Positions 1 to 59,530 of a stretch of 59,530 bases of DNA are shown here, piece after piece. The DNA comes from Armatimonadota bacterium. GTDB taxonomy: Bacteria; Armatimonadota; Zipacnadia; UBA1398; JAKPQA01. Numbering within the stretch: position 1 is the stretch's first letter; each line of letters begins with the position of its first letter. Position numbers and translations under genes: made by a program. The notes under the pieces are model-generated. The model did not search any database and had not been told where the DNA came from. It saw only the letters and a program-made list of their open reading frames with translations. Location: positions 1 to 59,530 of the forward strand of contig JAKPQA010000094.1 of the NCBI GenBank assembly GCA_029547025.1, written 5' to 3'.

Positions 1-438
1 TTCAACATCATGTCCGTGGCCGACGTGATCCAGGGGGCCACCGAGGCCAGCAAGACCATGACTGCCCTGTTCAGCTCCGTGGCCGCCGTGTCTCTGATCG
101 TGGGCGGTATTGGCATCATGAACATCATGCTGGTCTCGGTCACCGAGCGGACCCGCGAGATCGGCCTCCGCAAAGCCGTGGGGGCCACTCCCGGCAACAT
201 CCAGACGCAGTTTCTGATTGAGGCCGTCACGTTGAGCCTCGTGGGCGGGGTTCTCGGAATCGCGGCAGGTCTTGTCGGCTCGTTCGTCGTGAAGCACATC
301 GGACTCAATGCGAAGGTGTCCATCACGTGGATCGTCATCGCGTTCTCTTTCGCCGCGGCGGTGGGTGTCGTGTTCGGACTCCTGCCCGCCAGGAAAGCGG
401 CGGGCCTAGACCCAGTGGAGGCCCTGAGGTATGAGTGA
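1..438 (+). CDS. MacB-type ABC transporter permease, C-terminal fragment
   Basis: This is the last 145 residues of a protein that begins left of the window; the frame is open from base 1. The signature TERTREIGLRKAVGA and the preceding membrane segment (GGIGIMNIML) are typical of the FtsX/MacB permease domain. Two further hydrophobic segments follow, then the usual [19 protein letters not shown] ending. MacB-type permeases are mechanotransmission proteins that drive export across a diderm envelope together with a periplasmic adaptor and TolC. The TolC gene starts inside this gene (8-base overlap) and the ATPase gene follows it, so the three are one operon. The adaptor is probably upstream, outside the window. 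The exported substrate cannot be told from sequence. Confidence 0.9.
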   Translation, partial: FNIMSVADVIQGATEASKTMTALFSSVAAVSLIVGGIGIMNIMLVSVTERTREIGLRKAVGATPGNIQTQFLIEAVTLSLVGGVLGIAAGLVGSFVVKHIGLNAKVSITWIVIAFSFAAAVGVVFGLLPARKAAGLDPVEALRYE

Positions 439-1807
439 GTCGAGAACCCACCCGAGTACACCGAGGTGCCTGCTCGGCCTCGCGTGCCTGTGGCTCTGCC
501 AGGCAGTAGCCTGGTCCCAGCCGGGCCGTGCCGAGGGTGCCACTGCTGCCGAGGCGTCGGCCCCGAAGCCCTGGACGCTGGAGCGATGCATCGCCGTGGC
601 CTTTCGGAACAGCCCGACGGCATGGATCTCCGCCGAAGGCATCGCCAGCGCCGAAGCCGCGCTTCGGCAGGCGCGTAGCGGCTACTATCCCACCGCCGAG
701 CTGTCGGCCTCGGCTACGGTGGGTAGCTCCTCGACATCGGGCACCGGAGTGACGTCCTCGGGGAACTCGGCCGACGCCGACATCGCCGTCGACTGGACGC
801 TCTTCCAGACTGGCCGTAGCGATCTGGTTGGCGAGAGTCGTTCGGAGCTCACCGTGGCGCGTCTTGCCCACGCCATCACCCTCCGGGATCTGGCGCGTGA
901 TGTCGCCGTTGACTACTACGCCGTTCTGGCGTCTCGCGAGCTTGTGCGAGTGGCCGAGGATGGCCTGGAAGCGGCCCGCGAGCACCTCCGCGATGTGGAG
1001 GCGCGTATCCGCCACGGCACGGCCGCTGAAGTAGACCGGTTCTCAGCCGACGCGGATGTGGCCCAGGCCGAGGTTGACCTGATCGATGCCCGGACGGGTG
1101 TCCGACTGGCGGTCGCTCGGCTGCGGAACCGGATCGGCCTCGATCACACGGCCGCCTTCGACGTCGGTCCCGCGGATTCCGAGCCGGAGACGCCCGCCCC
1201 CTCGCTCGAGGAGGCCATCGCCGAGGCGCTGCAGCGCCGGCCCGAGATCGCCGAGAGCGAGGCCGCCCGGCGTGCCCGCGAGTACGCCGCTGAACGGGCC
1301 GAAAAGGCCCGGAAACCCTCGCTGACCGTGGGCACCTCCTTGGGCTACGGTCTGAGTACCGGCACCAGCAAGGGGGCGTCGTGGCGTCTGTCGGGGGGCT
1401 TCTCGTGGCCGCTGTTCTCACGCTCGCTGGAGGCCTCCGAGGACAGCGCGAGGTCCGCCCTGCGGCGTGCCCAGGCCAGCCAGCGTTCGCAAGCGCTGGG
1501 CGTGGGCCTCGAGGTCGAGGAGGCACTCATTGAGGTCGAGCGCACCGCTCAGCAGATCCAAGCCGGCGAGAAGGCCGCCGCCGCGGCCGAGGCCCGGCTC
1601 CGAGCGGCGAGAGGACGCTATGCCAACGAGGTGGGCATCCTGCTGGATCTCACTGACGCCCGGGCCGACCTGACCGCCGCGCAGGCGAGCCTGGTCAGTG
1701 TCCGGTTCGACCACCAGGTCGCGCTGGTCTCGCTCCGCCATGCCATGGGCAACCTGCCCATTCCCTCGCCCGCAGAGACGGCCGACGGGGGCGACCGCCG
1801 TGATTGA
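431..1807 (+). CDS. TolC-family outer membrane efflux protein
   Basis: This 458-residue protein begins with a cleavable-looking signal sequence (hydrophobic core [14 protein letters not shown]). It is followed by two long Ala/Glu/Arg-rich helical repeats, each ending near an 'A...L....G' loop, as in TolC/OEP family proteins (usual length 420-500). It should form the trimeric outer-membrane channel of the efflux pump whose permease precedes it. The start overlaps the permease stop by 8 bases (ATGAGTGA). The stop overlaps the GTG start of the ATPase gene by 8 bases, which indicates translational coupling. Its presence is the best evidence in the window for an outer membrane. Confidence 0.9.
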
Positions 1808-2522
1808 GGCCCGCGGACTGACCAAGCACTACCGGATGGGCGACATCACGGTTGAGGCACTCAACGACGTGGACCTCAAGGTCGAAGCGGGCGAGTTCGT
1901 AGCCATCATGGGGCCATCTGGGTCCGGCAAGTCGACCTTCATGCACCTGATCGGATGTCTCGATCGCCCCACGCGGGGAAGCTGCCGCATCGCTGGGATC
2001 GAGGTCTCCTCGCTGGATAGTGATGACCTCGCCCACGTGCGCAACGAGAAGATCGGCTTCGTCTTCCAGAGCTACAATCTGCTCGCCACGGCCACCGCCA
2101 TCCGGAACGTGGAGCTGCCCCTGCTCTACGCGCGCCGCCGGCTGCCCAAGGAGGAACGGCAGGCCCGTGCGCGCGCCGCGCTGGAGGCGGTGGGGCTGGG
2201 TGATCGGATGACCCACAGGCCCCGGGAGCTCTCGGGCGGCCAACAGCAGCGCGTGGCCATTGCTCGTGCGCTCATCTGTCAGCCGGACATCATCATGGGT
2301 GACGAGCCGACCGGAAATCTCTCCAGCGCACAAGGCGACGAGATCATGGCCATCCTGCAGGGCCTGAACCGGAAGGGCACCACTGTGGTCATCGTCACCC
2401 ACGAGCTGGACATCGCCCAGCACGCCCAACGCATCGTCCACTTCCACGACGGCCGCGTCAACAGCGACGAGGTGGTGGCCGAGCCGCGCATCGCCCGCGC
2501 CCGAGCCCATGCGAGCCCATGA
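1800..2522 (+). CDS. ABC transporter ATP-binding protein, MacB/LolD type
   Basis: This 240-residue ATPase has Walker [10 protein letters not shown] (residues 38-46), the signature [15 protein letters not shown] and a Walker B region ending GDEPTGNL. It is the LolD/MacB ATPase subfamily that partners FtsX-like permeases. The frame is open further upstream, but homology starts at [12 protein letters not shown] therefore chose the GTG at 1800, which lies 8 bases inside the tolC gene. Gene order permease-TolC-ATPase is less common than ATPase next to permease. It lies convergent to the histidine kinase gene, with only 20 bases between the stops. Confidence 0.9.
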
Positions 2523-2542
2523 CGGCCACCCATCACAGTCGG

Positions 2543-5500
2543 CTAGGCCCGAAAGCCCGGCTCATTGGGCCGGACCAGCCGCTCGATGGTGTCGAACAGC
2601 GCGTCGGCCGTGACGGGTTTGGGCACGTGCTCATCCATTCCCGCCGCGAGGAACCGCTCGCGATCGGCGCCGAGCGCGTGAGCCGTGAGCGCGATCACGG
2701 GCACCCGCTGGCCGATGCCGCTGGCTTGCTCGGCCTCTCGGATCACCGCGGTGGCCTCCAGGCCATCCATCTCTGGCATCTGGACATCCATCAGGACCAA
2801 GTCGAAGCGTCCGGGCGCATATGCCCCGATGGCTTCGCGTCCGTCGCTCGCTACGGTAACGACGTGCCCGGCCTTCTCGAGGAGCCGGGTGATCAGTCTC
2901 TGGTTCACAGGGTGATCCTCGGCCACCAGGACCCGGAGTTGGCGGCGTGCTTGACGCACCGTGTGTCGGGTGACCGGGTCGCGCCCGGTCGCCTCATCCC
3001 CGCGGCGAGCCAGCACCATGCGCAACGCTTCCAGCAGCTCCGACTGCCGGACGGGCTTCGTCAGATAGCCCGCCACCCCCAGATCCCGGCAGCGGGCGGC
3101 GTCGCCCCGTTGGCCGGACGAGGTCAGCATCAGGATCGGCGTGACCGCGAGGCGAGGATTCGAGAGGATCCTCTCGGCCACCGTGAACCCGTCCATGTCC
3201 GGCATGGCGCGGTCGAGCAAGATCACCGCGTAGGGTCCGGCCCCCTCGTCTGGACCCTCCAAGCGCGCCAGGGCGGACGGTCCGTCAGGCTCATCATCCA
3301 CCGCCAGGCCCCATGCAGTGAGACACTCGCGCAGCATGGCCCGGTTTGTCTCATTGTCGTCGACGACCAGCACGCGCAGCCCGGCAAGCGGACCGTCCTC
3401 CCTCGCGGCGGGACCGGCCTGCCTGAGCTCGAATGGGGCCACGAAGTGGAAGACGCTGCCCCGGCCCTCCTCGCTCTCGGCCCAGATCCTCCCGCCCATG
3501 AGCTCCGCGATGCGACGGCAGATTGCCAGTCCAAGCCCTGTGCCGCCGAACCGGCGTGTGGTAGAGCTATCGGCCTGCGTGAACGCTTCGAAGATCGACT
3601 CGAGCTTGGACCGCGCGATCCCGATGCCCGTGTCGGCCACCGAGAAGTGCAACGTCACGCGATCCTCCCCCTCGGACTCGACGGCTACGCGGAAGGCCAC
3701 CTCGCCCGTGGCCGTGAACTTGATGGCGTTGCCGATGAGGTTCACGATGACCTGCCGCAAGCGCCCCGGATCTCCCAGCAGCATCTCGGGCACGTCGTGT
3801 TCGATCCGGCACACCAGCTCGAGCCCCTTCTCGTGGGCCTTCAGCGCCAGGCTCTTGACCGCGTCCTCCACGGCCGTCCGCAAACCGAAGGGCGTGGCCT
3901 CGATGGACAGATGCCCGGCTTCCATCTTCGAGAAGTCGAGCACATCGTTGATGATGTTCAGAAGTGCCTCGCCCGATGACCGGATCGTCGATGCGTACTC
4001 CCGCTGCTCGGCGTTCATGTCCGTGTCGAGCAGGAGTTCCGTCATGCCGATGACGGCGTTCATCGGCGTGCGGATCTCGTGCGACATGTTGGCCAGGAAC
4101 TCGCTCTTGGCGGCATTGGCCGCCTCGGCGGCCGCGGCCATCTTCCGGGCCGATTGCTCCGCCGCCCACCGGTCGCGGCTGAGCACGGCCAGAGCGACCT
4201 GGTCGGCCAACTGGCAGGCCAGCGCCTCCTCGTCTCGCTCCCAGTGGCGTTGCCGCCCGACCTGAGAGAAGCATAGGGCCCCCAGGTAACGGCCCGAGGC
4301 GCGCACGGTGGCGATCAGCATCGACCGGATGTCCTGCGGCTCCAGGAAGCGGCCCACGAAGCCGGCGGTGCGCGGGTCGGACATGGCGTCATCCGCCGCG
4401 ACGTATGGGAGCTCCTCGAGCGCCGCAAAGACCGAGCCGAACTCGGCCCGCTGCATGGGCGCAGCCACCGAGTGCTCTCCCGGGCGCCGGTCGAACAGGT
4501 CCACGCACGAGAGCGACTCACCGTCCTCGCTAATCCGCCACAGGCTGACTCGCTCGACATCGAGAACACCCGCGGCAGCCTCGGTGATCCGCGTGCCCAG
4601 AGCCGCCAGGTTGCCGTCGGTCATGGCCTGCGACGCCGCAACCTCGCCGATGACCTCGAGTGCCGCTTGGCTCCTCGCCAGAGCCCTGCGCGCGTCGTCC
4701 TCAGCCTTGCGCAGCGCCTCCGTCGCGGCGCGCTGTTCCTCGAGCGCCGTCTCCAGCCGCTGTTGCTGGTCGAAGAACGCATCGATCATCCTCGCGATCT
4801 CGCCGAACTCGGTGCGGTGGCCGACGAGGGGCACGATCGGGTCGCGACGGCCGGTCGCCAGAGCGGCCGACAACCGGCGCAGAGGCGTCGCGACCCACAC
4901 CACCAGAACCCAGGAGAGCACCACAAGGAGGGACACCGCGAGTCCACCAGCGAGCATTGCCGTCGTTCGCGATGCATCAAGGAAGGGCGTCACCGTGGGC
5001 GACGGGAGCCGCATCTCGAGCGTGGCCGCCGTCGAGCCATCGATGGCAGGCAGCGCCGTGTATGTCACCACCGTGGCCGGGTCCGGCGGACCTCCTGGCG
5101 GCGAACCGACCCGCGGCAACAGCCGTCCCTCACCACCCACAAGCACGCCGAGTGCCCGCACCCGCGGCGCGTCCCATACCCGGGCGCAGAGCAGGTAGCC
5201 CCTCGGAGGCGTCTTTCGCTCCGGATCGGCTGTGGGATGGATGGAGGCACCCCGCAGCTCCAGCAGACCCTGGGGCGACTCCACATATGCGTGGAGCAGC
5301 CGCTGTGCCGAGAACGCAGCCTCGAGTTCGGACGTGCCCAGCGGCAGTGCCGCGGGTACGGCCTTGCCCTCATGTGCCGAGTGGTACACCAGAGACATGT
5401 CGGGGCGACATACCCAGACACCATCGACATCGAAGGTGTCCATGCTGGCGACCAGGTTCTCTTCGGCCCAGACAGGGTCCAGCGTCGACACGAACTTGAC

Positions 5501-5764
5501 CATGTCGTCCCAGTAGGTGTAGTCGCTGGCGTAGATCGAGAGGCCGCTGCCGGCCGCATCGAGGACCCGGCCCACCATCTGCTGCATCTCGGTGGTACGG
5601 GCACTCATCAAGAGTGCCATGGTGGAACGCCCGCGGACCTGGGCTAACACCAGGCCGACGGCGAAGACCGCGACGAGCAACAGCGTGATCAGCCAGAGCC
5701 TGGTGTGGATGCGCGTCAGCGTTCCATCCCCCCTCTCTCCAGAGACACCTGACGAGGGCCGCAT
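2543..5764 (-). CDS. hybrid sensor histidine kinase (CHASE4-HAMP-GAF-HisKA-HATPase-REC-REC)
   Basis: This 1073-residue protein has a transmembrane helix at about 22-43 and a periplasmic CHASE4-like sensor (about 45-265, with the typical [13 protein letters not shown]). A second helix at about 268-293 leads into HAMP and GAF (about 378-535) domains. The HisKA phospho-acceptor is in [14 protein letters not shown], and the ATPase domain has GGTGLGLAI. Two receivers follow, with phospho-Asp in [11 protein letters not shown] and [12 protein letters not shown] and Lys in TKPV and PKPV. It lies 16 bases downstream of a paralogous kinase and is probably cotranscribed. The start is uncertain: the ATG at 5764 has no Shine-Dalgarno. 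The position matching the paralog's ATG (5714-5716) is ACG, preceded by CTG (5717-5719) and a GAGAGGGGGG sequence. The cognate pathway is unknown. Confidence 0.88.
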
Positions 5765-5780
5765 GTGGGCGTTGGTGTTC

Positions 5781-8700
5781 TCACGGGCTGTCTCCCGCGC
5801 TCGCGCTTCCCGAGGGCCGGGTCAGCCGCTCAACGGTGCCGAGCAACGTGTCGGCCGTGACCGGCTTCGCCACATGGTCGTCCATCCCGGCGGCAATGAA
5901 CCGCGTCCGGTCCGTCGCCAAGGCGTGGGCGGTCAGGGCGATAATGGGAACATGCGCCGCATTCGGGTGTTGGTGCTCCTTTAGCCGGATCGCCATGGTG
6001 GCCTGGACTCCGTCCATCCGCGGCATCTGGACGTCCATTAGGATCACGTCGAAGCGCCCAGGCTCGAACACATCGAGGGCCTCCTGGCCATCCGCCACGA
6101 CTGTCACGACGTGGCCGGCCCGCTCCAGCAGTCGGGTAGCCAGCTTCTGGTTGACCGGGTGGTCCTCGGCCAGGAGCACTCGCAGCTGCCTCCGGGCCTG
6201 CCGAACGGTGTGCCGCGTGATGGGCTCGGTCGCCGCCTCGAGGCATGTGCCTCTCGCCAGGGCCATCCGCAGCGCCTGCCGCAGCTCCGACTGGCGAACC
6301 GGCTTCATCAGGTACCCGGCCACACCCATCTCGCGGCACCGGGCGACGTCGCCGCGGCGTCCGGCCGATGTCAGCATCATGACTGGGACATGGGAAAGCA
6401 GCGGATGCGCCGCGATGCGGCGCGCGACCTCGAAGCCATCGGCGCCCGGCATCGCGCGGTCCATGAGCACGGCCTGGCACCCCCTCCCCGACGCCACCTC
6501 CCCTTCGAGGAACGCCACAGCCTCGTCGCCCGTGGACAGCTCAAGTACCTCGACTCCCCAGGCCGTCAGGCACTCACGCAGCATGGCGCGATTCGTGGCG
6601 CTGTCGTCCACCACCAGCACCCGAGCGCCCTCGAGCGATGCATCGGCCGGGGTGACTGCCGCCCGTTCCCGAACCCCGAACCGCGCCCGGAACCGGAAGA
6701 CGCTGCCCTTGCCCTCCTCGCTCTCGGCCCAGATGTGCCCTCCCATGAGCTCGACGATGCGCCGGCAGATGGCCAGGCCCAACCCCGTGCCACCATACTG
6801 GCGGGTGGTCGAGCCATCGGCCTGTGTGAAGGACTCGAAGATCCTCTCGAGCTTGTCGGCAGCGATGCCGATGCCGGTGTCGGAGACCGAGAAACACAGC
6901 TCGACCTCGTCGTCGTCCTCGCTCGCGACCTCCACTCGGAACTCCACCTCGCCCTGCGGTGTGAACTTGATGGCGTTGCCGATCAGGTTCACCACGACCT
7001 GACGGAGCCTTCCGGGGTCTCCGATCAGTAGCTCCGGCACATCGTGGGCGATGCGGCACACCAGCTCGAGGCCCTTCTCGTGCGCACGTACCGCCAGGCT
7101 GCTTACGGCCGCCTCCACCGCCGACCGCAGTCCGAAGTTCGTGTGCTCGATCGAAAGCCGTCCTGCCTCGAGCTTCGAGAAGTCCAGCACATCATTGATG
7201 ATGTCGAGCAGGGCTTCGCCAGACGATCGCACGGTCTCGAGGTACTCCCTCTGCTCAGCCGTCAGCTCGGCGTCGAGAACCAGTTCCGTCATGCCGATGA
7301 CGGCGTTCATCGGGGTCCGGATCTCGTGGGACATGTTGGCCAGGAACTCGCTCTTGGCGGCGCTGGCGGCCTCTGCGGCCACCGCCATCTCCTGCGCCGT
7401 ACGCAGCGCACTCTCCAGCCGGCGCTGTGCCTCGACCCGTTCGGTGATGTCCCGCACGATCCCAACGGCGCACCACTGGCCACCCATTCGTACGCTCGAG
7501 ATCGACACTTCGACCGGTATGGTGCGACCTTCCCGCACCCTGGCCTCGAGCTGAAGAAGACGTCCCAGTGCCGGACCGGTGCCCGAGGCCTGGAACTGCC
7601 TCAGGCCGGCCCGGTACGCCTCGTGGGTTTCCGGCGGCGCCACCAGCGTGTGGAGCTCTCGCCCCAAGGCCTCGTGCTCCAGCCAGCCGAAGATCCGCTC
7701 CGCCGCCGGATTCCAGTACGTGATCCGACCCTCGTGGTCCATCATGATCACGGCGTCCTGGGCGGCGGCGGCGATAGTACGGAGCCGCTCCTCGCTCTCT
7801 CGCAGAGCGAGCTCCATCTCGCGGCGCTCGGTGATGTCCACATGCGTGCCGACGAACCGGATCGGACGTCCGTCGTCGTCGCGCGCCACCACTTCGCCTC
7901 GGCTCATGATCCACACCCAGCCGCCCCAGGCCGTGGCGAGGCGGTACTCGGTGGTGAACCCTCCCGCACCGGGGCCCAGATGGTCGCGAATCGTGGCCTG
8001 AACCGACGGAAGGTCGTCAGGGTGCATCCGGGAGTGGAAGGCGCCGAAGGGCACATCCAGTTCGCCAGGTTCGAGGCCCAGCATGGTGTACAGCCGGGCA
8101 CCGACATGCATACGCCCGGTGACCAGGTCCCACTCCCAGACGCTCGCACTCGTGGCGGCCATGGCCAGCTCGTGGCGCTCCTCGGTCGCGCGGAGCGCCT
8201 CCGACACCGCTCGCTGCTGTTCGAGCGCCTCGATCAGCTCGTGCCGCTGGCGGAAGAACGCGTCGATCAGGTCCGCGACCTTGCCGAACTCGTGTCCTTG
8301 CCCCATCAGCGGCGCGATGGGGTCGCGCTGGGCCGTCTCCAGGGCCCGCGAGACCCGTCGCAGAGGGTTGGCCATCCACGCGATCAGTATGTACGTGACG
8401 GCTCCGAGCAGTCCCAGAGCTAACCCACTGCCCAGGAGTATGCTGGCCCGCGCGCCGTCCCGCAGTAGGCGCGTCGCCGGTGAGGGCACCCGGGCTTCGA
8501 GCACGGCCACAGGTCGTCCCTTGTGGTCATGGAGACGGCACAGGGCCATGATGGAGGTAAGCGTGGGGGGCCCAGGCGCTGTCCGGCCGGGGCTCAGGCT
8601 CTCCATGGGGGGAGGCGGAGGCGAGCCCGCCTTGTCGGGAGGCGGGGGCGCCTCATCCACCGCGAGTTCGCGCACGGACTCCGCCAGACTGGTGCGTCCC

Positions 8701-9392
8701 TTCGGTCCCGGGCCGAGCTGTGAAGGTCCTGCCCCCGCCGGCTCGTCCAAGGGAGCCGGCGGCGTCCCCCGCGGCGGACGAGCCCGCAAGAGGTACACCT
8801 CGCCGCCCAGGACATCGGCTACGCTCTGGAGCACGTCGTCCGACAGGATTCGGCCGGCCAGGAGCCATCCCACGGGGGTCTGCTCATCCCTGTCGCCGCC
8901 AGCGGCTGATGGCTGGATGGCGCCATACCAGAGCTCGAGCACCGTTGACTCGAGCGCCATGTAGAAGTGGCCTGCCTGAGCGCCTTCACACAGCTCACGG
9001 AGCGCGTCCCGCCCGAACGGCGGATCTCCCGGCACCGCGGAACTCGGACCCACGCACACCGCGATCGGCACACACGACGCATCGTACACCCACACGCCGT
9101 CCACGCCATACAGGCTCAGCGAAGGCCGGAGCAGCTCGGCCACCCGCTGAGCCGACCTGCTGCGAACGAGCGAAGCAACCTCAACCGACCGGCATCGGTC
9201 GGCGGTGAACGTCGCGGGAGGGCTACCCGATAGCTCCACGACGCGTCCCAGGGTCTGGTCCATCTCGCGCTCCCGGACCCTGGACATCAGGGCCATCGTA
9301 CTCGCAATACGTGCCTGCACGATGACCAGCGCGGCGATGAAGAACAGCATCAGAAGCGCGGCTGCGAGCCAGAGCCTGGTGTGAATCCGCAT
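5781..9392 (-). CDS. hybrid sensor histidine kinase (CHASE4-like-HAMP-PAS-PAS-HisKA-HATPase-REC-REC)
   Basis: This 1203-residue protein has two membrane helices around a periplasmic CHASE4-like sensor, which carries a Pro-rich insert (for example [20 protein letters not shown]) absent from its neighbour. A HAMP segment, two PAS domains with PAC-type tails (first ends [14 protein letters not shown], second [14 protein letters not shown]), HisKA ([14 protein letters not shown]) and HATPase (GGTGLGLAI) follow. Two receivers complete it ([25 protein letters not shown]). The frame is open to 9572, but I place the start at the ATG at 9392 because MRIHTRLWL matches the paralog and a GGGGGGAG sequence lies about 11 bases upstream. 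It is the first gene of a two-kinase operon. The receivers suggest a phosphorelay to an unlinked Hpt protein. Confidence 0.9.
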
Positions 9393-9785
9393 CAGTCGGT
9401 CGGCTCCCCCCTCGCGAACATGCGCCGCCACCGCTGCCCCGTGTTCAGGAGCGGGGCGACAGTAACAGTGTGCCGTATGGGCATTGTGGTCGGCTACCGC
9501 ATGGCGCGCCGAGCGGGTGCCGCGAATGCCCCCGAACCATGTTTGCTCAACTCCTTGCCCATCCTTGGCCACGCGTTGCCGGCGCGGATACCTCCCCCCT
9601 GCGAGTCACTGAGCCGCGCGCGGCGGGCGCTCGCACGACTGCTGAGAGGAATCAACGGAGAGGAGAGGTGGGGGGCATGGCGAAGAGGAATGTGAGCAGC
9701 TAGGGATAACAGAAGCTTCGTGCTGTGGTTATGCCACCTGTCTTGGCCCGCAGTTCAGCTAAGCGTGAAAGGAGGAATAGTGATA
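9393..9785. other. 393-bp divergent intergenic region with a possible leader ORF
   Basis: This gap separates the divergent kinase and lipoprotein genes and should hold promoters for both, but I see no convincing -35/-10 pair. The only coding-like signal is a very short ORF at 9677-9703 (ATG to TAG, MAKRNVSS) with a good purine-rich ribosome binding site (GAGAGGTGGGGGG). It could be a leader peptide for the lipoprotein gene or chance. Longer frames through the region lack start context and homology. Confidence 0.35.
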
Positions 9786-9980
9786 GTGAAGTACCTTTCT
9801 GTGCTAGTGGTGGTCTGCTTCATCGGGTCCATCCTCCTCGTGGGATGCAAGACCCGCACCGACTCGCCCGAGCAACCGGACATCACCGACGGGAACTTCC
9901 CCAAAGCGGAGATGACCAAGGATCCTTCCCGGATGCAGAAGGGCATGGGCAAAGGACCCGGCGCGCCTGCGACGCGCTAG
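9786..9980 (+). CDS. small lipoprotein of unknown function
   Basis: This 64-residue protein starts MKYLSVLVVVCFIGS and has a lipobox LLVGC, so it should be lipid-modified and envelope-anchored. The mature part is about 45 residues, polar, and ends in a Gly/Lys-rich tail (KGMGKGPGAPATR). I chose the GTG at 9786 because GGAGG (9771-9775) sits 10 bases upstream; a GTG at 9780 is 4 bases from it and less likely. It precedes the pseudopilin gene by 71 bases. I do not recognise the family. Confidence 0.6.
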   Translation: MKYLSVLVVVCFIGSILLVGCKTRTDSPEQPDITDGNFPKAEMTKDPSRMQKGMGKGPGAPATR

Positions 9981-10051
9981 GATCCTGCTCTCTCTGAACC
10001 ATGTGGAACGCCATGCGGCGGCGTGCTGAGGAGTGTGAAGGAGGGCTTTTC

Positions 10052-10705
10052 GTGAAACGACGTGCGGGGTTCACCCTGATTGAACTGCTCGTGGTCATTG
10101 CCATCATCGCCATCCTGGCGGCGATCCTGTTTCCCGTGTTCGCCAAGGCCAGAGAGAAAGCCCGGCAGGCGTCGTGCACCAGCCAGCTCAAGGAATTGGG
10201 TCTGGCCGTGTTGATGTACGCCGGGGACTACGACGACCGACTGGTCGACCACTGCGGCCAGACTACGGCCAACTGCTGGGCCGTCTCTCTCTTCCCCTAT
10301 GTGAAGAACGCCGAAGTATGGCGCTGCCCGAGCTACGGCGGCACGGACACGTTCGGTATCTGGCGCGACTACGCCAACGGGCCGAGCCATGACTTCAGTC
10401 CGCGGCTCCCCCGAAGCTACGCCTGGAACCTCATGATCGACAACCGACTCATGGCCGAGATCGACAAGCCGGCCGTGGTGCCCTGTGTGGCCGACGGCGA
10501 TGGCACCGGCTGGATGGCCCCGATGCACAGCTGCATCGGGTTCACCGACTTCGGTGCCAGCGCCAGCTGCGCTACGAAGTACGCCCGCATGAGCCCGCGG
10601 CATAACGAAGGCGCCGTGCTCGCGATGCTTGATGGACACGCCAAGTGGTTCAAGGGCTCGCAGATCATCAGCGACTTCGCGGCCGGCAACCTGCTGCCCC
10701 AGTAA
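10052..10705 (+). CDS. type II secretion/pilus pseudopilin-like protein with H-X9-DG tail
   Basis: This 217-residue protein starts at a GTG with GGAGG (10040-10044) upstream. It begins [17 protein letters not shown], a type III signal for prepilin peptidase cleavage after Gly with N-methylation of Phe. A hydrophobic helix and the neck [17 protein letters not shown] follow. Near the end, [12 protein letters not shown] fits the 'prepilin processing-associated H-X9-DG' motif (DUF1559-like proteins). Such proteins occur in large numbers in Armatimonadota, Planctomycetota and Verrucomicrobiota, usually scattered and not inside pilus operons. This neck sequence is especially common in Armatimonadota. 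No other pilus gene is nearby. The role is probably a surface or secretion pseudopilin. Confidence 0.85.
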
Positions 10706-10730
10706 GCCCACCTGACGCCATCCCGAACGC

Positions 10731-10768
10731 ACCGGAGGCCGTGGCCTGGTCAAGCCACGGCCTCCGGT
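10731..10768. terminator. perfect 15-bp hairpin between convergent genes
   Basis: Arms ACCGGAGGCCGTGGC (10731-10745) and GCCACGGCCTCCGGT (10754-10768) pair perfectly around an 8-base loop. It lies 26 bases after the pseudopilin stop. It has no T-tract, which is common for hairpin terminators in high-GC genomes. It could act on transcription from either side. Confidence 0.7.
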
Positions 10769-10972
10769 CACTGTGGAGCCAACACCCGGCGCCACCGCCC
10801 GACGGCTGCGCTTGCCTCCACAACCAACGCGCACCGCCCCAGCCAACCTCGACAGCTCTCGCCACCGATCCCTGCCTCTCCTCCGCACCCCAGCACCCGA
10901 CGCAGACCCCCCCAATCGGATACCCAACCTGACACCCATGCTGCCTGCATGATCCCGACTAGGAGGCCACCC

Positions 10973-11110
10973 ATGGACGAGTATCGGCTCCGAGTGTGGA
11001 GATACGATGGAGACGCCGTGGAGTTTCGCTGCGGAATCGGCCCAGCCGCGGTGGCCGCGCACCACAAGCGGCGGGGCATGCACCCATCCGCCGCGCCGCC
11101 TCGAAGATAG
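10973..11110 (+). CDS. candidate 45-residue small protein
   Basis: An ATG at 10973 is preceded by TAGGAGG (10960-10966) at ideal spacing and opens a 45-codon frame to a TAG at 11108-11110. It begins MDEYRLRVWRYDGDAVEF and ends in a basic tail. The first 20 residues look protein-like, while the Ala/Pro/Arg-rich tail is what random GC-rich DNA would give. It lies between the terminator hairpin and the end of the HEAT-repeat gene. I see no homology, so only the strong ribosome binding site supports it. Confidence 0.35.
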   Translation: MDEYRLRVWRYDGDAVEFRCGIGPAAVAAHHKRRGMHPSAAPPRR

Positions 11111-11172
11111 CAGCGCACCGCATGCCGGGACGACACACGGTGCGCTGAGGGGCTCGAGCCGACTCGGTTCGC

Positions 11173-13131
11173 CTACTGGCCGGCCGCCTTCTGCGCCCGC
11201 TCCATGCACGAGCGCACCCGGCGCTCCATGCCCGGGTTGTTCATCGCCTTGAGCACGCGCTCCATGGCCGCGGCGACCTCGGCCGGATGCGTCTGCTCCA
11301 GCAGTTCGCCGATGCACACCGCGGCGAAGCTCACCTTGTTCGTCAGTGGGGCGTTGTCCAGGTGCGACATGGCCATGTTCAGCGCATCCAGCGACGCCAC
11401 AGTAGCCAGGCCACTGAGGAGCGCATCAATATCCTCGGTGGTCCGGCACAGCGCCGACGCCTCATTGCACATGGCCATCTTCTGCTCGGGCGACAGGTCG
11501 GGCGATCCGATCAGCCGCATGTAGCCCCGAAGCGCCGCCGTCCGTTCGGTGTCCGGTCCGCCCCGGGCCAACTCCAGCAGGTCCGGCGCCGCCGCCGGCG
11601 TGGCCCAGTCACACAGAACCCGGAACGCTGCCGCCCGCACCTCGGCCTGTCCGTCCCTCAGAGCGGCTCTCACCGCGCCCAGTGCCTCGTCTGTTGGGGC
11701 GGCGCCGGTGAGGCGGATCAACGCGCACCTGGGTGCGACCTCGGCTCTCGCCATGGCCGCCGTCAGAGCACTCGCGCAGACACGCTTGTCCGCCACGCGG
11801 CTGAAGGCGCTCGCCACGGCGCTCTCCGCTTGCCCCAGCTCGTCCGTGCTGGTGCGCGACAACAGCACATCGACCAGCGCGGCCAGACCATCTGGGCCGG
11901 TCGTCTGCCCCAGAGCGGCGATGGCGGCACTACGGATACTCCCGTCCGCGTCGTCCATCGCCTTGAGCAGCGCCGGGTTGGCCTCGACAAGCCGCCGCTG
12001 CCCGGCGGCTTCGATGGCGATTCGTCGGACCCGCGCGTCGCCGGCCGATAGCGCTTCGAGCACGGCCGTGTCCACATCATCGCCCGGAAGCGTTGCCAGG
12101 GCGATCTGGGCGGCTTCCGCTTCGCTAGCGTTCTCCGATGACGCCGCGGCCAGCAGCACAGGCACCGCGGAGCCATTGCCCAACTGGGCCAACGCCTTGA
12201 GCGCGGCCACGCGCACCGTTCCATCCGTGCTGTCGACCGCAGCCAGTACGACGGGAAGAGCCCCGGCATCTCCTCGGTCACCCAACGCGGCCAGCAGAGG
12301 GGCCTGGCGCTCCACAGGAAGGCGGCCCAGTCTCTCGGAGACGGCACGGGTGATCGCCGCGCCCGGGGCCTCCCGAGTCAGGAGCAGCGCCATCTGGAAC
12401 AACTCGGGCTCCGGGCTGTCGAGCTGCCGAGCCAGCACGAGGGCCCCGGCCTCGCCGCGCAGGAGCACGGCTGCCCGCGTGGCGGCGGCCACCAGGTACG
12501 CGGGCACCCGGGAACGCCGGACCGTGTCGGCGAGAGCGAGTGCATCCTTCGTGGCGCCCCGGTCCGTCAGTGCTCGAATGCCCTCAATGCACCCCTCGGC
12601 CACGGCCGCCCGGCGCGAGCGCGGCGCTATGGCCAGGGCGGATTCGAGGACCCGCCGGCTATCGCCACCGCCGATGCGGCCGATGGCCCTCGCCGCCGTG
12701 GCGGCGACTTCGTCGTCTGGGCTGGCGATGAACGGCGCCAGCGCCTTCACGGCCGAGCTCTCACCCCGCCGGCCGATGGTGCTGATCACACCGATCAGCT
12801 TCGTTCCCGTCAGCTTCGGCAGGGCCGCACACAGAGCTTCTCCCGCCGCGGCGTCGGGGATGTTCAGCAGTGCGTGTCGCGCCATTCCCGTGAGCTGATC
12901 ATCGGCAAGCAACGCGGCCAGCGCGGGCACGGCCCTCGCCGTGCCGATCACAGCCAGGCGGCGGCATGCCTTGTCCTTCTCGAACGGCTCCGCACCGGAC
13001 GTAAGGGTGCCAACCAGTGCCTCCTCCTCGGCCGTCACGTTCTGCGCCGGTTGGGCGTAGGATGCGAAGGTGCCTGCCAGCAGCGCCACAAGCGCAGCCA
13101 GCACACCGAATCGATTGTCGCGGTTCTTCAT
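11173..13131 (-). CDS. secreted HEAT-repeat protein
   Basis: This 652-residue protein has a signal peptide (FGVLAALVALLAGTFASYA) and then about fifteen Ala/Leu-rich helical repeats of about 35 residues. Several have the HEAT/PBS-lyase-like pattern 'DDEVAATAARAIGRIG' and 'DGTVRVAALKALAQLG'. Such scaffolds mediate protein-protein contacts; no catalytic motif is visible. I chose the ATG at 13131 over the GTG at 13153-13155 because GAGGGAGAAGAGG lies just upstream and the signal peptide then starts properly. It starts 24 bases after the end of the upstream oxidoreductase gene, so the two are probably cotranscribed. The association of a HEAT scaffold with an exported oxidoreductase is seen elsewhere in Planctomycetota and Verrucomicrobiota. 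Confidence 0.8.
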   Translation of the reverse strand: MKNRDNRFGVLAALVALLAGTFASYAQPAQNVTAEEEALVGTLTSGAEPFEKDKACRRLAVIGTARAVPALAALLADDQLTGMARHALLNIPDAAAGEALCAALPKLTGTKLIGVISTIGRRGESSAVKALAPFIASPDDEVAATAARAIGRIGGGDSRRVLESALAIAPRSRRAAVAEGCIEGIRALTDRGATKDALALADTVRRSRVPAYLVAAATRAAVLLRGEAGALVLARQLDSPEPELFQMALLLTREAPGAAITRAVSERLGRLPVERQAPLLAALGDRGDAGALPVVLAAVDSTDGTVRVAALKALAQLGNGSAVPVLLAAASSENASEAEAAQIALATLPGDDVDTAVLEALSAGDARVRRIAIEAAGQRRLVEANPALLKAMDDADGSIRSAAIAALGQTTGPDGLAALVDVLLSRTSTDELGQAESAVASAFSRVADKRVCASALTAAMARAEVAPRCALIRLTGAAPTDEALGAVRAALRDGQAEVRAAAFRVLCDWATPAAAPDLLELARGGPDTERTAALRGYMRLIGSPDLSPEQKMAMCNEASALCRTTEDIDALLSGLATVASLDALNMAMSHLDNAPLTNKVSFAAVCIGELLEQTHPAEVAAAMERVLKAMNNPGMERRVRSCMERAQKAAGQ

Positions 13132-13155
13132 GTCCTCTTCTCCCTCAAACAGCAC

Positions 13156-14436
13156 CTAGAGCACCCAGGGGGCGCGGTTGGCGCGGAAGCGCATCCGGTT
13201 CGCCTCGTCGTCGCCGATGAACTCCTCGCGATCCGGGTCCCACCTCAGATCGCGCTTCAGGGCCATGCAGATCGCTCCGACGTGACAGATGTTGTGAGCC
13301 TTCCGGGCCACGTCGGCGTTGGCGATCGGCTGGCGGCGCGACTTGACGCAGTCGAGGAAGTCACGCACGTGATCCAGCGAGCGGCGCGTCTTGGCGACGT
13401 AATCCCGAAGGATGCGGTCGCGTTCGCCCAGCAGCGACGCCGGCGTCGCCGTCGGATCGTGGCCGTCGGAGCACTCCGTGACACCGTCTTCGCCCGTGAA
13501 GCGAACACCGCAGGTTCCCGGGAAGCCCGATGCGGTCATGACCAGCTCCACCCCGTTGGCATACCGCGCCGTCAGGCCCTCGCTGGTGTCGTTATTCGGG
13601 TAGACGAACTCGACGGGCCCCGTGTGCGCCGTGTCATTGGCGAACTGGCACAGGTCGAAGGTGTGGGCACCCCACTCATGCAGGCCGCCGGCCCACAGGT
13701 CCGCGTGCGCGTGGCGGCTGTCGACGTAACCCCGGTTGTAGGGGTGCCAGGGCACCGGGCCCAGGTACAGGTCGTAGTCCACCTCGTCCTTCGGCGGCTC
13801 GGGCTGGGCGGGCAGCCATACGTGCGGTGCGAAGCCGTGCACGATATGGGCGGTGAGCGTCTTGAGCTTGCCGAGGTACCCCAGGCGGGCCAGCTGGACG
13901 ATGAACACAAAGTTCGGCTCGCTGCGTCGTTGCGTGCCGGCCTGGAAGATCCGGCCGAACTCCCGCGCGGTCTCGGCCAGGGCTTGGCTCTCGCCCACGT
14001 TCATGGCGCAAGGCTTCTCACTGAAAACGTCCTTGCCCGCCCGCATCGCCATGATCGACGCCATCGCATGCCAGCGGTCGCTCGTGGCGATGAGCACGGC
14101 ATCGATGTCATCCCGCGCGAGCATCTCGCGCGGGTCAATATAGGTGGCGCAGTCCGTGTTGCCATAGGCCTGGTCTACCAGGGCTTTGGCCGCCTCCCGG
14201 CGGTCGCGTCGCGCATCACACATCGCAACGAACCGCACATCCGGGTTACGCATGAACCACTGTAGGTCGTACGTGCCTCGGCCGCCGATGCCGATGGCCC
14301 CCATGGTGATCCGCTCGCTGGGCGCAACACTGCCATCCGCCCCTCGAGCCCCCGATGGTACGACATAGGGTATGGCCGCCAGTGCCGCCGATCTGGCCAG
14401 GAATGTGCGGCGGGTCATGCTGCGAGGTCGACTCAC
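13156..14436 (-). CDS. Tat-exported Gfo/Idh/MocA-family oxidoreductase
   Basis: This 426-residue protein has a twin-arginine signal (MTRRTFLARSAALAA), so it is folded with its cofactor before export. A Rossmann domain begins GAIGIGGRGT, and the family's EKP motif is in DVFSEKPCAMNV. The C-terminal alpha/beta domain has WHPYNRGYVDSR and GGLHEWGAHTFDLCQ, as in the large subgroup of NAD(P)-dependent sugar or inositol dehydrogenase-like proteins with Tat signals. The frame is open to 14907. I chose the GTG at 14436 because GGAGGAGG lies about 9 bases upstream; the ATG at 14418 lacks a ribosome binding site. The substrate is unknown. It precedes the HEAT-repeat gene in the same operon. Confidence 0.85.
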   Translation of the reverse strand: MSRPRSMTRRTFLARSAALAAIPYVVPSGARGADGSVAPSERITMGAIGIGGRGTYDLQWFMRNPDVRFVAMCDARRDRREAAKALVDQAYGNTDCATYIDPREMLARDDIDAVLIATSDRWHAMASIMAMRAGKDVFSEKPCAMNVGESQALAETAREFGRIFQAGTQRRSEPNFVFIVQLARLGYLGKLKTLTAHIVHGFAPHVWLPAQPEPPKDEVDYDLYLGPVPWHPYNRGYVDSRHAHADLWAGGLHEWGAHTFDLCQFANDTAHTGPVEFVYPNNDTSEGLTARYANGVELVMTASGFPGTCGVRFTGEDGVTECSDGHDPTATPASLLGERDRILRDYVAKTRRSLDHVRDFLDCVKSRRQPIANADVARKAHNICHVGAICMALKRDLRWDPDREEFIGDDEANRMRFRANRAPWVL

Positions 14437-14703
14437 GGCCTCTGCCTCCTCCGTGACAAACGGGGCCCGATTGGGGAATATGTGCGGAAGCCGGGCCTGG
14501 ACACTCCTTCGCCGGCCGGTCGCCGCGGCCCTTGCCTCCCGTGTGGGCGTAGCCAGTGGCCCCGCGCCGGCACCCACGCTCCGATAGCATACATTTCCCA
14601 CGCGTGGCCCGTCCCGCCGAGTGCATCCGGGAATCCCCTGCCCTGCTCGCCTCCCACAACGACACCAGTTCCCTGAGTGCCTCGGGAGTGCTACCCTGAC
14701 GGC

Positions 14704-15699
14704 ATGGACACCGGAGCCCGCACCCCTGCGACCTGCCCCGAGTGTGGCTACCTCGTGGAGCCGCAGGACCGGCACTGCGCCTACTGCGGGCGGCCGGTGC
14801 CTGCCTGCGTCGAGGCCGATGCCACGCTCCCCGCCCCCACCCCACCACCCCTTCCCGCGCCGGCCCCGGGCGCGGAACCCCGCCCGGCGGGCCAGTCCCG
14901 CGGCCACGGCAGGAGCGTGACGGCCGGTGCCGCTGCGGTCGCGGCACTCAAGGGGGGCAAGGTCCTGGTCGGGGCGTCGAAGTCCGGAGCTCTGCTCAAG
15001 ATCGTGCCCGTGCTGCTCAAGACGGGCGGCTCCATGGCGCTGTCGCTCGGGTTCTATGCACCGATGTTCGGTCTCTGGTTCGCCGTCGGGCTCCTAGGGC
15101 TTCTCCTGGTTCACGAGCTGGGCCACGCCCTGGTGCTGCGCGCCCTGGGGGTCCCGTTCAGCGCCCCGCTGTTCATCCCATTCATGGGCGCCGTCATCGG
15201 GATGAAGGAGCTGCCTCGAGACGCGACCAAGGAGGCCGCCACCGCCTTCGGTGGCCCGGTCCTGGGCACCATCGGCGCTGCCGTGTGCCTGGTCATCTAC
15301 CAGGTCACCGGGCACGACCTCATGCTGGGCCTCGCCACGTGGGGCTTCTTCCTGAACCTGTTCAACCTGATCCCGTTCACGCCCATGGACGGCGGCCGCA
15401 TTATCGGCGCGGTCTCGCCCAAGATCTGGCTGGTCGTGCTGCCGGCCCTCCTCGTCCTCGCCCTGCTCCGTGGCTCGCCCCTGCTCGTACTCGTCGCGTT
15501 CATGGGGATCCCGCGAGCCATCGCCGGCTGGCGGACCCCGCCGGAGCTGCAGGACTACTTCCGCGTGCCGCCGCGCGTGCGGATCCTGTGCCTCATCGGG
15601 TACGTGGCGCTGGCGCTGGCGTTGGCGGCGCTGTTCTTCCACTGTGTGGCCCTCGCCTACGCCGAGGTCCATCCGCACGTCGGGGGCTGGGAAGCCTAG
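14704..15699 (+). CDS. zinc-ribbon site-2 protease (M50 family) membrane protein
   Basis: This 331-residue protein has an N-terminal zinc ribbon (CPECGYLVEPQDRHCAYCGRP), a Pro-rich linker, and a multi-pass membrane domain. The M50 zinc motif is HELGH (His137, Glu138, His141) and the second motif is PMDGG (Asp229), so the active site is intact. Such intramembrane metalloproteases cleave membrane-bound regulators. The zinc ribbon may bind substrate or nucleic acid. The start is the ATG at 14704; the ribosome binding site is weak. The last bases (CTAG) serve as stop codons for both this gene and the convergent transglutaminase gene. Confidence 0.85.
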   Translation: MDTGARTPATCPECGYLVEPQDRHCAYCGRPVPACVEADATLPAPTPPPLPAPAPGAEPRPAGQSRGHGRSVTAGAAAVAALKGGKVLVGASKSGALLKIVPVLLKTGGSMALSLGFYAPMFGLWFAVGLLGLLLVHELGHALVLRALGVPFSAPLFIPFMGAVIGMKELPRDATKEAATAFGGPVLGTIGAAVCLVIYQVTGHDLMLGLATWGFFLNLFNLIPFTPMDGGRIIGAVSPKIWLVVLPALLVLALLRGSPLLVLVAFMGIPRAIAGWRTPPELQDYFRVPPRVRILCLIGYVALALALAALFFHCVALAYAEVHPHVGGWEA

Positions 15700-17840
15700 G
15701 AGCCCCACAGCCGGACCAACGCCCGCCTCAGCCGGACCGCAACAGGCGGGGGCGGCGCCGCTTGCCGAAGCTGCGTGACGACCGCGGCCAGACGCGCCGA
15801 TAGGCGTCTGAGCTCCTGGCCATCAGGTGGGATCGGGCCGTACAGGTGAGCCGTAAGGGCCTCGAAGAGGCCGTGGGCCTCCCGGGCTACATTGTCGGAG
15901 ATACCGGCCAGGGGGGCCCGGACCAGCTCCCAGTACTCACCCGATGCCGTCGACGAGTGCCGCGGGACCCCCACGGCAGAGCCCACTGCGGAGCACAGGC
16001 AGTCGTAGAGCGCGGCAGCCGCTCCACGCGGATCGCCGGACCCGCGCCTCCGCCGACGGCCAAGGAGCCGCCTCGCGGACCGAGACGAGTACAGCAGCAC
16101 CCACAGAGAGGGCAGCACGAACAGCAGCGTGACCAGCCGGAGTCGTGCCCAGTTCGCGAGACCCCGGACCAGACGGCGCGTACTCTCCGCCACCTGCGCC
16201 AGCCGGTTCGCTCCCGCCGCCCGGTCGGCCACCGGGTCGAACGTGACCCAGCCGACTCCGTCAAAGTTGACCTCAACCCATGCATGGGCATGATCCGACC
16301 GGATCGCATACGTGCCCGAGTCGCCCCTCCGCTCGCCCGAGTTGTAGCCGCCGGCCAGCCGGGCGGGAATCCCCACACTCCGGCACATCAGGGCCAGCGC
16401 CGACGCGAACTCCGCGCACGTGCCCTCCCTGCGCTCGAACAGGAACTGCTCCACTGCATCCTTGCTCCCGTCATAGCGCGGCGCAGCCAGGTTGTAGACG
16501 CATGTGGCCTCAATGTGCCGTTGGAGGGCCGCCACCCGGTCGTACAGCGTCGTGGCGCCTCGAATGAGCTCCTGGGCCAGCTCGCGAATGCGGGCCGAGT
16601 CGGGGGCGGTCACATACGCCTGGCTCGTGACCCGCCCCGGCCGCTCGACGCGGCGCAGCAAGGCGGGGTCCGTCGTGTTCACACGGGAGACCCCCGTGAT
16701 GCGCGATCCCGGTGGGATGGCCTGAGGCGAGTAGGCGCACCCGTTCTCGCTAATGCGAATCTCGGCCACATCCGATGACACCCGCTCGGGCACGGCGGGA
16801 ACGGGGATGTAGCCCGACATCGCCGACTCCGGCACGATGGTGTACGAAACCTCCTCCTCGCCATCCTCGAAGCGCGACTCACCACGCGCCGCGTGCGCGG
16901 TCGCCCCGGGCTCAGGCATCGGCCCCTCAAACGACGGGTCCTCCTGCCAGCCGTTTCCCGTGTAGTTCGCGTAGACCCGGCTTCGCCACAATAACGGACG
17001 ATCGCACTCGACCGTCATCACGGGAGTGCGCTCGTTGCGAATCGGGCCCACGCCCAGGGCGAGCTGCGGCCGATGGCCCGCATACGAGAACAGCTCCGGC
17101 GCGTTCTCCACCGTCTTGGACAACTGGTGGATCGGCCATGCGAAGGGCGACCGCAACCCAAAGGTGAGCACCGTGCCCACGGCATAGCCACTCAGCGCCA
17201 GCACGACGAACACCGCCGCGGCCGCATAGGACTGATCGCCCACGACACGTCGTAACCCGCCCGCGGCCGTCAGGGCGCTCAGCCGGCCGCGCCGGAGAAG
17301 GTTGTCATACCCCAGGAAGAACAGGCTGCAGTAGACGAACGCCAGGAAGCAGGCCATGGCCTCCACGTTCACGTTCAGCTCGCCCACCAGGCCCAGCGCG
17401 CTCAGCCCAAACACGAACATGAACAGAACCACAGGACGGTACGCGGAGGCGAAGCTCAGCGCCAGCAGGCCCGTCAGTACCCGGACACACAGGACCAGAT
17501 CGGCGTCAACAACGACATCGGCCGAGAACAGCACCGAGTGAATGGCCGGAGTCTGCATGGCAACCAGAACCACGCCGACCGGCACGGCCGACGCCAGAGC
17601 CCGACTGCCATCCGCGATGGGCGCCCGCACCAGCACGTAACCCCAGACGACTCCGGCAGTCACCAGCGCCAACACCAGGGGCGCGAACCCCGGGCTGGCA
17701 GCCGTCGACGCCACGCCCAGTGCCACACACCACATGGCGGCCAACGCACTCGCGTACCAGGGCAGCAGGAATGTGCGCGATGCCCGCCATGCGTCGGCCT
17801 GGACGGCGAGCTGGTCGGCCGCTCGAGCTGAGCTAGCCAT
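15696..17840 (-). CDS. TgpA-like membrane transglutaminase
   Basis: This 714-residue protein has an N-terminal block of five to six membrane helices (TgpA N-terminal/DUF3488 type). A periplasmic transglutaminase-like domain follows, with catalytic Cys475 in EGTCAEFASAL, His in DHAHAWVEV and Asp in GWVTFDPVAD. A membrane helix (LVTLLFVLPSLWVLL) and a cytoplasmic DUF4129-like tail complete it. In Pseudomonas TgpA is essential and sits in the same MoxR-DUF58-TgpA arrangement. It is the last gene of a minus-strand operon and overlaps the DUF58 gene by 8 bases. Its 3' end shares CTAG with the convergent protease gene. A role in envelope assembly is inferred from context. Confidence 0.85.
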   Translation of the reverse strand: MASSARAADQLAVQADAWRASRTFLLPWYASALAAMWCVALGVASTAASPGFAPLVLALVTAGVVWGYVLVRAPIADGSRALASAVPVGVVLVAMQTPAIHSVLFSADVVVDADLVLCVRVLTGLLALSFASAYRPVVLFMFVFGLSALGLVGELNVNVEAMACFLAFVYCSLFFLGYDNLLRRGRLSALTAAGGLRRVVGDQSYAAAAVFVVLALSGYAVGTVLTFGLRSPFAWPIHQLSKTVENAPELFSYAGHRPQLALGVGPIRNERTPVMTVECDRPLLWRSRVYANYTGNGWQEDPSFEGPMPEPGATAHAARGESRFEDGEEEVSYTIVPESAMSGYIPVPAVPERVSSDVAEIRISENGCAYSPQAIPPGSRITGVSRVNTTDPALLRRVERPGRVTSQAYVTAPDSARIRELAQELIRGATTLYDRVAALQRHIEATCVYNLAAPRYDGSKDAVEQFLFERREGTCAEFASALALMCRSVGIPARLAGGYNSGERRGDSGTYAIRSDHAHAWVEVNFDGVGWVTFDPVADRAAGANRLAQVAESTRRLVRGLANWARLRLVTLLFVLPSLWVLLYSSRSARRLLGRRRRRGSGDPRGAAAALYDCLCSAVGSAVGVPRHSSTASGEYWELVRAPLAGISDNVAREAHGLFEALTAHLYGPIPPDGQELRRLSARLAAVVTQLRQAAPPPPVAVRLRRALVRLWGS

Positions 17841-19287
17841 TCAGGAGCGCCTCCAGCTGCGGCCCCAGCGGCGCGCCGCAGTCGACGGTCACGATGCGAG
17901 CCGCGCTCCGATTCAGCGCCTCCAGGAGCCCGAGCCCCTCGGGCTCGACCGAACCCCCGCGCTCCGACCGAGTGGCTCTCCGCCTCAGCCGCTCCCACAG
18001 CGGCGGCGGCTTCCCCACGCCATCAGCGCCGTCCGCGGCCGGAACCAGGAGCACCACGGTCGCCTCCAGGCCCGCCGCCAGCAGGCAGAGCGCCGCTCGA
18101 GCCGCCGCAGGCCCGCAGTCCGAGGTGAACACGAACACCGAGGCCCCGCGGTCGACTCGGCGCGCCACCTGGGCACACACCTGATCGATGGGCGACTCGC
18201 CCCGGCCCTCGAGCCGGGCCAGGGCCTCGAACACCCGATGGGCGCTCATCGAGCCGGCGGGGATGGATACCCCATGGTTCATCGAGTCCACGGCCACCAG
18301 TTCGAAGGGTGAGTGCCAGCCGCACGCCAGCGCCGCCAGTGATGCCGCCGCCCGAGCCGCGCAGTCCAGCGTGCTGGAGCCCCGGGGGCCGATGTTGGTC
18401 CCCGCACCACAGTCCACAATGGCCACCATGCCCCTGGATGGCAGATCCTCGAACTCGATCACCGACAGGTTCCCCGTGCGCGCCGTTGTCGGCCAGTGGA
18501 TCCGTCTGGGCTCATCGCCAGACCGGTACTCGCGGATCCCGTGGAAATCCACACTCTCCCCGGCCCGCGTGCGGCTCGGGGCCCCAACATCCCCCAGCGG
18601 GTTCCGCCCCACCGACGCCCAACGGCCCAGGCTGTAGACGGCCGGGTACACCACCAACTCAAGCCCGAAGCCCGTGAGGACCCGCGAGAACTCGAACACG
18701 CCCAGCAGGTCGGTGGTCTCCAGTTCCGCCTCGTCAACCCGATAGACGCCCCGGGCCAGCGTGTGGAAGGTAACCTCGATCTCGCGCGTCTCGGCGCCCA
18801 GCAGCGTTCCCAGTTCGCCATCCTCGGCCTCCGCCATCAGGCCCTCAGGTAGCCGGAAGCCAAAACTACAGAAGCACCGAGGCAACCGGCCCCGATTGGT
18901 GAGACCGACGCCGATGTGCGCCACCTGGTACTCGTGGAGCGTTCCGCGAGGGGCGCAAGTCACTCGAGCTTCCACGCTATCGAGTGACCGCAGACTCAGC
19001 AGACACGTCATCGGCAAGAGCAAACCGATGACACCCGCCGTGACGAAGATCTGCTGCGAGTGGTAGACCGTCCCCACGACGAAGAGCATGAGACTTGCCG
19101 CTCCCGCAGCCCACATCACCAGGCCACCATGGGGCGTGACGCGCTTCAGACCCCCGCGCCGCCCGCCCAGCCCTCCGCCGGCACCGAGAAACGGAACCCG
19201 CCGCACCCACGCGGCACCCTCCAGTTCGGCGCCGACCGGCGCCCGCGCGTCCACCGGATCCACCGACTCTCTCGCCGTGTCGGCCAA
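17833..19287 (-). CDS. DUF58 domain protein (VWA-like) of the MoxR cluster
   Basis: This 484-residue protein has two N-terminal membrane helices. It carries the DUF58 signature ESVDFHGIREYRSGDEPRRI followed by HW, and a VWA-like C-terminal half (VAIVDCGAGTN ... FVFTSDCG). Family members work with MoxR AAA+ ATPases, probably as metal-ion-dependent adhesion-type partners. The gene starts 10 bases after the MoxR stop and overlaps the transglutaminase gene by 8 bases. The N-terminal 50 residues before the first helix are unusually long and Gly/Arg-rich, so the true start may lie nearer 19130. Confidence 0.85.
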   Translation of the reverse strand: MADTARESVDPVDARAPVGAELEGAAWVRRVPFLGAGGGLGGRRGGLKRVTPHGGLVMWAAGAASLMLFVVGTVYHSQQIFVTAGVIGLLLPMTCLLSLRSLDSVEARVTCAPRGTLHEYQVAHIGVGLTNRGRLPRCFCSFGFRLPEGLMAEAEDGELGTLLGAETREIEVTFHTLARGVYRVDEAELETTDLLGVFEFSRVLTGFGLELVVYPAVYSLGRWASVGRNPLGDVGAPSRTRAGESVDFHGIREYRSGDEPRRIHWPTTARTGNLSVIEFEDLPSRGMVAIVDCGAGTNIGPRGSSTLDCAARAAASLAALACGWHSPFELVAVDSMNHGVSIPAGSMSAHRVFEALARLEGRGESPIDQVCAQVARRVDRGASVFVFTSDCGPAAARAALCLLAAGLEATVVLLVPAADGADGVGKPPPLWERLRRRATRSERGGSVEPEGLGLLEALNRSAARIVTVDCGAPLGPQLEALLNG

Positions 19288-19297
19288 CTCGTTCGCC

Positions 19298-20266
19298 TCA
19301 GCTCGCCGCCGCGAGAGGCACGGGAACCTGCTCCAGTGCCTCGATCACCACGTGCTCCGGAGTGACGCCCTGCACCGCCAGCTGAGGGTCCACCGAGATC
19401 CGGTGACACAGCACCATGGGGGCGATACGCTTGACGTCATCGGGCGTCACGAACGACCGGCCATCCAGCAGGGCCAGCGCCCTCGACGCCTTGAACAGAC
19501 CCAGTGAGCCGCGCGGGGACGCCCCCAGCAGCGACCGGGGGTTCTTCCGTGTCGCCTCGACCAACGACACCATGTAGTCCTTGACCGACGGCTCCACATG
19601 CACCTCCTGGGCCACCGCGCGGATCATCTGAATGTCCTCCACCGTCGCCACCGCGTTCACGTGGGCGATCGGATGCCCCCGGGTCTGACGCGACAGCACC
19701 TCGATCTCGTCATCGTGGCTGGGATACCCCATGCCAATCCGCAGCAGGAAACGGTCCATCTGTGTCTCGGGGAGCGGGAACGTGCCCCGGAACTCGATAG
19801 GGTTCGCCGTGGCCATCACAAAGAACGGCGATGGCAGATCGTAGGTCACACCATCGACCGTGACCTGCGACTCCTCCATTCCCTCCAGGAGACTCGCCTG
19901 CGACTTGGGCGTCGCCCGGTTGATCTCGTCGGCCAACACGATGTTCGCGAAGATCGGCCCGGGCCGGAACACGAACTCGTGGGTGCTCTGGTTGTAGAGG
20001 TTGCTGCCCGTGATGTCCGATGGAAGCAGGTCTGGGGCGAACTGAATGCGGCGGAAGGTCCCGCCAATCGCGCGGGACATCGCCCGTGCCAGCATGGTCT
20101 TGCCGACCCCGGGGATGTCCTCCAGCAGCACGTGCCCGCCGGCGATGAGCCCCACGAGAACCTGCCGGACGGCATGGGGTTTGCCGACGATTACCGTCTC
20201 CACCTCGTGGAGAATCCGCTCCGCTTTGGCACTCGCACTGCGTATCTGGCCCTCGTCCAAGACCAT
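19298..20266 (-). CDS. MoxR-family AAA+ ATPase
   Basis: This 322-residue protein has Walker A DIPGVGKTMLARA and Walker B NIVLADEINR. MoxR signatures include PSDITGSN, FRPGPIFANIVLADEINRA, MATANPIEFRGTFPLPE and LGASPRGSLGLFKASRA. MoxR ATPases act as chaperone-like remodelers for partners encoded beside them, here the DUF58 and transglutaminase proteins. The frame is open to 20401, but homology begins at MVLDEGQ, so I placed the start at the ATG at 20266. It lies 5 bases after the stop of the upstream ComEC-like gene. A GAGGGG sequence abuts this ATG, so initiation at a TTG two codons later is possible. Confidence 0.92.
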   Translation of the reverse strand: MVLDEGQIRSASAKAERILHEVETVIVGKPHAVRQVLVGLIAGGHVLLEDIPGVGKTMLARAMSRAIGGTFRRIQFAPDLLPSDITGSNLYNQSTHEFVFRPGPIFANIVLADEINRATPKSQASLLEGMEESQVTVDGVTYDLPSPFFVMATANPIEFRGTFPLPETQMDRFLLRIGMGYPSHDDEIEVLSRQTRGHPIAHVNAVATVEDIQMIRAVAQEVHVEPSVKDYMVSLVEATRKNPRSLLGASPRGSLGLFKASRALALLDGRSFVTPDDVKRIAPMVLCHRISVDPQLAVQGVTPEHVVIEALEQVPVPLAAAS

Positions 20267-20271
20267 CCCCC

Positions 20272-21165
20272 TCAGCGGCGGCGCCGGAAGCCATGGACCG
20301 CGACGGTCCCGTTCCGGAGCCGCACGGTGATCGCGCCGTCCGTGTCCGTCATCCACACGTCCACACCCGAGGCGAGCAGATCCTCGATGACGTCCCGCCA
20401 TTGCTTGGCCGTGCTCGTGCCCGCCCGGGATACCACCGCCACGCGCGGACCCACGGACTCCAGCAGTTCCGTCGGGTTCGCCCAGGTCTGGCCCTGGGCC
20501 GGTACCTTCAGGACGTCCGCACGGGGCGGTGGGCTGCCCCTGAGTACTCGGATGCCGGCCGACGTCACCGAGTTGAGGATCTCCGCCGATGCCCGCCCGT
20601 GCATCACCCGCACCCCGACCATTGTAGACGTCCGGTCCACCCTCCAGGTGCGAAGCCGAATCTCAGCCCCGCCACCCAAGTGGATGACCTGCCCATCAGC
20701 CAGAACTCCGATCGGTGTCCGTGTGGCACGGCAGAGCAGTGCGACGATGCGGCCATGGGGTGTGGCCCGCAGGTCAGCGGGGGCAAGAACCAGGCCGACC
20801 GGCATCTCGCGCAGCACGCTGGGGATTCCGCCCACATCCCGGGCCCGTGAACCCGTGAGGATCACCGCATCCAGCCGCTTGATGCCGCTCTCCATGAAGT
20901 GGGACAGCAGCGCTCGCGACCGGGACCCGCCCTGGTCAGCGCCGCCGCCGTCAATCAGAACCGCTCGCCGGCCGGCCACCCGAACGACGAGTGCATCGGC
21001 ATCGCCCACCGCCAGAGCGCAGATCTCGGCGCCCCGGGGCCAGGACTGCCAGAGCCCGACCGCGCACGCGGCGCACGCGACCAGCAGCAGTGCCAGTACA
21101 TACGGCCCCAGATTGGTCTCGGGCGCCTCGATGTCATCGGACGCCTCGGCCGGACGGAATGGCAT
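20272..21165 (-). CDS. degenerate ComEC C-terminal-like (metallo-beta-lactamase fold) membrane protein
   Basis: This protein of about 297 residues has one N-terminal membrane helix (YVLALLLVACAACAVGLW) and a region that follows the ComEC C-terminal beta-lactamase domain in order. VGDADALVV stands where VGQGDA is usual, VLIDGGG is kept, and LTGSRARDVGGI stands where SHxxxDHxGG binds metal. LKVPAQGQT replaces LKVGHHGS, and VWMTDTDGAITV matches the usual end. All metal-binding His residues are lost, so hydrolysis is unlikely. It heads the MoxR-DUF58-TgpA operon and is divergent from lexA. The start is the ATG at 21165 or the ATG three codons upstream (21174). It may be a ligand-binding or structural pseudoenzyme. 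Confidence 0.7.
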   Translation of the reverse strand: MPFRPAEASDDIEAPETNLGPYVLALLLVACAACAVGLWQSWPRGAEICALAVGDADALVVRVAGRRAVLIDGGGADQGGSRSRALLSHFMESGIKRLDAVILTGSRARDVGGIPSVLREMPVGLVLAPADLRATPHGRIVALLCRATRTPIGVLADGQVIHLGGGAEIRLRTWRVDRTSTMVGVRVMHGRASAEILNSVTSAGIRVLRGSPPPRADVLKVPAQGQTWANPTELLESVGPRVAVVSRAGTSTAKQWRDVIEDLLASGVDVWMTDTDGAITVRLRNGTVAVHGFRRRR

Positions 21166-21170
21166 AGTGA

Positions 21171-21188
21171 GCATATCCTAGAATATGC
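21171..21188. promoter_or_regulatory. palindrome GCATAT-N6-ATATGC between divergent genes
   Basis: Six-base inverted arms flank CCTAGA and overlap the 5' end of the ComEC-like gene. It is AT-rich against a GC-rich background and sits in the lexA divergent promoter region. It could be an operator or the core promoter of the leftward operon. Confidence 0.4.
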
Positions 21189-21193
21189 GGTGG

Positions 21194-21233
21194 ATTGCCG
21201 CAATGACGGCAAGAAACATCTGTTTGCATGCAA
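21194..21233. promoter_or_regulatory. candidate LexA operators (two TTGC...GCAA inverted repeats)
   Basis: ATTGC-C-GCAAT (21194-21204) and TTGCATGCAA (21224-21233) are two inverted repeats with the same TTGC/GCAA half-sites, about 30 bases apart and upstream of lexA. LexA usually represses its own gene from sites overlapping the promoter, and the second repeat overlaps the presumed -35 region. This motif is not one of the well-known LexA boxes, so the assignment is an inference from position and symmetry. Confidence 0.4.
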
Positions 21234-21251
21234 GCTTCCGTTTGGTATGAT
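21224..21251 (+). promoter_or_regulatory. candidate lexA promoter
   Basis: TATGAT (21246-21251) matches the -10 consensus at five of six positions. It lies 16 bases after a weak -35, TTGCAT (21224-21229). It is 85 bases ahead of the lexA start. Confidence 0.45.
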
Positions 21252-21336
21252 GAAAGTGCGACAACGACCCAGCCAGACCCGGCCCGGCATCCCTGAACCC
21301 ACCACGGGACGTCCCGCCTGGGAGGAGGCATGTGCT

Positions 21337-21954
21337 GTGGGATCATTGACCCGCCGCCAGGAAAGCGTGCTCCAGGCCATCCGAGACCACATCCGGCAAG
21401 AGGGCTACCCCCCGACCGTGCGTGAGATCGGTGAGCGCCTCGGCCTCAGCTCCAGCTGTACCGTCCAGAAGCATCTCGAGGCCCTCATCCGCAAGGGTAT
21501 CATCCGCCGTGACGGCAGCAAGTCACGGACCATCGAGATCGTCGGCGAGCCCGCCCCCCCGCCCCCGATGTCACCCGACGTGGTCTTCGTGCCCCTGGTC
21601 GGCCGTGTGGCGGCGGGCCAGCCCATGACGGCCGTCGAGTACATCGAAGGCTACCTGCCCATCCCTCAGGCGCTGGTGCGGGGCGATGACGTCTTCATGC
21701 TCCGGGTCCACGGCGACAGTATGATCAACGCTGGAATCTACGATGGCGACCTCGTAGTGGTCCGCAGGCAGAACACGGCCGACAATGGCGACATGGTGGT
21801 GGCCATGACCGCCGACGGCGATGCCACCGTCAAGTACTTCCACCGTGAGAACGGCCACTTCCGCCTCCAACCGGCCAACGACGCCATGGAGCCCCTCATC
21901 GTCCCGGACGTTGAGATACTCGGCAAGGCCATTCTCGCCATCCGTCGGCTGTAG
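21337..21954 (+). CDS. lexA: LexA repressor (SOS regulator, self-cleaving)
   Basis: This 205-residue protein has the usual LexA length. The N-terminal winged helix (LTRRQESVLQAIRDHI ... GYPPTVREIGERLGLSS) binds DNA. The autocleavage site Ala93-Gly94 is in GRVAAGQP, with catalytic Ser128 in HGDSMI and Lys166 in DATVKYF. RecA-stimulated cleavage would lift repression of DNA repair genes. The frame is open to 20899. I chose the GTG at 21337 because GGAGGAGG (21321-21328) lies 8 bases upstream and the protein then begins as in other LexA proteins. An ATG at 21329 is in another frame. The GlcF-like gene follows after 53 bases and may be cotranscribed. Confidence 0.95.
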   Translation: MGSLTRRQESVLQAIRDHIRQEGYPPTVREIGERLGLSSSCTVQKHLEALIRKGIIRRDGSKSRTIEIVGEPAPPPPMSPDVVFVPLVGRVAAGQPMTAVEYIEGYLPIPQALVRGDDVFMLRVHGDSMINAGIYDGDLVVVRRQNTADNGDMVVAMTADGDATVKYFHRENGHFRLQPANDAMEPLIVPDVEILGKAILAIRRL

Positions 21955-22007
21955 CGGCCGTCGACCCGAACGCGTCCCACGAACCCGGATCCCAAGGGGC
22001 CTACTTT

Positions 22008-23261
22008 ATGACCCAGTCCGAGTCTCTCCGCGCCGAAGTGGCCAAGTGCAACCGGTGCGGCTACTGCCAGGAGACGTGCCCCGTGTTCGCCGTCACGGGT
22101 GTCGAGTCATCGGTTGCTCGGGGGCGCATCGCCCTGGTGCGCCGTATCCTCGAGGGCCGGGCAGAGCTCTCGGAGGAGATGGACCACCCTCTGTTCGAGT
22201 GCCTTCTGTGTCGCGGCTGCGTGTCGGTCTGCGCGGCCGGCGCAGAGACCGACCGCATCATCGTCGAGTCTCGGGCCGCTTGGCGCCGGCAACACGGCAG
22301 CTCGGCCGCCTGGACGGCGGCGCGCGAGACCCTCCTGGATCGCGGCGCACTGATCCGAGCCGCTCGTGTCGCCTTCAGCGCATCGAGGCTCGGCCTGCCG
22401 CGGCTGGCCCGTGCCACCGGTCTCTTGCGCCTGTTCCCACCCGGCCTTCAGGCGGCGGCCGAGCTCGTGCCCCAGCCGCCCGCGCGCTTTCTCACCGACC
22501 TCTGGCAGGAGCTCGACCTGGTACCGGCGCACGCATCGCGACGCGTCGGCTACTTCGTCTCCTGCGGAATGAACCTGGTCCAGCCCCGGGCCGCCACCGA
22601 CAGCGTCCGCTCCCTGGCGGCTCTGGGATGCGCGGTCGAGCCCCTCGACAACTGCTGCTGTGGCCTGCCCGCCTATGTCAGCGGCGAGACCGGCACTGCG
22701 CGGCTCGCCGCCGAGCGTAACCTCCTCGCCATCGAGGAACGGCCCGGCCTCGATGCCGTGGTGACCGACTGCGCGAGCTGCAGCTCGCACCTCAGGCGCA
22801 TGCCCGAGCTCGTCTCGCCCGATCTGCGTGAGCGGGCCGAGCGAGTGGCCGCCCGCGTCCTGGACTACACCCAGATCGTGGGCCAAGCCAGTTGGCCGAC
22901 GGCACTCCGCCCCGTGGCCCGGCGGGTAACTTTCCACGACCCCTGCCATCTGGCCCGGCACCAGGACCTGGCGCAGTGGCCCCGGACCATCCTGCGCGTG
23001 ATCCCGGGCCTCGACTATGTCGAACTGCCCGAGGCCGACTGGTGCTGCGGCGGCGCTGGGACATACAGCGCCGCCCACGCCGAAGTGGCCGGAAGCATCC
23101 TGGCTCGCAAGTGGGGCCATGTGCAGTCCACCGATGCGGACACCGTGGTCACCGCATGCCCGTCCTGTATGATCCAGCTCGAGTACGGCGCTCGGCGGGC
23201 CGGGTCCCGAATCCGGGTCAGGCACATCTCCTCGGTCGTCGCCGAAGCCCTCGGGTGCTGA
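22008..23261 (+). CDS. GlcF-like (Fe-S)-binding oxidoreductase subunit
   Basis: This 417-residue protein has two N-terminal 4Fe-4S motifs, CNRCGYCQETCP and CLLCRGCVSVC; the second lacks the usual final Pro. Two CCG-type cysteine-rich domains follow (DNCCCGLPAYVSGE; HDPCHLARH ... DWCCGGAGTYS). This is the layout of glycolate oxidase subunit GlcF and related LldE/heterodisulfide reductase B-like proteins, which pass electrons from a flavin dehydrogenase. No FAD-binding GlcD/GlcE subunit is next to it, so either the partner is elsewhere or it serves another dehydrogenase. The start is the ATG at 22008 with AAGGGG upstream. Confidence 0.85.
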   Translation: MTQSESLRAEVAKCNRCGYCQETCPVFAVTGVESSVARGRIALVRRILEGRAELSEEMDHPLFECLLCRGCVSVCAAGAETDRIIVESRAAWRRQHGSSAAWTAARETLLDRGALIRAARVAFSASRLGLPRLARATGLLRLFPPGLQAAAELVPQPPARFLTDLWQELDLVPAHASRRVGYFVSCGMNLVQPRAATDSVRSLAALGCAVEPLDNCCCGLPAYVSGETGTARLAAERNLLAIEERPGLDAVVTDCASCSSHLRRMPELVSPDLRERAERVAARVLDYTQIVGQASWPTALRPVARRVTFHDPCHLARHQDLAQWPRTILRVIPGLDYVELPEADWCCGGAGTYSAAHAEVAGSILARKWGHVQSTDADTVVTACPSCMIQLEYGARRAGSRIRVRHISSVVAEALGC

Positions 23262-23277
23262 CGGCTTCCGGTGCATC

Positions 23278-23306
23278 TTGACATCCAGACTGTGCGCGCA
23301 TACCCT
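23278..23306 (+). promoter_or_regulatory. promoter for the 3D/G5 - rsmA - ispE run
   Basis: A perfect -35 TTGACA (23278-23283) is followed by a 17-base spacer and TACCCT (23301-23306), a weak -10 keeping the TA...T pattern. Transcription would start about 30 bases before the next gene. Confidence 0.5.
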
Positions 23307-23343
23307 TGCGCCGCTGGGGTGATATCCCCCGGGAGGCTATGCG

Positions 23344-24168
23344 ATGCGCCGAGCCCCGCGAGGGCTGCCCGGGCTGTGCGCGCTGGCTTCGGCTCTGGTC
23401 TGCGCCTCATGCTGGCTGCAGGCGGCGGAGGGCCCTGGTGGGTTCGCCGCCGTCACCGTCCGCGCCGACGGGCGGCATCTCCGCACATCCGTGCCGGCCG
23501 ATGCCACTATCGGCGACGCCCTCCGCGCCATCAATGTCGCCGTGGGGCCATGCGACCGCGTCAAGCCTCGAGTCGGCACCCGCGTTCACGATGGCCTCTG
23601 CATCGCTGTGTTCCGGGTCCGCGTGCAGGACTCGGTCGAACAGGTCACCGTGCCCTATGTCGTCGAGATTCGTGAAGACCGGAGCCTGCCGAGCGGCCGG
23701 GTCCGCCTCGAAGACGGCAGTTGGTGCGACGGCCTGGTCCGCCGTACGACCCGAACCTACTTCCTCGATGACGGCACCACCGAGCGGTTCATTGTGTCCG
23801 AGGAAGCCCTCCGGCCCATGAAGCCGAAGGTGATCGTTGTCGGCTGCAAGGGCGGGTCACCGTCACGGGCCAGCGCCCTGCCGGGACGCGAGATCGAGTT
23901 CGAGGTCACCGCCTATGCGCCCAATGCACCCGACGGTAGCTCCACCGGCCGCACGTCCCTCGGGCTGCCGGCGGGCCGCGGCGTCGTGGCGGTCGACCCG
24001 AGTGTGGTCCCCTACGGCACCCGTATGTGGATCGAGGGCTACGGCTGGGCGGTGGCCGGTGATACCGGTGGCGCCATCAAGGGCCGGAAGATCGACCTGT
24101 GTTTCGACGACTACGGCTATGCGGCCCGGTTCGGCACGAGAACCGTGACCGTGCGCTTCTTCGAGTAG
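23344..24168 (+). CDS. YabE-like secreted protein (DUF348-G5-3D domains)
   Basis: This 274-residue protein has a signal peptide (GLCALASALVCASCWLQA). A DUF348-like N-terminal domain (TVRADGRHLRTSVPADATIGDAL) and a G5-like middle region follow. The C-terminal 3D domain carries VTAYAPN and the catalytic Asp cluster in VAVDPSVVPYGTRMWIEGYG, VAGDTGGAIKG and IDLCFDDY. 3D domains occur in lytic transglycosylases such as MltA and in resuscitation-promoting YabE-type proteins that remodel peptidoglycan. GGGAGG (23331-23336) lies 7 bases before the ATG at 23344. It precedes rsmA by 12 bases, as yabE lies close upstream of ksgA in Bacillus. Confidence 0.85.
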   Translation: MRRAPRGLPGLCALASALVCASCWLQAAEGPGGFAAVTVRADGRHLRTSVPADATIGDALRAINVAVGPCDRVKPRVGTRVHDGLCIAVFRVRVQDSVEQVTVPYVVEIREDRSLPSGRVRLEDGSWCDGLVRRTTRTYFLDDGTTERFIVSEEALRPMKPKVIVVGCKGGSPSRASALPGREIEFEVTAYAPNAPDGSSTGRTSLGLPAGRGVVAVDPSVVPYGTRMWIEGYGWAVAGDTGGAIKGRKIDLCFDDYGYAARFGTRTVTVRFFE

Positions 24169-24180
24169 CCGGGTGCCCAC

Positions 24181-25059
24181 GTGACGCGCCCCCCCGAGCC
24201 TCGTCATGATGCCATCCAGCTCCGCACCGCCGCCCCTGCGCCGCCCAAGAGGTCGCTCTCCCAGAACTTCCTCGTCGACCGCAACACGGCCACGGCCATC
24301 GTGACCGCCGCGGCGATCCAGCCGAGCGAGTCCGTTCTCGAGATCGGTCCCGGCCGCGGGGCCCTGACCTTCGGGCTGGCGGAAGCCGCCGCGCGACTGG
24401 TGGCCGTCGAGCGCGACGACGCCCTCGCCCCATGGCTGGCCGAGCAGCTTGCCTCCCATGGCGACCGCGTTCGCATCATCCACGCCGATGTGCTCGAAGC
24501 CGACCTGGCAGCTCTTCTCGCGCCTCCGGGGCCTTGGGTGGTGGTCGGGAACCTTCCATATGCCATCACCACGCCCATTCTGCTGAAGCTGCTCCAGCAT
24601 GCACGGCGCTTCGATCGGGCCATCGTCATGGTCCAGCGCGAGGTCGCCCAACGCTGGTGTGCGGGGCCCGGCTCCCGAACCTACGGCGCCATCACCGTGT
24701 GGTGCCAGTACCATTGCTCATGCCGCGTGCTCCGAAAGGTGCGCCCCTCCTGCTTCCGGCCGTCGCCTTCGGTCGAGTCCGCGCTCGTCGAGCTTCGGCC
24801 GCACTCCGACGCCCTTCCCCGCGCCCGGGACGAAACGCTGCTGCAGCAGGTGACCCGGGCCGCCTTCGGCCAGCGGCGCAAGCGGGCCGTCACATCCCTG
24901 GCCGCTTGCCGGGTTCTTCCTCTGGCCCGGGAGGAATGGGAGGCCCTCTTCCGCGAATGCGGCATTGACGAGAGGTCCAGAGCCGAGGACATTTCGGTGT
25001 CACAGTACGTTGCGCTGAGCGACGCGGCGGGCCGAGCACGGGGGGCGAGTGGGCCATGA
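24181..25059 (+). CDS. rsmA: 16S rRNA dimethyladenosine transferase RsmA/KsgA
   Basis: This 292-residue protein has the family start motif SLSQNFLVD, the SAM-binding loop VLEIGPGRGALT and the catalytic GNLPYAITTPIL. It dimethylates the two adjacent adenines near the 3' end of 16S rRNA during 30S maturation. The start is the GTG at 24181, giving an unusual 20-residue Pro-rich N-terminal extension before the core. Its stop overlaps the ispE start by 4 bases (ATGA at 25056-25059), indicating coupling. A second Trp/Cys-rich stretch (TVWCQYHCSCRVL) is typical of this family's substrate lip. Confidence 0.93.
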   Translation: MTRPPEPRHDAIQLRTAAPAPPKRSLSQNFLVDRNTATAIVTAAAIQPSESVLEIGPGRGALTFGLAEAAARLVAVERDDALAPWLAEQLASHGDRVRIIHADVLEADLAALLAPPGPWVVVGNLPYAITTPILLKLLQHARRFDRAIVMVQREVAQRWCAGPGSRTYGAITVWCQYHCSCRVLRKVRPSCFRPSPSVESALVELRPHSDALPRARDETLLQQVTRAAFGQRRKRAVTSLAACRVLPLAREEWEALFRECGIDERSRAEDISVSQYVALSDAAGRARGASGP

Positions 25060-25925
25060 GGGACTCGGTTCGGCTGCGATCCCCCGCCAAGGTCAACCTC
25101 TACCTCGACGTCCACTCAGGAAGGCGTGACGACGGATACCACAGCCTGTGTACCCTGGTCCAGGCCGTTGGGCTGTTCGACCAGGTGGAGATCCGCCGCC
25201 GGCCCCACGGCATCCGTGTGCGGACGGACGCGCCCGATGTCCCCGCCGATGGCACGAACCTCGCCGCCCGCGCCGCGGCCGCGTTCCTGGCGGCCTGTGA
25301 CGTGGATGAGGGGGTCGACATCTGCTTGCTGAAGGCGATCCCCGCGCGGGCCGGGTTGGGTGGCGGGAGCTCGAACGCCGCCGCCACACTGGTGGGCTGC
25401 CGCGAGCTATTCGGCCTCGACGTGACCGACGCAGAGTTGTGCCGCCTCGCGGCCGGCCTGGGAGCCGACGTGCCGTTCTTCGTCCGCGGGGGCACACAGG
25501 TGGGCCACAGCCGCGGCGAGATACTCGAGGCCGTCGAGCCGCCGCTGGTGGGTTGGGTCGTCATCGCCAAGGGCTCCGAGGGTGCATCGACACCGGACGT
25601 CTATGCCGAGTTCGACCGGGCTCCCGAGCGCGCACCGATGACCATCGATGTGGCGCTGGAACGGATCCGGCAGCGACAGTGGAGTGCCCTGTGGAACGGG
25701 TTGCAGGGCGCGGCCCTGCGCGTGGCGCCGGCCATCCGGGAGACGCGGGCCCGGCTGGCTGAGGTCTCCCTCGGGCCCGTCGTCGTGGCCGGATCCGGCT
25801 CCAGCGTGTTCGCGGTCTTCTCGGACGCCGCCTCGGCTCAGGCGGCGTGCGCTCGCGTGGCTCCGGCAGTGGCGTTTTCCCGCGCGTGCCCGATGATTCC
25901 CCGGGGGGTGGAAGTCGTTGGCTAG
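25056..25925 (+). CDS. ispE: 4-diphosphocytidyl-2-C-methyl-D-erythritol kinase IspE
   Basis: This 289-residue GHMP kinase phosphorylates CDP-ME in the MEP pathway for isoprenoid precursors. The substrate motif is SPAKVNLYLDV ... DDGYHSL, and the ATP loop is PARAGLGGGSSNAAATL. ADVPFFVRGG and the C-terminal VVVAGSGSSVFAVF (usually SGSGS.VF) complete the family signature. It starts inside rsmA (ATGA overlap) and its stop overlaps the TTG start of the next gene, so the run is translationally coupled. Confidence 0.95.
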   Translation: MRDSVRLRSPAKVNLYLDVHSGRRDDGYHSLCTLVQAVGLFDQVEIRRRPHGIRVRTDAPDVPADGTNLAARAAAAFLAACDVDEGVDICLLKAIPARAGLGGGSSNAAATLVGCRELFGLDVTDAELCRLAAGLGADVPFFVRGGTQVGHSRGEILEAVEPPLVGWVVIAKGSEGASTPDVYAEFDRAPERAPMTIDVALERIRQRQWSALWNGLQGAALRVAPAIRETRARLAEVSLGPVVVAGSGSSVFAVFSDAASAQAACARVAPAVAFSRACPMIPRGVEVVG

Positions 25926-26721
25926 CCCACGAGTGGGCGCGGTGTTGCTCGCCGGGGGTCGTGCATCGGCCGGCCTGGCGGCGGCCGGAGGCTCTGAGAA
26001 CAAGGCACTGGCCGACATCCATGGTTGGCCCATGGTCCGCTACGTGTGGGAGGCTCTGGCCCGAGCCGAGACCGTGGCCCACCGGGTGCTGGTCTCCGAT
26101 GAGCGGGTCCGACAGGCCTTGGGCGTCCGCGAGGGCGAGTGGTGCCCCTGCAGCGGTGGTCCAGTCGACAATATCGTGTCCGGTGCCGAGGCCCTGCCCG
26201 ACACGGTCACCCACGTGCTCATCGTCAGCTGCGATACCCCTCTGGTCCGTCCTGCCGACCTCGACGGGTTCGTCGGGGCTTCTCTTGACCTCGGTGTGTC
26301 GCTCTGCTATTCTGTCCTGGATCAGCGTACCTGTACCGGCGCCTTCGCGGGTGTCCGGAAGACATGGGTGCGCGTCCGGGAAGGCACCCTGGCCGGCGGC
26401 AACCTCGCGTTGGTGAGCCGGCCTTTTCTGGTCGACCATCAGGACCGCGTCCGTCAGGCATTTGAGCTGCGCAAGAGCCCGTTCGCCCTCGCGATGCGCC
26501 TCGGGATTACCTTCGTGCTCAGCGTGGTCCTCGGGCGGTTCCTCCCGATCCGTGTGGGGATCGCGGTGGTGGAACAGCGGGCTCAACGCCTCTTGGGGTG
26601 TGATGTCAAAGCTCTGGTACTGCCGTCACCGGAGCCGGGCATCGATGTGGATAAGCCGGAGGATCTCGAGTTCGTCCGAGGCCTTCTGGAGCCGCGCCCA
26701 CCGGGCGCCACTGGGGCGTAG
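25918..26721 (+). CDS. MobA-like nucleotidyltransferase
   Basis: This 267-residue protein begins GAVLLAGG, as in the MobA/GlmU nucleotidyltransferase fold. The metal-binding step appears as SCDTPLVRP, and the end GIDVDKPEDLEFV matches the family's 'vDTPEDl' close. The usual RMG..K after LAGG is altered to SENKAL, so nucleotide specificity is unclear. It starts at TTG 25918 inside ispE, behind a GGGGGGTGGAAG ribosome binding site. In the position where Bacillus carries glmU, it may be a distant equivalent. Its last 10 bases, including the TAG stop, are also the first 10 bases of tRNA-Gln. Confidence 0.75.
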   Translation: MASPRVGAVLLAGGRASAGLAAAGGSENKALADIHGWPMVRYVWEALARAETVAHRVLVSDERVRQALGVREGEWCPCSGGPVDNIVSGAEALPDTVTHVLIVSCDTPLVRPADLDGFVGASLDLGVSLCYSVLDQRTCTGAFAGVRKTWVRVREGTLAGGNLALVSRPFLVDHQDRVRQAFELRKSPFALAMRLGITFVLSVVLGRFLPIRVGIAVVEQRAQRLLGCDVKALVLPSPEPGIDVDKPEDLEFVRGLLEPRPPGATGA

Positions 26722-26783
26722 CCAAGCGGCAAGGCACCAGATTTTGGATCTGGCAATCGGAGGTTCGAATCCTCCCGCCCCAG
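26712..26783 (+). tRNA. tRNA-Gln (UUG anticodon)
   Basis: This 72-nt cloverleaf has acceptor stem TGGGGCG (26712-26718) pairing with CGCCCCA (26776-26782), with discriminator G. The D-arm is GCC/GGC, and the anticodon stem CCAGA/TCTGG has loop TTTTGGA, giving anticodon TTG. The T-arm is GGAGG-TTCGAAT-CCTCC. CCA is not encoded. The 5' acceptor strand overlaps the end of the upstream coding gene, so the tRNA must be cut from a transcript shared with that gene. L25 follows 114 bases later. Confidence 0.95.
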
Positions 26784-26897
26784 CCCGATCACTGTGGTAG
26801 TATGGCAGCCCGGTTCCGGGTGCAGGCAGAGCACGGGCCATGGGGGTGCGTCTGCCGCCGGCGAGGGCGCCGTCGAGAAATGGAGAGAGAGCACATC

Positions 26898-27509
26898 ATG
26901 GATCCCGTTGCGCTGGTTGCGACTCCGCGTTCAGAGCAGGGCAAGGGGCCGTGCCGGCGCCTTCGACAGCAGGGCCTGGTCCCCGCCATTCTCTATGGCC
27001 TCGGCCAAGAGCCCGTGCCCCTCGCGGTCGATGAGAAGGTCTTCGGCGACATCGTCCGAAAGCGTGGCACCAACCTCTTCATCAACCTCGAAGTCGGTGC
27101 CATTGTCCAGCCCGTCATGGTCCAAAGCGTCCATCGGCACCCGGTGACCTTGCGGCCATACAGCATCGACTTCCTTCGCATCGATATCACCAAGCCCGTG
27201 CACACCAAGTGCGAGATCCATCTGGTGGGCACTCCAAAGGCCATGGGTGTGCGTGACTCCATCCGCCAGCTCATGCCGACGATCGAGATGGACGTGCTTC
27301 CCACCGAGGCCACGGATCGCATCGAGCTCGACATCACCAACTTGACCGTGGGTGATCCCATCACCGTGGCCTCGCTGCCCCTCCCGCCGAGCGCGAAGCC
27401 GCGCGCCGACCTGAGCGCCCCCGTGGTGGTGCTCCACGGTGCCATGGCCGAGGCCCCCGCGGTGCCTGTGGCGGAGGGGGCCGCGGTCGCTTCCGAGTCG
27501 CAGTCGTGA
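26898..27509 (+). CDS. rplY: 50S ribosomal protein L25/general stress protein Ctc
   Basis: This 203-residue protein has the L25 5S rRNA-binding domain (VALVATPRSEQGKGPCRRLR, LVPAILYG) and the C-terminal TL5/Ctc beta domain (VHTKCEIHLVGTPKAMGV ... DRIELDITNLTVGDPI). The long form is the Ctc type found outside gamma-proteobacteria. I chose the ATG at 26898 with GGAGAGAGAG upstream; the ATG at 26880 would add six residues. It follows tRNA-Gln and precedes smpB by 9 bases. The order ispE, tRNA-Gln, L25 recalls the ispE-tRNA-prs-rplY order of some proteobacteria, with prs missing. Confidence 0.93.
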   Translation: MDPVALVATPRSEQGKGPCRRLRQQGLVPAILYGLGQEPVPLAVDEKVFGDIVRKRGTNLFINLEVGAIVQPVMVQSVHRHPVTLRPYSIDFLRIDITKPVHTKCEIHLVGTPKAMGVRDSIRQLMPTIEMDVLPTEATDRIELDITNLTVGDPITVASLPLPPSAKPRADLSAPVVVLHGAMAEAPAVPVAEGAAVASESQS

Positions 27510-27518
27510 TGATGGGCC

Positions 27519-27989
27519 ATGCCCGACGACGGCCAGCCCATCATCCGCAACCGGCGCGCGCGCTACGACTACTTCGTCGATGACACCATTGAGGCGGGCA
27601 TTGCTCTCGAAGGGACTGAGGTCAAGTCCCTCCGCCTGGGCAATGCCACTCTCGGTGACGGGTACGCGCGCATCGAGAATGGCGAAGCGTGGCTGTACGA
27701 GGTGAGTATCTCCCCGTATAAATGGGGCCACCAGAGCAATGTCCCTCCGCGCCGGCGGCGCCGGCTACTCCTCAAGAAAGCAGAGATCCGCCGCCTCCTG
27801 CGTGCCACGCTGGAGAAAGGCGCCACCCTCATCCCGCTGTCCATCTACTTCCACCGCGGCCACGCCAAGGTCGAGCTGGGTGTCTGCCGCGGCAAGCGGC
27901 AGTACGACAAGAAGCACGCCATCGCCGAACGCGATGCCCAGCGCGAACTGGCCCGGGCCACCTCCGAGCGGCACAAGCGAGACGACTAG
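27519..27989 (+). CDS. smpB: SsrA-binding protein SmpB
   Basis: This 156-residue protein has the SmpB beta-barrel (RNRRARYDYFVDDTIEAGI; LEGTEVKSLRLG; GEAWLYEVSISPYKWG) and a basic C-terminal tail (KRQYDKKHAIAERDAQRELA). It carries tmRNA to stalled ribosomes for trans-translation. The start is the ATG at 27519, 9 bases after the L25 stop. The tmRNA gene is not next to it: no 5' GGGG/UUCGACGGGG-like end or Ala-rich tag frame is visible within the following 587 bases. Confidence 0.95.
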   Translation: MPDDGQPIIRNRRARYDYFVDDTIEAGIALEGTEVKSLRLGNATLGDGYARIENGEAWLYEVSISPYKWGHQSNVPPRRRRRLLLKKAEIRRLLRATLEKGATLIPLSIYFHRGHAKVELGVCRGKRQYDKKHAIAERDAQRELARATSERHKRDD

Positions 27990-28008
27990 GGCGGGGGCAT
28001 CCCCCGCC
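27990..28008 (+). terminator. hairpin immediately after smpB
   Basis: GGCGGGGG (27990-27997) and CCCCCGCC (28001-28008) form a perfect 8-bp stem with a 3-base loop starting one base after the smpB stop. It has no T-tract. It is a likely factor-independent or Rho-assisted end of the housekeeping run. Confidence 0.6.
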
Positions 28009-28576
28009 GCTCGCCGCCCCCCGTTCCTGTGGCCCCGCCGTTCCCGAGCCGCGGTGTCGTCCGCCCCGACCGCAACGGCGTCGCTCGAGCGGCACCCCCG
28101 TGGGAGCCGCGAGGGCTGGCTCCTGTCGCGGGATTGGGGGCAGAGCCCCATAGGCGCTCACACAGGGCCCTTGGCCCGGCGACTGGGCCTCGCGAAGGTC
28201 GCGCGCAACGCCCGCCTGGTCTCTCGGAGGGGCCGCACAGGGGTGCGCCCAGAGGGCGCGGGGCCCCTGACTGGCCCAGTCGGCCGGACGACGACAGAAC
28301 GGCCCGGGATGCGGCTTCCTGCCGCATCCCGGCCTCCAGATCGGGCGCGTTGGGGCCCACCACGCTGGGAGACGCGTGGTCCCCCCCATGGCGCCCCTCC
28401 GCAACCAGGCGGATGGGCCACGGGAGCCCTCAGTTACCGCCAATGTCCCCATGTGGCCCCTCCCCCAGGCCCGGACGTGCCGTCTCGGTACTCCTGCGGG
28501 GTCACCTCGGACCTCACTGAGCGCCGATGGGGCAGAGCCCCCCAGGTCGCCGCTCGGTCCGAGCCCGGCGGCTGTG
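28009..28576. other. 568-bp hairpin-dense intergenic region without a gene
   Basis: I see no coding gene here; frames that stay open have GC-driven low-complexity content and no start context. The stretch holds several inverted repeats. The best is CCGGGATGCGGC-TTCCT-GCCGCATCCCGG (28304-28332, 12 bp). Others are GGGGC-AGA-GCCCC near 28138 and again near 28532, GACTGG-C-CCAGTC near 28269, and CCACGC...GCGTGG near 28361. It could be a structured RNA, repeat remnants, or both. Confidence 0.5.
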
Positions 28577-30349
28577 TCACTCGGCCGGCGGCGCTGCCTC
28601 GAGCCATTGACCCGTGTTGGCGCCAAACACGGCGTCGCCCGCATCCGTGGCCCGGACCGTCACGGTGCGCAGCAAGATGCCCAGTGTGCGAGGATCGGTG
28701 GACCCGGGTATGACCTCTTGCGGGCACCATCCCTGGCAGCGCAGCTCCAGACGTACTTGGCCGTCCGGCATGGGCGGCAGTTCGGCCACCAGGCGGTTCC
28801 CCGCCACGAGCGCGGCGAGCAGTCTACCTTCGAGATACAGGCCAGAGTCCGCGGCCACCGCGTGGATGGGGATCTCACCCTCGAGCGTGACGGTGCAGGC
28901 CTTGCCGGTCGGCACTGGCAGAATCAGGTGGCTGCTCGGAGTGCTCCAGCGGAAAGGGGCCTCGAGCCGTTCACGGCCGCCAAAGCCCGAGATGTAGCGC
29001 CCATCACCGTTGGCCCCGATTTCGACGCGGTAGTGCCCTCTCGCCTCATCGGTCCAGACGATGGGGTCGGCCTGGTTGAGGCCCATGACGGTCCGGTCCC
29101 CGGCCTGGTTCTCGACTCGGAAGCCCCCTGGGGCCTGGTTGGCGGTGAGGATCGCGGACTCCACCGCCGGACCTACCCGGACGTCCAGGTTGTCCTGGTG
29201 GAACGAACAGCCCTGCACGAGAGCTCTGCCTGCGTCGATCTGCAACGCGGGGGAGCCCACGTTCCGGTTGTCCCAATGAACGAAATGGCATGCGCTGGCC
29301 GTGAACTGGCCGTTGGCGCTCCGCATCCACACGCAGCGGTCGATGGGTCCCCAGAAGGAGCAGTTGCTGAGGCTGACCACGCCCTCGACCTCGGGGCCAA
29401 CCTCCACGCACACGGCTTGTTGTGAGCCCCAGCGGCCCACGAACTCGCCGTTGGTGATCAGCAGGCCGGGCGGTTGGGCCTGTTCGACGAGCACGGCCCG
29501 CTCGCACGAGTCGGCGCCCAGGCCCAGGAAGTTGCCATTGGCGCTGCCGTGTTCGGAGGCCGAGAACCGGTAGCCCACGCCGTACCCGAAGCAGAACGTA
29601 TTACTCACGTACTCCCAGTCGGTGCGCGCAAACTCGTAGGCCACGCCCTGGGTGTTGACCCACTTGCTGTAGGCGTTGTCGGGGTCGTACGCGGTCCCGA
29701 AGGGCCACAGGTGGACGTTCTCGACGTGGCCGATGTCGTAGCACTCGTCGACGAAGATGCCCCGGAAGCTCGGGTAGCCCGTAATGTTCCGCACCAGGTG
29801 GCGATGGGCTCTCACCAGGCGAATCCCCTCATAGGGATTGAGCAACATGCAGTCCTGGATGCTCACATTGAGGGTGTCCTCGGACGCCACGCAGGGCGGG
29901 TAGGCGATGGGCGGCACGTCGTTCTGACTCCACTCGGGGTAGACGATGACCACGCCGGCCACCCCGGCGTTGTCCCCCGCGAGCCGGATGAACGCCGGGC
30001 CCTCGGGGGCTCCCCGGCCGGCGTATGCGCACAGGACCGACCCTGTGGCGGCCGCCACCGAGTTCATCGACGGCGCCCAGCGGAACAGGCCCTGCAGCGT
30101 CACGTTCGCCGGCACCGTGAGGGTCCCGTCCAGGCGGAAGCGGCCCGCCGGCACCTCGACCACGCCGCCTCCCGCCTGGCCGGCTCCATCGAGCAGGGCC
30201 TGGAAGATGGCCGTGCAGTCCGTGGCGCCGTCGCCGACAGCGCCGGCGGCGACGACGTCCCAACGCCCGGTCGGGCTCTCCTGACCGAGCACTGCCGTGG
30301 GGACCAGTGTCCCGGCGGTCAGCGCGAGTGACAGGGTGAGTCTCATCAT
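28577..30349 (-). CDS. secreted pectate-lyase-superfamily (right-handed beta-helix) protein
   Basis: This 590-residue protein has a signal peptide (LTLSLALTAGTLVPTAVLG). The opening WDVVAAGAVGDGATDCTAIF and QALLDGAGQAGGGVVEVPAG are the start of the Pfam Pectate_lyase_3/glycosyl hydrolase 28-like superfamily. Repeated short strands (for example VSIQDCMLLNPYEGIRLV, LVRNITGYPSFRGIFV) form the beta-helix. These proteins bind or cleave acidic polysaccharides; no catalytic triad can be assigned by eye. The start is the ATG at 30349, behind GAGGGGGGCGA. It converges on the housekeeping run and is divergent from the FKBP gene. Confidence 0.75.
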   Translation of the reverse strand: MMRLTLSLALTAGTLVPTAVLGQESPTGRWDVVAAGAVGDGATDCTAIFQALLDGAGQAGGGVVEVPAGRFRLDGTLTVPANVTLQGLFRWAPSMNSVAAATGSVLCAYAGRGAPEGPAFIRLAGDNAGVAGVVIVYPEWSQNDVPPIAYPPCVASEDTLNVSIQDCMLLNPYEGIRLVRAHRHLVRNITGYPSFRGIFVDECYDIGHVENVHLWPFGTAYDPDNAYSKWVNTQGVAYEFARTDWEYVSNTFCFGYGVGYRFSASEHGSANGNFLGLGADSCERAVLVEQAQPPGLLITNGEFVGRWGSQQAVCVEVGPEVEGVVSLSNCSFWGPIDRCVWMRSANGQFTASACHFVHWDNRNVGSPALQIDAGRALVQGCSFHQDNLDVRVGPAVESAILTANQAPGGFRVENQAGDRTVMGLNQADPIVWTDEARGHYRVEIGANGDGRYISGFGGRERLEAPFRWSTPSSHLILPVPTGKACTVTLEGEIPIHAVAADSGLYLEGRLLAALVAGNRLVAELPPMPDGQVRLELRCQGWCPQEVIPGSTDPRTLGILLRTVTVRATDAGDAVFGANTGQWLEAAPPAE

Positions 30350-30385
30350 TCGCCCCCCTCGGGTCGGTGCCTCAGGGCCGAACTG

Positions 30386-30406
30386 ATATGCTCATATGCT
30401 CATATG
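30386..30406. repeat. short tandem repeat ATATGCTC in a divergent promoter region
   Basis: ATATGCTC is repeated at 30386-30393 and 30394-30401, with a third partial copy ATATG (30402-30406). It lies about 40-55 bases upstream of the beta-helix gene start and is AT-rich in a GC-rich region. It could hold the -10/-35 or an operator of that gene. Confidence 0.55.
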
Positions 30407-30507
30407 GCCAGTTGCCTTCGTGCAGCGGCACCATAACATTACCATCCGGATGGTCGCGCGACCACGGTGACCGACCACGCGGGGCGGCGGCCCTGCGGCC
30501 CCGCCCT

Positions 30508-30536
30508 TTGACAGCCGCCGACCGCGGGGGTTTACT
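30508..30536 (+). promoter_or_regulatory. promoter of the FKBP lipoprotein gene
   Basis: A perfect -35 TTGACA (30508-30513), a 17-base spacer and TTTACT (30531-30536; four of six consensus positions) lie 36 bases before the start codon. It is the clearest sigma-70-like promoter in the window. Confidence 0.65.
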
Positions 30537-30572
30537 GTCCCGGTGTTCGTCACCGGAGAGGATGGACCGCGG

Positions 30573-31145
30573 ATGAGATCCTTGCCCATCGTGCTCGTCA
30601 CCTTGGCCCTGTTGGCCGCCCTGGGCTGCAGGAAGCCGCCGGCCGAGCCTGACACGACGCCCCCGCCGCCTTCGGGCGCCATCGCGACACCCCCGGAAGC
30701 ACCGGCACCGCCCCCCGAGGCTCCCGGCACCACCGAGCCGAGCGGCCAGGCGGATACCAAGGCTCAGGCGCCAGCCGAGGGCGAGTCATCGGCCATCGGC
30801 AAGCGAGTCACGACCGCGTCGGGGCTGCAGTATGAGGACATCAAGGTGGGCACGGGCAAGTCACCCAAGATGGGTGACTCGGTGACCGTCGACTACCGCG
30901 GCACACTCAAGGACACCGGCAAGGAGTTCGACTCTTCGTACGAGCGGGGCCAACCGGCCACCTTCACGCTCGGCCAGGTCATCGAGGGCTGGAATGAAGG
31001 TCTCCAGACCATGAAGGAGGGCGGGAAGCGTAAACTGATCATCCCCGCGAAGCTGGGCTACGGCGAGCGTGGGGCCCCTCCCGACATTCCGCCGAATGCC
31101 GACCTCGTGTTTGAGGTTGAACTGCTTGAGGTCACCCCGCGGTAG
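30573..31145 (+). CDS. FKBP-type peptidyl-prolyl isomerase lipoprotein
   Basis: This 190-residue protein has a lipoprotein signal with LLAALGC. A Pro/Ala-rich linker of about 60 residues is followed by an FKBP domain ([78 protein letters not shown]). It should catalyse proline isomerisation in periplasmic proteins while anchored to a membrane. I chose the ATG at 30573 with GGAGAGGA upstream over the earlier frame extension. The ThuA gene follows after 32 bases and may share its transcript. Confidence 0.9.
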
Positions 31146-31177
31146 GACGGGAAGCTCCCGCGAACGGAGGATGTCCC

Positions 31178-32728
31178 ATGCGCGCGCATGCTGTCGTGGG
31201 TATCGCGGTTGTCGCGGTCGCGTCGGGTGCCGCCTTTGGCGCTCCCTCGGTGATCGTGGAGGGCACGGAGGCGCCCACCGCCCTCTGGGCCAGCAATGAC
31301 ACACCCGGCGCCATGCCGGACTGCCGAGTCGAGTGGACGCTGATCTACGCTGATGGCAGCCACTACACCGAGGCGGCCATTGTCGACCTCCCGGCGGAAG
31401 GGTCGGTCCAGGTTTCGGACTGTCGCGAGTGGTGGGACGAGCGGCGCAGCGCCTCGCTCACCGTGGTCACGGAGCTGTTCGATGCCGGGGGAGCCCGGCT
31501 GTCCGGATCGGCCTATGGCCCATTCCGATCGGTCCCACGACGGGGGCTTCCCGTCGATGGCTGGACGGCCAAATCGTCGCGGGGCGCTGGTGAGGACCTG
31601 GCTTTCGACGGCAACCCGCAGACGCGCTGGGACACGGGCGCCAAGCAGAGGTCGGGCGACTGGTACCTGCTCGACCTGGGCAGGACTCAGCAGGTGTCGG
31701 GCGTCATTCTGGACGCGCGTGGGTCGGCCGAGGACTATCCCGGCGGCTTGAGGGTCGAAGGCTCGACCGATGGCAAGACGTGGCAGTCGCTGGCTGAGAT
31801 CGCCGATGTGCCCGCCATCAACCGGGGCGGGCTCGTCCGGGTCGAGTTCGACCCGACTCCGATCCGCGCGGTTCAGCTCACGCTCACGGCGCCCCATGGG
31901 GATAGCTGGTTCTGGTCGATCCACGAGCTCTCGGTGCTCTCCCCGGATGCCCCTGAGGCGTCGGCGCCCGCTGGGGCCGCCGAGGAGCCGGTCGTGGCGA
32001 AGGCGGCGCCCGCCGTGGCGCCGGAGAAGTCCGTGCTCTACTTCTCGTGCACCCGGGGCTTCCGTCACTCCGCCGCGCCGTACATGAAACCCATCCTCAC
32101 GCGCTTGGGCGAGGAGAACGGCTTCTCGGTCCTGTGCTCCGAGGATCCCCGGATGATCTCAAAGGAGCGGCTGGCAGGGCTCGACTGCGTCATCTTTGGC
32201 AACACCACCGGGTCATTTCTCGATGACTCGCAGAAGGTCGCGCTGCTCGACTTCGTCTCGGCCGGTGGCGCCTTCGTCGGCATCCATGCGGCCACCGACA
32301 CGCACTACGACTGGCCCTCGTACCGGGACCTGGTGGGTGGTTGGTTCGACGGACACCCGTGGAACGAGGACGTGAAGCTCCTCGTGGAGGTGCCGGACCA
32401 CCCCGCCTGCGAGCCCGTTCCGCAAGGCTGGGTCGTGGCCGACGAGATCTACCAGCAGCGCGACTGGTCTCGAGACGACGTGTGCGTGCTGATGAGTCTG
32501 GACCCCTCAGGCACCGACATGACGAAGCCGGGGATCCACCGCAAGGACGGCGATTTCGGCATCGCCTGGTGCAAGCGCTACGGCAAGGGGCGCAGCTTCT
32601 ACACGGCTCTCGGCCACCGCGAGGAGGTCTGCGACAGTCCCGTCTACCAGGCACACCTGCTCGGGGGCATGCGCTGGGCCATGGGCCAGGCCGAAGGCAC
32701 CTCGACTCCGCACCCACGGCCGGAGTAG
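31178..32728 (+). CDS. secreted protein with F5/8-type and ThuA domains
   Basis: This 516-residue protein has a signal peptide (ending GAAFGA). Residues about 125-260 resemble an F5/8 type C (discoidin-like) domain (DLAFDGNPQTRWDTG; WYLLDLGRTQQVSGVILDARG; DYPGGLRVEGSTDGKTW). Residues about 285-505 form a ThuA domain (VLYFSCTRGFRHSA; VGIHAATDTHYDWPSYRDLV; GWFDGHPW; YGKGRSFYTALGH). ThuA folds like glutamine amidotransferase class I and is linked to trehalose and other sugar use. The exact reaction of this group is unknown. GGAGGAT lies just before the ATG. Confidence 0.82.
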   Translation: MRAHAVVGIAVVAVASGAAFGAPSVIVEGTEAPTALWASNDTPGAMPDCRVEWTLIYADGSHYTEAAIVDLPAEGSVQVSDCREWWDERRSASLTVVTELFDAGGARLSGSAYGPFRSVPRRGLPVDGWTAKSSRGAGEDLAFDGNPQTRWDTGAKQRSGDWYLLDLGRTQQVSGVILDARGSAEDYPGGLRVEGSTDGKTWQSLAEIADVPAINRGGLVRVEFDPTPIRAVQLTLTAPHGDSWFWSIHELSVLSPDAPEASAPAGAAEEPVVAKAAPAVAPEKSVLYFSCTRGFRHSAAPYMKPILTRLGEENGFSVLCSEDPRMISKERLAGLDCVIFGNTTGSFLDDSQKVALLDFVSAGGAFVGIHAATDTHYDWPSYRDLVGGWFDGHPWNEDVKLLVEVPDHPACEPVPQGWVVADEIYQQRDWSRDDVCVLMSLDPSGTDMTKPGIHRKDGDFGIAWCKRYGKGRSFYTALGHREEVCDSPVYQAHLLGGMRWAMGQAEGTSTPHPRPE

Positions 32729-33028
32729 GGCTGGCCATGGCGGCGCCACCGGAGCCGGGGGGAGGCCAGGGCGTGCGCCCTGGATTGGAACGCCGGGGCG
32801 GTTGGGATCCAGGCGTGTCCACGCCGGGATCGCATGGTGGACGGGTGTGAGATCGAGGACGCCAGACGTCTCCGGCTCGCTTCTTGCTTTGTCTCCTCCT
32901 GGCCGCATATCGGCCGAACGCGATCGGGCGAGATCACTGCCCCCGGCGCGCTGCTCACAGGAGCCGTCGCTCCTTCGGGCGAACACCGGCCGCGTTCAGC
33001 GCACCCAGACATGGGAGGTTCGAGTCCA
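32729..33028. other. 300-bp gap before the Gfo/Idh/MocA gene
   Basis: No gene is visible. The upstream part of the open frame that leads into the next gene has no homology. It holds a hairpin after the ThuA stop (listed separately) and a weaker GGCGTG/CACGCC inverted repeat (32812-32825). A promoter must lie here if the next gene has its own, but no clear consensus is seen. Confidence 0.4.
32766..32783 (+). terminator. hairpin after the ThuA gene
   Basis: CCAGGGC (32766-32772), GTGC, GCCCTGG (32777-32783) form a 7-bp stem with a 4-base loop, 38 bases after the stop. It has no T-tract. Confidence 0.45.
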
Positions 33029-34084
33029 GTGGAGCCAGTCGCCGTCGGCATCGTGGGTTGTGGAGTCATCGGGAGCGTCCACGTCGATGTGGCATCGAAG
33101 CTCGACACGGTGAAGGTGGTGGCGGTCGCGGACCTGCGGCAGGATCGCGCCCGCTCGGCGGCCGACCAGTATGGCATCGGCACCGTGCACCCCGATGGCG
33201 ACAGCCTGATCGACGACCCGCAGGTCGAAGCGGTCATTCTGGCCCTCCCCGCCAACCAGCGCACTTACATGGGTCTGCGCGCTTTCGCCCGAGGCAAGCA
33301 CGTGCTGACCGAGAAGCCGGTGGCCATGAACGCCGACGAGGTGCGCCGGCTCATCGCGGCCAAGGGGAACCTGGTTGGCGCGTGCTGCTCGAGCCGCTAT
33401 GCCTTCTCCGAGGCGACGCGGGTGGCGAAGGAATTCGTCGCGTCGGGTGCCCTCGGTCAGCTCCGGCTCATCCGCTGCCGCTCGGTGAACTGCCCGGGGA
33501 AGCGCGTCGAGGGCGAGCGCCCCTATTGGCGCGTCAGCCAGTCATCCAACGCGGGTGGCATCCTCGTCAACTGGGGGTCGTACGACCTCGACTACCTCAT
33601 GAACCTGACCGGCTGGTCGCTCCGGCCGGTGGCCGCCCTGGGCGCTCTCTGGCCCGCCGGACCAAGGTACCAGTGGTTCGTGGCGCCCGGATCCGATGCC
33701 GAGACGCATGTGACGGCCCTGGTCACGTTCGAGCAGGGTGTCGCTCTGGCTTACGAGCGCGGAGATGCCGTCGCGGGGAGCCATGACGAGACGTGGGAGA
33801 TCGTCGGTGACTGCGGCACTGTCCACCTGAAGATGACCAGCGGCTCGGGGAAACGGCTCACCTGGGATCAGGCCGATACCGAGCAGGGGCTGACCTCCCA
33901 CGTGCTGTGGGAGGGTGACGACGACGGATCGACGGTTCACTCGGGGCCAGTGGACGACTTCGCCAAGGCCATCCGCCAGGGCCGGCCGCCGCAGACGGGC
34001 CTCGAGCAAGCCCTGCTCGTCCAGCGCATCTGCGACGCCATCTACCGCTCGGCGAGCACGGGCACGGCGGCGCCCGTGGTGTAG
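33029..34084 (+). CDS. Gfo/Idh/MocA-family oxidoreductase, cytoplasmic
   Basis: This 351-residue protein has an NAD(P)-binding Rossmann start (VAVGIVGCGVIGSVH) and the family's HVLTEKPVAMNADEV motif. The C-terminal domain opens around GALGQLRLIRCRS and holds GGILVNWGSYDLDYL. It probably oxidises a sugar or inositol-type alcohol; the substrate is unknown. The frame is open to 32834. I chose the GTG at 33029 because GGGAGG (33013-33018) is 10 bases upstream. The ATG at 33011 would add six residues but lacks a ribosome binding site. Confidence 0.85.
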   Translation: MEPVAVGIVGCGVIGSVHVDVASKLDTVKVVAVADLRQDRARSAADQYGIGTVHPDGDSLIDDPQVEAVILALPANQRTYMGLRAFARGKHVLTEKPVAMNADEVRRLIAAKGNLVGACCSSRYAFSEATRVAKEFVASGALGQLRLIRCRSVNCPGKRVEGERPYWRVSQSSNAGGILVNWGSYDLDYLMNLTGWSLRPVAALGALWPAGPRYQWFVAPGSDAETHVTALVTFEQGVALAYERGDAVAGSHDETWEIVGDCGTVHLKMTSGSGKRLTWDQADTEQGLTSHVLWEGDDDGSTVHSGPVDDFAKAIRQGRPPQTGLEQALLVQRICDAIYRSASTGTAAPVV

Positions 34085-34088
34085 GGGC

Positions 34089-34184
34089 CGCGTAGGGCGA
34101 CCGTTCCGGTCGCCGAGCGCGCTCGCGGGCCGAGCGTCTCGGTCGGCTCGTGATCGGTGTCGGGCGGGACGCCCGACCTACGCG
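34089..34184. repeat. 96-bp multi-hairpin intergenic element
   Basis: An outer inverted repeat CGCGTAGG (34089-34096)/CCTACGCG (34177-34184) encloses four consecutive hairpins. These are GGCGACCG-TTC-CGGTCGCC (34096-34114), the palindrome GAGCGCGCTC (34115-34124), CCGAG-CGT-CTCGG (34130-34142) and GTCGGGCG-GGA-CGCCCGAC (34159-34177). It sits between convergent genes and overlaps the last codons of the leftward one. It may be a REP/MITE-type element acting as a bidirectional terminator. Confidence 0.65.
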
Positions 34185-36598
34185 TCCGCCGGCCCATAGG
34201 GATTGACACGCTTGCGCCGTTCCACGCCCAGCGCCGCCCCCCGCCGCGCCAGTAGTGCGAGTCCCAGGGCAACAGCCAGCATCGGCAGGTACAGCCCGGC
34301 CTGTTGCCATACCGAGCCCGATGGTGCGTGCGCCACCTGGTCGAGCGCACCCCGGACGGCTGACACGTACCACCAGTGGCACAGGTGCAGAGTTATGAGG
34401 CAGGACAGGGCACGTCCGGTCCCCCCTTGGCCCCTGGGGTGCGTGCTCGCGCCCCAGAGGGCGGAGTACCCCGCCAGGGCCACCGTGCAGGCCGCCCAGG
34501 CGTAGCCCAGGACGAACACGAGCGGCCCCGCGGCCGATCCCGTCAGGACGGCACAGGTCAGCGCGATGGGCATGCTCGCGAGCAGCCCGATCCCGGCTGG
34601 TAGAGCGGCGGCAGCGAGCTTCCCCTCGGCAATCGCTCGGCTGCTGAGCGGCGTGAGCATGACCGCGCCCAGCGCCCTGCTTTGGTCGTCGGAGGTCCAT
34701 GACTCGTTGGCGGCGCGGGCCACCGCATAGCTGCACGCCAGCCCTGACACCAGTGGCACCAGCGCTGCCACCGCTTGCATGGCCTTCTGAATGCCAGCGA
34801 GCGTCCGATCGCAGACGGGGACCGGCAGTGCCGACACATCGGGCCGCAGGCCGAGCGCGAATGCCACGGCGGCCAAGCCCCCGGCGAAGCCGACCAGGCC
34901 CATGGCTCCGGCCGACCCCGTTCGCGAACTCCGGCGCAGCTCGAGGGTCATCACGGGGTTCTGCCCGCGTCTGTCGAGCCACTCGACCAGCCCACCGGAC
35001 CTGGTTGCCCGGGCGGGCCTCGGCGGAGCCAGCATTCCCGCGGCGCGTCTCCCCCTGCTGCCCAGCCCCACCGCACTCACGACCGCCAGCAGGGCCAGGG
35101 CCGCACCGGCCTGGGCCATGCTTGCCGTCAGAGCGGTCGAGACGCCCGCGCTGGTGCCCGGCGCCAGCAGGACCAGCGGGACGGCGGGGCTGAGCCAGGT
35201 CGCCGGGCTCGCCAGGCCCCGGTGCGGGTCCGTCGTGAGCGCGGCCGCCACCGCGGCCAGCGCTGCGACGAGGCATGCGCCCCCCCATGCCTGGCGTCGT
35301 GTGCGGAACGCCAGCCGCAGGACCAGACCCACGGCATAGCACCACAACAGACCGCAGCCACACACCACGGTCACGTTCGTCATCCACTCGAGGTCGCCCG
35401 GCCTCCATGGTCCACCACCGAGGGCCGCCGCGAGTGCCGTCAGCACCGGGACCGCCACCGCAGACGACAGTGCATGCGCCGCTCCCCGGCCGACCCGTGC
35501 GCCCGCAGAGCCGGTCGCCCGATTCCACAGTCCGAAGGCTGTCAGAGGGGAGCTGAGCGTGCCCCCCTTCTCGAGGAGCTCGAGCCCGCACACGAGCAGC
35601 ACCAGACCCGCCACCGACAGTGCCACCACCTGCAGGGCAGAGGCGCTGGGACACCCGAGGCCGGCTCCCAGCACGCCCGATGCGATCAGAGACGGCCACG
35701 ACCAGCCCAGGATCAGGACCAGGGCATACACACCCAGGCAGTACCGGAGCTTCGCCACGGCCTGCAGGTAACGCCGATCCCATCCGCCCAACTCCGTCGC
35801 CGCTAACAGCATTGCCATGCCCCAGGGCATGGCGACGCCCACGACGACCAGTGGCAGTGGCGCGACGTGGATGCCGAACAGGGGCTCCGGGCTGATCAGC
35901 CAGCTGGTGGCCACGTTCGCGAACGTGATGGGCAGCGACAGCGCCAAGGCGGCCGCGGCTGCCCCCCCACCCCCGGCGGCGCCGACCCACGCGAGCCCCA
36001 CGGCCAGCCCCACCAGGGTCAGCGCGGCCCGGACCTTCCGCGAGCCCGCCAGAGCCCCCGGGGCCAGGCGGAGGGCGGGCCGAAGACACAGGGCCCCCAT
36101 CACCGCGTACAGCGCGATGATCTGGGCCAGGGAGAACCCCCCAAGGGCCCAGCTCAGCGCGTAGAAGGGCAGGCCCACGGCGCCGACGGCAGCCGACAGT
36201 GCCCAGGGGTACGTCGTCTTGTACAAGACGATCTCAGCTCGGGACAGCGGTGAGGCCAGCACCATCTCGAGGGCGCCCGCCTGACGCTCGACTGCGATCC
36301 ACTCTCGCCAGCGGCCGGTCGCCGACGCGCGCCACACGAGAACGGTGTGCACCGCGGCCACCAGTGTCCCCGCCAGTCCACCCCAGCTCCCCCCCCAGTG
36401 TTCGTGGAACCCGCGAGGTCCGATGCACCGTGCGGCCACCAGAACGAGACCGAAGATCAGACCGAGCAGGAGCGTGTACGTGTAGAGCCAACGGAGAACG
36501 TCCCGCCCTCGCCAGTCGCGCCGGAGACTGCGCACCAGGAAGGGATTGTTCCACCACTGCCAGAGTGAAGAGACGGCAACAACCAGGTCGACGATCAT
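34178..36598 (-). CDS. duplicated ABC-2-type permease-like membrane protein
   Basis: This protein of about 806 residues has roughly 18 or more membrane helices. Two halves share the same layout. NNPFLVRSLRRDWRG near the start matches QNPVMTLELRRSSRT in the second half. QAGALEMVLASPLSRAEIVL matches QSRALGAVMLTPLSSRAIAE in the second half, each followed by YK/GK. That 'L..TPLS...I..GK' motif is typical of ABC-2 permeases, so this is a fused tandem permease. No ATPase is adjacent. The frame is open to 36703. I chose the ATG at 36598 because homology starts there and it avoids a long overlap, though the ribosome binding site is weak. Confidence 0.7.
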   Translation of the reverse strand: MIVDLVVAVSSLWQWWNNPFLVRSLRRDWRGRDVLRWLYTYTLLLGLIFGLVLVAARCIGPRGFHEHWGGSWGGLAGTLVAAVHTVLVWRASATGRWREWIAVERQAGALEMVLASPLSRAEIVLYKTTYPWALSAAVGAVGLPFYALSWALGGFSLAQIIALYAVMGALCLRPALRLAPGALAGSRKVRAALTLVGLAVGLAWVGAAGGGGAAAAALALSLPITFANVATSWLISPEPLFGIHVAPLPLVVVGVAMPWGMAMLLAATELGGWDRRYLQAVAKLRYCLGVYALVLILGWSWPSLIASGVLGAGLGCPSASALQVVALSVAGLVLLVCGLELLEKGGTLSSPLTAFGLWNRATGSAGARVGRGAAHALSSAVAVPVLTALAAALGGGPWRPGDLEWMTNVTVVCGCGLLWCYAVGLVLRLAFRTRRQAWGGACLVAALAAVAAALTTDPHRGLASPATWLSPAVPLVLLAPGTSAGVSTALTASMAQAGAALALLAVVSAVGLGSRGRRAAGMLAPPRPARATRSGGLVEWLDRRGQNPVMTLELRRSSRTGSAGAMGLVGFAGGLAAVAFALGLRPDVSALPVPVCDRTLAGIQKAMQAVAALVPLVSGLACSYAVARAANESWTSDDQSRALGAVMLTPLSSRAIAEGKLAAAALPAGIGLLASMPIALTCAVLTGSAAGPLVFVLGYAWAACTVALAGYSALWGASTHPRGQGGTGRALSCLITLHLCHWWYVSAVRGALDQVAHAPSGSVWQQAGLYLPMLAVALGLALLARRGAALGVERRKRVNPYGPADA

Positions 36599-36629
36599 CG
36601 AGGTGCGGTCCGAGAGGCTGTCGAGCCCA

Positions 36630-37052
36630 TCACCTGGCCTCGTCCTCGGGGGTGCCCGCGTCTCCTCCCGCCGCCCGGAGTCGTTGGCGCTCGGCGTGAG
36701 CACTCAGCAGCCGCGCCAGGTCGCCGGCGATACGCATCTCGTTGGCGGCCCGCGTGGCCGCCAGCTCACGCCAGTCGCGGAGGGCCAGGGCTAACACGAT
36801 GAAGGTCAGCCCCAGAATCGCCATCAGCAGGGACAGCTGCCCGGCCACGGTCCGGACCCAGCCCATGCTTCCGACGAACATGAGGCCCAGGATCACGCCG
36901 AGGAATCCGATGTTCACCAGGCGCAACGCCTTCTGCCGCCGGCTGAGGACGGTGCCCACGCGGCGCCACTGCGTCAGTTCCCACAGCAGGAAGAAGACCA
37001 GGCCGACACCGAAGACGGCCACCCAGAGCACTGCGGTTCCCGGCCCAGGCAC
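36630..37052 (-). CDS. three-helix membrane protein of unknown function
   Basis: This 140-residue protein has three hydrophobic helices (AVLWVAVFGVGLVFFLLWEL; RLVNIGFLGVILGLMFVGSM; LSLLMAILGLTFIVLALAL) and a charged cytoplasmic tail. The frame is open to 37250. I chose the GTG at 37052 because GGAGG lies 9 bases upstream. It lies 31 bases before the permease gene and 29 bases after the deacetylase gene, so it belongs to that operon. I do not recognise the family. Confidence 0.7.
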   Translation of the reverse strand: MPGPGTAVLWVAVFGVGLVFFLLWELTQWRRVGTVLSRRQKALRLVNIGFLGVILGLMFVGSMGWVRTVAGQLSLLMAILGLTFIVLALALRDWRELAATRAANEMRIAGDLARLLSAHAERQRLRAAGGDAGTPEDEAR

Positions 37053-37081
37053 GGCCGTCCACCTCCGTTCCCGGCTGCGAC

Positions 37082-38083
37082 TTATGTCTCGATCCCGTGG
37101 ATCTCCCGCACCACCGCGATCACCGAGGCGGCGGCGTGCGATGGTTCGCCCTCGAGTGTCCGTGGGCCCGCGTCGCGGCCTGCCCACACTCGAACCTGGG
37201 CGGTCAAGCACGCCTTCAGCGCCGGCGGGTCGTATCCTCCCTCGAGGCACAGCACCGGTCTGGGCGCCACCTCGCGGAGCGCGGCGGCCATGGCGGCGAA
37301 GCCTCGAGGCGTCAGCCGAGCTCCGCCCAGCGGATCCGCGGCTGCCGCGTCATATCCGGCTGACACCAGCACCAGCTCCGGCCCGAACCGGGACAGCATA
37401 GGCACCACGACCCGGGCGATCACCGCCAGGTAATCGGCATCTCCCGCCCCCCGGGGCAGCGGCACATTGATGTGGGTGCCCTCGGCCCCCGGCCCTCCCA
37501 CCTCGTGCGCCGGCCCAGTCAGCGGGTAGATCCCCCACTGGTGGATCGACACGAACAGCGCGCGGGGTTCCTCCCAGAGCATGGCCTGAGTGCCGTTGCC
37601 GTGATGCACATCGAAGTCGACCACGGCCACGCGACGGACCCACCCGGCCTCGAGGGCGACCCGGGCGGCCACACCGACGTTATTGAAGATGCAGAATCCC
37701 ATGCCTCGGGATGGTTCGGCGTGGTGTCCGGGCGGGCGAATGAGGCACACGGCGCCATCGGCCGCACCGGAAGCGACGCAGCGGGCCGCATCGATCGCGG
37801 CGCCGACGGCGTGGGACGCCACCTCGCAGGAGTCTGGGCAGAGGTACGTGTCCGCGTCCAGCCATCCGTGTTCGCGCGACGAGCGACGCACGAGCTCGAT
37901 GTACTCGGCCGTGTGGCCGGCCCGAAGCTCTGCCTCGGTGGCCGGGCGCACCGGAAGCCGAGTCGGCTCGCCCAACGCCTCGGTCACGGCCGCGCCCAGT
38001 CCAATGAGCCGCATCGGGTTCTCCCGGTGCGGCTCGTGGCAGCGGTGCTTGAGGAATATCGGGTCATCCACGAGGGCCCACAA
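37082..38083 (-). CDS. histone deacetylase/acetoin utilisation (AcuC)-like deacetylase
   Basis: This 333-residue protein has the zinc amidohydrolase core of the HDAC family: RPPGHHAEPSRGMGFCIFNN (catalytic His pair), DFDVHHGNGTQ (Zn-binding Asp and His) and SAGYDAAAADPLGG (Zn-binding Asp). Bacterial relatives remove acetyl groups from proteins, polyamines or small molecules. It starts at TTG 38083 behind AGAGGG; the N-terminus LVDDPIFLKHRC ... HRENPMRL matches the family from its first residues. It follows the secreted Ig-like gene by 22 bases. Its target cannot be told from context. Confidence 0.9.
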   Translation of the reverse strand: MWALVDDPIFLKHRCHEPHRENPMRLIGLGAAVTEALGEPTRLPVRPATEAELRAGHTAEYIELVRRSSREHGWLDADTYLCPDSCEVASHAVGAAIDAARCVASGAADGAVCLIRPPGHHAEPSRGMGFCIFNNVGVAARVALEAGWVRRVAVVDFDVHHGNGTQAMLWEEPRALFVSIHQWGIYPLTGPAHEVGGPGAEGTHINVPLPRGAGDADYLAVIARVVVPMLSRFGPELVLVSAGYDAAAADPLGGARLTPRGFAAMAAALREVAPRPVLCLEGGYDPPALKACLTAQVRVWAGRDAGPRTLEGEPSHAAASVIAVVREIHGIET

Positions 38084-38105
38084 TGCGATGCGCCCTCTGC
38101 CGGCC

Positions 38106-39278
38106 CTACTGGTCCATGTCTGAGGTCAGGTTCATCAGGAGCTGGAGGTTCACCGTCTCGGGGACACCACGGCCGACCGGAGCCGGGGCGCCGGGGATGG
38201 TCGGCCCGGCAGGCGTGGCGGCGTACATTCCGAAGTCCGCCGACTTGATCGTGAACTCCCCCTTGAGCGTGTCCTCCATGCGGACGATGCAGCCCTGCTT
38301 GATCGCGAAGTACGTCTTCCGCTGGCCCTCGACGAACACGCTGTCGAGCTCACGCACTTGGCCGTAGATGCGCAGGCTGAGCGGGCCGCGCTGGCTGTAC
38401 GTGCTCTCGATCAGCGCGCAGTCGACGCCGTGGTCCTTGACGAAGTCCACCACCCGGTGCTCTGCCGGTACCATGACCGTGCGGCCGTCCTGGACCTCGA
38501 ACTGGGCCACGAGCGGTCCGTTCCACTTGTCGCCTTCCTGGACGGGCTTCTCCGGGAGAGCGATCCACGCTGCGCCGAACTTGCACTCGGTGTTGACCAC
38601 ACCCGGGCCGTCTTTGAGGGCGCCGGCCGTGGTCAGATTCACCTGAGTCGTCTTCCCCACGCCCAGCAGGCGCGAGATGACCTCGGGCAGATCCACCTCG
38701 CCGGCGGTGAGCGCCCGCTCGATGACCGCCTGGCCGGCCTGCGTGTTGGTGACCGTCTCGGCGGCGGCCACCTGGAACCGCCCGGCATAGGACGAGTAGA
38801 GGTTCCACGGCACGAACTCGTAGTATCGGTTGGCGCCGAGTTCCTTGATGTCGGTCTGTCCCGTGATGGTGTACGTCGCCTTGGCGCCCTGGCGGAACTG
38901 GTAAGCCAGGGTCACCGGACCCGTCACCGTGGCCCGGTTCTCCACGCGCACCACCTGGGACGCTTTGTCCGCTACTTTGCCGTCGGCGTTCACCTCGGTG
39001 ACGGTGATACGGTGTTGTCCGTCCTCGACGGTGCGGCTGTTCCACACGAAATCGAAGGGCGGTGCCTGAGAGGAGATGAACTTGTCATCGACCTTCAGAA
39101 TGACGTACCCGCCCTCAGCCCCTGGCGCCGACACATTCAGCTTCACCGTGCCCGAGACCACGTTGGTCGCCCCGGCACCGGCGACGGTCAGCTCCACGGC
39201 GAACGCCGTGCCGAGCCCCAGAGCCAGTAGGCAGATCACGGCAAGCCCCACGACTGTCGGTTGAGACCTCCCGGTCAT
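38106..39278 (-). CDS. secreted protein with Ig-like domain
   Basis: This 390-residue protein has a signal peptide (VVGLAVICLLALGLGTAFA) and a bacterial Ig-like N-terminal domain (VVSGTVKLNVSAPGAEGG; FVWNSRTVEDGQHRITV). A larger beta-rich domain starts YQFRQGAKATYTITGQTD; its family is unknown to me. I chose the ATG at 39278 with GAGGAGATCGGG upstream over the frame-open upstream codons. It is the first gene of a tight minus-strand run with the deacetylase, 3-TM and permease genes. Confidence 0.75.
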   Translation of the reverse strand: MTGRSQPTVVGLAVICLLALGLGTAFAVELTVAGAGATNVVSGTVKLNVSAPGAEGGYVILKVDDKFISSQAPPFDFVWNSRTVEDGQHRITVTEVNADGKVADKASQVVRVENRATVTGPVTLAYQFRQGAKATYTITGQTDIKELGANRYYEFVPWNLYSSYAGRFQVAAAETVTNTQAGQAVIERALTAGEVDLPEVISRLLGVGKTTQVNLTTAGALKDGPGVVNTECKFGAAWIALPEKPVQEGDKWNGPLVAQFEVQDGRTVMVPAEHRVVDFVKDHGVDCALIESTYSQRGPLSLRIYGQVRELDSVFVEGQRKTYFAIKQGCIVRMEDTLKGEFTIKSADFGMYAATPAGPTIPGAPAPVGRGVPETVNLQLLMNLTSDMDQ

Positions 39279-39541
39279 GTCCCGATCTCCTCTCCGCGCA
39301 CGCACCGTAACACCGAACGGTCGCGTCCACCGGGCCGCGACCCGCATCCGCATTCCACATGGGGCGGTGGCTCTCATGACCGCCCTCGTCCTTGCCCTAT
39401 TCGGACCCGCCGGCCGCTGTCTCCTTCACCGAAGGTCCCATGGCGGACAGACCACGGGCCGGCCGGGGGCTCATCCCAGCACACCGACGGCCGCGCCGCC
39501 CATGGTGCGGAGGTCGCCGGGCCCCGCTGCGGCCATCAGGC

Positions 39542-41551
39542 TCACTGCCAGATGCTGTACACTGTCACCTTCTTCCACAGGCTGTACAGCGTCCAGAAGC
39601 TTCCACCGGTCAGGTCGCCCAGGATCATGCCGAAAGCCAGCGGCACCAGCGACTGGACCGACCGGTGGCCGCCGTAGCGGGTTACCGCCCACTTGATGCC
39701 CGACGCGATCAGCAGCGGGCACCACAGAAACTGCATGGACCAGCTCGCCGACACGGCATACCCCACCGGATGGATGGGCCACCACGAGACCCGGGTCTTC
39801 AGCATCATGGTGGTGAACAAGAACACGGCTCCGATGATCGCCGCGAGGAGGCGTTGGATGCTGAACCCGGTTGGCGCGTTCAGCCACGAAGCGAGCTTCG
39901 ACATGGGTTCGTTCCCAAAGCCCGCCGCGCCGCCGCTCATCTGGGCCGCCACGCCGTACTTGTAGTCACACTGCAGCATCGCCCAGAAGGCCACGGGCAT
40001 GGCGATGACCATGGCGACCGTCAGCGCGCCCACGATGCTTGAGTTGCTCATACCGGTGCGCTGGGCGATCTTGAATGCTTCGGCCTGATGGGGCAGCACG
40101 TGAGCTCTGGAGGCTCGGTTGAACCACCAGTACATGGAGTCGATGGCCAGGGCTCTGGGCGGGAAGCGCCGCGTCCCGAGGATGTTGGGCAGCATTTGGT
40201 CCGGCCCGGCGAAGTGGAAGTCGTGGGCCGGCATGCCCATCTCGGCCCGAATCCGGCCAATGGCCATCGAGATGGCAAAGTAGGTGATGAAGAACACCAC
40301 GGCCATCCACACGGGCATCCCCGCCGCCACGGAGAACCACACCACGAAGACGAAACCACCCACCACCAGCAGCGCCGCCGTGCGATAACTCATCCCCTCG
40401 GGCAGCGACCCGGTACCGGCCTCGGTTCTCGGGTGGATGATCTGCCGGCACACGTCCGCGAGGTAGTTCCGGCTCACCCAGACAAAGAACGCCGTCACCG
40501 CCAGGTACGCCCCGAACTCCTGCTCCTCGATCCACGGGAAGCCCTGGGCCACGTTCTGGCCGAAGAGGGAGCCGACCACCAGCTGCATCTTCCAGAACCA
40601 GAAGAACACCCAGCACGATGTGGCCAGCTCGGTGGGCAGCAGGAGGCCCAGCCCGATGACGAAGGGGTAGAACGACACCGGGGCATAGCCGATGGCATTC
40701 CACGGCCGGTCCAGAACCTGGCTGATGATGTTCAGCTTCGGCGCCGACCGCGGGCTGATCGGTATCATGGGCCACAGGGGCTTCAGGGTGTGGATGCCGT
40801 TGAGGATGTCGGCGCCCAGGGCCAGGCCAAAGGCGAGCCACATCATCCTGTTCTTGTAGAAGCCCTCGGGCAGGGCGCGCGACCGGTAGGCCACCATCTC
40901 CAGCGGCAGCATCACGATGGGGTACGTGAGGCGCTCCGAGTGGATCCACCGTCGCCGGAAGATGCTCGTCAGTCCCAGGCATGTCGACCACAGGGCCACG
41001 GTGAATGCGGTCCACCACAGGCCCGGGAGCAGCCACGGGCGGTAGTTCTCCGGTGCGAGGAAGTTCGATTCGCCCCAGTGCATGTTGATCAGCGACTGCC
41101 GATCGGTCATGCAGAGCCACGTCGGCATGTGGGGTTGGATCAGGTCCGCCCAACCATTCTCGGGTGATGCGTAGTAGAACACGTGGGTCATGACCGGGGT
41201 GAGGACCTGAATGGCGTCGTGGGCCGCCCCGGCGGACCCGATGCACAGCACGATGTAGATGGTCATGAGCTCGCCGGGGGTCAGGGCGAGGCGCGGAGCC
41301 CACCGGCGCAACGGCAGGTTTAGCAGCGTCAGCACCAGCAGGATGAACACGACGTTGTAGAACAGCGAGATGGTGGTGGGGTGCCCCTGGTAGCGGACCA
41401 GCTCGGACTGGACGACCCAGTAGCTGTTCAGGGGCATGAGGACGACCGCGAATAGCACTACCGCCGCGAACCGCCAGGGGCTCCGGCGGCCCGCCTCGTC
41501 CCGCGTCTCGGCGACGGGCTCGGCTCGGGCTGACTCGGCTCTAGTCTGCAT
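39542..41551 (-). CDS. DUF6785-type multi-pass membrane protein
   Basis: This protein of about 669 residues has around 14 membrane helices. The sequences SEYFLVQ-like SYWVVQSELVRYQGHPTTIS, LTPGELMTIYIVLCIGSAGA and MHWGESNFLAPENYRPWLLP recall the DUF6785/DUF6784 proteins common in Armatimonadota, Planctomycetota and Verrucomicrobiota. These are distantly OPT-transporter-like. The substrate is unknown. The frame is open to 41572; the ATG at 41551 or the GTG at 41572 are both possible, and neither has a strong ribosome binding site. It stands alone between the Ig-like and lipoprotein genes. Confidence 0.75.
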   Translation of the reverse strand: MQTRAESARAEPVAETRDEAGRRSPWRFAAVVLFAVVLMPLNSYWVVQSELVRYQGHPTTISLFYNVVFILLVLTLLNLPLRRWAPRLALTPGELMTIYIVLCIGSAGAAHDAIQVLTPVMTHVFYYASPENGWADLIQPHMPTWLCMTDRQSLINMHWGESNFLAPENYRPWLLPGLWWTAFTVALWSTCLGLTSIFRRRWIHSERLTYPIVMLPLEMVAYRSRALPEGFYKNRMMWLAFGLALGADILNGIHTLKPLWPMIPISPRSAPKLNIISQVLDRPWNAIGYAPVSFYPFVIGLGLLLPTELATSCWVFFWFWKMQLVVGSLFGQNVAQGFPWIEEQEFGAYLAVTAFFVWVSRNYLADVCRQIIHPRTEAGTGSLPEGMSYRTAALLVVGGFVFVVWFSVAAGMPVWMAVVFFITYFAISMAIGRIRAEMGMPAHDFHFAGPDQMLPNILGTRRFPPRALAIDSMYWWFNRASRAHVLPHQAEAFKIAQRTGMSNSSIVGALTVAMVIAMPVAFWAMLQCDYKYGVAAQMSGGAAGFGNEPMSKLASWLNAPTGFSIQRLLAAIIGAVFLFTTMMLKTRVSWWPIHPVGYAVSASWSMQFLWCPLLIASGIKWAVTRYGGHRSVQSLVPLAFGMILGDLTGGSFWTLYSLWKKVTVYSIWQ

Positions 41552-41692
41552 GGGCTCGCTGTCGGCACACAAGAACGCAGCCCGGCGATCCGGATGCCGG
41601 GCGGGTTTGATCCTTCGTCAGCCGTCCGCGCGGGTCCTGCGGGGATGGTCGGGACGCGCCGGCGGCAGCCGGTCTCTCGCGCGACATGGGGT

Positions 41693-42331
41693 CTAGCCCT
41701 GCCCCGGCTTGTCCGAGGTGAGAAGCGCCTTGAGGCCGTCGACCAGATCCTGGGGCGCCTCGGCCCATTTCGAGAGGATCACCCGCGTCCCCGCGCTCCC
41801 GGGATCATCGTCCAGACTGATCTGGCAGATGGCGCCGTTGACCAGCAGAAAGCGCACTGCCTGAAGGTTCGAGGCCTGCTCGACGGTCACCCCGAGGTTG
41901 GCCTGACTGGCGCCCGACAGGTCCTTCAGCGCGGCGCCGTACTCCTTCTCATAGAAGGCCAGCACCTCGTCCTCCGGCTTCGCGCTGATGTAGGTGGCCG
42001 CCTGTAGCACCAGGGGGGCGGGCGTGCCGGACTCGCCCGTGTTGATGGTGCTGCGCACGACCTCGCCCTTCTGCCGCCGGGCCTGGGGCGGGGGCTTCAG
42101 CCCCAAGGCGTCCGCGGTAATGCCCTTCTCCTCGTCGGACACATACGGCATGGTGATGGGCTGGCCGCCCACTCGCGCCGTGACACGGCCCTGGCTCGCG
42201 TCGCCTTCCACGGCGACTTCCGGGCCGGGAGGCGCTGGCCTCACCGGCTGTGGACGCGCGCCCTGCCGGCATGCGAGGGGTCCCAGGCACAGCATTGCGC
42301 ACGCGATCAGGGCATAGCAGTATCGGCACAT
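41693..42331 (-). CDS. lipoprotein of unknown function
   Basis: This 212-residue protein has a lipoprotein signal (ALIACAMLCLGPLACRQ; lipobox PLAC) and a compact C-terminal domain. There ATYISAKPEDEVLAFYEKEY is followed by VTVEQASNLQAVRFLLVNGA. The same pattern, 'A.Y.....P.D.V.A.Y', appears in the next lipoprotein upstream (AIYLTRMPYDQVVAQY), so they look like distant paralogs. The ATG at 42331 has GGGAG five bases upstream. The function is unknown. Confidence 0.7.
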   Translation of the reverse strand: MCRYCYALIACAMLCLGPLACRQGARPQPVRPAPPGPEVAVEGDASQGRVTARVGGQPITMPYVSDEEKGITADALGLKPPPQARRQKGEVVRSTINTGESGTPAPLVLQAATYISAKPEDEVLAFYEKEYGAALKDLSGASQANLGVTVEQASNLQAVRFLLVNGAICQISLDDDPGSAGTRVILSKWAEAPQDLVDGLKALLTSDKPGQG

Positions 42332-42452
42332 GGCCACTCCCTGGTGAGAGGTCACAGTACGCCTCACGCCCGCCGCCGGGCGCGAGTCCATCGCGCACGG
42401 CCGGCCAATGGGCCGGGATCGGAGGCCCCCGGCCGGCGCCGTCGAGCGTATC

Positions 42453-43466
42453 CTACAACGTGGGCGTGTCCGGTTGCTCGGGGTTGGGTCCCGCCGGGGC
42501 GGGGCTCTCCGGGCCGCCCCCTCCATCCGCAGGCGGCTGAGGCGCACTGCCACGCACGCCGCCGGTGCCCTTGGGTGTCGGTGTGGGCGGCTCGTCGCCG
42601 CGCGGCCCGGCCTTCATCGCCATGCCGGGTCCCTTGCCCTGGGCGCTGCCTCCCGGCGCGGGCGGAGTCATGGGCGCTGAAGCACTGGCGCCAGCCGAGC
42701 CTTTGACCGTCCGCGCCAGCGTGACCTGCACCAGACCCAAGCTGGCGAACTCGGCGATGGATACCTCGTGCGTTTCCGCTGGTCCCTTGCGGATGAAGGT
42801 CACCCAACGGTCGGCCGTCCGCGCCGGAGCGGCATCGGTCTTCGTCCACCCCTTGCCGGCCAGGCCGGTGGCCGGATCCGCGGAGTCCGAGGGTGTGTAC
42901 TGGGCCACGACCTGGTCGTAGGGCATCCGGGTCAGGTAGATGGCCGACTCGGCCTCGTACTCATCGGTGGCCGTCCTCTGGGCCGACCGGGCCACCGTGC
43001 CCCAGACCGCCATGCCGGCGAAGTGCTGGACCTGAGTCGCGTCGCCGCTGGGCGGCGGGAGTTCGACCCAGCGGGCATCGATGTCGTCGTCGCGCTCGTA
43101 CTCGAGGTGGGTGTCGGTGGACTGGGCCGCGATCACAGAGCCGTGGGTCTCGTCGCCCTGGAATTCCATCTCACCCGCCGCGACTCGCGATCCGAACAGC
43201 AGCACGGGGCTGGGGCCCGCCGGGCCGAAGGAGTCGGGCATGCCCGGGGTGCCGCTGCCGCCCCAGAACAGCTCCTCGCGCGGCCGTGCCGGTCGTTCCG
43301 TCACTCTGGCGGCGCCCGCCTTGGCCGAGGGCGCGCTATCGCTCGCCCCGCCCTTGCTGCTGATGGTACGGGTCAGGGGGGCCGCCGGCTTGCCGCACCC
43401 GGTCCAGGCCAGGAGTGTGCCCACCAGTGTGAGAACTACCACGTGAGACCCAATGCGCTTCGCCAC
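42453..43466 (-). CDS. lipoprotein of unknown function, Pro/Gly-rich C-terminus
   Basis: This 337-residue protein has a lipoprotein signal with LLAWTGC. A middle region holds AIYLTRMPYDQVVAQY, shared in pattern with the adjacent lipoprotein, and there is a disordered Pro/Gly tail of about 90 residues. The frame is open to 45164 through an antisense of the UroD gene, which is spurious. I chose the GTG at 43466, with GAGGTGAT about 7 bases upstream. It is divergent from the UroD-family gene. Confidence 0.7.
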   Translation of the reverse strand: MAKRIGSHVVVLTLVGTLLAWTGCGKPAAPLTRTISSKGGASDSAPSAKAGAARVTERPARPREELFWGGSGTPGMPDSFGPAGPSPVLLFGSRVAAGEMEFQGDETHGSVIAAQSTDTHLEYERDDDIDARWVELPPPSGDATQVQHFAGMAVWGTVARSAQRTATDEYEAESAIYLTRMPYDQVVAQYTPSDSADPATGLAGKGWTKTDAAPARTADRWVTFIRKGPAETHEVSIAEFASLGLVQVTLARTVKGSAGASASAPMTPPAPGGSAQGKGPGMAMKAGPRGDEPPTPTPKGTGGVRGSAPQPPADGGGGPESPAPAGPNPEQPDTPTL

Positions 43467-43643
43467 AGGGATCACCTCGCCACTCCCGGATTCCGGACTC
43501 GGCCCGCACCGCCCCAAGAACGGGCCGGACACGGCCACCGGTTCGACCCCGGGGCGGCGGGCGCTGGCCCTGATCCCGCGGTTCGTCGGCGACGAGTCCT
43601 GCCCTCTCGCCGGGTCGCGGTGGGGCCAGCATGAGGTGGGGTC

Positions 43644-44780
43644 ATGAACCCAAGACAGCGGGTGCGAGCCGCCTACACCGGTGAGCCGGTGGACCGGCCG
43701 CCGGTGGCGGCTCCCTATGTGGGCCTGTACCATCAGGACCACTTCGGGGAACTCACCGGACAGCCGCAGTGGCAGGTTCACGCCTGGCTCCATTCGAGCC
43801 CGGAGGACCACGTGGCCGCGCTCAAACGCATGGTCCACCTGGCGCCCTTCGACATGCTCCAGCCCCAGCTGGCGCCGTCGCGCGAGGCGCGGGAACGCGT
43901 CGAGATCGTGCGGCGAGGCCATCAGTGCTTCCGGCACCACAAGCACGAGGACCGCTGGGAGATAATCGTCGAGTCGCCCGGCCACCCCATCGCCAGCACC
44001 GCCAACGAGGAGCAACGAGTGCTCGACACGGCGGATATCCAGCGGCTTATCACCCCCGTGCCGGCGGAGCGCCAGTTGGCGGCGGGCTCCCTGGACTACA
44101 TCGATGCGGCCGTGGCTGCCCTGGGCGACGAGTTCTTCATCGTGGCGGGCGGGGTGGCCACACCCTTTTGGGACGCCACTTTCTACCTGGGTGTCTCCAA
44201 CCTGCTGGCCATGGCCGCCCAGCGCCCCGGGTTCGTCGACGAGGTGTGCCGGCGAATCCTTGAGTGCAGCATCGAGAACATCCGCGCCCTCGCCGCGGCC
44301 CGCGCGGACGCCCTCTATGTGGACGCGACGCTCACCACGTCGGACATGATCTCCGTGCCCCAGTTCGAGCGGTTCGCCCTGCCCTACATCACCGAGCTGG
44401 TGGCCGAGATCCATCGGCATGACCAGCTGGCCTACGTCTACTACTTTGGGGGAGTTGCTGACCGGCTGGACCTCATCACGTCCACCGGGGCCGATGCGCT
44501 CTGGATCGAGACGAGCATGAAGGGCTATGTGAACGACATCGGCGCCATCGCCGACGCCATTGGCTGCCGCGTGTGCCTGCATGGGAACATCGACCCCTAT
44601 GGTGTGCTCGAGCGCGGCAGCGATGCGCGGCTCGAGGCCGAGATCCGGCGCCAGGCGGCCGCCGGGGCCAGGGCGCGAGGCTTCGTGATGTCGACGGGCA
44701 GTCCCATCACCCCCGGCACGCCATTGGCGCGCGTGCGGCGGTTCATCGAGCTGGCTCGAGCGGCCGGAGGGAGCGGCTGA
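43644..44780 (+). CDS. uroporphyrinogen decarboxylase-family protein
   Basis: This 378-residue protein has the UroD/MtaA-like barrel pattern (GDEFFIVAGGVATPFWDATF; DALYVDATLTTSDMISVPQF; HGNIDPYGVLERGS; GFVMSTGSPITPGTPLARV). Many such proteins in Armatimonadota and Planctomycetota are not haem enzymes but sit among sugar genes, and their reaction is unknown. HGNIDP...L..G and the closing GS.I...TP are the family's best-conserved features. GAGGTGGGGTC precedes the ATG. It is followed by the GH127 gene after 208 bases. Confidence 0.85.
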   Translation: MNPRQRVRAAYTGEPVDRPPVAAPYVGLYHQDHFGELTGQPQWQVHAWLHSSPEDHVAALKRMVHLAPFDMLQPQLAPSREARERVEIVRRGHQCFRHHKHEDRWEIIVESPGHPIASTANEEQRVLDTADIQRLITPVPAERQLAAGSLDYIDAAVAALGDEFFIVAGGVATPFWDATFYLGVSNLLAMAAQRPGFVDEVCRRILECSIENIRALAAARADALYVDATLTTSDMISVPQFERFALPYITELVAEIHRHDQLAYVYYFGGVADRLDLITSTGADALWIETSMKGYVNDIGAIADAIGCRVCLHGNIDPYGVLERGSDARLEAEIRRQAAAGARARGFVMSTGSPITPGTPLARVRRFIELARAAGGSG

Positions 44781-44988
44781 GCCCGCGGGCACCCACCGGT
44801 CAACTTGATCCCGAGCCCAGGGGCCGCCGGGTCGCATCGGGCCGGTCGAAGGGTAGAGGCCGGGGAGGATGCCGGAAGCGCGGCCCGAAGCATCACACCG
44901 GGCATTTCCCATGGGTCGCACCGGTTCGGCCATCATGCTGCCCGGTGCGCGAGTGGCCGCCAGGCATCCCCAAGGAGGTTGCGTACCC

Positions 44989-47334
44989 GTGGTAATGGCA
45001 TCACGGACCGGAGCCGGTGCGCCGGCGCTCCTGATGATGTGCATGTCGCTGGGCGTTCCGGCCAATGCGGCCGGGCGAGGACTCACTCCCGTGCCGCTCA
45101 CCGATGTCCGGCTCACCGACGGTTTCTGGGCGCCTCGCCTCGAGGTGCTCCGCGATGTGACCATCGCCCACGAGATCCGGATGTGCGAGGAGACGGGCCG
45201 GATTCACAACTTTCGCGCCGCGGCAGGGACCGAGCCCGGCGGGTTCGAGGGCATCTTCTTCAACGACTCCGATGTCTACAAGCTCATCGAGGGAGCCTCG
45301 TACCTGTATGCCATCGAGGGCGACGCGGCCCGCCGGGCCCGTATCGCCGAGCAGATCGATCCGCTGATCGACGCCATTGCGGCCGCACAGCAGCCTGACG
45401 GCTACATCTACACGTTCTACACCCTCACCGACCCGGGGCTCCGCTGGTCCGACCTCCCCTCCATGCACGAGCTGTACTGCATGGGGCATCTGCTCGAGGC
45501 CGGCGTGGCGCACTTCCAGGCCACCGGCAGCCGCAGACTTCTGGATGTGGCCATCCGCGCGGCCGACTGCATCGACTCGGTCTTCGGGCCAGGCAAGAAC
45601 CCCGGCGTGTGCGGCCATGAAGAGATCGAGCTCGCCCTGGTCAAGCTGGCGGATGCCACCGGCGACGCCAAGTATCTGCGCCTCGCCGAGCACTTCATCA
45701 ACGCCCGTGGCTACGCCCACACCGAGTACGACCAGAACCATATCCCTGTCCGCGACCAGCGCAGTGTCGTCGGCCACGCGGTCCGGGCCATGTACCTCTT
45801 CTGCGCCGCCGCCGATGTGGCCGCGCGGACCGGCGATGCGGGCCTGCTGGAGGCCACCCGCGCCATCTGGGACGACCTTACATTTGCCAAGATGTACATC
45901 ACCGGCGGCATCGGTCCCTCGGGCAGCAACGAAGGGTTCACCACCGCCTATGACCTCCCCAACGAGACGGCTTATGCCGAGACCTGTGCGGCCATCGGCC
46001 TGGTGCTGCTCGGCCACCGCATGGCACTGGTGGACGCCGATGCCCGATATGTGGATGAGGCCGAGCGCGCCCTGATGAACGGCGCCCTGTCCGGCATCAG
46101 CCTCAGTGGCGACCGGTTCTTCTACGTGAATCCACTGGGCAGCCGCAACGGCCACCAGCGAGTGGACTGGTTCGGCTGCGCCTGCTGCCCGCCGAACATC
46201 CTGCGGGTCATCCCCCAGGTGCCCGGCATGCTCTACGCCACGGGCGAACGGGCGTTGTACGTCCAGCTCTACGCACGGAGCGAGGCCCGGGCCCGGGTGG
46301 CGGGCCAGGCCGTCGCCTTGACGCAGGAGACCGATTACCCCTGGGATGGACGCATTCGCCTCACCGTCAAGCCCGACATGCCCGCCGAGTTCGTGGTGTG
46401 CCTGCGGAAGCCCGGGTGGTGCCGGTCGTGGACGGTCCGCGTCAACGGCGGTGAGCGTCCGGCCCGGGTCTCAGATGACGGCTACATTCATCTGCGAGAG
46501 CGCTGGTCCGGGCAGACGATCACGCTGGATCTGGACATGCCCGTCGAACGCGTCGAAGCCCACCCGATGGTCCAGGCCGATGTGGGACGCGTGGCCCTCC
46601 AACGCGGGCCCCTGGTCTATTGCCTGGAGGGGGTGGACAACGACCGGCACGTCCGAGACCTGTACCTGCCGCGCGACACCTCGCTCCGCAGTGAGTTCGA
46701 TGGCCAACTCCTCGGCGGAGTCGTCAAGGTTAGGGGAACGGCGCGGCGCGCCGCCGGCGAGTGGGACCGGCGCCTCTACCGCACGGCCGAGCTCTCGGGC
46801 GACGTCCCCTTCACGGCGGTGCCCTACTATGCGTGGGCGAACCGTGATCCCGGGGAGATGGTCGTCTGGCTGCCCGAGGCCGCCGGCCTGACCGAGCCAC
46901 GCCTGGCCCATTCTTTGGCCGACGATGCGGATGTCTCCGCCTCCTATGTTCACCAGAGTCTCGGGGCCGTGAACGACCGCGTGATTCCGGCCTCGTCGAG
47001 CGAGATCAGCTTCGACTGGTGGCCCCACCTCGGGACCGAGGAGTGGCTGGCCTACACCTGGGACCGGCCGGTCGAGATCGGCGGGGTCGAGGTCTACTGG
47101 TTCGATGACACCGGCACCGGTGGCTGCAAGGTGCCGGCCTCGTGGGTGGTCGAATGGCAGGACGGCGACTCCTGGCGGCCGGTCGAGGCGGCGTCCGGGT
47201 ACGGTTGCCAGGTGAACACGTTCAACCGCACGACCTTTCGTCCCGTGACCACCCGGGGGCTCCGGCTGAGCGTGCGGCTCCAGGAGGGTTCCTCGGGCGG
47301 TGTCTGCGAGTGGCGCGTGCTGCCGCCGCAGTGA
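44989..47334 (+). CDS. GH127-family beta-L-arabinofuranosidase-like protein
   Basis: This protein of about 781 residues has a likely signal sequence (APALLMMCMSLGVPANA) and the GH127 alpha/alpha barrel. Catalytic and zinc-ligand residues can be read directly: Glu331 and Cys333 in YAETCAAIG, and Cys399-Cys400 in GCACCPPN, matching the Glu/Cys set of the characterised HypBA1. The C-terminal 130 residues (WLAYTWDRPVEIGGVEVYWF ... FRPVTTRGLRLSVRL) form an F5/8-like binding domain. It should release L-arabinofuranose or a related sugar from plant glycans. The start is the GTG at 44989 with GGAGG (44974-44978) 10 bases upstream; the ATG at 44995 is the alternative. Confidence 0.9.
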   Translation: MVMASRTGAGAPALLMMCMSLGVPANAAGRGLTPVPLTDVRLTDGFWAPRLEVLRDVTIAHEIRMCEETGRIHNFRAAAGTEPGGFEGIFFNDSDVYKLIEGASYLYAIEGDAARRARIAEQIDPLIDAIAAAQQPDGYIYTFYTLTDPGLRWSDLPSMHELYCMGHLLEAGVAHFQATGSRRLLDVAIRAADCIDSVFGPGKNPGVCGHEEIELALVKLADATGDAKYLRLAEHFINARGYAHTEYDQNHIPVRDQRSVVGHAVRAMYLFCAAADVAARTGDAGLLEATRAIWDDLTFAKMYITGGIGPSGSNEGFTTAYDLPNETAYAETCAAIGLVLLGHRMALVDADARYVDEAERALMNGALSGISLSGDRFFYVNPLGSRNGHQRVDWFGCACCPPNILRVIPQVPGMLYATGERALYVQLYARSEARARVAGQAVALTQETDYPWDGRIRLTVKPDMPAEFVVCLRKPGWCRSWTVRVNGGERPARVSDDGYIHLRERWSGQTITLDLDMPVERVEAHPMVQADVGRVALQRGPLVYCLEGVDNDRHVRDLYLPRDTSLRSEFDGQLLGGVVKVRGTARRAAGEWDRRLYRTAELSGDVPFTAVPYYAWANRDPGEMVVWLPEAAGLTEPRLAHSLADDADVSASYVHQSLGAVNDRVIPASSSEISFDWWPHLGTEEWLAYTWDRPVEIGGVEVYWFDDTGTGGCKVPASWVVEWQDGDSWRPVEAASGYGCQVNTFNRTTFRPVTTRGLRLSVRLQEGSSGGVCEWRVLPPQ

Positions 47335-47393
47335 GGGTCCCCGCACCGGTGCCGGGCAGAGGACCCCGGCGTGTAGGTAGAAGGAGGAGCACC

Positions 47394-48371
47394 ATGGCAG
47401 TGAAGATCGGGTTCATCGGCTCCGGAGGCATTGCCGGGCACCACATGCGGCAGCTCGACACGCAGAAGGGCGTGCGTATGGTGGCCTTCGCCGACGTCGA
47501 CATGGCCCGCGCCCAGGCCTGTGCCGACCACTACAAGGGGCGCGCCTACCAGGACTACCGCGCCATGCTCGACGCCGAGGAGCTGGATGGCGTCTTCATC
47601 TGCACGCCGCCCCATGTCCACGGCGACATCGAGTTCGCGTGCATCGAGCGGAAGCTCCCCATGTTCATCGAGAAGCCCATCGCGAACAACCTGCCGACGG
47701 CCAAGAAGATCGCCAGGGCTGTGGCCGAAGCCGGAATCATCACCGCCGTCGGCTACCACTGGCGTTACATCCAGGCCAGCGTCGAGGCGCGCAAGGCTCT
47801 GAAGGGTCAGACCATCTGCATGGCCGTCGGCTCGTGGTGTGGCGGGTTTCCCGGCGTGCCCTGGTGGCGTCGCAAGGACCAGGGTGGTGGGCAGAACATC
47901 GAGCAGACGACCCACATCTTCGACTTGCTGCGCTACTTGTGCGGCGAGGTCACCCATGTCCAGGCCATCTACGCCAGACGCATCATGCACACCCGGATGA
48001 AGGGCTCGACGGTCGAGGACGTGGGCACCACGAACCTGAAACTCGCTTCGGGTGCCATCGCCAGCATCACCAACTGCTGCTGCGCCCGCAACTGGGGCAT
48101 GGTGGGCCTGAAGGTCATCACGCACGATCTGGTCTGCGAGATCGACGGATCGGACGGGGCCATCATCCCGGCCGAGGGCGCCCGGCGCCAGATCCCCGCC
48201 GCCGAGGGCCAGGCGGCCCGGGTCAGCGCCGCCTTCATCAACGCCATCAAGAGGGGCAACCCGGCCCTCGTGGCCTCCGACTACGCCGATGCGCTCAAGA
48301 CCCTGGCGGTCACCATCGCAGCCGCCCAGGCCGCCGAGTCGAAGGAGCTCGTCCGCGTGCCGAGGGTCTAG
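47394..48371 (+). CDS. Gfo/Idh/MocA-family oxidoreductase
   Basis: This 325-residue protein has a Rossmann start (VKIGFIGSGGIAGHH), the motif LPMFIEKPIANNLPTAKK and the catalytic-region EKP. The C-terminal domain has GGFPGVPWWRRKDQGGGQNI. It begins at the ATG at 47394 behind AAGGAGGAG, 59 bases after the GH127 stop. It is probably cotranscribed with that gene and may act on the sugar released. It has no signal peptide. It is the third protein of this family in the window. Confidence 0.88.
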   Translation: MAVKIGFIGSGGIAGHHMRQLDTQKGVRMVAFADVDMARAQACADHYKGRAYQDYRAMLDAEELDGVFICTPPHVHGDIEFACIERKLPMFIEKPIANNLPTAKKIARAVAEAGIITAVGYHWRYIQASVEARKALKGQTICMAVGSWCGGFPGVPWWRRKDQGGGQNIEQTTHIFDLLRYLCGEVTHVQAIYARRIMHTRMKGSTVEDVGTTNLKLASGAIASITNCCCARNWGMVGLKVITHDLVCEIDGSDGAIIPAEGARRQIPAAEGQAARVSAAFINAIKRGNPALVASDYADALKTLAVTIAAAQAAESKELVRVPRV

Positions 48372-48687
48372 CGGTTCGTCCGCACGTACCGAGAGTTGCA
48401 CAGCCGATCTCGTGGCCGACGCGCGACGCCTCGAGCCGCGTCTTTGTGGGCGTGGTCTGCGCGTAGTCGCCCAGCACCCCAGCCACCACCTCGTCCAGAA
48501 CGCTTGCGCGCTATCCTATTATACCAGTTCTGAGCCGTTTTGTAAAGTACTTCATGCGAGCAAATGTGTGCACACGTTCATCGGGGTGGGGGCGGCGGAT
48601 GCAGCTCGCTCCCGCGTCGTGACAGGCCGGAAGTGGAGGTATACACTAGATCTGGGGGGAAGAATCCCCCCGGGGGAACGAGTTTCT
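48372..48687. other. 316-bp gap with an AT-rich island and a palindrome
   Basis: No gene is visible. The stretch 48508-48568 is much richer in A/T than its surroundings and includes TATTATACC, AAGTACTT and GTGTGCACAC (48566-48575), a perfect 10-base palindrome framed by AA and TT. It is followed by the CNNM promoter (listed separately). It may hold a regulatory site for one of the flanking genes. Confidence 0.45.
48619..48647 (+). promoter_or_regulatory. candidate promoter of the CNNM/CorC gene pair
   Basis: GTGACA (48619-48624; five of six -35 positions), a 17-base spacer and TACACT (48642-48647) lie 41 bases before the CNNM start. Both hexamers are good for a GC-rich genome. Confidence 0.55.
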
Positions 48688-49974
48688 TTGGACGAGTGGC
48701 CACTCGGCTTGCTCCTGGTGGTTGTTGCGGGACTGCTGGGGCTGCAGGCCCTGTTCTGTGCTTCTGAGATCGCGTTCTTCGCCACTGGCCCGGTCAAAGC
48801 CCGGCGCTTCGCTCAGCGGGGCACTCGCGGCGGACGCGCGCTGGTGCGTCTGCTTGAGAACCGTTCTGCTCTGCTCACGACCATCCTCGTGGTTATCACC
48901 GGTGTGTTGAGCGTCTCCGAGGCCCTGTTGACCCACCGTCTGTTGGTGCTCATGCCGGAGTATGGCCACTGGGTTGCGTTGTTCGGCCTCACGGCGGTCG
49001 TGGTGCTGTTTGTGGAAGTTACGCCGGCCGTGATCGCCTCCAAGGATCCGGAGCGGGTTTCGCTGGCCCTGGCCCCGTTCGTGCTCGTGGTGCATCGTGT
49101 GTTGTATTGGGTGGCGGCTCCGCTGGGTCTGGTCGCCCGGTGCATCTTGTGGTGGTTTGGTGTGAGGCAGCAGCGTCCGACGGTGACCGCTGACGAGATT
49201 ATCTCGATGATTGATGAGTCCGAGGTCGGCGACGCTGAGAAGCACATGCTGCGGAGCGCCATCACGTTCGCCGACCGCACGGTAAGCGAGGTCATGGTCC
49301 CTCGCGGCGAGGTGGTCTGTGTCGAGGAGAGCGACTGCGTGGCCACGGCCGCGGCGCGGATGGTGGCCGAGAAGCACTCGCGCCTGCCGGTCTACCGGGA
49401 GCATCGGGACCACGTGGTCGGCATTGTGTACTCGAAGGACCTGCTGCCGGTGCTGAAGGAGGGGCAGGCGGACCGCGCGGTGGGTGATTTCGCACGCCCG
49501 GCCTATCATGTGCCCGAGACCATGCAGGTGGCTGACCTTTTGGCCGAGTTCCAGGCCCAGCGACGGCTCATGGCCATCGCCGTCGACGAGTTCGGGGCGA
49601 CCGCGGGTGTGGTGACTCTGGAGGATGTGTTGGAGGAAGTGGTCGGGGAGATCCTCGACGAGTATGACGAGGCGGAGCCCCCCGACGCGGTCGAGGAAGC
49701 CGAGGGCGTCTATCTGGTGAGCGGCCAGGCTCACATTCACGAGCTGAACCGGGACTATGGCCTGGATCTGCCCGAGGACGGTTTCGAGACGGTTGCGGGG
49801 CTGGTGAACTCGCTGTTGGGCCGGCTTCCGGAAGGGGGGGAGCGGGTCAAGCTAGGGGAAGGTCACCTCGAGATCGAGGTGCTCGAGGTGGTGGCTCGGC
49901 GCGTCGCCCGGGCTCGTCTGATCCGCCGAGTCATGGGTTCGACCGAGGGCTCGGAGGTTACCCCAACCGCCTGA
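48688..49974 (+). CDS. CNNM/CorC-family membrane protein (DUF21-CBS-CorC)
   Basis: This 428-residue protein has a DUF21 transmembrane domain (about four helices, with ASEIAFFATGPVKAR near the start). A CBS pair follows (VSEVMVPRGEVVCVEESD; RLPVYREHRDHVVGIVYSKD; IAVDEFGATAGVVTLEDVLE), then a CorC/HlyC-type C-terminal domain (GQAHIHELNRDYGLDLPEDG). These proteins are linked to Mg2+/Co2+ efflux or Na+-coupled export. The frame is open to 48289. I chose the TTG at 48688, with GGGGGAA about 9 bases upstream, because the homology begins there. It is followed by a paralog 3 bases after its stop. Confidence 0.85.
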   Translation: MDEWPLGLLLVVVAGLLGLQALFCASEIAFFATGPVKARRFAQRGTRGGRALVRLLENRSALLTTILVVITGVLSVSEALLTHRLLVLMPEYGHWVALFGLTAVVVLFVEVTPAVIASKDPERVSLALAPFVLVVHRVLYWVAAPLGLVARCILWWFGVRQQRPTVTADEIISMIDESEVGDAEKHMLRSAITFADRTVSEVMVPRGEVVCVEESDCVATAAARMVAEKHSRLPVYREHRDHVVGIVYSKDLLPVLKEGQADRAVGDFARPAYHVPETMQVADLLAEFQAQRRLMAIAVDEFGATAGVVTLEDVLEEVVGEILDEYDEAEPPDAVEEAEGVYLVSGQAHIHELNRDYGLDLPEDGFETVAGLVNSLLGRLPEGGERVKLGEGHLEIEVLEVVARRVARARLIRRVMGSTEGSEVTPTA

Positions 49975-49977
49975 CGC

Positions 49978-51453
49978 ATGGACGCCACTACTGACGAACC
50001 TAACAGTCCGTTCGCCCGTCGCCCGGCGCGGCATGGCCGCTCGGTGGCTGTGTTGCTGGGGGCTCCTCTCGCCGCCCACGCCCTGTGGGCGATGGGGGAT
50101 GGCTCTGCCCCTTCGACGCGGGCTCCGTTGGATTGGTCGCACCCCGCCGTCCTGGTGGCGCTGGCCGCGGGGCTGGCGGCCCTGTGCATGATGGCCTTCT
50201 TGTCGCTTTCCGAGTTGGCTCTGGTCAGCGTCAGTCGCCCGCGCGTCCGCAAGCGGGCCGAGGAGCACGACCGCCGGGCCGAGTTGCTGATGGTGCTGTT
50301 TGCGGACGAGGATGCCAGCTATCTCTCGGGCATCATGATCGCCATCAACGTCCTGGTCATCGTGGTGGCCAACACCACGGCCCTGGTGGCGATCCGGACG
50401 GGGCATGGATCCCACGGCCCATGGATCGCGGCGGTCCAGATCCTGGTCACGCTGCTCGTGGGTGAGATCATTCCCAAGACCCTGGCGACCCATCATGCGG
50501 AACGCTACGCGCTCCTGGTGGCTCCGCCGGTTCACCGGCTCGTCCACAGTCTCGTGTTCCGCTGGGGTCTGGGCGTGGTGAATGCCGTGTCTCGCCCGGT
50601 GCGCCGCCTGTTCGGTGTGACCGAGTTGCGCGGGCGGGTGCTGGTCAGTAGCGAGGAGATTGAGGCCTTGGCCGATGTGGCCGAGGAGGAGGGCGTGTTG
50701 GAGGCCGAGGAGGCGCACATGATCGATGGCATCGTGGCCTTCCGCGACCTGACGACGCGCGAGATCATGGTGTCCCGCGTCGATGTAGTGGCGCTGCCCG
50801 CCGACTGCTCGCTTCCCGACGCCGTGGACACCATCACCCGCGAGGGCAAGTCGCGGATCCCGGTCTACGAGGGCGACCTGGACCATGTGGCCGGGGTGCT
50901 GTACGCCAACGATCTGCTGGCGGCGTACCACGAGGGACGGGCGTCGGGCACGGTGCGCGAGCTGGTGCGGCCGGCCTTCGCGGTGCCGGATACGATGCGG
51001 ATCGATGCCCTCTTCCGCGAGCTCCAGCGACGACGGGTGCACATGGCGCTGGTGATCGACGAGCATGGCGGCGTGGACGGCATCGTCACCATCGAGGACG
51101 TCCTCGAGGAGATCTTCGGCGGCATCAGCGACGAGCACGACACCGAGGAGGACCCCGTGGTCTCGATGGGTCCGGGCGAGTGGCGCTTTCTCGCCAACAC
51201 GTCTCGGCATGAGGTCGAAACGGTCCTCGGGATCGCCCTGCCCGACGGGGACTTCGACACCATCGCGGGTTTCATGATGACGGAGTTGCACGCGTTGCCC
51301 CACACGGGCGAGCGGGTCGACCATGAGGGCTATGCGTTTGTGGTCGGCGAGGTCGAGGGGCCTCGGGTGCGTACCGTGCTGGTTCGGCGCCTCTCGGCCG
51401 TCGAGGCCGTGCGCGATGCGCTGGATGACGCGGATCGGGCTGGGCCCGAGTGA
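49978..51453 (+). CDS. CNNM/CorC-family membrane protein, second copy
   Basis: This 491-residue protein has the same layout as its upstream neighbour. The DUF21 domain holds SLSELALVSVSRPRVRKRAE, the CBS pair holds TTREIMVSRVDVVALPADCS, RIPVYEGDLDHVAGVLYAND and VIDEHGGVDGIVTIEDVLEE, and the CorC-type tail holds DGDFDTIAGFMMTELHALPH. The N-terminus has an extra 50-residue hydrophilic and Pro-rich segment. The two genes are 3 bases apart and look like an old tandem duplication, since identity is low. They could form a heterodimer. Confidence 0.85.
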   Translation: MDATTDEPNSPFARRPARHGRSVAVLLGAPLAAHALWAMGDGSAPSTRAPLDWSHPAVLVALAAGLAALCMMAFLSLSELALVSVSRPRVRKRAEEHDRRAELLMVLFADEDASYLSGIMIAINVLVIVVANTTALVAIRTGHGSHGPWIAAVQILVTLLVGEIIPKTLATHHAERYALLVAPPVHRLVHSLVFRWGLGVVNAVSRPVRRLFGVTELRGRVLVSSEEIEALADVAEEEGVLEAEEAHMIDGIVAFRDLTTREIMVSRVDVVALPADCSLPDAVDTITREGKSRIPVYEGDLDHVAGVLYANDLLAAYHEGRASGTVRELVRPAFAVPDTMRIDALFRELQRRRVHMALVIDEHGGVDGIVTIEDVLEEIFGGISDEHDTEEDPVVSMGPGEWRFLANTSRHEVETVLGIALPDGDFDTIAGFMMTELHALPHTGERVDHEGYAFVVGEVEGPRVRTVLVRRLSAVEAVRDALDDADRAGPE

Positions 51454-51458
51454 AGCCA

Positions 51459-51473
51459 GGCCCCACGGGGGCC
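51459..51473. terminator. hairpin between convergent genes
   Basis: GGCCCC-ACG-GGGGCC (51459-51473) lies in the 23 bases between the stops of the CNNM2 and transglutaminase genes. It is a short 6-bp stem with no T-tract. Confidence 0.35.
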
Positions 51474-51476
51474 GGT

Positions 51477-53408
51477 TCACCGGTTTGGGCGTCTCGGGGC
51501 TCCCGTGGGCTCCGGCCCGGCGTCGCTCGGAACGCGGAGCTCGATGGACTCGTCCTCCGGCTGGCCCTCGGTGACGATATGGTACGCGCCCGGTCCTTCC
51601 CGATCCACCGTGTGCGTCTTGCGCTGCCCGCCCTCGCGCCAGACGTGCCGGATGGTCACCCGGCCGCCGGTCCGGGGCTCGTCCTCGGTGCAGTGGGCGT
51701 AGATGCGAATGTTGTTCAGGCCGGGGTCACCGGTGTAGCGCACGAAGACGGTGCGCGCGGGTTCGGCCAGCCGGATCTCGGGGTCGGCATTGGTGAACCA
51801 GTGATTGCAGTAGGTGGGGACCTGCGACCGGAACACCTCGACGAACCCCTCTGGCTCCCCGACGGCGTAGGCGATGGCGTTCCGCGTCTGCGTCGCGGCC
51901 TGCCCCTGGTGTGTAGTGAAGCTGGCGCCGGCCGTGAGCCACGCGATCCGTGTCCCCGGCGGTGCGTCGACCCGGGCGGTGATGGTGCCGCGGATGCGGG
52001 CTGTCTGCCGGGCGGGGTCGTAGTCCTCCGGTGGTTCGACGAGGTACTGGAGCAGCCCCTCAGGCCGGTGGGCGCGAGAGCGCAGCTCGACCACGCGCGT
52101 CTGCAGGCCATAGTGGTCGCCCGTGCGGTACTCCATCCGGTTCGTGCCCGGACGCAGTGAGGGCAGTGCCGCGGGGGCCACCTGCACCCAGGTCGTGATC
52201 CGCAGTGAGCGCACGACGGCTCGGCCGGGCTCTCCACTCAGCCGGATCCGCAGCAAGTAGCCGTAGGTGCCTGCCACGCTTGGGGTCACGTCGATGCGCG
52301 TGGGGCCGTCCGGGATGAGCAGGGGTTGCCACGTGAGGCCGTTGTCGAGCGAAAGCGTCAGTTCCGCGCCGCGGGCGTCGAGCTCGATCACGGAGGCCTC
52401 CCGGTCATCGGCGGTGGTGTCCATGTCGCCGACGACGGGCACGATGATGTAGGGTGAGCGCACTTCGAAGATGGCGTAGCCCTCGCCTTGGTGCGTCAGC
52501 GTGAGGCCGTCGGGCCCCGGCTCCACGCCCGCGGCGCTGTACACGCCGTCGGCGAAGTCGGTCGAGGGGCGCTTCAGGTTGGGCTCGTAGACGAACCGCC
52601 CATTGCCGTAGTTGTGGATCGAGAAGTCCCGGTGGTTCGGTTTGGGCCCAACCGGTTCGGCCCGGAGCAGCGCCCGCAGCCAGTCCTCCTGGTTATAGCG
52701 GGGATCGTGATGCCACCGGCCGCCCTGTGGCGCCCACCACCGCGTGAACGTTTCGCCCTGCCGGAGCACGTAGTCCATCGTGTGCCCGGTGGAATGAAAG
52801 TCGTGGTAGTACTCGACCGGAGTGGTTTCGTACACCTTCCGCGTCTCCTCCAGCGGGTCGTTGGGGAAGAAGAGCGGCCCGCGGCCCGTCCAGAGCGCGG
52901 GGTCGGTTCGCGCTTCGTCCATCGATGCCAGGCGGCCGTCGGGTCTCCGGAAGGCGGCGCGGACATCCAGGTCCAGGTAGTGCCAACTGCCGTCGTAGAA
53001 CGTCTCGGCAGCCACGTGGCTCCAGCCGGGGAGGACCAGCGTGCGCGCCTCCCCCAACCCGGCGCCCTCGCAGATGCCCGCCATGACCGGTCCGAGGATG
53101 GCGCAGTAGGCGTAGCCGTAGACGTTGATGATCTTGATCGGGTCCCGAATGGTGCGGTACTCGCTGAGGTCGTCATCGCCCTCAATGACCTCGTTCATGT
53201 GGAACAGCCCCGTGCGCGGGTCCACCAGGTACCGGTAGATCTCCCACGCCCGCGCGTCGCCCGCCAGGTCCTTCCAGCGGGGGTACTCCGAGAACGTTCT
53301 GAGGCTGTAGGCATCGGCGTGATGCGGCGACACCACGCGGGGCGAGTACTGGGCCGCGAAGGCGCCGGCTGCGGAGAGAAGCATCACTACGACAGGTAGG
53401 AGCCACAC
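51477..53408 (-). CDS. secreted transglutaminase-like protein
   Basis: This 643-residue protein has a signal peptide (LLPVVVMLLSAAGAFA). A transglutaminase-like core follows, with Cys102 in VYGYAYCAILGPVMAG, His131 in PGWSHVAAETF and Asp146 in HYLDLDV, which matches the Cys-His-Asp triad. The remaining 450 residues are beta-rich and of unknown family, with repeated 'YGNGRF...', 'SLDNGLTWQPLL' and 'TWVQVAPAAL' stretches. It starts at GTG 53408 behind GAGGTGAT. It could crosslink or cut envelope or matrix proteins. It lies 44 bases downstream of the GH2 gene on the same strand, so it is probably cotranscribed with it. Confidence 0.75.
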   Translation of the reverse strand: MWLLPVVVMLLSAAGAFAAQYSPRVVSPHHADAYSLRTFSEYPRWKDLAGDARAWEIYRYLVDPRTGLFHMNEVIEGDDDLSEYRTIRDPIKIINVYGYAYCAILGPVMAGICEGAGLGEARTLVLPGWSHVAAETFYDGSWHYLDLDVRAAFRRPDGRLASMDEARTDPALWTGRGPLFFPNDPLEETRKVYETTPVEYYHDFHSTGHTMDYVLRQGETFTRWWAPQGGRWHHDPRYNQEDWLRALLRAEPVGPKPNHRDFSIHNYGNGRFVYEPNLKRPSTDFADGVYSAAGVEPGPDGLTLTHQGEGYAIFEVRSPYIIVPVVGDMDTTADDREASVIELDARGAELTLSLDNGLTWQPLLIPDGPTRIDVTPSVAGTYGYLLRIRLSGEPGRAVVRSLRITTWVQVAPAALPSLRPGTNRMEYRTGDHYGLQTRVVELRSRAHRPEGLLQYLVEPPEDYDPARQTARIRGTITARVDAPPGTRIAWLTAGASFTTHQGQAATQTRNAIAYAVGEPEGFVEVFRSQVPTYCNHWFTNADPEIRLAEPARTVFVRYTGDPGLNNIRIYAHCTEDEPRTGGRVTIRHVWREGGQRKTHTVDREGPGAYHIVTEGQPEDESIELRVPSDAGPEPTGAPRRPNR

Positions 53409-53452
53409 GGTGGATCACCTCGGTGGTCGGACTGCCGCGGGATCCGGGCCGC

Positions 53453-56047
53453 TCAGGCCCAAGGGTTCCGCGGCATGATGGGCACGGTGGCGAACGACAC
53501 CTCGTCGGGCGTTCTGCCGTCGGCCAGGCGAGTCCGGCACGGCACCCCCGGCAGCAGGTCGAACCAGTTCTCCGACACCAGCTCGCGCCCGCCATCCTCA
53601 GTGAACACCGCGTGGCAGTAGACCGGGCTCGAGACCCGCAGCCAGCCATCACCGGTGTCGTCGACGCGGATCACGGGGTCGGCCAGAGCCAGCTCGCGGT
53701 GCGGCAGCAGCGTCCAGATCGATTGGTCGAACGGCGTGCCGTCGGCGTGATGCATGACGGCCGCATAGAGCCAGTGTCGCGGGTCGTACGTTTCGGGGTC
53801 CCGTGGCGCCGACGCCGCCTCGACCATTCCGTTCGCGGGCACCTGGATGGCGTGGCTCTCGACCTGGCGCGCGGCGCCGTCGAGGCGCCACCAGCCGGTC
53901 TGGACCGTGACGGCCACGGCCGAGAGCGTGTCGTTCACCACGCGCGTGACCAGCCGGTCGCCGCGTGGGCGCACGATAACCTTCAGCGGCGCGCAGGCCC
54001 GGCGGACGGCGTAGTAGCTGGCCTTCCGGCGGAGGTAGTAGTCGAGGATCGACCAGCCGGTCTCGCCCCAGCAGTCGGAGTACGACCAGATCAGCGCGCC
54101 GGCGCAGTCGTCCCGACCGTCCTGCTTGCGGAACCGCAGGGCCTCCATGGCCCCCCCATGAGCCAGCGCCTGAAACATCTGGCCATAGCGCACGTAGTGC
54201 TCGATATCCAGCCCCTCGGGGTCGGCGTAGTGCAGCCGTATGGCCGCCGGGATGGTGTCTTTCTCGAACATGCTGGTGTGCAGGCGCCAGGCCAGGGTGC
54301 CAGGCTGCATCTCGTCTGGAGCCAGGTACTCGCGCATCGAGTCGAGGTGGGCCGGGCCAATGGCCCCGTACTCGCTGACGAAGCGTGAGCGGCACTCGTC
54401 GAACACCTCGTGCCGGATGCGGCGGTTCATGTCGGCGTTCATGAAGAACGGGTGCCACCAGTGGCAGTCGCCGGTGAGCTCGTCGTTGGGATCCTCCCCG
54501 CCCGCCGGGCTGCCCGGCCAATAGGGCCGCTTCGGGTCGAGCTGCCTGCAGATGTCGGGCAGCATCTGGTTGTAGAAGAGCTGGCCGCCGAGATCGAGCG
54601 GCTGCGTCTTGTCCGGGTTCCACCAGTCGCGGAAGCCCCAGGTGCACTCGTTGTTGCCACACCAGAGCGCGATGCTCGGGTGGTGCCTCAGCTGCGGGAC
54701 GATCGCACGTGCCTCGGCCTGGATCGCGTCGCGGAACGACCGGTCGTGCTCCGGGTAGGTCGTACAGGTCAGCATGAAGTCCTGCCAGACGAGGATGCCC
54801 GTTCGGTCGCATGCATCGTAGAAGGCCGGCGCCTCGTAGATCGAGCACCCGTTGATGCGGATCATGGTCATGTTCGCGTTGCGGGCCTCGGCGACCAGGG
54901 CCTCGTACTTGGCGTCGGAGACGCGGGCGAGGATCGGGTCGTGCGGTCCGATGTTGCCTCCCCGGCAGAACACGTCTTCGCCGTTCACGCGGATGCAGAA
55001 CCGGCTGCCTTCCTCCATGCGCGTGCGGTCGATCTGGATGGCCCGCAGCCCGATGTGGAAGGCGCGCTCATCGCACACGGTCCCGTCGGCATCGGTGGTG
55101 CAGGCCCTGACGCCATAGAGTGGCTGCTCGCCCATGCCGTTGGGCCACCACAGGCGCGGCTGCAGGATCTCGATCCAGTCGCGGACCGGTGCCCGCCCTG
55201 GCGGGGCATCGAGGTCGTACTCCCGCCTGGCCGGCGGCGGGCCCTCCGGAGCGGTGATCTCGACCGTCAGAACGCAGCGCCGCTCGGCCCACGGGTGGAG
55301 GTTCTCGACAACGGCCTCGAGCTCCAGCAGCACCTGCTGGCCGTGGAACACGGTATCCAGGCGGATGTCGTCCAGGACGGCGAGGCTGCGGCCCTCGAGG
55401 CGGACGCCGCGCCCGATGCCGATGTTGGGGAGCGCGTCGACCCAGTCCCAGCCGTAGGTGAACTGCGGCTTGCGCAGCCACTTCTTGCCCGGCCACATCC
55501 GGGCGCGCACTGGATCGCCGTCGATGGGCGGGTTGGGGATCGCTCCGCCGGCCGCCGTGTTCGGCTGCAGAGCCTGCCCCTGCCCCGGTAACGTTGCGTC
55601 TGCCGCCGTCTCGCTTCCTGCCGTGAGCCGAACCACCAGCTCGTTCTCGCCCGCGACCAGCAGATCCCGCACATGGAACGCGTGCGGCACGAAAGCGTTC
55701 GTCGCCTCGCCGACGAGCCGGCCGTTGACGAAGATTTGCGCGTAGAGGTCCAGGCCATCGAAGACCAACTGCTGGCGCTCGTACGAGAGGAAGCGCTCGT
55801 CGACCTCGAATGCCCTTCGGTACCACCACGACCGGGTCTCGGGCCACCGGCACTCGGGCATATGGGCGCCGATGGTGGGCTCGGGCATCTGGCCGGCGCG
55901 GATGAGATCGAGGTGGATCTCGCCCGGCACCTGGGCGGGCAGCCAACCATCGATGGCCTCGCGGACCTTCCGGAGTCCGTCGAGACCGATGCAATCGATC
56001 GAGTCCGGTCGGACGTGCCATGTGCCGTTCAGCGGGAGGGTGGTCAT
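53453..56047 (-). CDS. GH2-family beta-mannosidase-like glycoside hydrolase
   Basis: This protein of about 864 residues has the GH2 layout: a sugar-binding N-terminal domain (PLNGTWHVRPDS; PECRWPETRSWWYRRAFEV), an Ig-like domain and a TIM barrel. Catalytic acid/base Glu467 is in LWCGNNE, and the nucleophile Glu559 is in RFVSEYG. GGNIGPHDP and NANMTMIRINGCSIYE are typical of GH2 beta-mannosidases. The frame is open to 56188; I chose the ATG at 56047 with AGGTGA upstream. It has no signal peptide, so it probably acts on oligosaccharides in the cytoplasm. Confidence 0.88.
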   Translation of the reverse strand: MTTLPLNGTWHVRPDSIDCIGLDGLRKVREAIDGWLPAQVPGEIHLDLIRAGQMPEPTIGAHMPECRWPETRSWWYRRAFEVDERFLSYERQQLVFDGLDLYAQIFVNGRLVGEATNAFVPHAFHVRDLLVAGENELVVRLTAGSETAADATLPGQGQALQPNTAAGGAIPNPPIDGDPVRARMWPGKKWLRKPQFTYGWDWVDALPNIGIGRGVRLEGRSLAVLDDIRLDTVFHGQQVLLELEAVVENLHPWAERRCVLTVEITAPEGPPPARREYDLDAPPGRAPVRDWIEILQPRLWWPNGMGEQPLYGVRACTTDADGTVCDERAFHIGLRAIQIDRTRMEEGSRFCIRVNGEDVFCRGGNIGPHDPILARVSDAKYEALVAEARNANMTMIRINGCSIYEAPAFYDACDRTGILVWQDFMLTCTTYPEHDRSFRDAIQAEARAIVPQLRHHPSIALWCGNNECTWGFRDWWNPDKTQPLDLGGQLFYNQMLPDICRQLDPKRPYWPGSPAGGEDPNDELTGDCHWWHPFFMNADMNRRIRHEVFDECRSRFVSEYGAIGPAHLDSMREYLAPDEMQPGTLAWRLHTSMFEKDTIPAAIRLHYADPEGLDIEHYVRYGQMFQALAHGGAMEALRFRKQDGRDDCAGALIWSYSDCWGETGWSILDYYLRRKASYYAVRRACAPLKVIVRPRGDRLVTRVVNDTLSAVAVTVQTGWWRLDGAARQVESHAIQVPANGMVEAASAPRDPETYDPRHWLYAAVMHHADGTPFDQSIWTLLPHRELALADPVIRVDDTGDGWLRVSSPVYCHAVFTEDGGRELVSENWFDLLPGVPCRTRLADGRTPDEVSFATVPIMPRNPWA

Positions 56048-56334
56048 GGTGTCACCTGCCCTGGAGGCCCTGGGGCGCGGGGAGCGCGCCGCCGGAAGGT
56101 CTTCCCCGGGAGCGCCGGCATCCCTGCCGGGCTGACGAGGCCGGGCGTCCGCCGCCGAGGGGGCTGAGGCGTCTCGCCGATGAGCCATGGCTGGATCCCA
56201 TGACCGGACCGTGGTCCGCTCGGTCAGGCCCTGCGGGGCTCCGACGCCCTCTGCGTTCGTGCCGACGGAGGTCTCTGGCGGTGCCGAACCGTAACAGGGG
56301 ATGTTTCGTGCCGCTCAGACTGAGGGGGATGACC

Positions 56335-57402
56335 ATGTTCGCACGGTCCGTTGAGATGTTGTCATCGGCGCTACTACCCACCACTGCCATGTTGCTGTGG
56401 CTGGCCCCGGGTGCTGCGGACGCCGATGACCCGGCGCTGACCTGGGTGGATGCGCAGACACTGACGGTGGAAGGCAAGGGTTGGGCCGGCACCGAGAGTC
56501 TCTACGACCGCCTGCCGGCCAAGGCCAAGGGCGTGGTGCGCGATGGAGTCTGGGAGCTGAGCCGACACAGCGCCGGCCTGTGTGTGCGGTTCCAGACCAC
56601 CGCGGCCACGATCCATGTGAAGTGGGAAGTCACGGGCGAACTCGCCATGCCGCACATGCCTGCCTCGGGCGTCAGCGGGGTGGACCTTTACGCCAAGACC
56701 GACACCGGCTGGCGCTTCGTGGGCAACGGGCGCCCCAGCGGCCCGGCGAATCAGGCCAGTTTCGGCCCCGGGGCCGCTCCAGAGCTGTGCCTCTACCTCC
56801 CGCTGTACAATCACACCCAGTCCGTGCAGATCGGCGTGCCCGAGGGCGAGACCATCGCGGCCGCCCCGGTTCGCGGCAAGCCGGTGGTCTTCTACGGGAC
56901 CTCGATCACCCAGGGCGGGTGTGCCTCGCGCCCGGGCATGGCCTACACCAACATCGTGGGCCGGAAGCTCAACGTGCCGATCATCAATCTGGGCTTCTCG
57001 GGGAACGGCCTGAGCGAACCGGAGATGGCCGATCTGCTCGCTGAGCTCGACGCCTCCGCGTATGTGCTCGACCCGCTGTGGAACATGTCACCGGCCATGG
57101 TGCGTGAGCGGATTGCGCCCTTCGTGCGGACGCTGAGGGCCGCCCATCCCGAGACACCGATCCTGCTGGCCGAGGACTGCACCATCTGGGGCAACGTCCC
57201 AACCGAGAAGGGGGCGCTGCTTCGCGAGATCCACGGCCAGCTCGAGCGCGACGGCGTGGCGAACCTCTTCTTCGTCTCCGCGGAGGGCATGATGGGGCCG
57301 GACGACGAGGGCACCGTGGATGGGTGCCACCCCACGGATCTCGGGTTCATGCACCAGGCCGAGGTGTTCGTGGCCGCGCTCCGGCCGGTTCTGGGTCTCT
57401 AG
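56335..57402 (+). CDS. secreted SGNH/GDSL hydrolase
   Basis: This 355-residue protein has a signal peptide (SSALLPTTAMLLWLAPGAADA). An N-terminal beta domain of about 150 residues is followed by an SGNH hydrolase with catalytic Ser190 in FYGTSITQGG, an oxyanion Gly in GFSGNG and Asp329/His332 in DGCHPTDLG. Such proteins are carbohydrate esterases (acetylxylan-type) or related lipases. The start is the ATG at 56335 (GAGGGG 7 bases upstream) or the ATG two codons earlier (56329). It is divergent from the GH2 gene by 287 bases and may share its regulation. Confidence 0.85.
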   Translation: MFARSVEMLSSALLPTTAMLLWLAPGAADADDPALTWVDAQTLTVEGKGWAGTESLYDRLPAKAKGVVRDGVWELSRHSAGLCVRFQTTAATIHVKWEVTGELAMPHMPASGVSGVDLYAKTDTGWRFVGNGRPSGPANQASFGPGAAPELCLYLPLYNHTQSVQIGVPEGETIAAAPVRGKPVVFYGTSITQGGCASRPGMAYTNIVGRKLNVPIINLGFSGNGLSEPEMADLLAELDASAYVLDPLWNMSPAMVRERIAPFVRTLRAAHPETPILLAEDCTIWGNVPTEKGALLREIHGQLERDGVANLFFVSAEGMMGPDDEGTVDGCHPTDLGFMHQAEVFVAALRPVLGL

Positions 57403-57424
57403 GGCGGGTCTCAGGCGGCCGCCC
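57402..57424 (+). terminator. possible weak hairpin after the SGNH gene
   Basis: GGGCGG (57402-57407) and CCGCCC (57419-57424) form a 6-bp stem with an 11-base loop right at the stop codon. It has no T-tract, so terminator function is uncertain. Confidence 0.25.
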
Positions 57425-57472
57425 GAGCACGAAATGGCCCGGGTGCCAGGGTTAGGTCCAGGGGCGTTTGGG

Positions 57473-57478
57473 TATACT
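57473..57478 (+). promoter_or_regulatory. -10 element TATACT ahead of the Met/Gly-rich gene
   Basis: TATACT matches five of six -10 positions and lies 38 bases before the start codon. No good -35 hexamer is at the right distance, so an activator may be needed. Confidence 0.4.
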
Positions 57479-57516
57479 CTATTTGTACAACTTTGCCCTG
57501 CGAGGGGCTGGTCGGC

Positions 57517-58239
57517 ATGAAACGCAGGCTTCTGACCTCCACCGCGCTGGTGTTCCTGCTCGCCCTCGCCGCCACGGCCCAGGGGCAGCGGGAGCAGGGA
57601 TTCGAGGGCTTCGGCGACGACGTGCCGCCCGCGTCCTTTGACGGCCCAGTGATGCCGGCGGTGGGCACCACCCCCATGGCCATAGCCTCGATGCCACCCA
57701 TGGTCGAGCCGCAAGGTTTTGGCTACGACTCCGGCATGCTGCCCAGCAGCTTCGGGGGCTTCGGTGGCGATCTGCCCCAGGCGGAGATGCCTCCGGGCCT
57801 GGATCCCCCCGCGGGCGTGGGCCAGGGAATGGCGGGCCTGCAGGGGATGGACCCCTCGGTGCTGATGGGCATGCTCGGCAACTTGCAGGGCCAGGCGGGC
57901 ATGGGGTTCCAGCTGGACTACGCCACGCTGGCGGCCCTGCTCAACGGCATGCAGGGCCCATCGGGGGCCGGTGGCACCGCGTTGGCTGGTCAGGCCGATA
58001 TCAACCAGCTCCTCCAGTTGCTGGCCAGCATGTACGGCGTGAGTGCCCCCAACGGCATCGATGCGGCAATGATCCAGCAGGGCATCGCGAACCTCCGCGA
58101 GATGCAGACCTGGGAGGGCATGGAGGGCATTGACTTCGGCCCGCTCATGCAGCTCCTCGAGGGCAACTCCGGTGCATTCGCTGGCGGCCAGTGGCCCCAG
58201 TACAGCCCCGAGCAGTGGCAGGAGCTGCTCGGCGAGTAG
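57517..58239 (+). CDS. secreted Met/Gly/Gln-rich protein of unknown function
   Basis: This 240-residue protein has a signal peptide (LLTSTALVFLLALAATAQG). The mature part is low-complexity and rich in Gly, Met, Pro and Gln (for example GFGYDSGMLPSSFGGFGG, VGQGMAGLQGMDPSVLMGML). It has three short helical stretches of similar length that recall a repeat. No family is recognisable. GAGGGG lies 9 bases before the ATG at 57517. It precedes recF, from which it is separated by 176 bases, and is probably independent of it. Confidence 0.6.
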   Translation: MKRRLLTSTALVFLLALAATAQGQREQGFEGFGDDVPPASFDGPVMPAVGTTPMAIASMPPMVEPQGFGYDSGMLPSSFGGFGGDLPQAEMPPGLDPPAGVGQGMAGLQGMDPSVLMGMLGNLQGQAGMGFQLDYATLAALLNGMQGPSGAGGTALAGQADINQLLQLLASMYGVSAPNGIDAAMIQQGIANLREMQTWEGMEGIDFGPLMQLLEGNSGAFAGGQWPQYSPEQWQELLGE

Positions 58240-58415
58240 CCGTTCACACACGAGGGTGGGCATGCCATCCGGCCCGCGTCCCAGCACGGGAGAGCCGGGG
58301 GCATCCTCTCATCGCAAGTCCCCCGCTGGGTCGCCATGGAGTACGATAGGCCCAGCCGGGACTGTTTCGCGACCGTCGCGCCGATCCCGGGCTCCGCAGA
58401 ACAGGGTGGCCCTTG

Positions 58416-59530
58416 GTGTTCGTCCGCCGTCTTCAGTGCACCGACTTCCGCAACTACGCCTCGCTGGACTGGGCGATCCCGGCGGGCTACGTGGTTGTCA
58501 TCGGCGCCAATGGCCAGGGGAAGACCAATCTGGCCGAGATGATCCAGTTCCTTGCCACGGGCAAGTCACACCGCACGACGGTTGATCGTCGGATGATCCG
58601 CTTCGATCACGACGCCCTCCGCGTGACGGCGGACTTCCGCCGGGCGGATCTGGGCGAGTGCTCTCTGACGACCCATCTGTCGCGTGATGGGCAGAGGCGC
58701 CTCGAACTCAACGGCGTGGTCCGGCCCGCACAGTCCGACGTGCTGGGCTATCTCAACTGCGCCCTGTTCTCCGCGCTGGATGTGGATCTCATCGCCGGGG
58801 ATCCGGCCCATCGCCGAAGGCACCTGAACGAAGAGCTCGCCAAGGCATACCCGCGCTACTACGATGACCTGGCCGCCTACCGCCGGGCCCTGGCCCAACG
58901 CAACCGCCTGCTGCGCGATGCACAAGGGGAGCGGTGTCTGCCACCTCATGCACTCGGGTTCACTCACCAGTTCGCTCGCGCTGGCGGCCGCGTACTCGAG
59001 CGTCGTCTGCGCTACGTCGCCGAGCTGAAGCCCATGGTCGAGGAGGTCTATGGCCGCGTGGCAGGCACGGACGGCGTCCTCACGCTCCGCTATGCCACCA
59101 CGGCACCGGGGCTCGGCGAGGGCGGGGAGTCCGAGTCGACCGAGGCACTGCTCCGGGCGCTGGCTGAAGTCGAGGCCGAGGAGCTTCGCCGCGGGATGAC
59201 ACTCGTGGGCCCCCATCGCGACGACCTATCGTTCTCGCTCCAGGGCAAGGACCTGCGACGGTATGGCTCGCGGGGGCAACAGAAGACGGCCGCCATCGCG
59301 TTGCGCCTGGCGGAGGCCCCCCGGTCGGCGCGGACCGATGAGGCACCGGTATTGGTGCTCGATGACATCATGTCGGAACTCGATCGGAGCCGGCGGGAGC
59401 GGCTCGTGGCTGAGCTGGACCCCTTCGATCAGGTCATCATCATCGGCACGACCGAGTCGGACTTCGTGCCGGGACTGCTCGACCGGGCCAGCCGGTATAT
59501 GGTCGACGCGGGCCGGTTGACGGCGGGCTA
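58416..59530 (+). CDS. recF: DNA replication/repair protein RecF (right end cut)
   Basis: At least 371 residues of RecF are present. The Walker A GANGQGKTN (residues 30-38) follows the family start LQCTDFRNY. The middle holds LDVDLIAGDPAHRRRHLNEEL, a signature-like YGSRGQQKTAAIALRLAEA and a Walker B LVLDDIMSELD, so the ATPase is intact. RecF loads RecA at single-strand gaps with RecO and RecR. The start is the GTG at 58416, or the TTG just before it. The frame is still open at the window edge and the next codon begins TA, so the gene may stop right there at the usual length. dnaN and gyrB are not next to it. Confidence 0.92.
   Translation, partial: MFVRRLQCTDFRNYASLDWAIPAGYVVVIGANGQGKTNLAEMIQFLATGKSHRTTVDRRMIRFDHDALRVTADFRRADLGECSLTTHLSRDGQRRLELNGVVRPAQSDVLGYLNCALFSALDVDLIAGDPAHRRRHLNEELAKAYPRYYDDLAAYRRALAQRNRLLRDAQGERCLPPHALGFTHQFARAGGRVLERRLRYVAELKPMVEEVYGRVAGTDGVLTLRYATTAPGLGEGGESESTEALLRALAEVEAEELRRGMTLVGPHRDDLSFSLQGKDLRRYGSRGQQKTAAIALRLAEAPRSARTDEAPVLVLDDIMSELDRSRRERLVAELDPFDQVIIIGTTESDFVPGLLDRASRYMVDAGRLTAG

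Follow-up and report, generated by a model that had tools for sequence, protein, structure and literature searches.

The C-terminal domain (CTD) of ComEC is a Mn-dependent nuclease which lies outside the membrane, and efficient transformation of Bacillus needs it (PMC8579336). In ComEC of S. pneumoniae this domain is retained and apparently inactive (PMC5031224). The nuclease domain is reported to be missing in almost half of ComEC proteins, with the removal of the non-transforming strand in these proteins being an open question (PMC8579336). For MoxR-DUF58-transglutaminase genes, the bifidobacterial PFNA cluster is a described case, in which the gene of an FN3 surface-binding protein is located directly before MoxR (PMC8430577). 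A literature search of partial coverage found no papers on split ComEC.

A detached ComEC CTD, called MBL here, was identified at the head of a MoxR-DUF58-TgpA operon in the window, i.e., the whole stretch of 59,530 nucleotides that was analysed. The following features were recognized:

20272..21174, minus strand: MBL, 300 aa, detached ComEC C-terminal domain (TM helix and beta-lactamase-like fold) with its metal site lost
21043..21111, minus strand: TM helix of MBL, residues 22-44, corresponding to the last TM helix in full-length ComEC
20836..20853, minus strand: former motif II (HPxxDH in relatives), residues 108-113, here G-S-R-A-R-D
20569..20571, minus strand: former metal-bridging Asp of motif IV, here Ser202
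20491..20499, minus strand: former HHG of motif V, residues 226-228, here A-Q-G
20332..20349, minus strand: C-terminal TDxxGA motif, residues 276-281, retained and taken as structural
19298..20266, minus strand: MoxR-type AAA+ ATPase (AAA_3 and AAA_lid_2 by Pfam)
17833..19287, minus strand: DUF58 protein (by Pfam)
15696..17840, minus strand: TgpA-type transglutaminase (TgpA_N and Transglut_core by Pfam)
21336..21954, plus strand: LexA-type repressor, divergent from the operon, start codon approximate

Compared with ComEC (TIGR00361), the protein was alike in fold, in the order of elements and in the preceding last TM helix (E = 1e-13 to 1e-15), but it is encoded by a separate gene, the Competence domain is on another contig and every metal ligand was lost. 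Like the CTD of S. pneumoniae ComEC, it is a dead nuclease domain retained as a fold; however, the S. pneumoniae domain is fused to the channel and has some of the ligands, whereas MBL is detached and has none. The three downstream genes and their order were those of MoxR-DUF58-transglutaminase clusters, including PFNA with its surface-binding gene before MoxR, but these clusters are without a ComEC-type domain as far as examined.

The best explanation, to which a probability of roughly 0.6 is given, is that MBL is a relocated ComEC pseudo-nuclease, a metal-dead, non-catalytic and membrane-anchored domain which derived from fission and now stands in the moxR operon. By gene fission, the last TM helix and the nuclease domain, which form the C-terminal half of ComEC, would have been split from the DUF4131 and Competence half. 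All metal ligands would then have been lost, and the gene would have ended up with lexA on one side and the moxR-DUF58-tgpA operon on the other. Its product might serve there in binding or as a scaffold, anchored in the membrane and without catalysis.

Residues 49-285 of MBL matched the PDB ComEC chains 30bt (E = 1e-15) and 9ic4 (E = 1e-13), and the protein matched TIGR00361 ComEC_Rec2 (E = 4e-10) at model positions 441-635 of 663, which bears out the claim of an earlier note on this DNA that the ComEC beta-lactamase domain is followed from end to end. The gene end at 20272 given there was right, but the start at 21165 was codon 4, with the ATG at 21174. Pfam Lactamase_B gave no match, as expected because the motifs were absent from the domain. 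The AlphaFold2 model, with homologues supplied as an alignment, was confident, with a pLDDT of 88 and a pTM of 0.84, and the structural comparison with ComEC CTDs that had been suggested in the note supported the fold, with the beta-lactamase-like domain of ComEC (9ic4) as the top Foldseek match (E = 3e-19, TM 0.85 by target). By its whole-domain similarity and its MBL-type alpha-beta/beta-alpha fold, which was nearest to that of ComEC CTDs, the protein belongs with these domains.

Five ligands (H108, D112, H113, D202 and H226) were invariant in 24/24 aligned relatives, and were replaced by G, R, D, S and A in the window. Position 110, which is D, H or Q in relatives, was changed into R, N183 of motif III into S, and H227, kept in 23 of the 24 relatives, into Q, so that all eight metal-ligand positions (HxDxDH, motif III N, motif IV D and motif V HH) were substituted. 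A moved metal site was considered and rejected, with no substitute ligand set at the homologous positions in the alignment. Meanwhile G57, D75, G228, P243 and S249, all invariant in the 24 relatives, were present in MBL. At 90% conservation among the stand-alone relatives, MBL retained 14/24 of the non-metal columns and 0/5 of the metal columns (Fisher p = 0.04). The pseudoenzyme described in the earlier note, which had lost its metal-binding residues, is thereby confirmed, both by the fold kept without replacement ligands and by conservation of the former metal-site positions in relatives; its motif comparison was correct in substance and one residue off, the first motif-II His aligning with Gly108. 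Since the metal ligands were all lost, MBL should not cut DNA.

The catalytic residues being all gone, the long branch in the tree (2.94, with a median of 0.71, and the window domain not firmly placed) and the occurrence in one genome only would also fit a decaying remnant, an open frame without function which is disappearing. This is improbable, for the 300 codons were intact without a stop, codon bias by local usage was strong in frame (+76.9 bits, with +10 or less in the five other frames), invariant structural columns were retained while the metal ligands were gone, and the gene was placed for translational coupling in the operon. MBL is an intact fold that is still coding, with a GC1/2/3 (0.73/0.55/0.81) similar to that of the adjoining genes.

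The other half of ComEC was found elsewhere in the same genome (G000). Its sole Competence-domain protein was 556 aa in length, composed of DUF4131 and Competence without a beta-lactamase domain, and its gene adjoined a pth-like gene on contig C115, with MBL on the separate contig C179. No second ComEC-type CTD was revealed in this genome by a CTD profile search, the next matches (E ~ 2e-4) being taken as ordinary MBLs. In this genome no single chain carried DUF4131, Competence and MBL together, and no CTD cistron lay beside the core cistron; one core and one CTD gene, as a split pair, jointly covered full-length ComEC. The best match of both was the full-length ComEC of class member G004, at residues 121-480 for the core and 528-788 for MBL of 794, and in the alignment they met without overlap at the inter-domain junction of ComEC, where ...VALWYVAVVVGHELVHNDRCRR closes the core, apart from an unmatched tail, and GPYVLALLLVACAACAVGLW... 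opens MBL.

ComEC frames in the class were nearly all about 680-1060 aa, and those of this order were short, with 562 aa in G000, 577 aa in G001 and 525 aa in G002. A 536-aa ComEC frame with an adjoining separate 318-aa MBL frame was present in G025, and further short matches in the class (G031, G021, G024 and G030) were contig-edge or partial. A complete short core without an adjacent MBL gene was found within the class in this order only. In a search of GTDB contigs for close relatives of MBL, the only match was a distant one, to a full-length ComEC-type protein from a member of the Bacillota. Judged from these sequences, origin from the genome's own ComEC is likeliest as against descent from a stand-alone copy, short of proof because the trees place neither piece firmly; in the core tree this held for the cores of the window genome and of G001 and G002. 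As the missing half of the genome's own ComEC, MBL would have its origin explained without a MoxR connection.

An artefact of binning or assembly, by which one of the two genes, MBL or the core, would come from another organism, might be suspected in an assembly of 369 contigs and 4.8% contamination. It is very improbable, in that lexA and moxR of the same contig resembled those of G001, with 54% and 62% identity, and were divergent as they are there, core and MBL had one best relative in common, and the codon use of MBL matched the adjoining genes.

Detached ComEC domains were not confined to this genome. Many ComEC-type CTDs in frames of about 280-370 aa were observed in a survey of 291 genomes of the phylum, and 47 stand-alone loci were looked at. 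A ComEC core gene preceded the MBL gene at short distance and in the same orientation in 26/47 (L115, L117 and L167-L206), with core and MBL frames mostly overlapping or nearly touching (about 950 bases apart in L176), and the remaining loci had no core in the stretch fetched. The metal site was intact in most stand-alone MBLs. Those of the phylum such as G050, G052 and G053 resembled MBL in length (about 290-330 aa), in the N-terminal TM helix and in standing apart from the core, but most of them keep the full HxDxDH...D...HH and many are directly behind the core gene.

Some stand-alone copies were metal-dead. G057b, G076 and G077 shared YYExNGRF, G050b had SDVRDDNS, and G275b was partly degraded. 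Like MBL, the second copies of f22 (G057, G076 and G077) and of G050 are detached ComEC CTDs without a metal site, but they carry other replacement residues and are not near MoxR where examined. Because such copies exist, catalysis was probably lost more than once in freed ComEC domains, and the replacement residues, YYExNGRF and SDVRDDNS being different from those of the window, suggest that the losses were probably independent. The YYExNGRF dead-site MBL was a second and unlinked copy in three genera of family f22 (L120:6774-7658, L210:1989-2930 and L219:2041-3135). Unlinked second MBL copies beside a PilB-like ATPase gene were seen at L121, L177, L185, L208, L209, L219 and L220; three of the PilB-like neighbours had T2SSE and MshEN by Pfam, and the others were recognized by sequence likeness. 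In G001, two ComEC-like MBL ORFs (L114:5026-7828) were beside helicase-like and methylase-like genes, in an arrangement that resembles a defence island.

For the use of MBL, two partners could be considered. The dead domain might serve the ComEC core in trans as a non-catalytic cap, guiding DNA or propping the channel mouth, with the MoxR neighbourhood being accidental. The core is retained in the genome, many loci of the phylum carry split pairs in which the MBL cistron follows on the core, S. pneumoniae ComEC, for whose apparently inactive CTD such a function has been suggested, is a precedent (PMC5031224, PMC8579336), and several second MBL copies elsewhere adjoin a pilB-type ATPase gene. 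However, MBL was unlinked to the core, and no ComEA-type protein was found in the order, where HHH_3 searches of G000, G001 and G002 gave none and DprA was present; the HHH_3 matches of G000 were Tex-like and GspK-like proteins. Class member G004 had a ComEA-sized frame of 201 aa beside ComEC. An EndA-type nuclease (PF01223), as a substitute, was absent in G000, G001, G002 and G004. Moreover G001 and G002 of the same order retained the core with no such CTD, so the core can persist without it. The tail ahead of the TM helix of MBL had a net charge of -4, unlike the 44 stand-alone relatives with 0 to +8. Service to the core in trans is thus rather unlikely, and ranks as the next likeliest use.

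The other partner is encoded directly downstream. Only 5 bases separated the MBL stop from the ATG of MoxR, with the RBS (GAGGGGG) spanning the MBL stop, MoxR and DUF58 were 10 bases apart and DUF58 and TgpA overlapped by 8 bases, just as the close packing of the cluster had been described before. MBL is probably co-translated with MoxR. Upstream of it, about 160 bases (21175-21335 of the window) form a divergent intergenic region common to lexA and the MBL-moxR operon, which may be under SOS control; no LexA box was established in this region when it was inspected by eye.

The linkage was not found again in other genomes. In G001 of the same order lexA and moxR were directly divergent with nothing between, and MBL occupies exactly that spot in the window; the G002 contig breaks off within the MoxR gene and does not show its upstream side. 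Other genes were located before MoxR in four further MoxR-DUF58-TgpA operons of the class, and of the 47 other loci in the phylum with a stand-alone ComEC-type MBL, none had MoxR, DUF58 or TgpA within the stretch fetched. An MBL gene at the lexA-moxR position was thus found in one genome only, with no repeated co-occurrence with MoxR, and the MBL-MoxR link is recent or private. What had been called a tie to MoxR held for the spacing, but it was not conserved in the genomes examined.

A sensor or client adaptor specifically for MoxR, as the earlier note had proposed, would suit the five-base spacing with the RBS over the stop codon, and likewise the PFNA cluster has an extracellular binding protein (FN3) before MoxR-DUF58-transglutaminase (PMC8430577). 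It is nevertheless unlikely, as MBL was beside MoxR in no other genome examined, and with ComEC topology the domain would be outside the membrane and MoxR inside. Given the N-tail charge of -4, the membrane orientation of MBL could differ from that of ComEC, and the domain could then be cytoplasmic, like MoxR. Still less probable than the adaptor is a subunit of the MoxR-DUF58-transglutaminase system, perhaps inserted in the membrane the other way round.

The relocated pseudo-nuclease probably serves as a binding domain which is anchored in the membrane and non-catalytic. The likeliest use, put forward tentatively, would be that of an accessory to the envelope system of MoxR, DUF58 and TgpA, similar to FN3 in PFNA (PMC8430577), and it is favoured over service to the ComEC core because of the place in the operon. 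A role with MoxR is possible on the basis of one genome. With no ComEA-type protein found, DNA uptake may be reduced in this order, and the domain would then be available for other purposes.

In this phylum the nuclease domain of ComEC is often a separate gene and is not lost, and surveys of the Competence domain only would miss such domains. MBL of the window would be one end of this path, on which a free nuclease domain retained the fold, gave up the chemistry and moved into another operon. MBL would be a natural test of what the beta-lactamase fold of ComEC does besides cutting.
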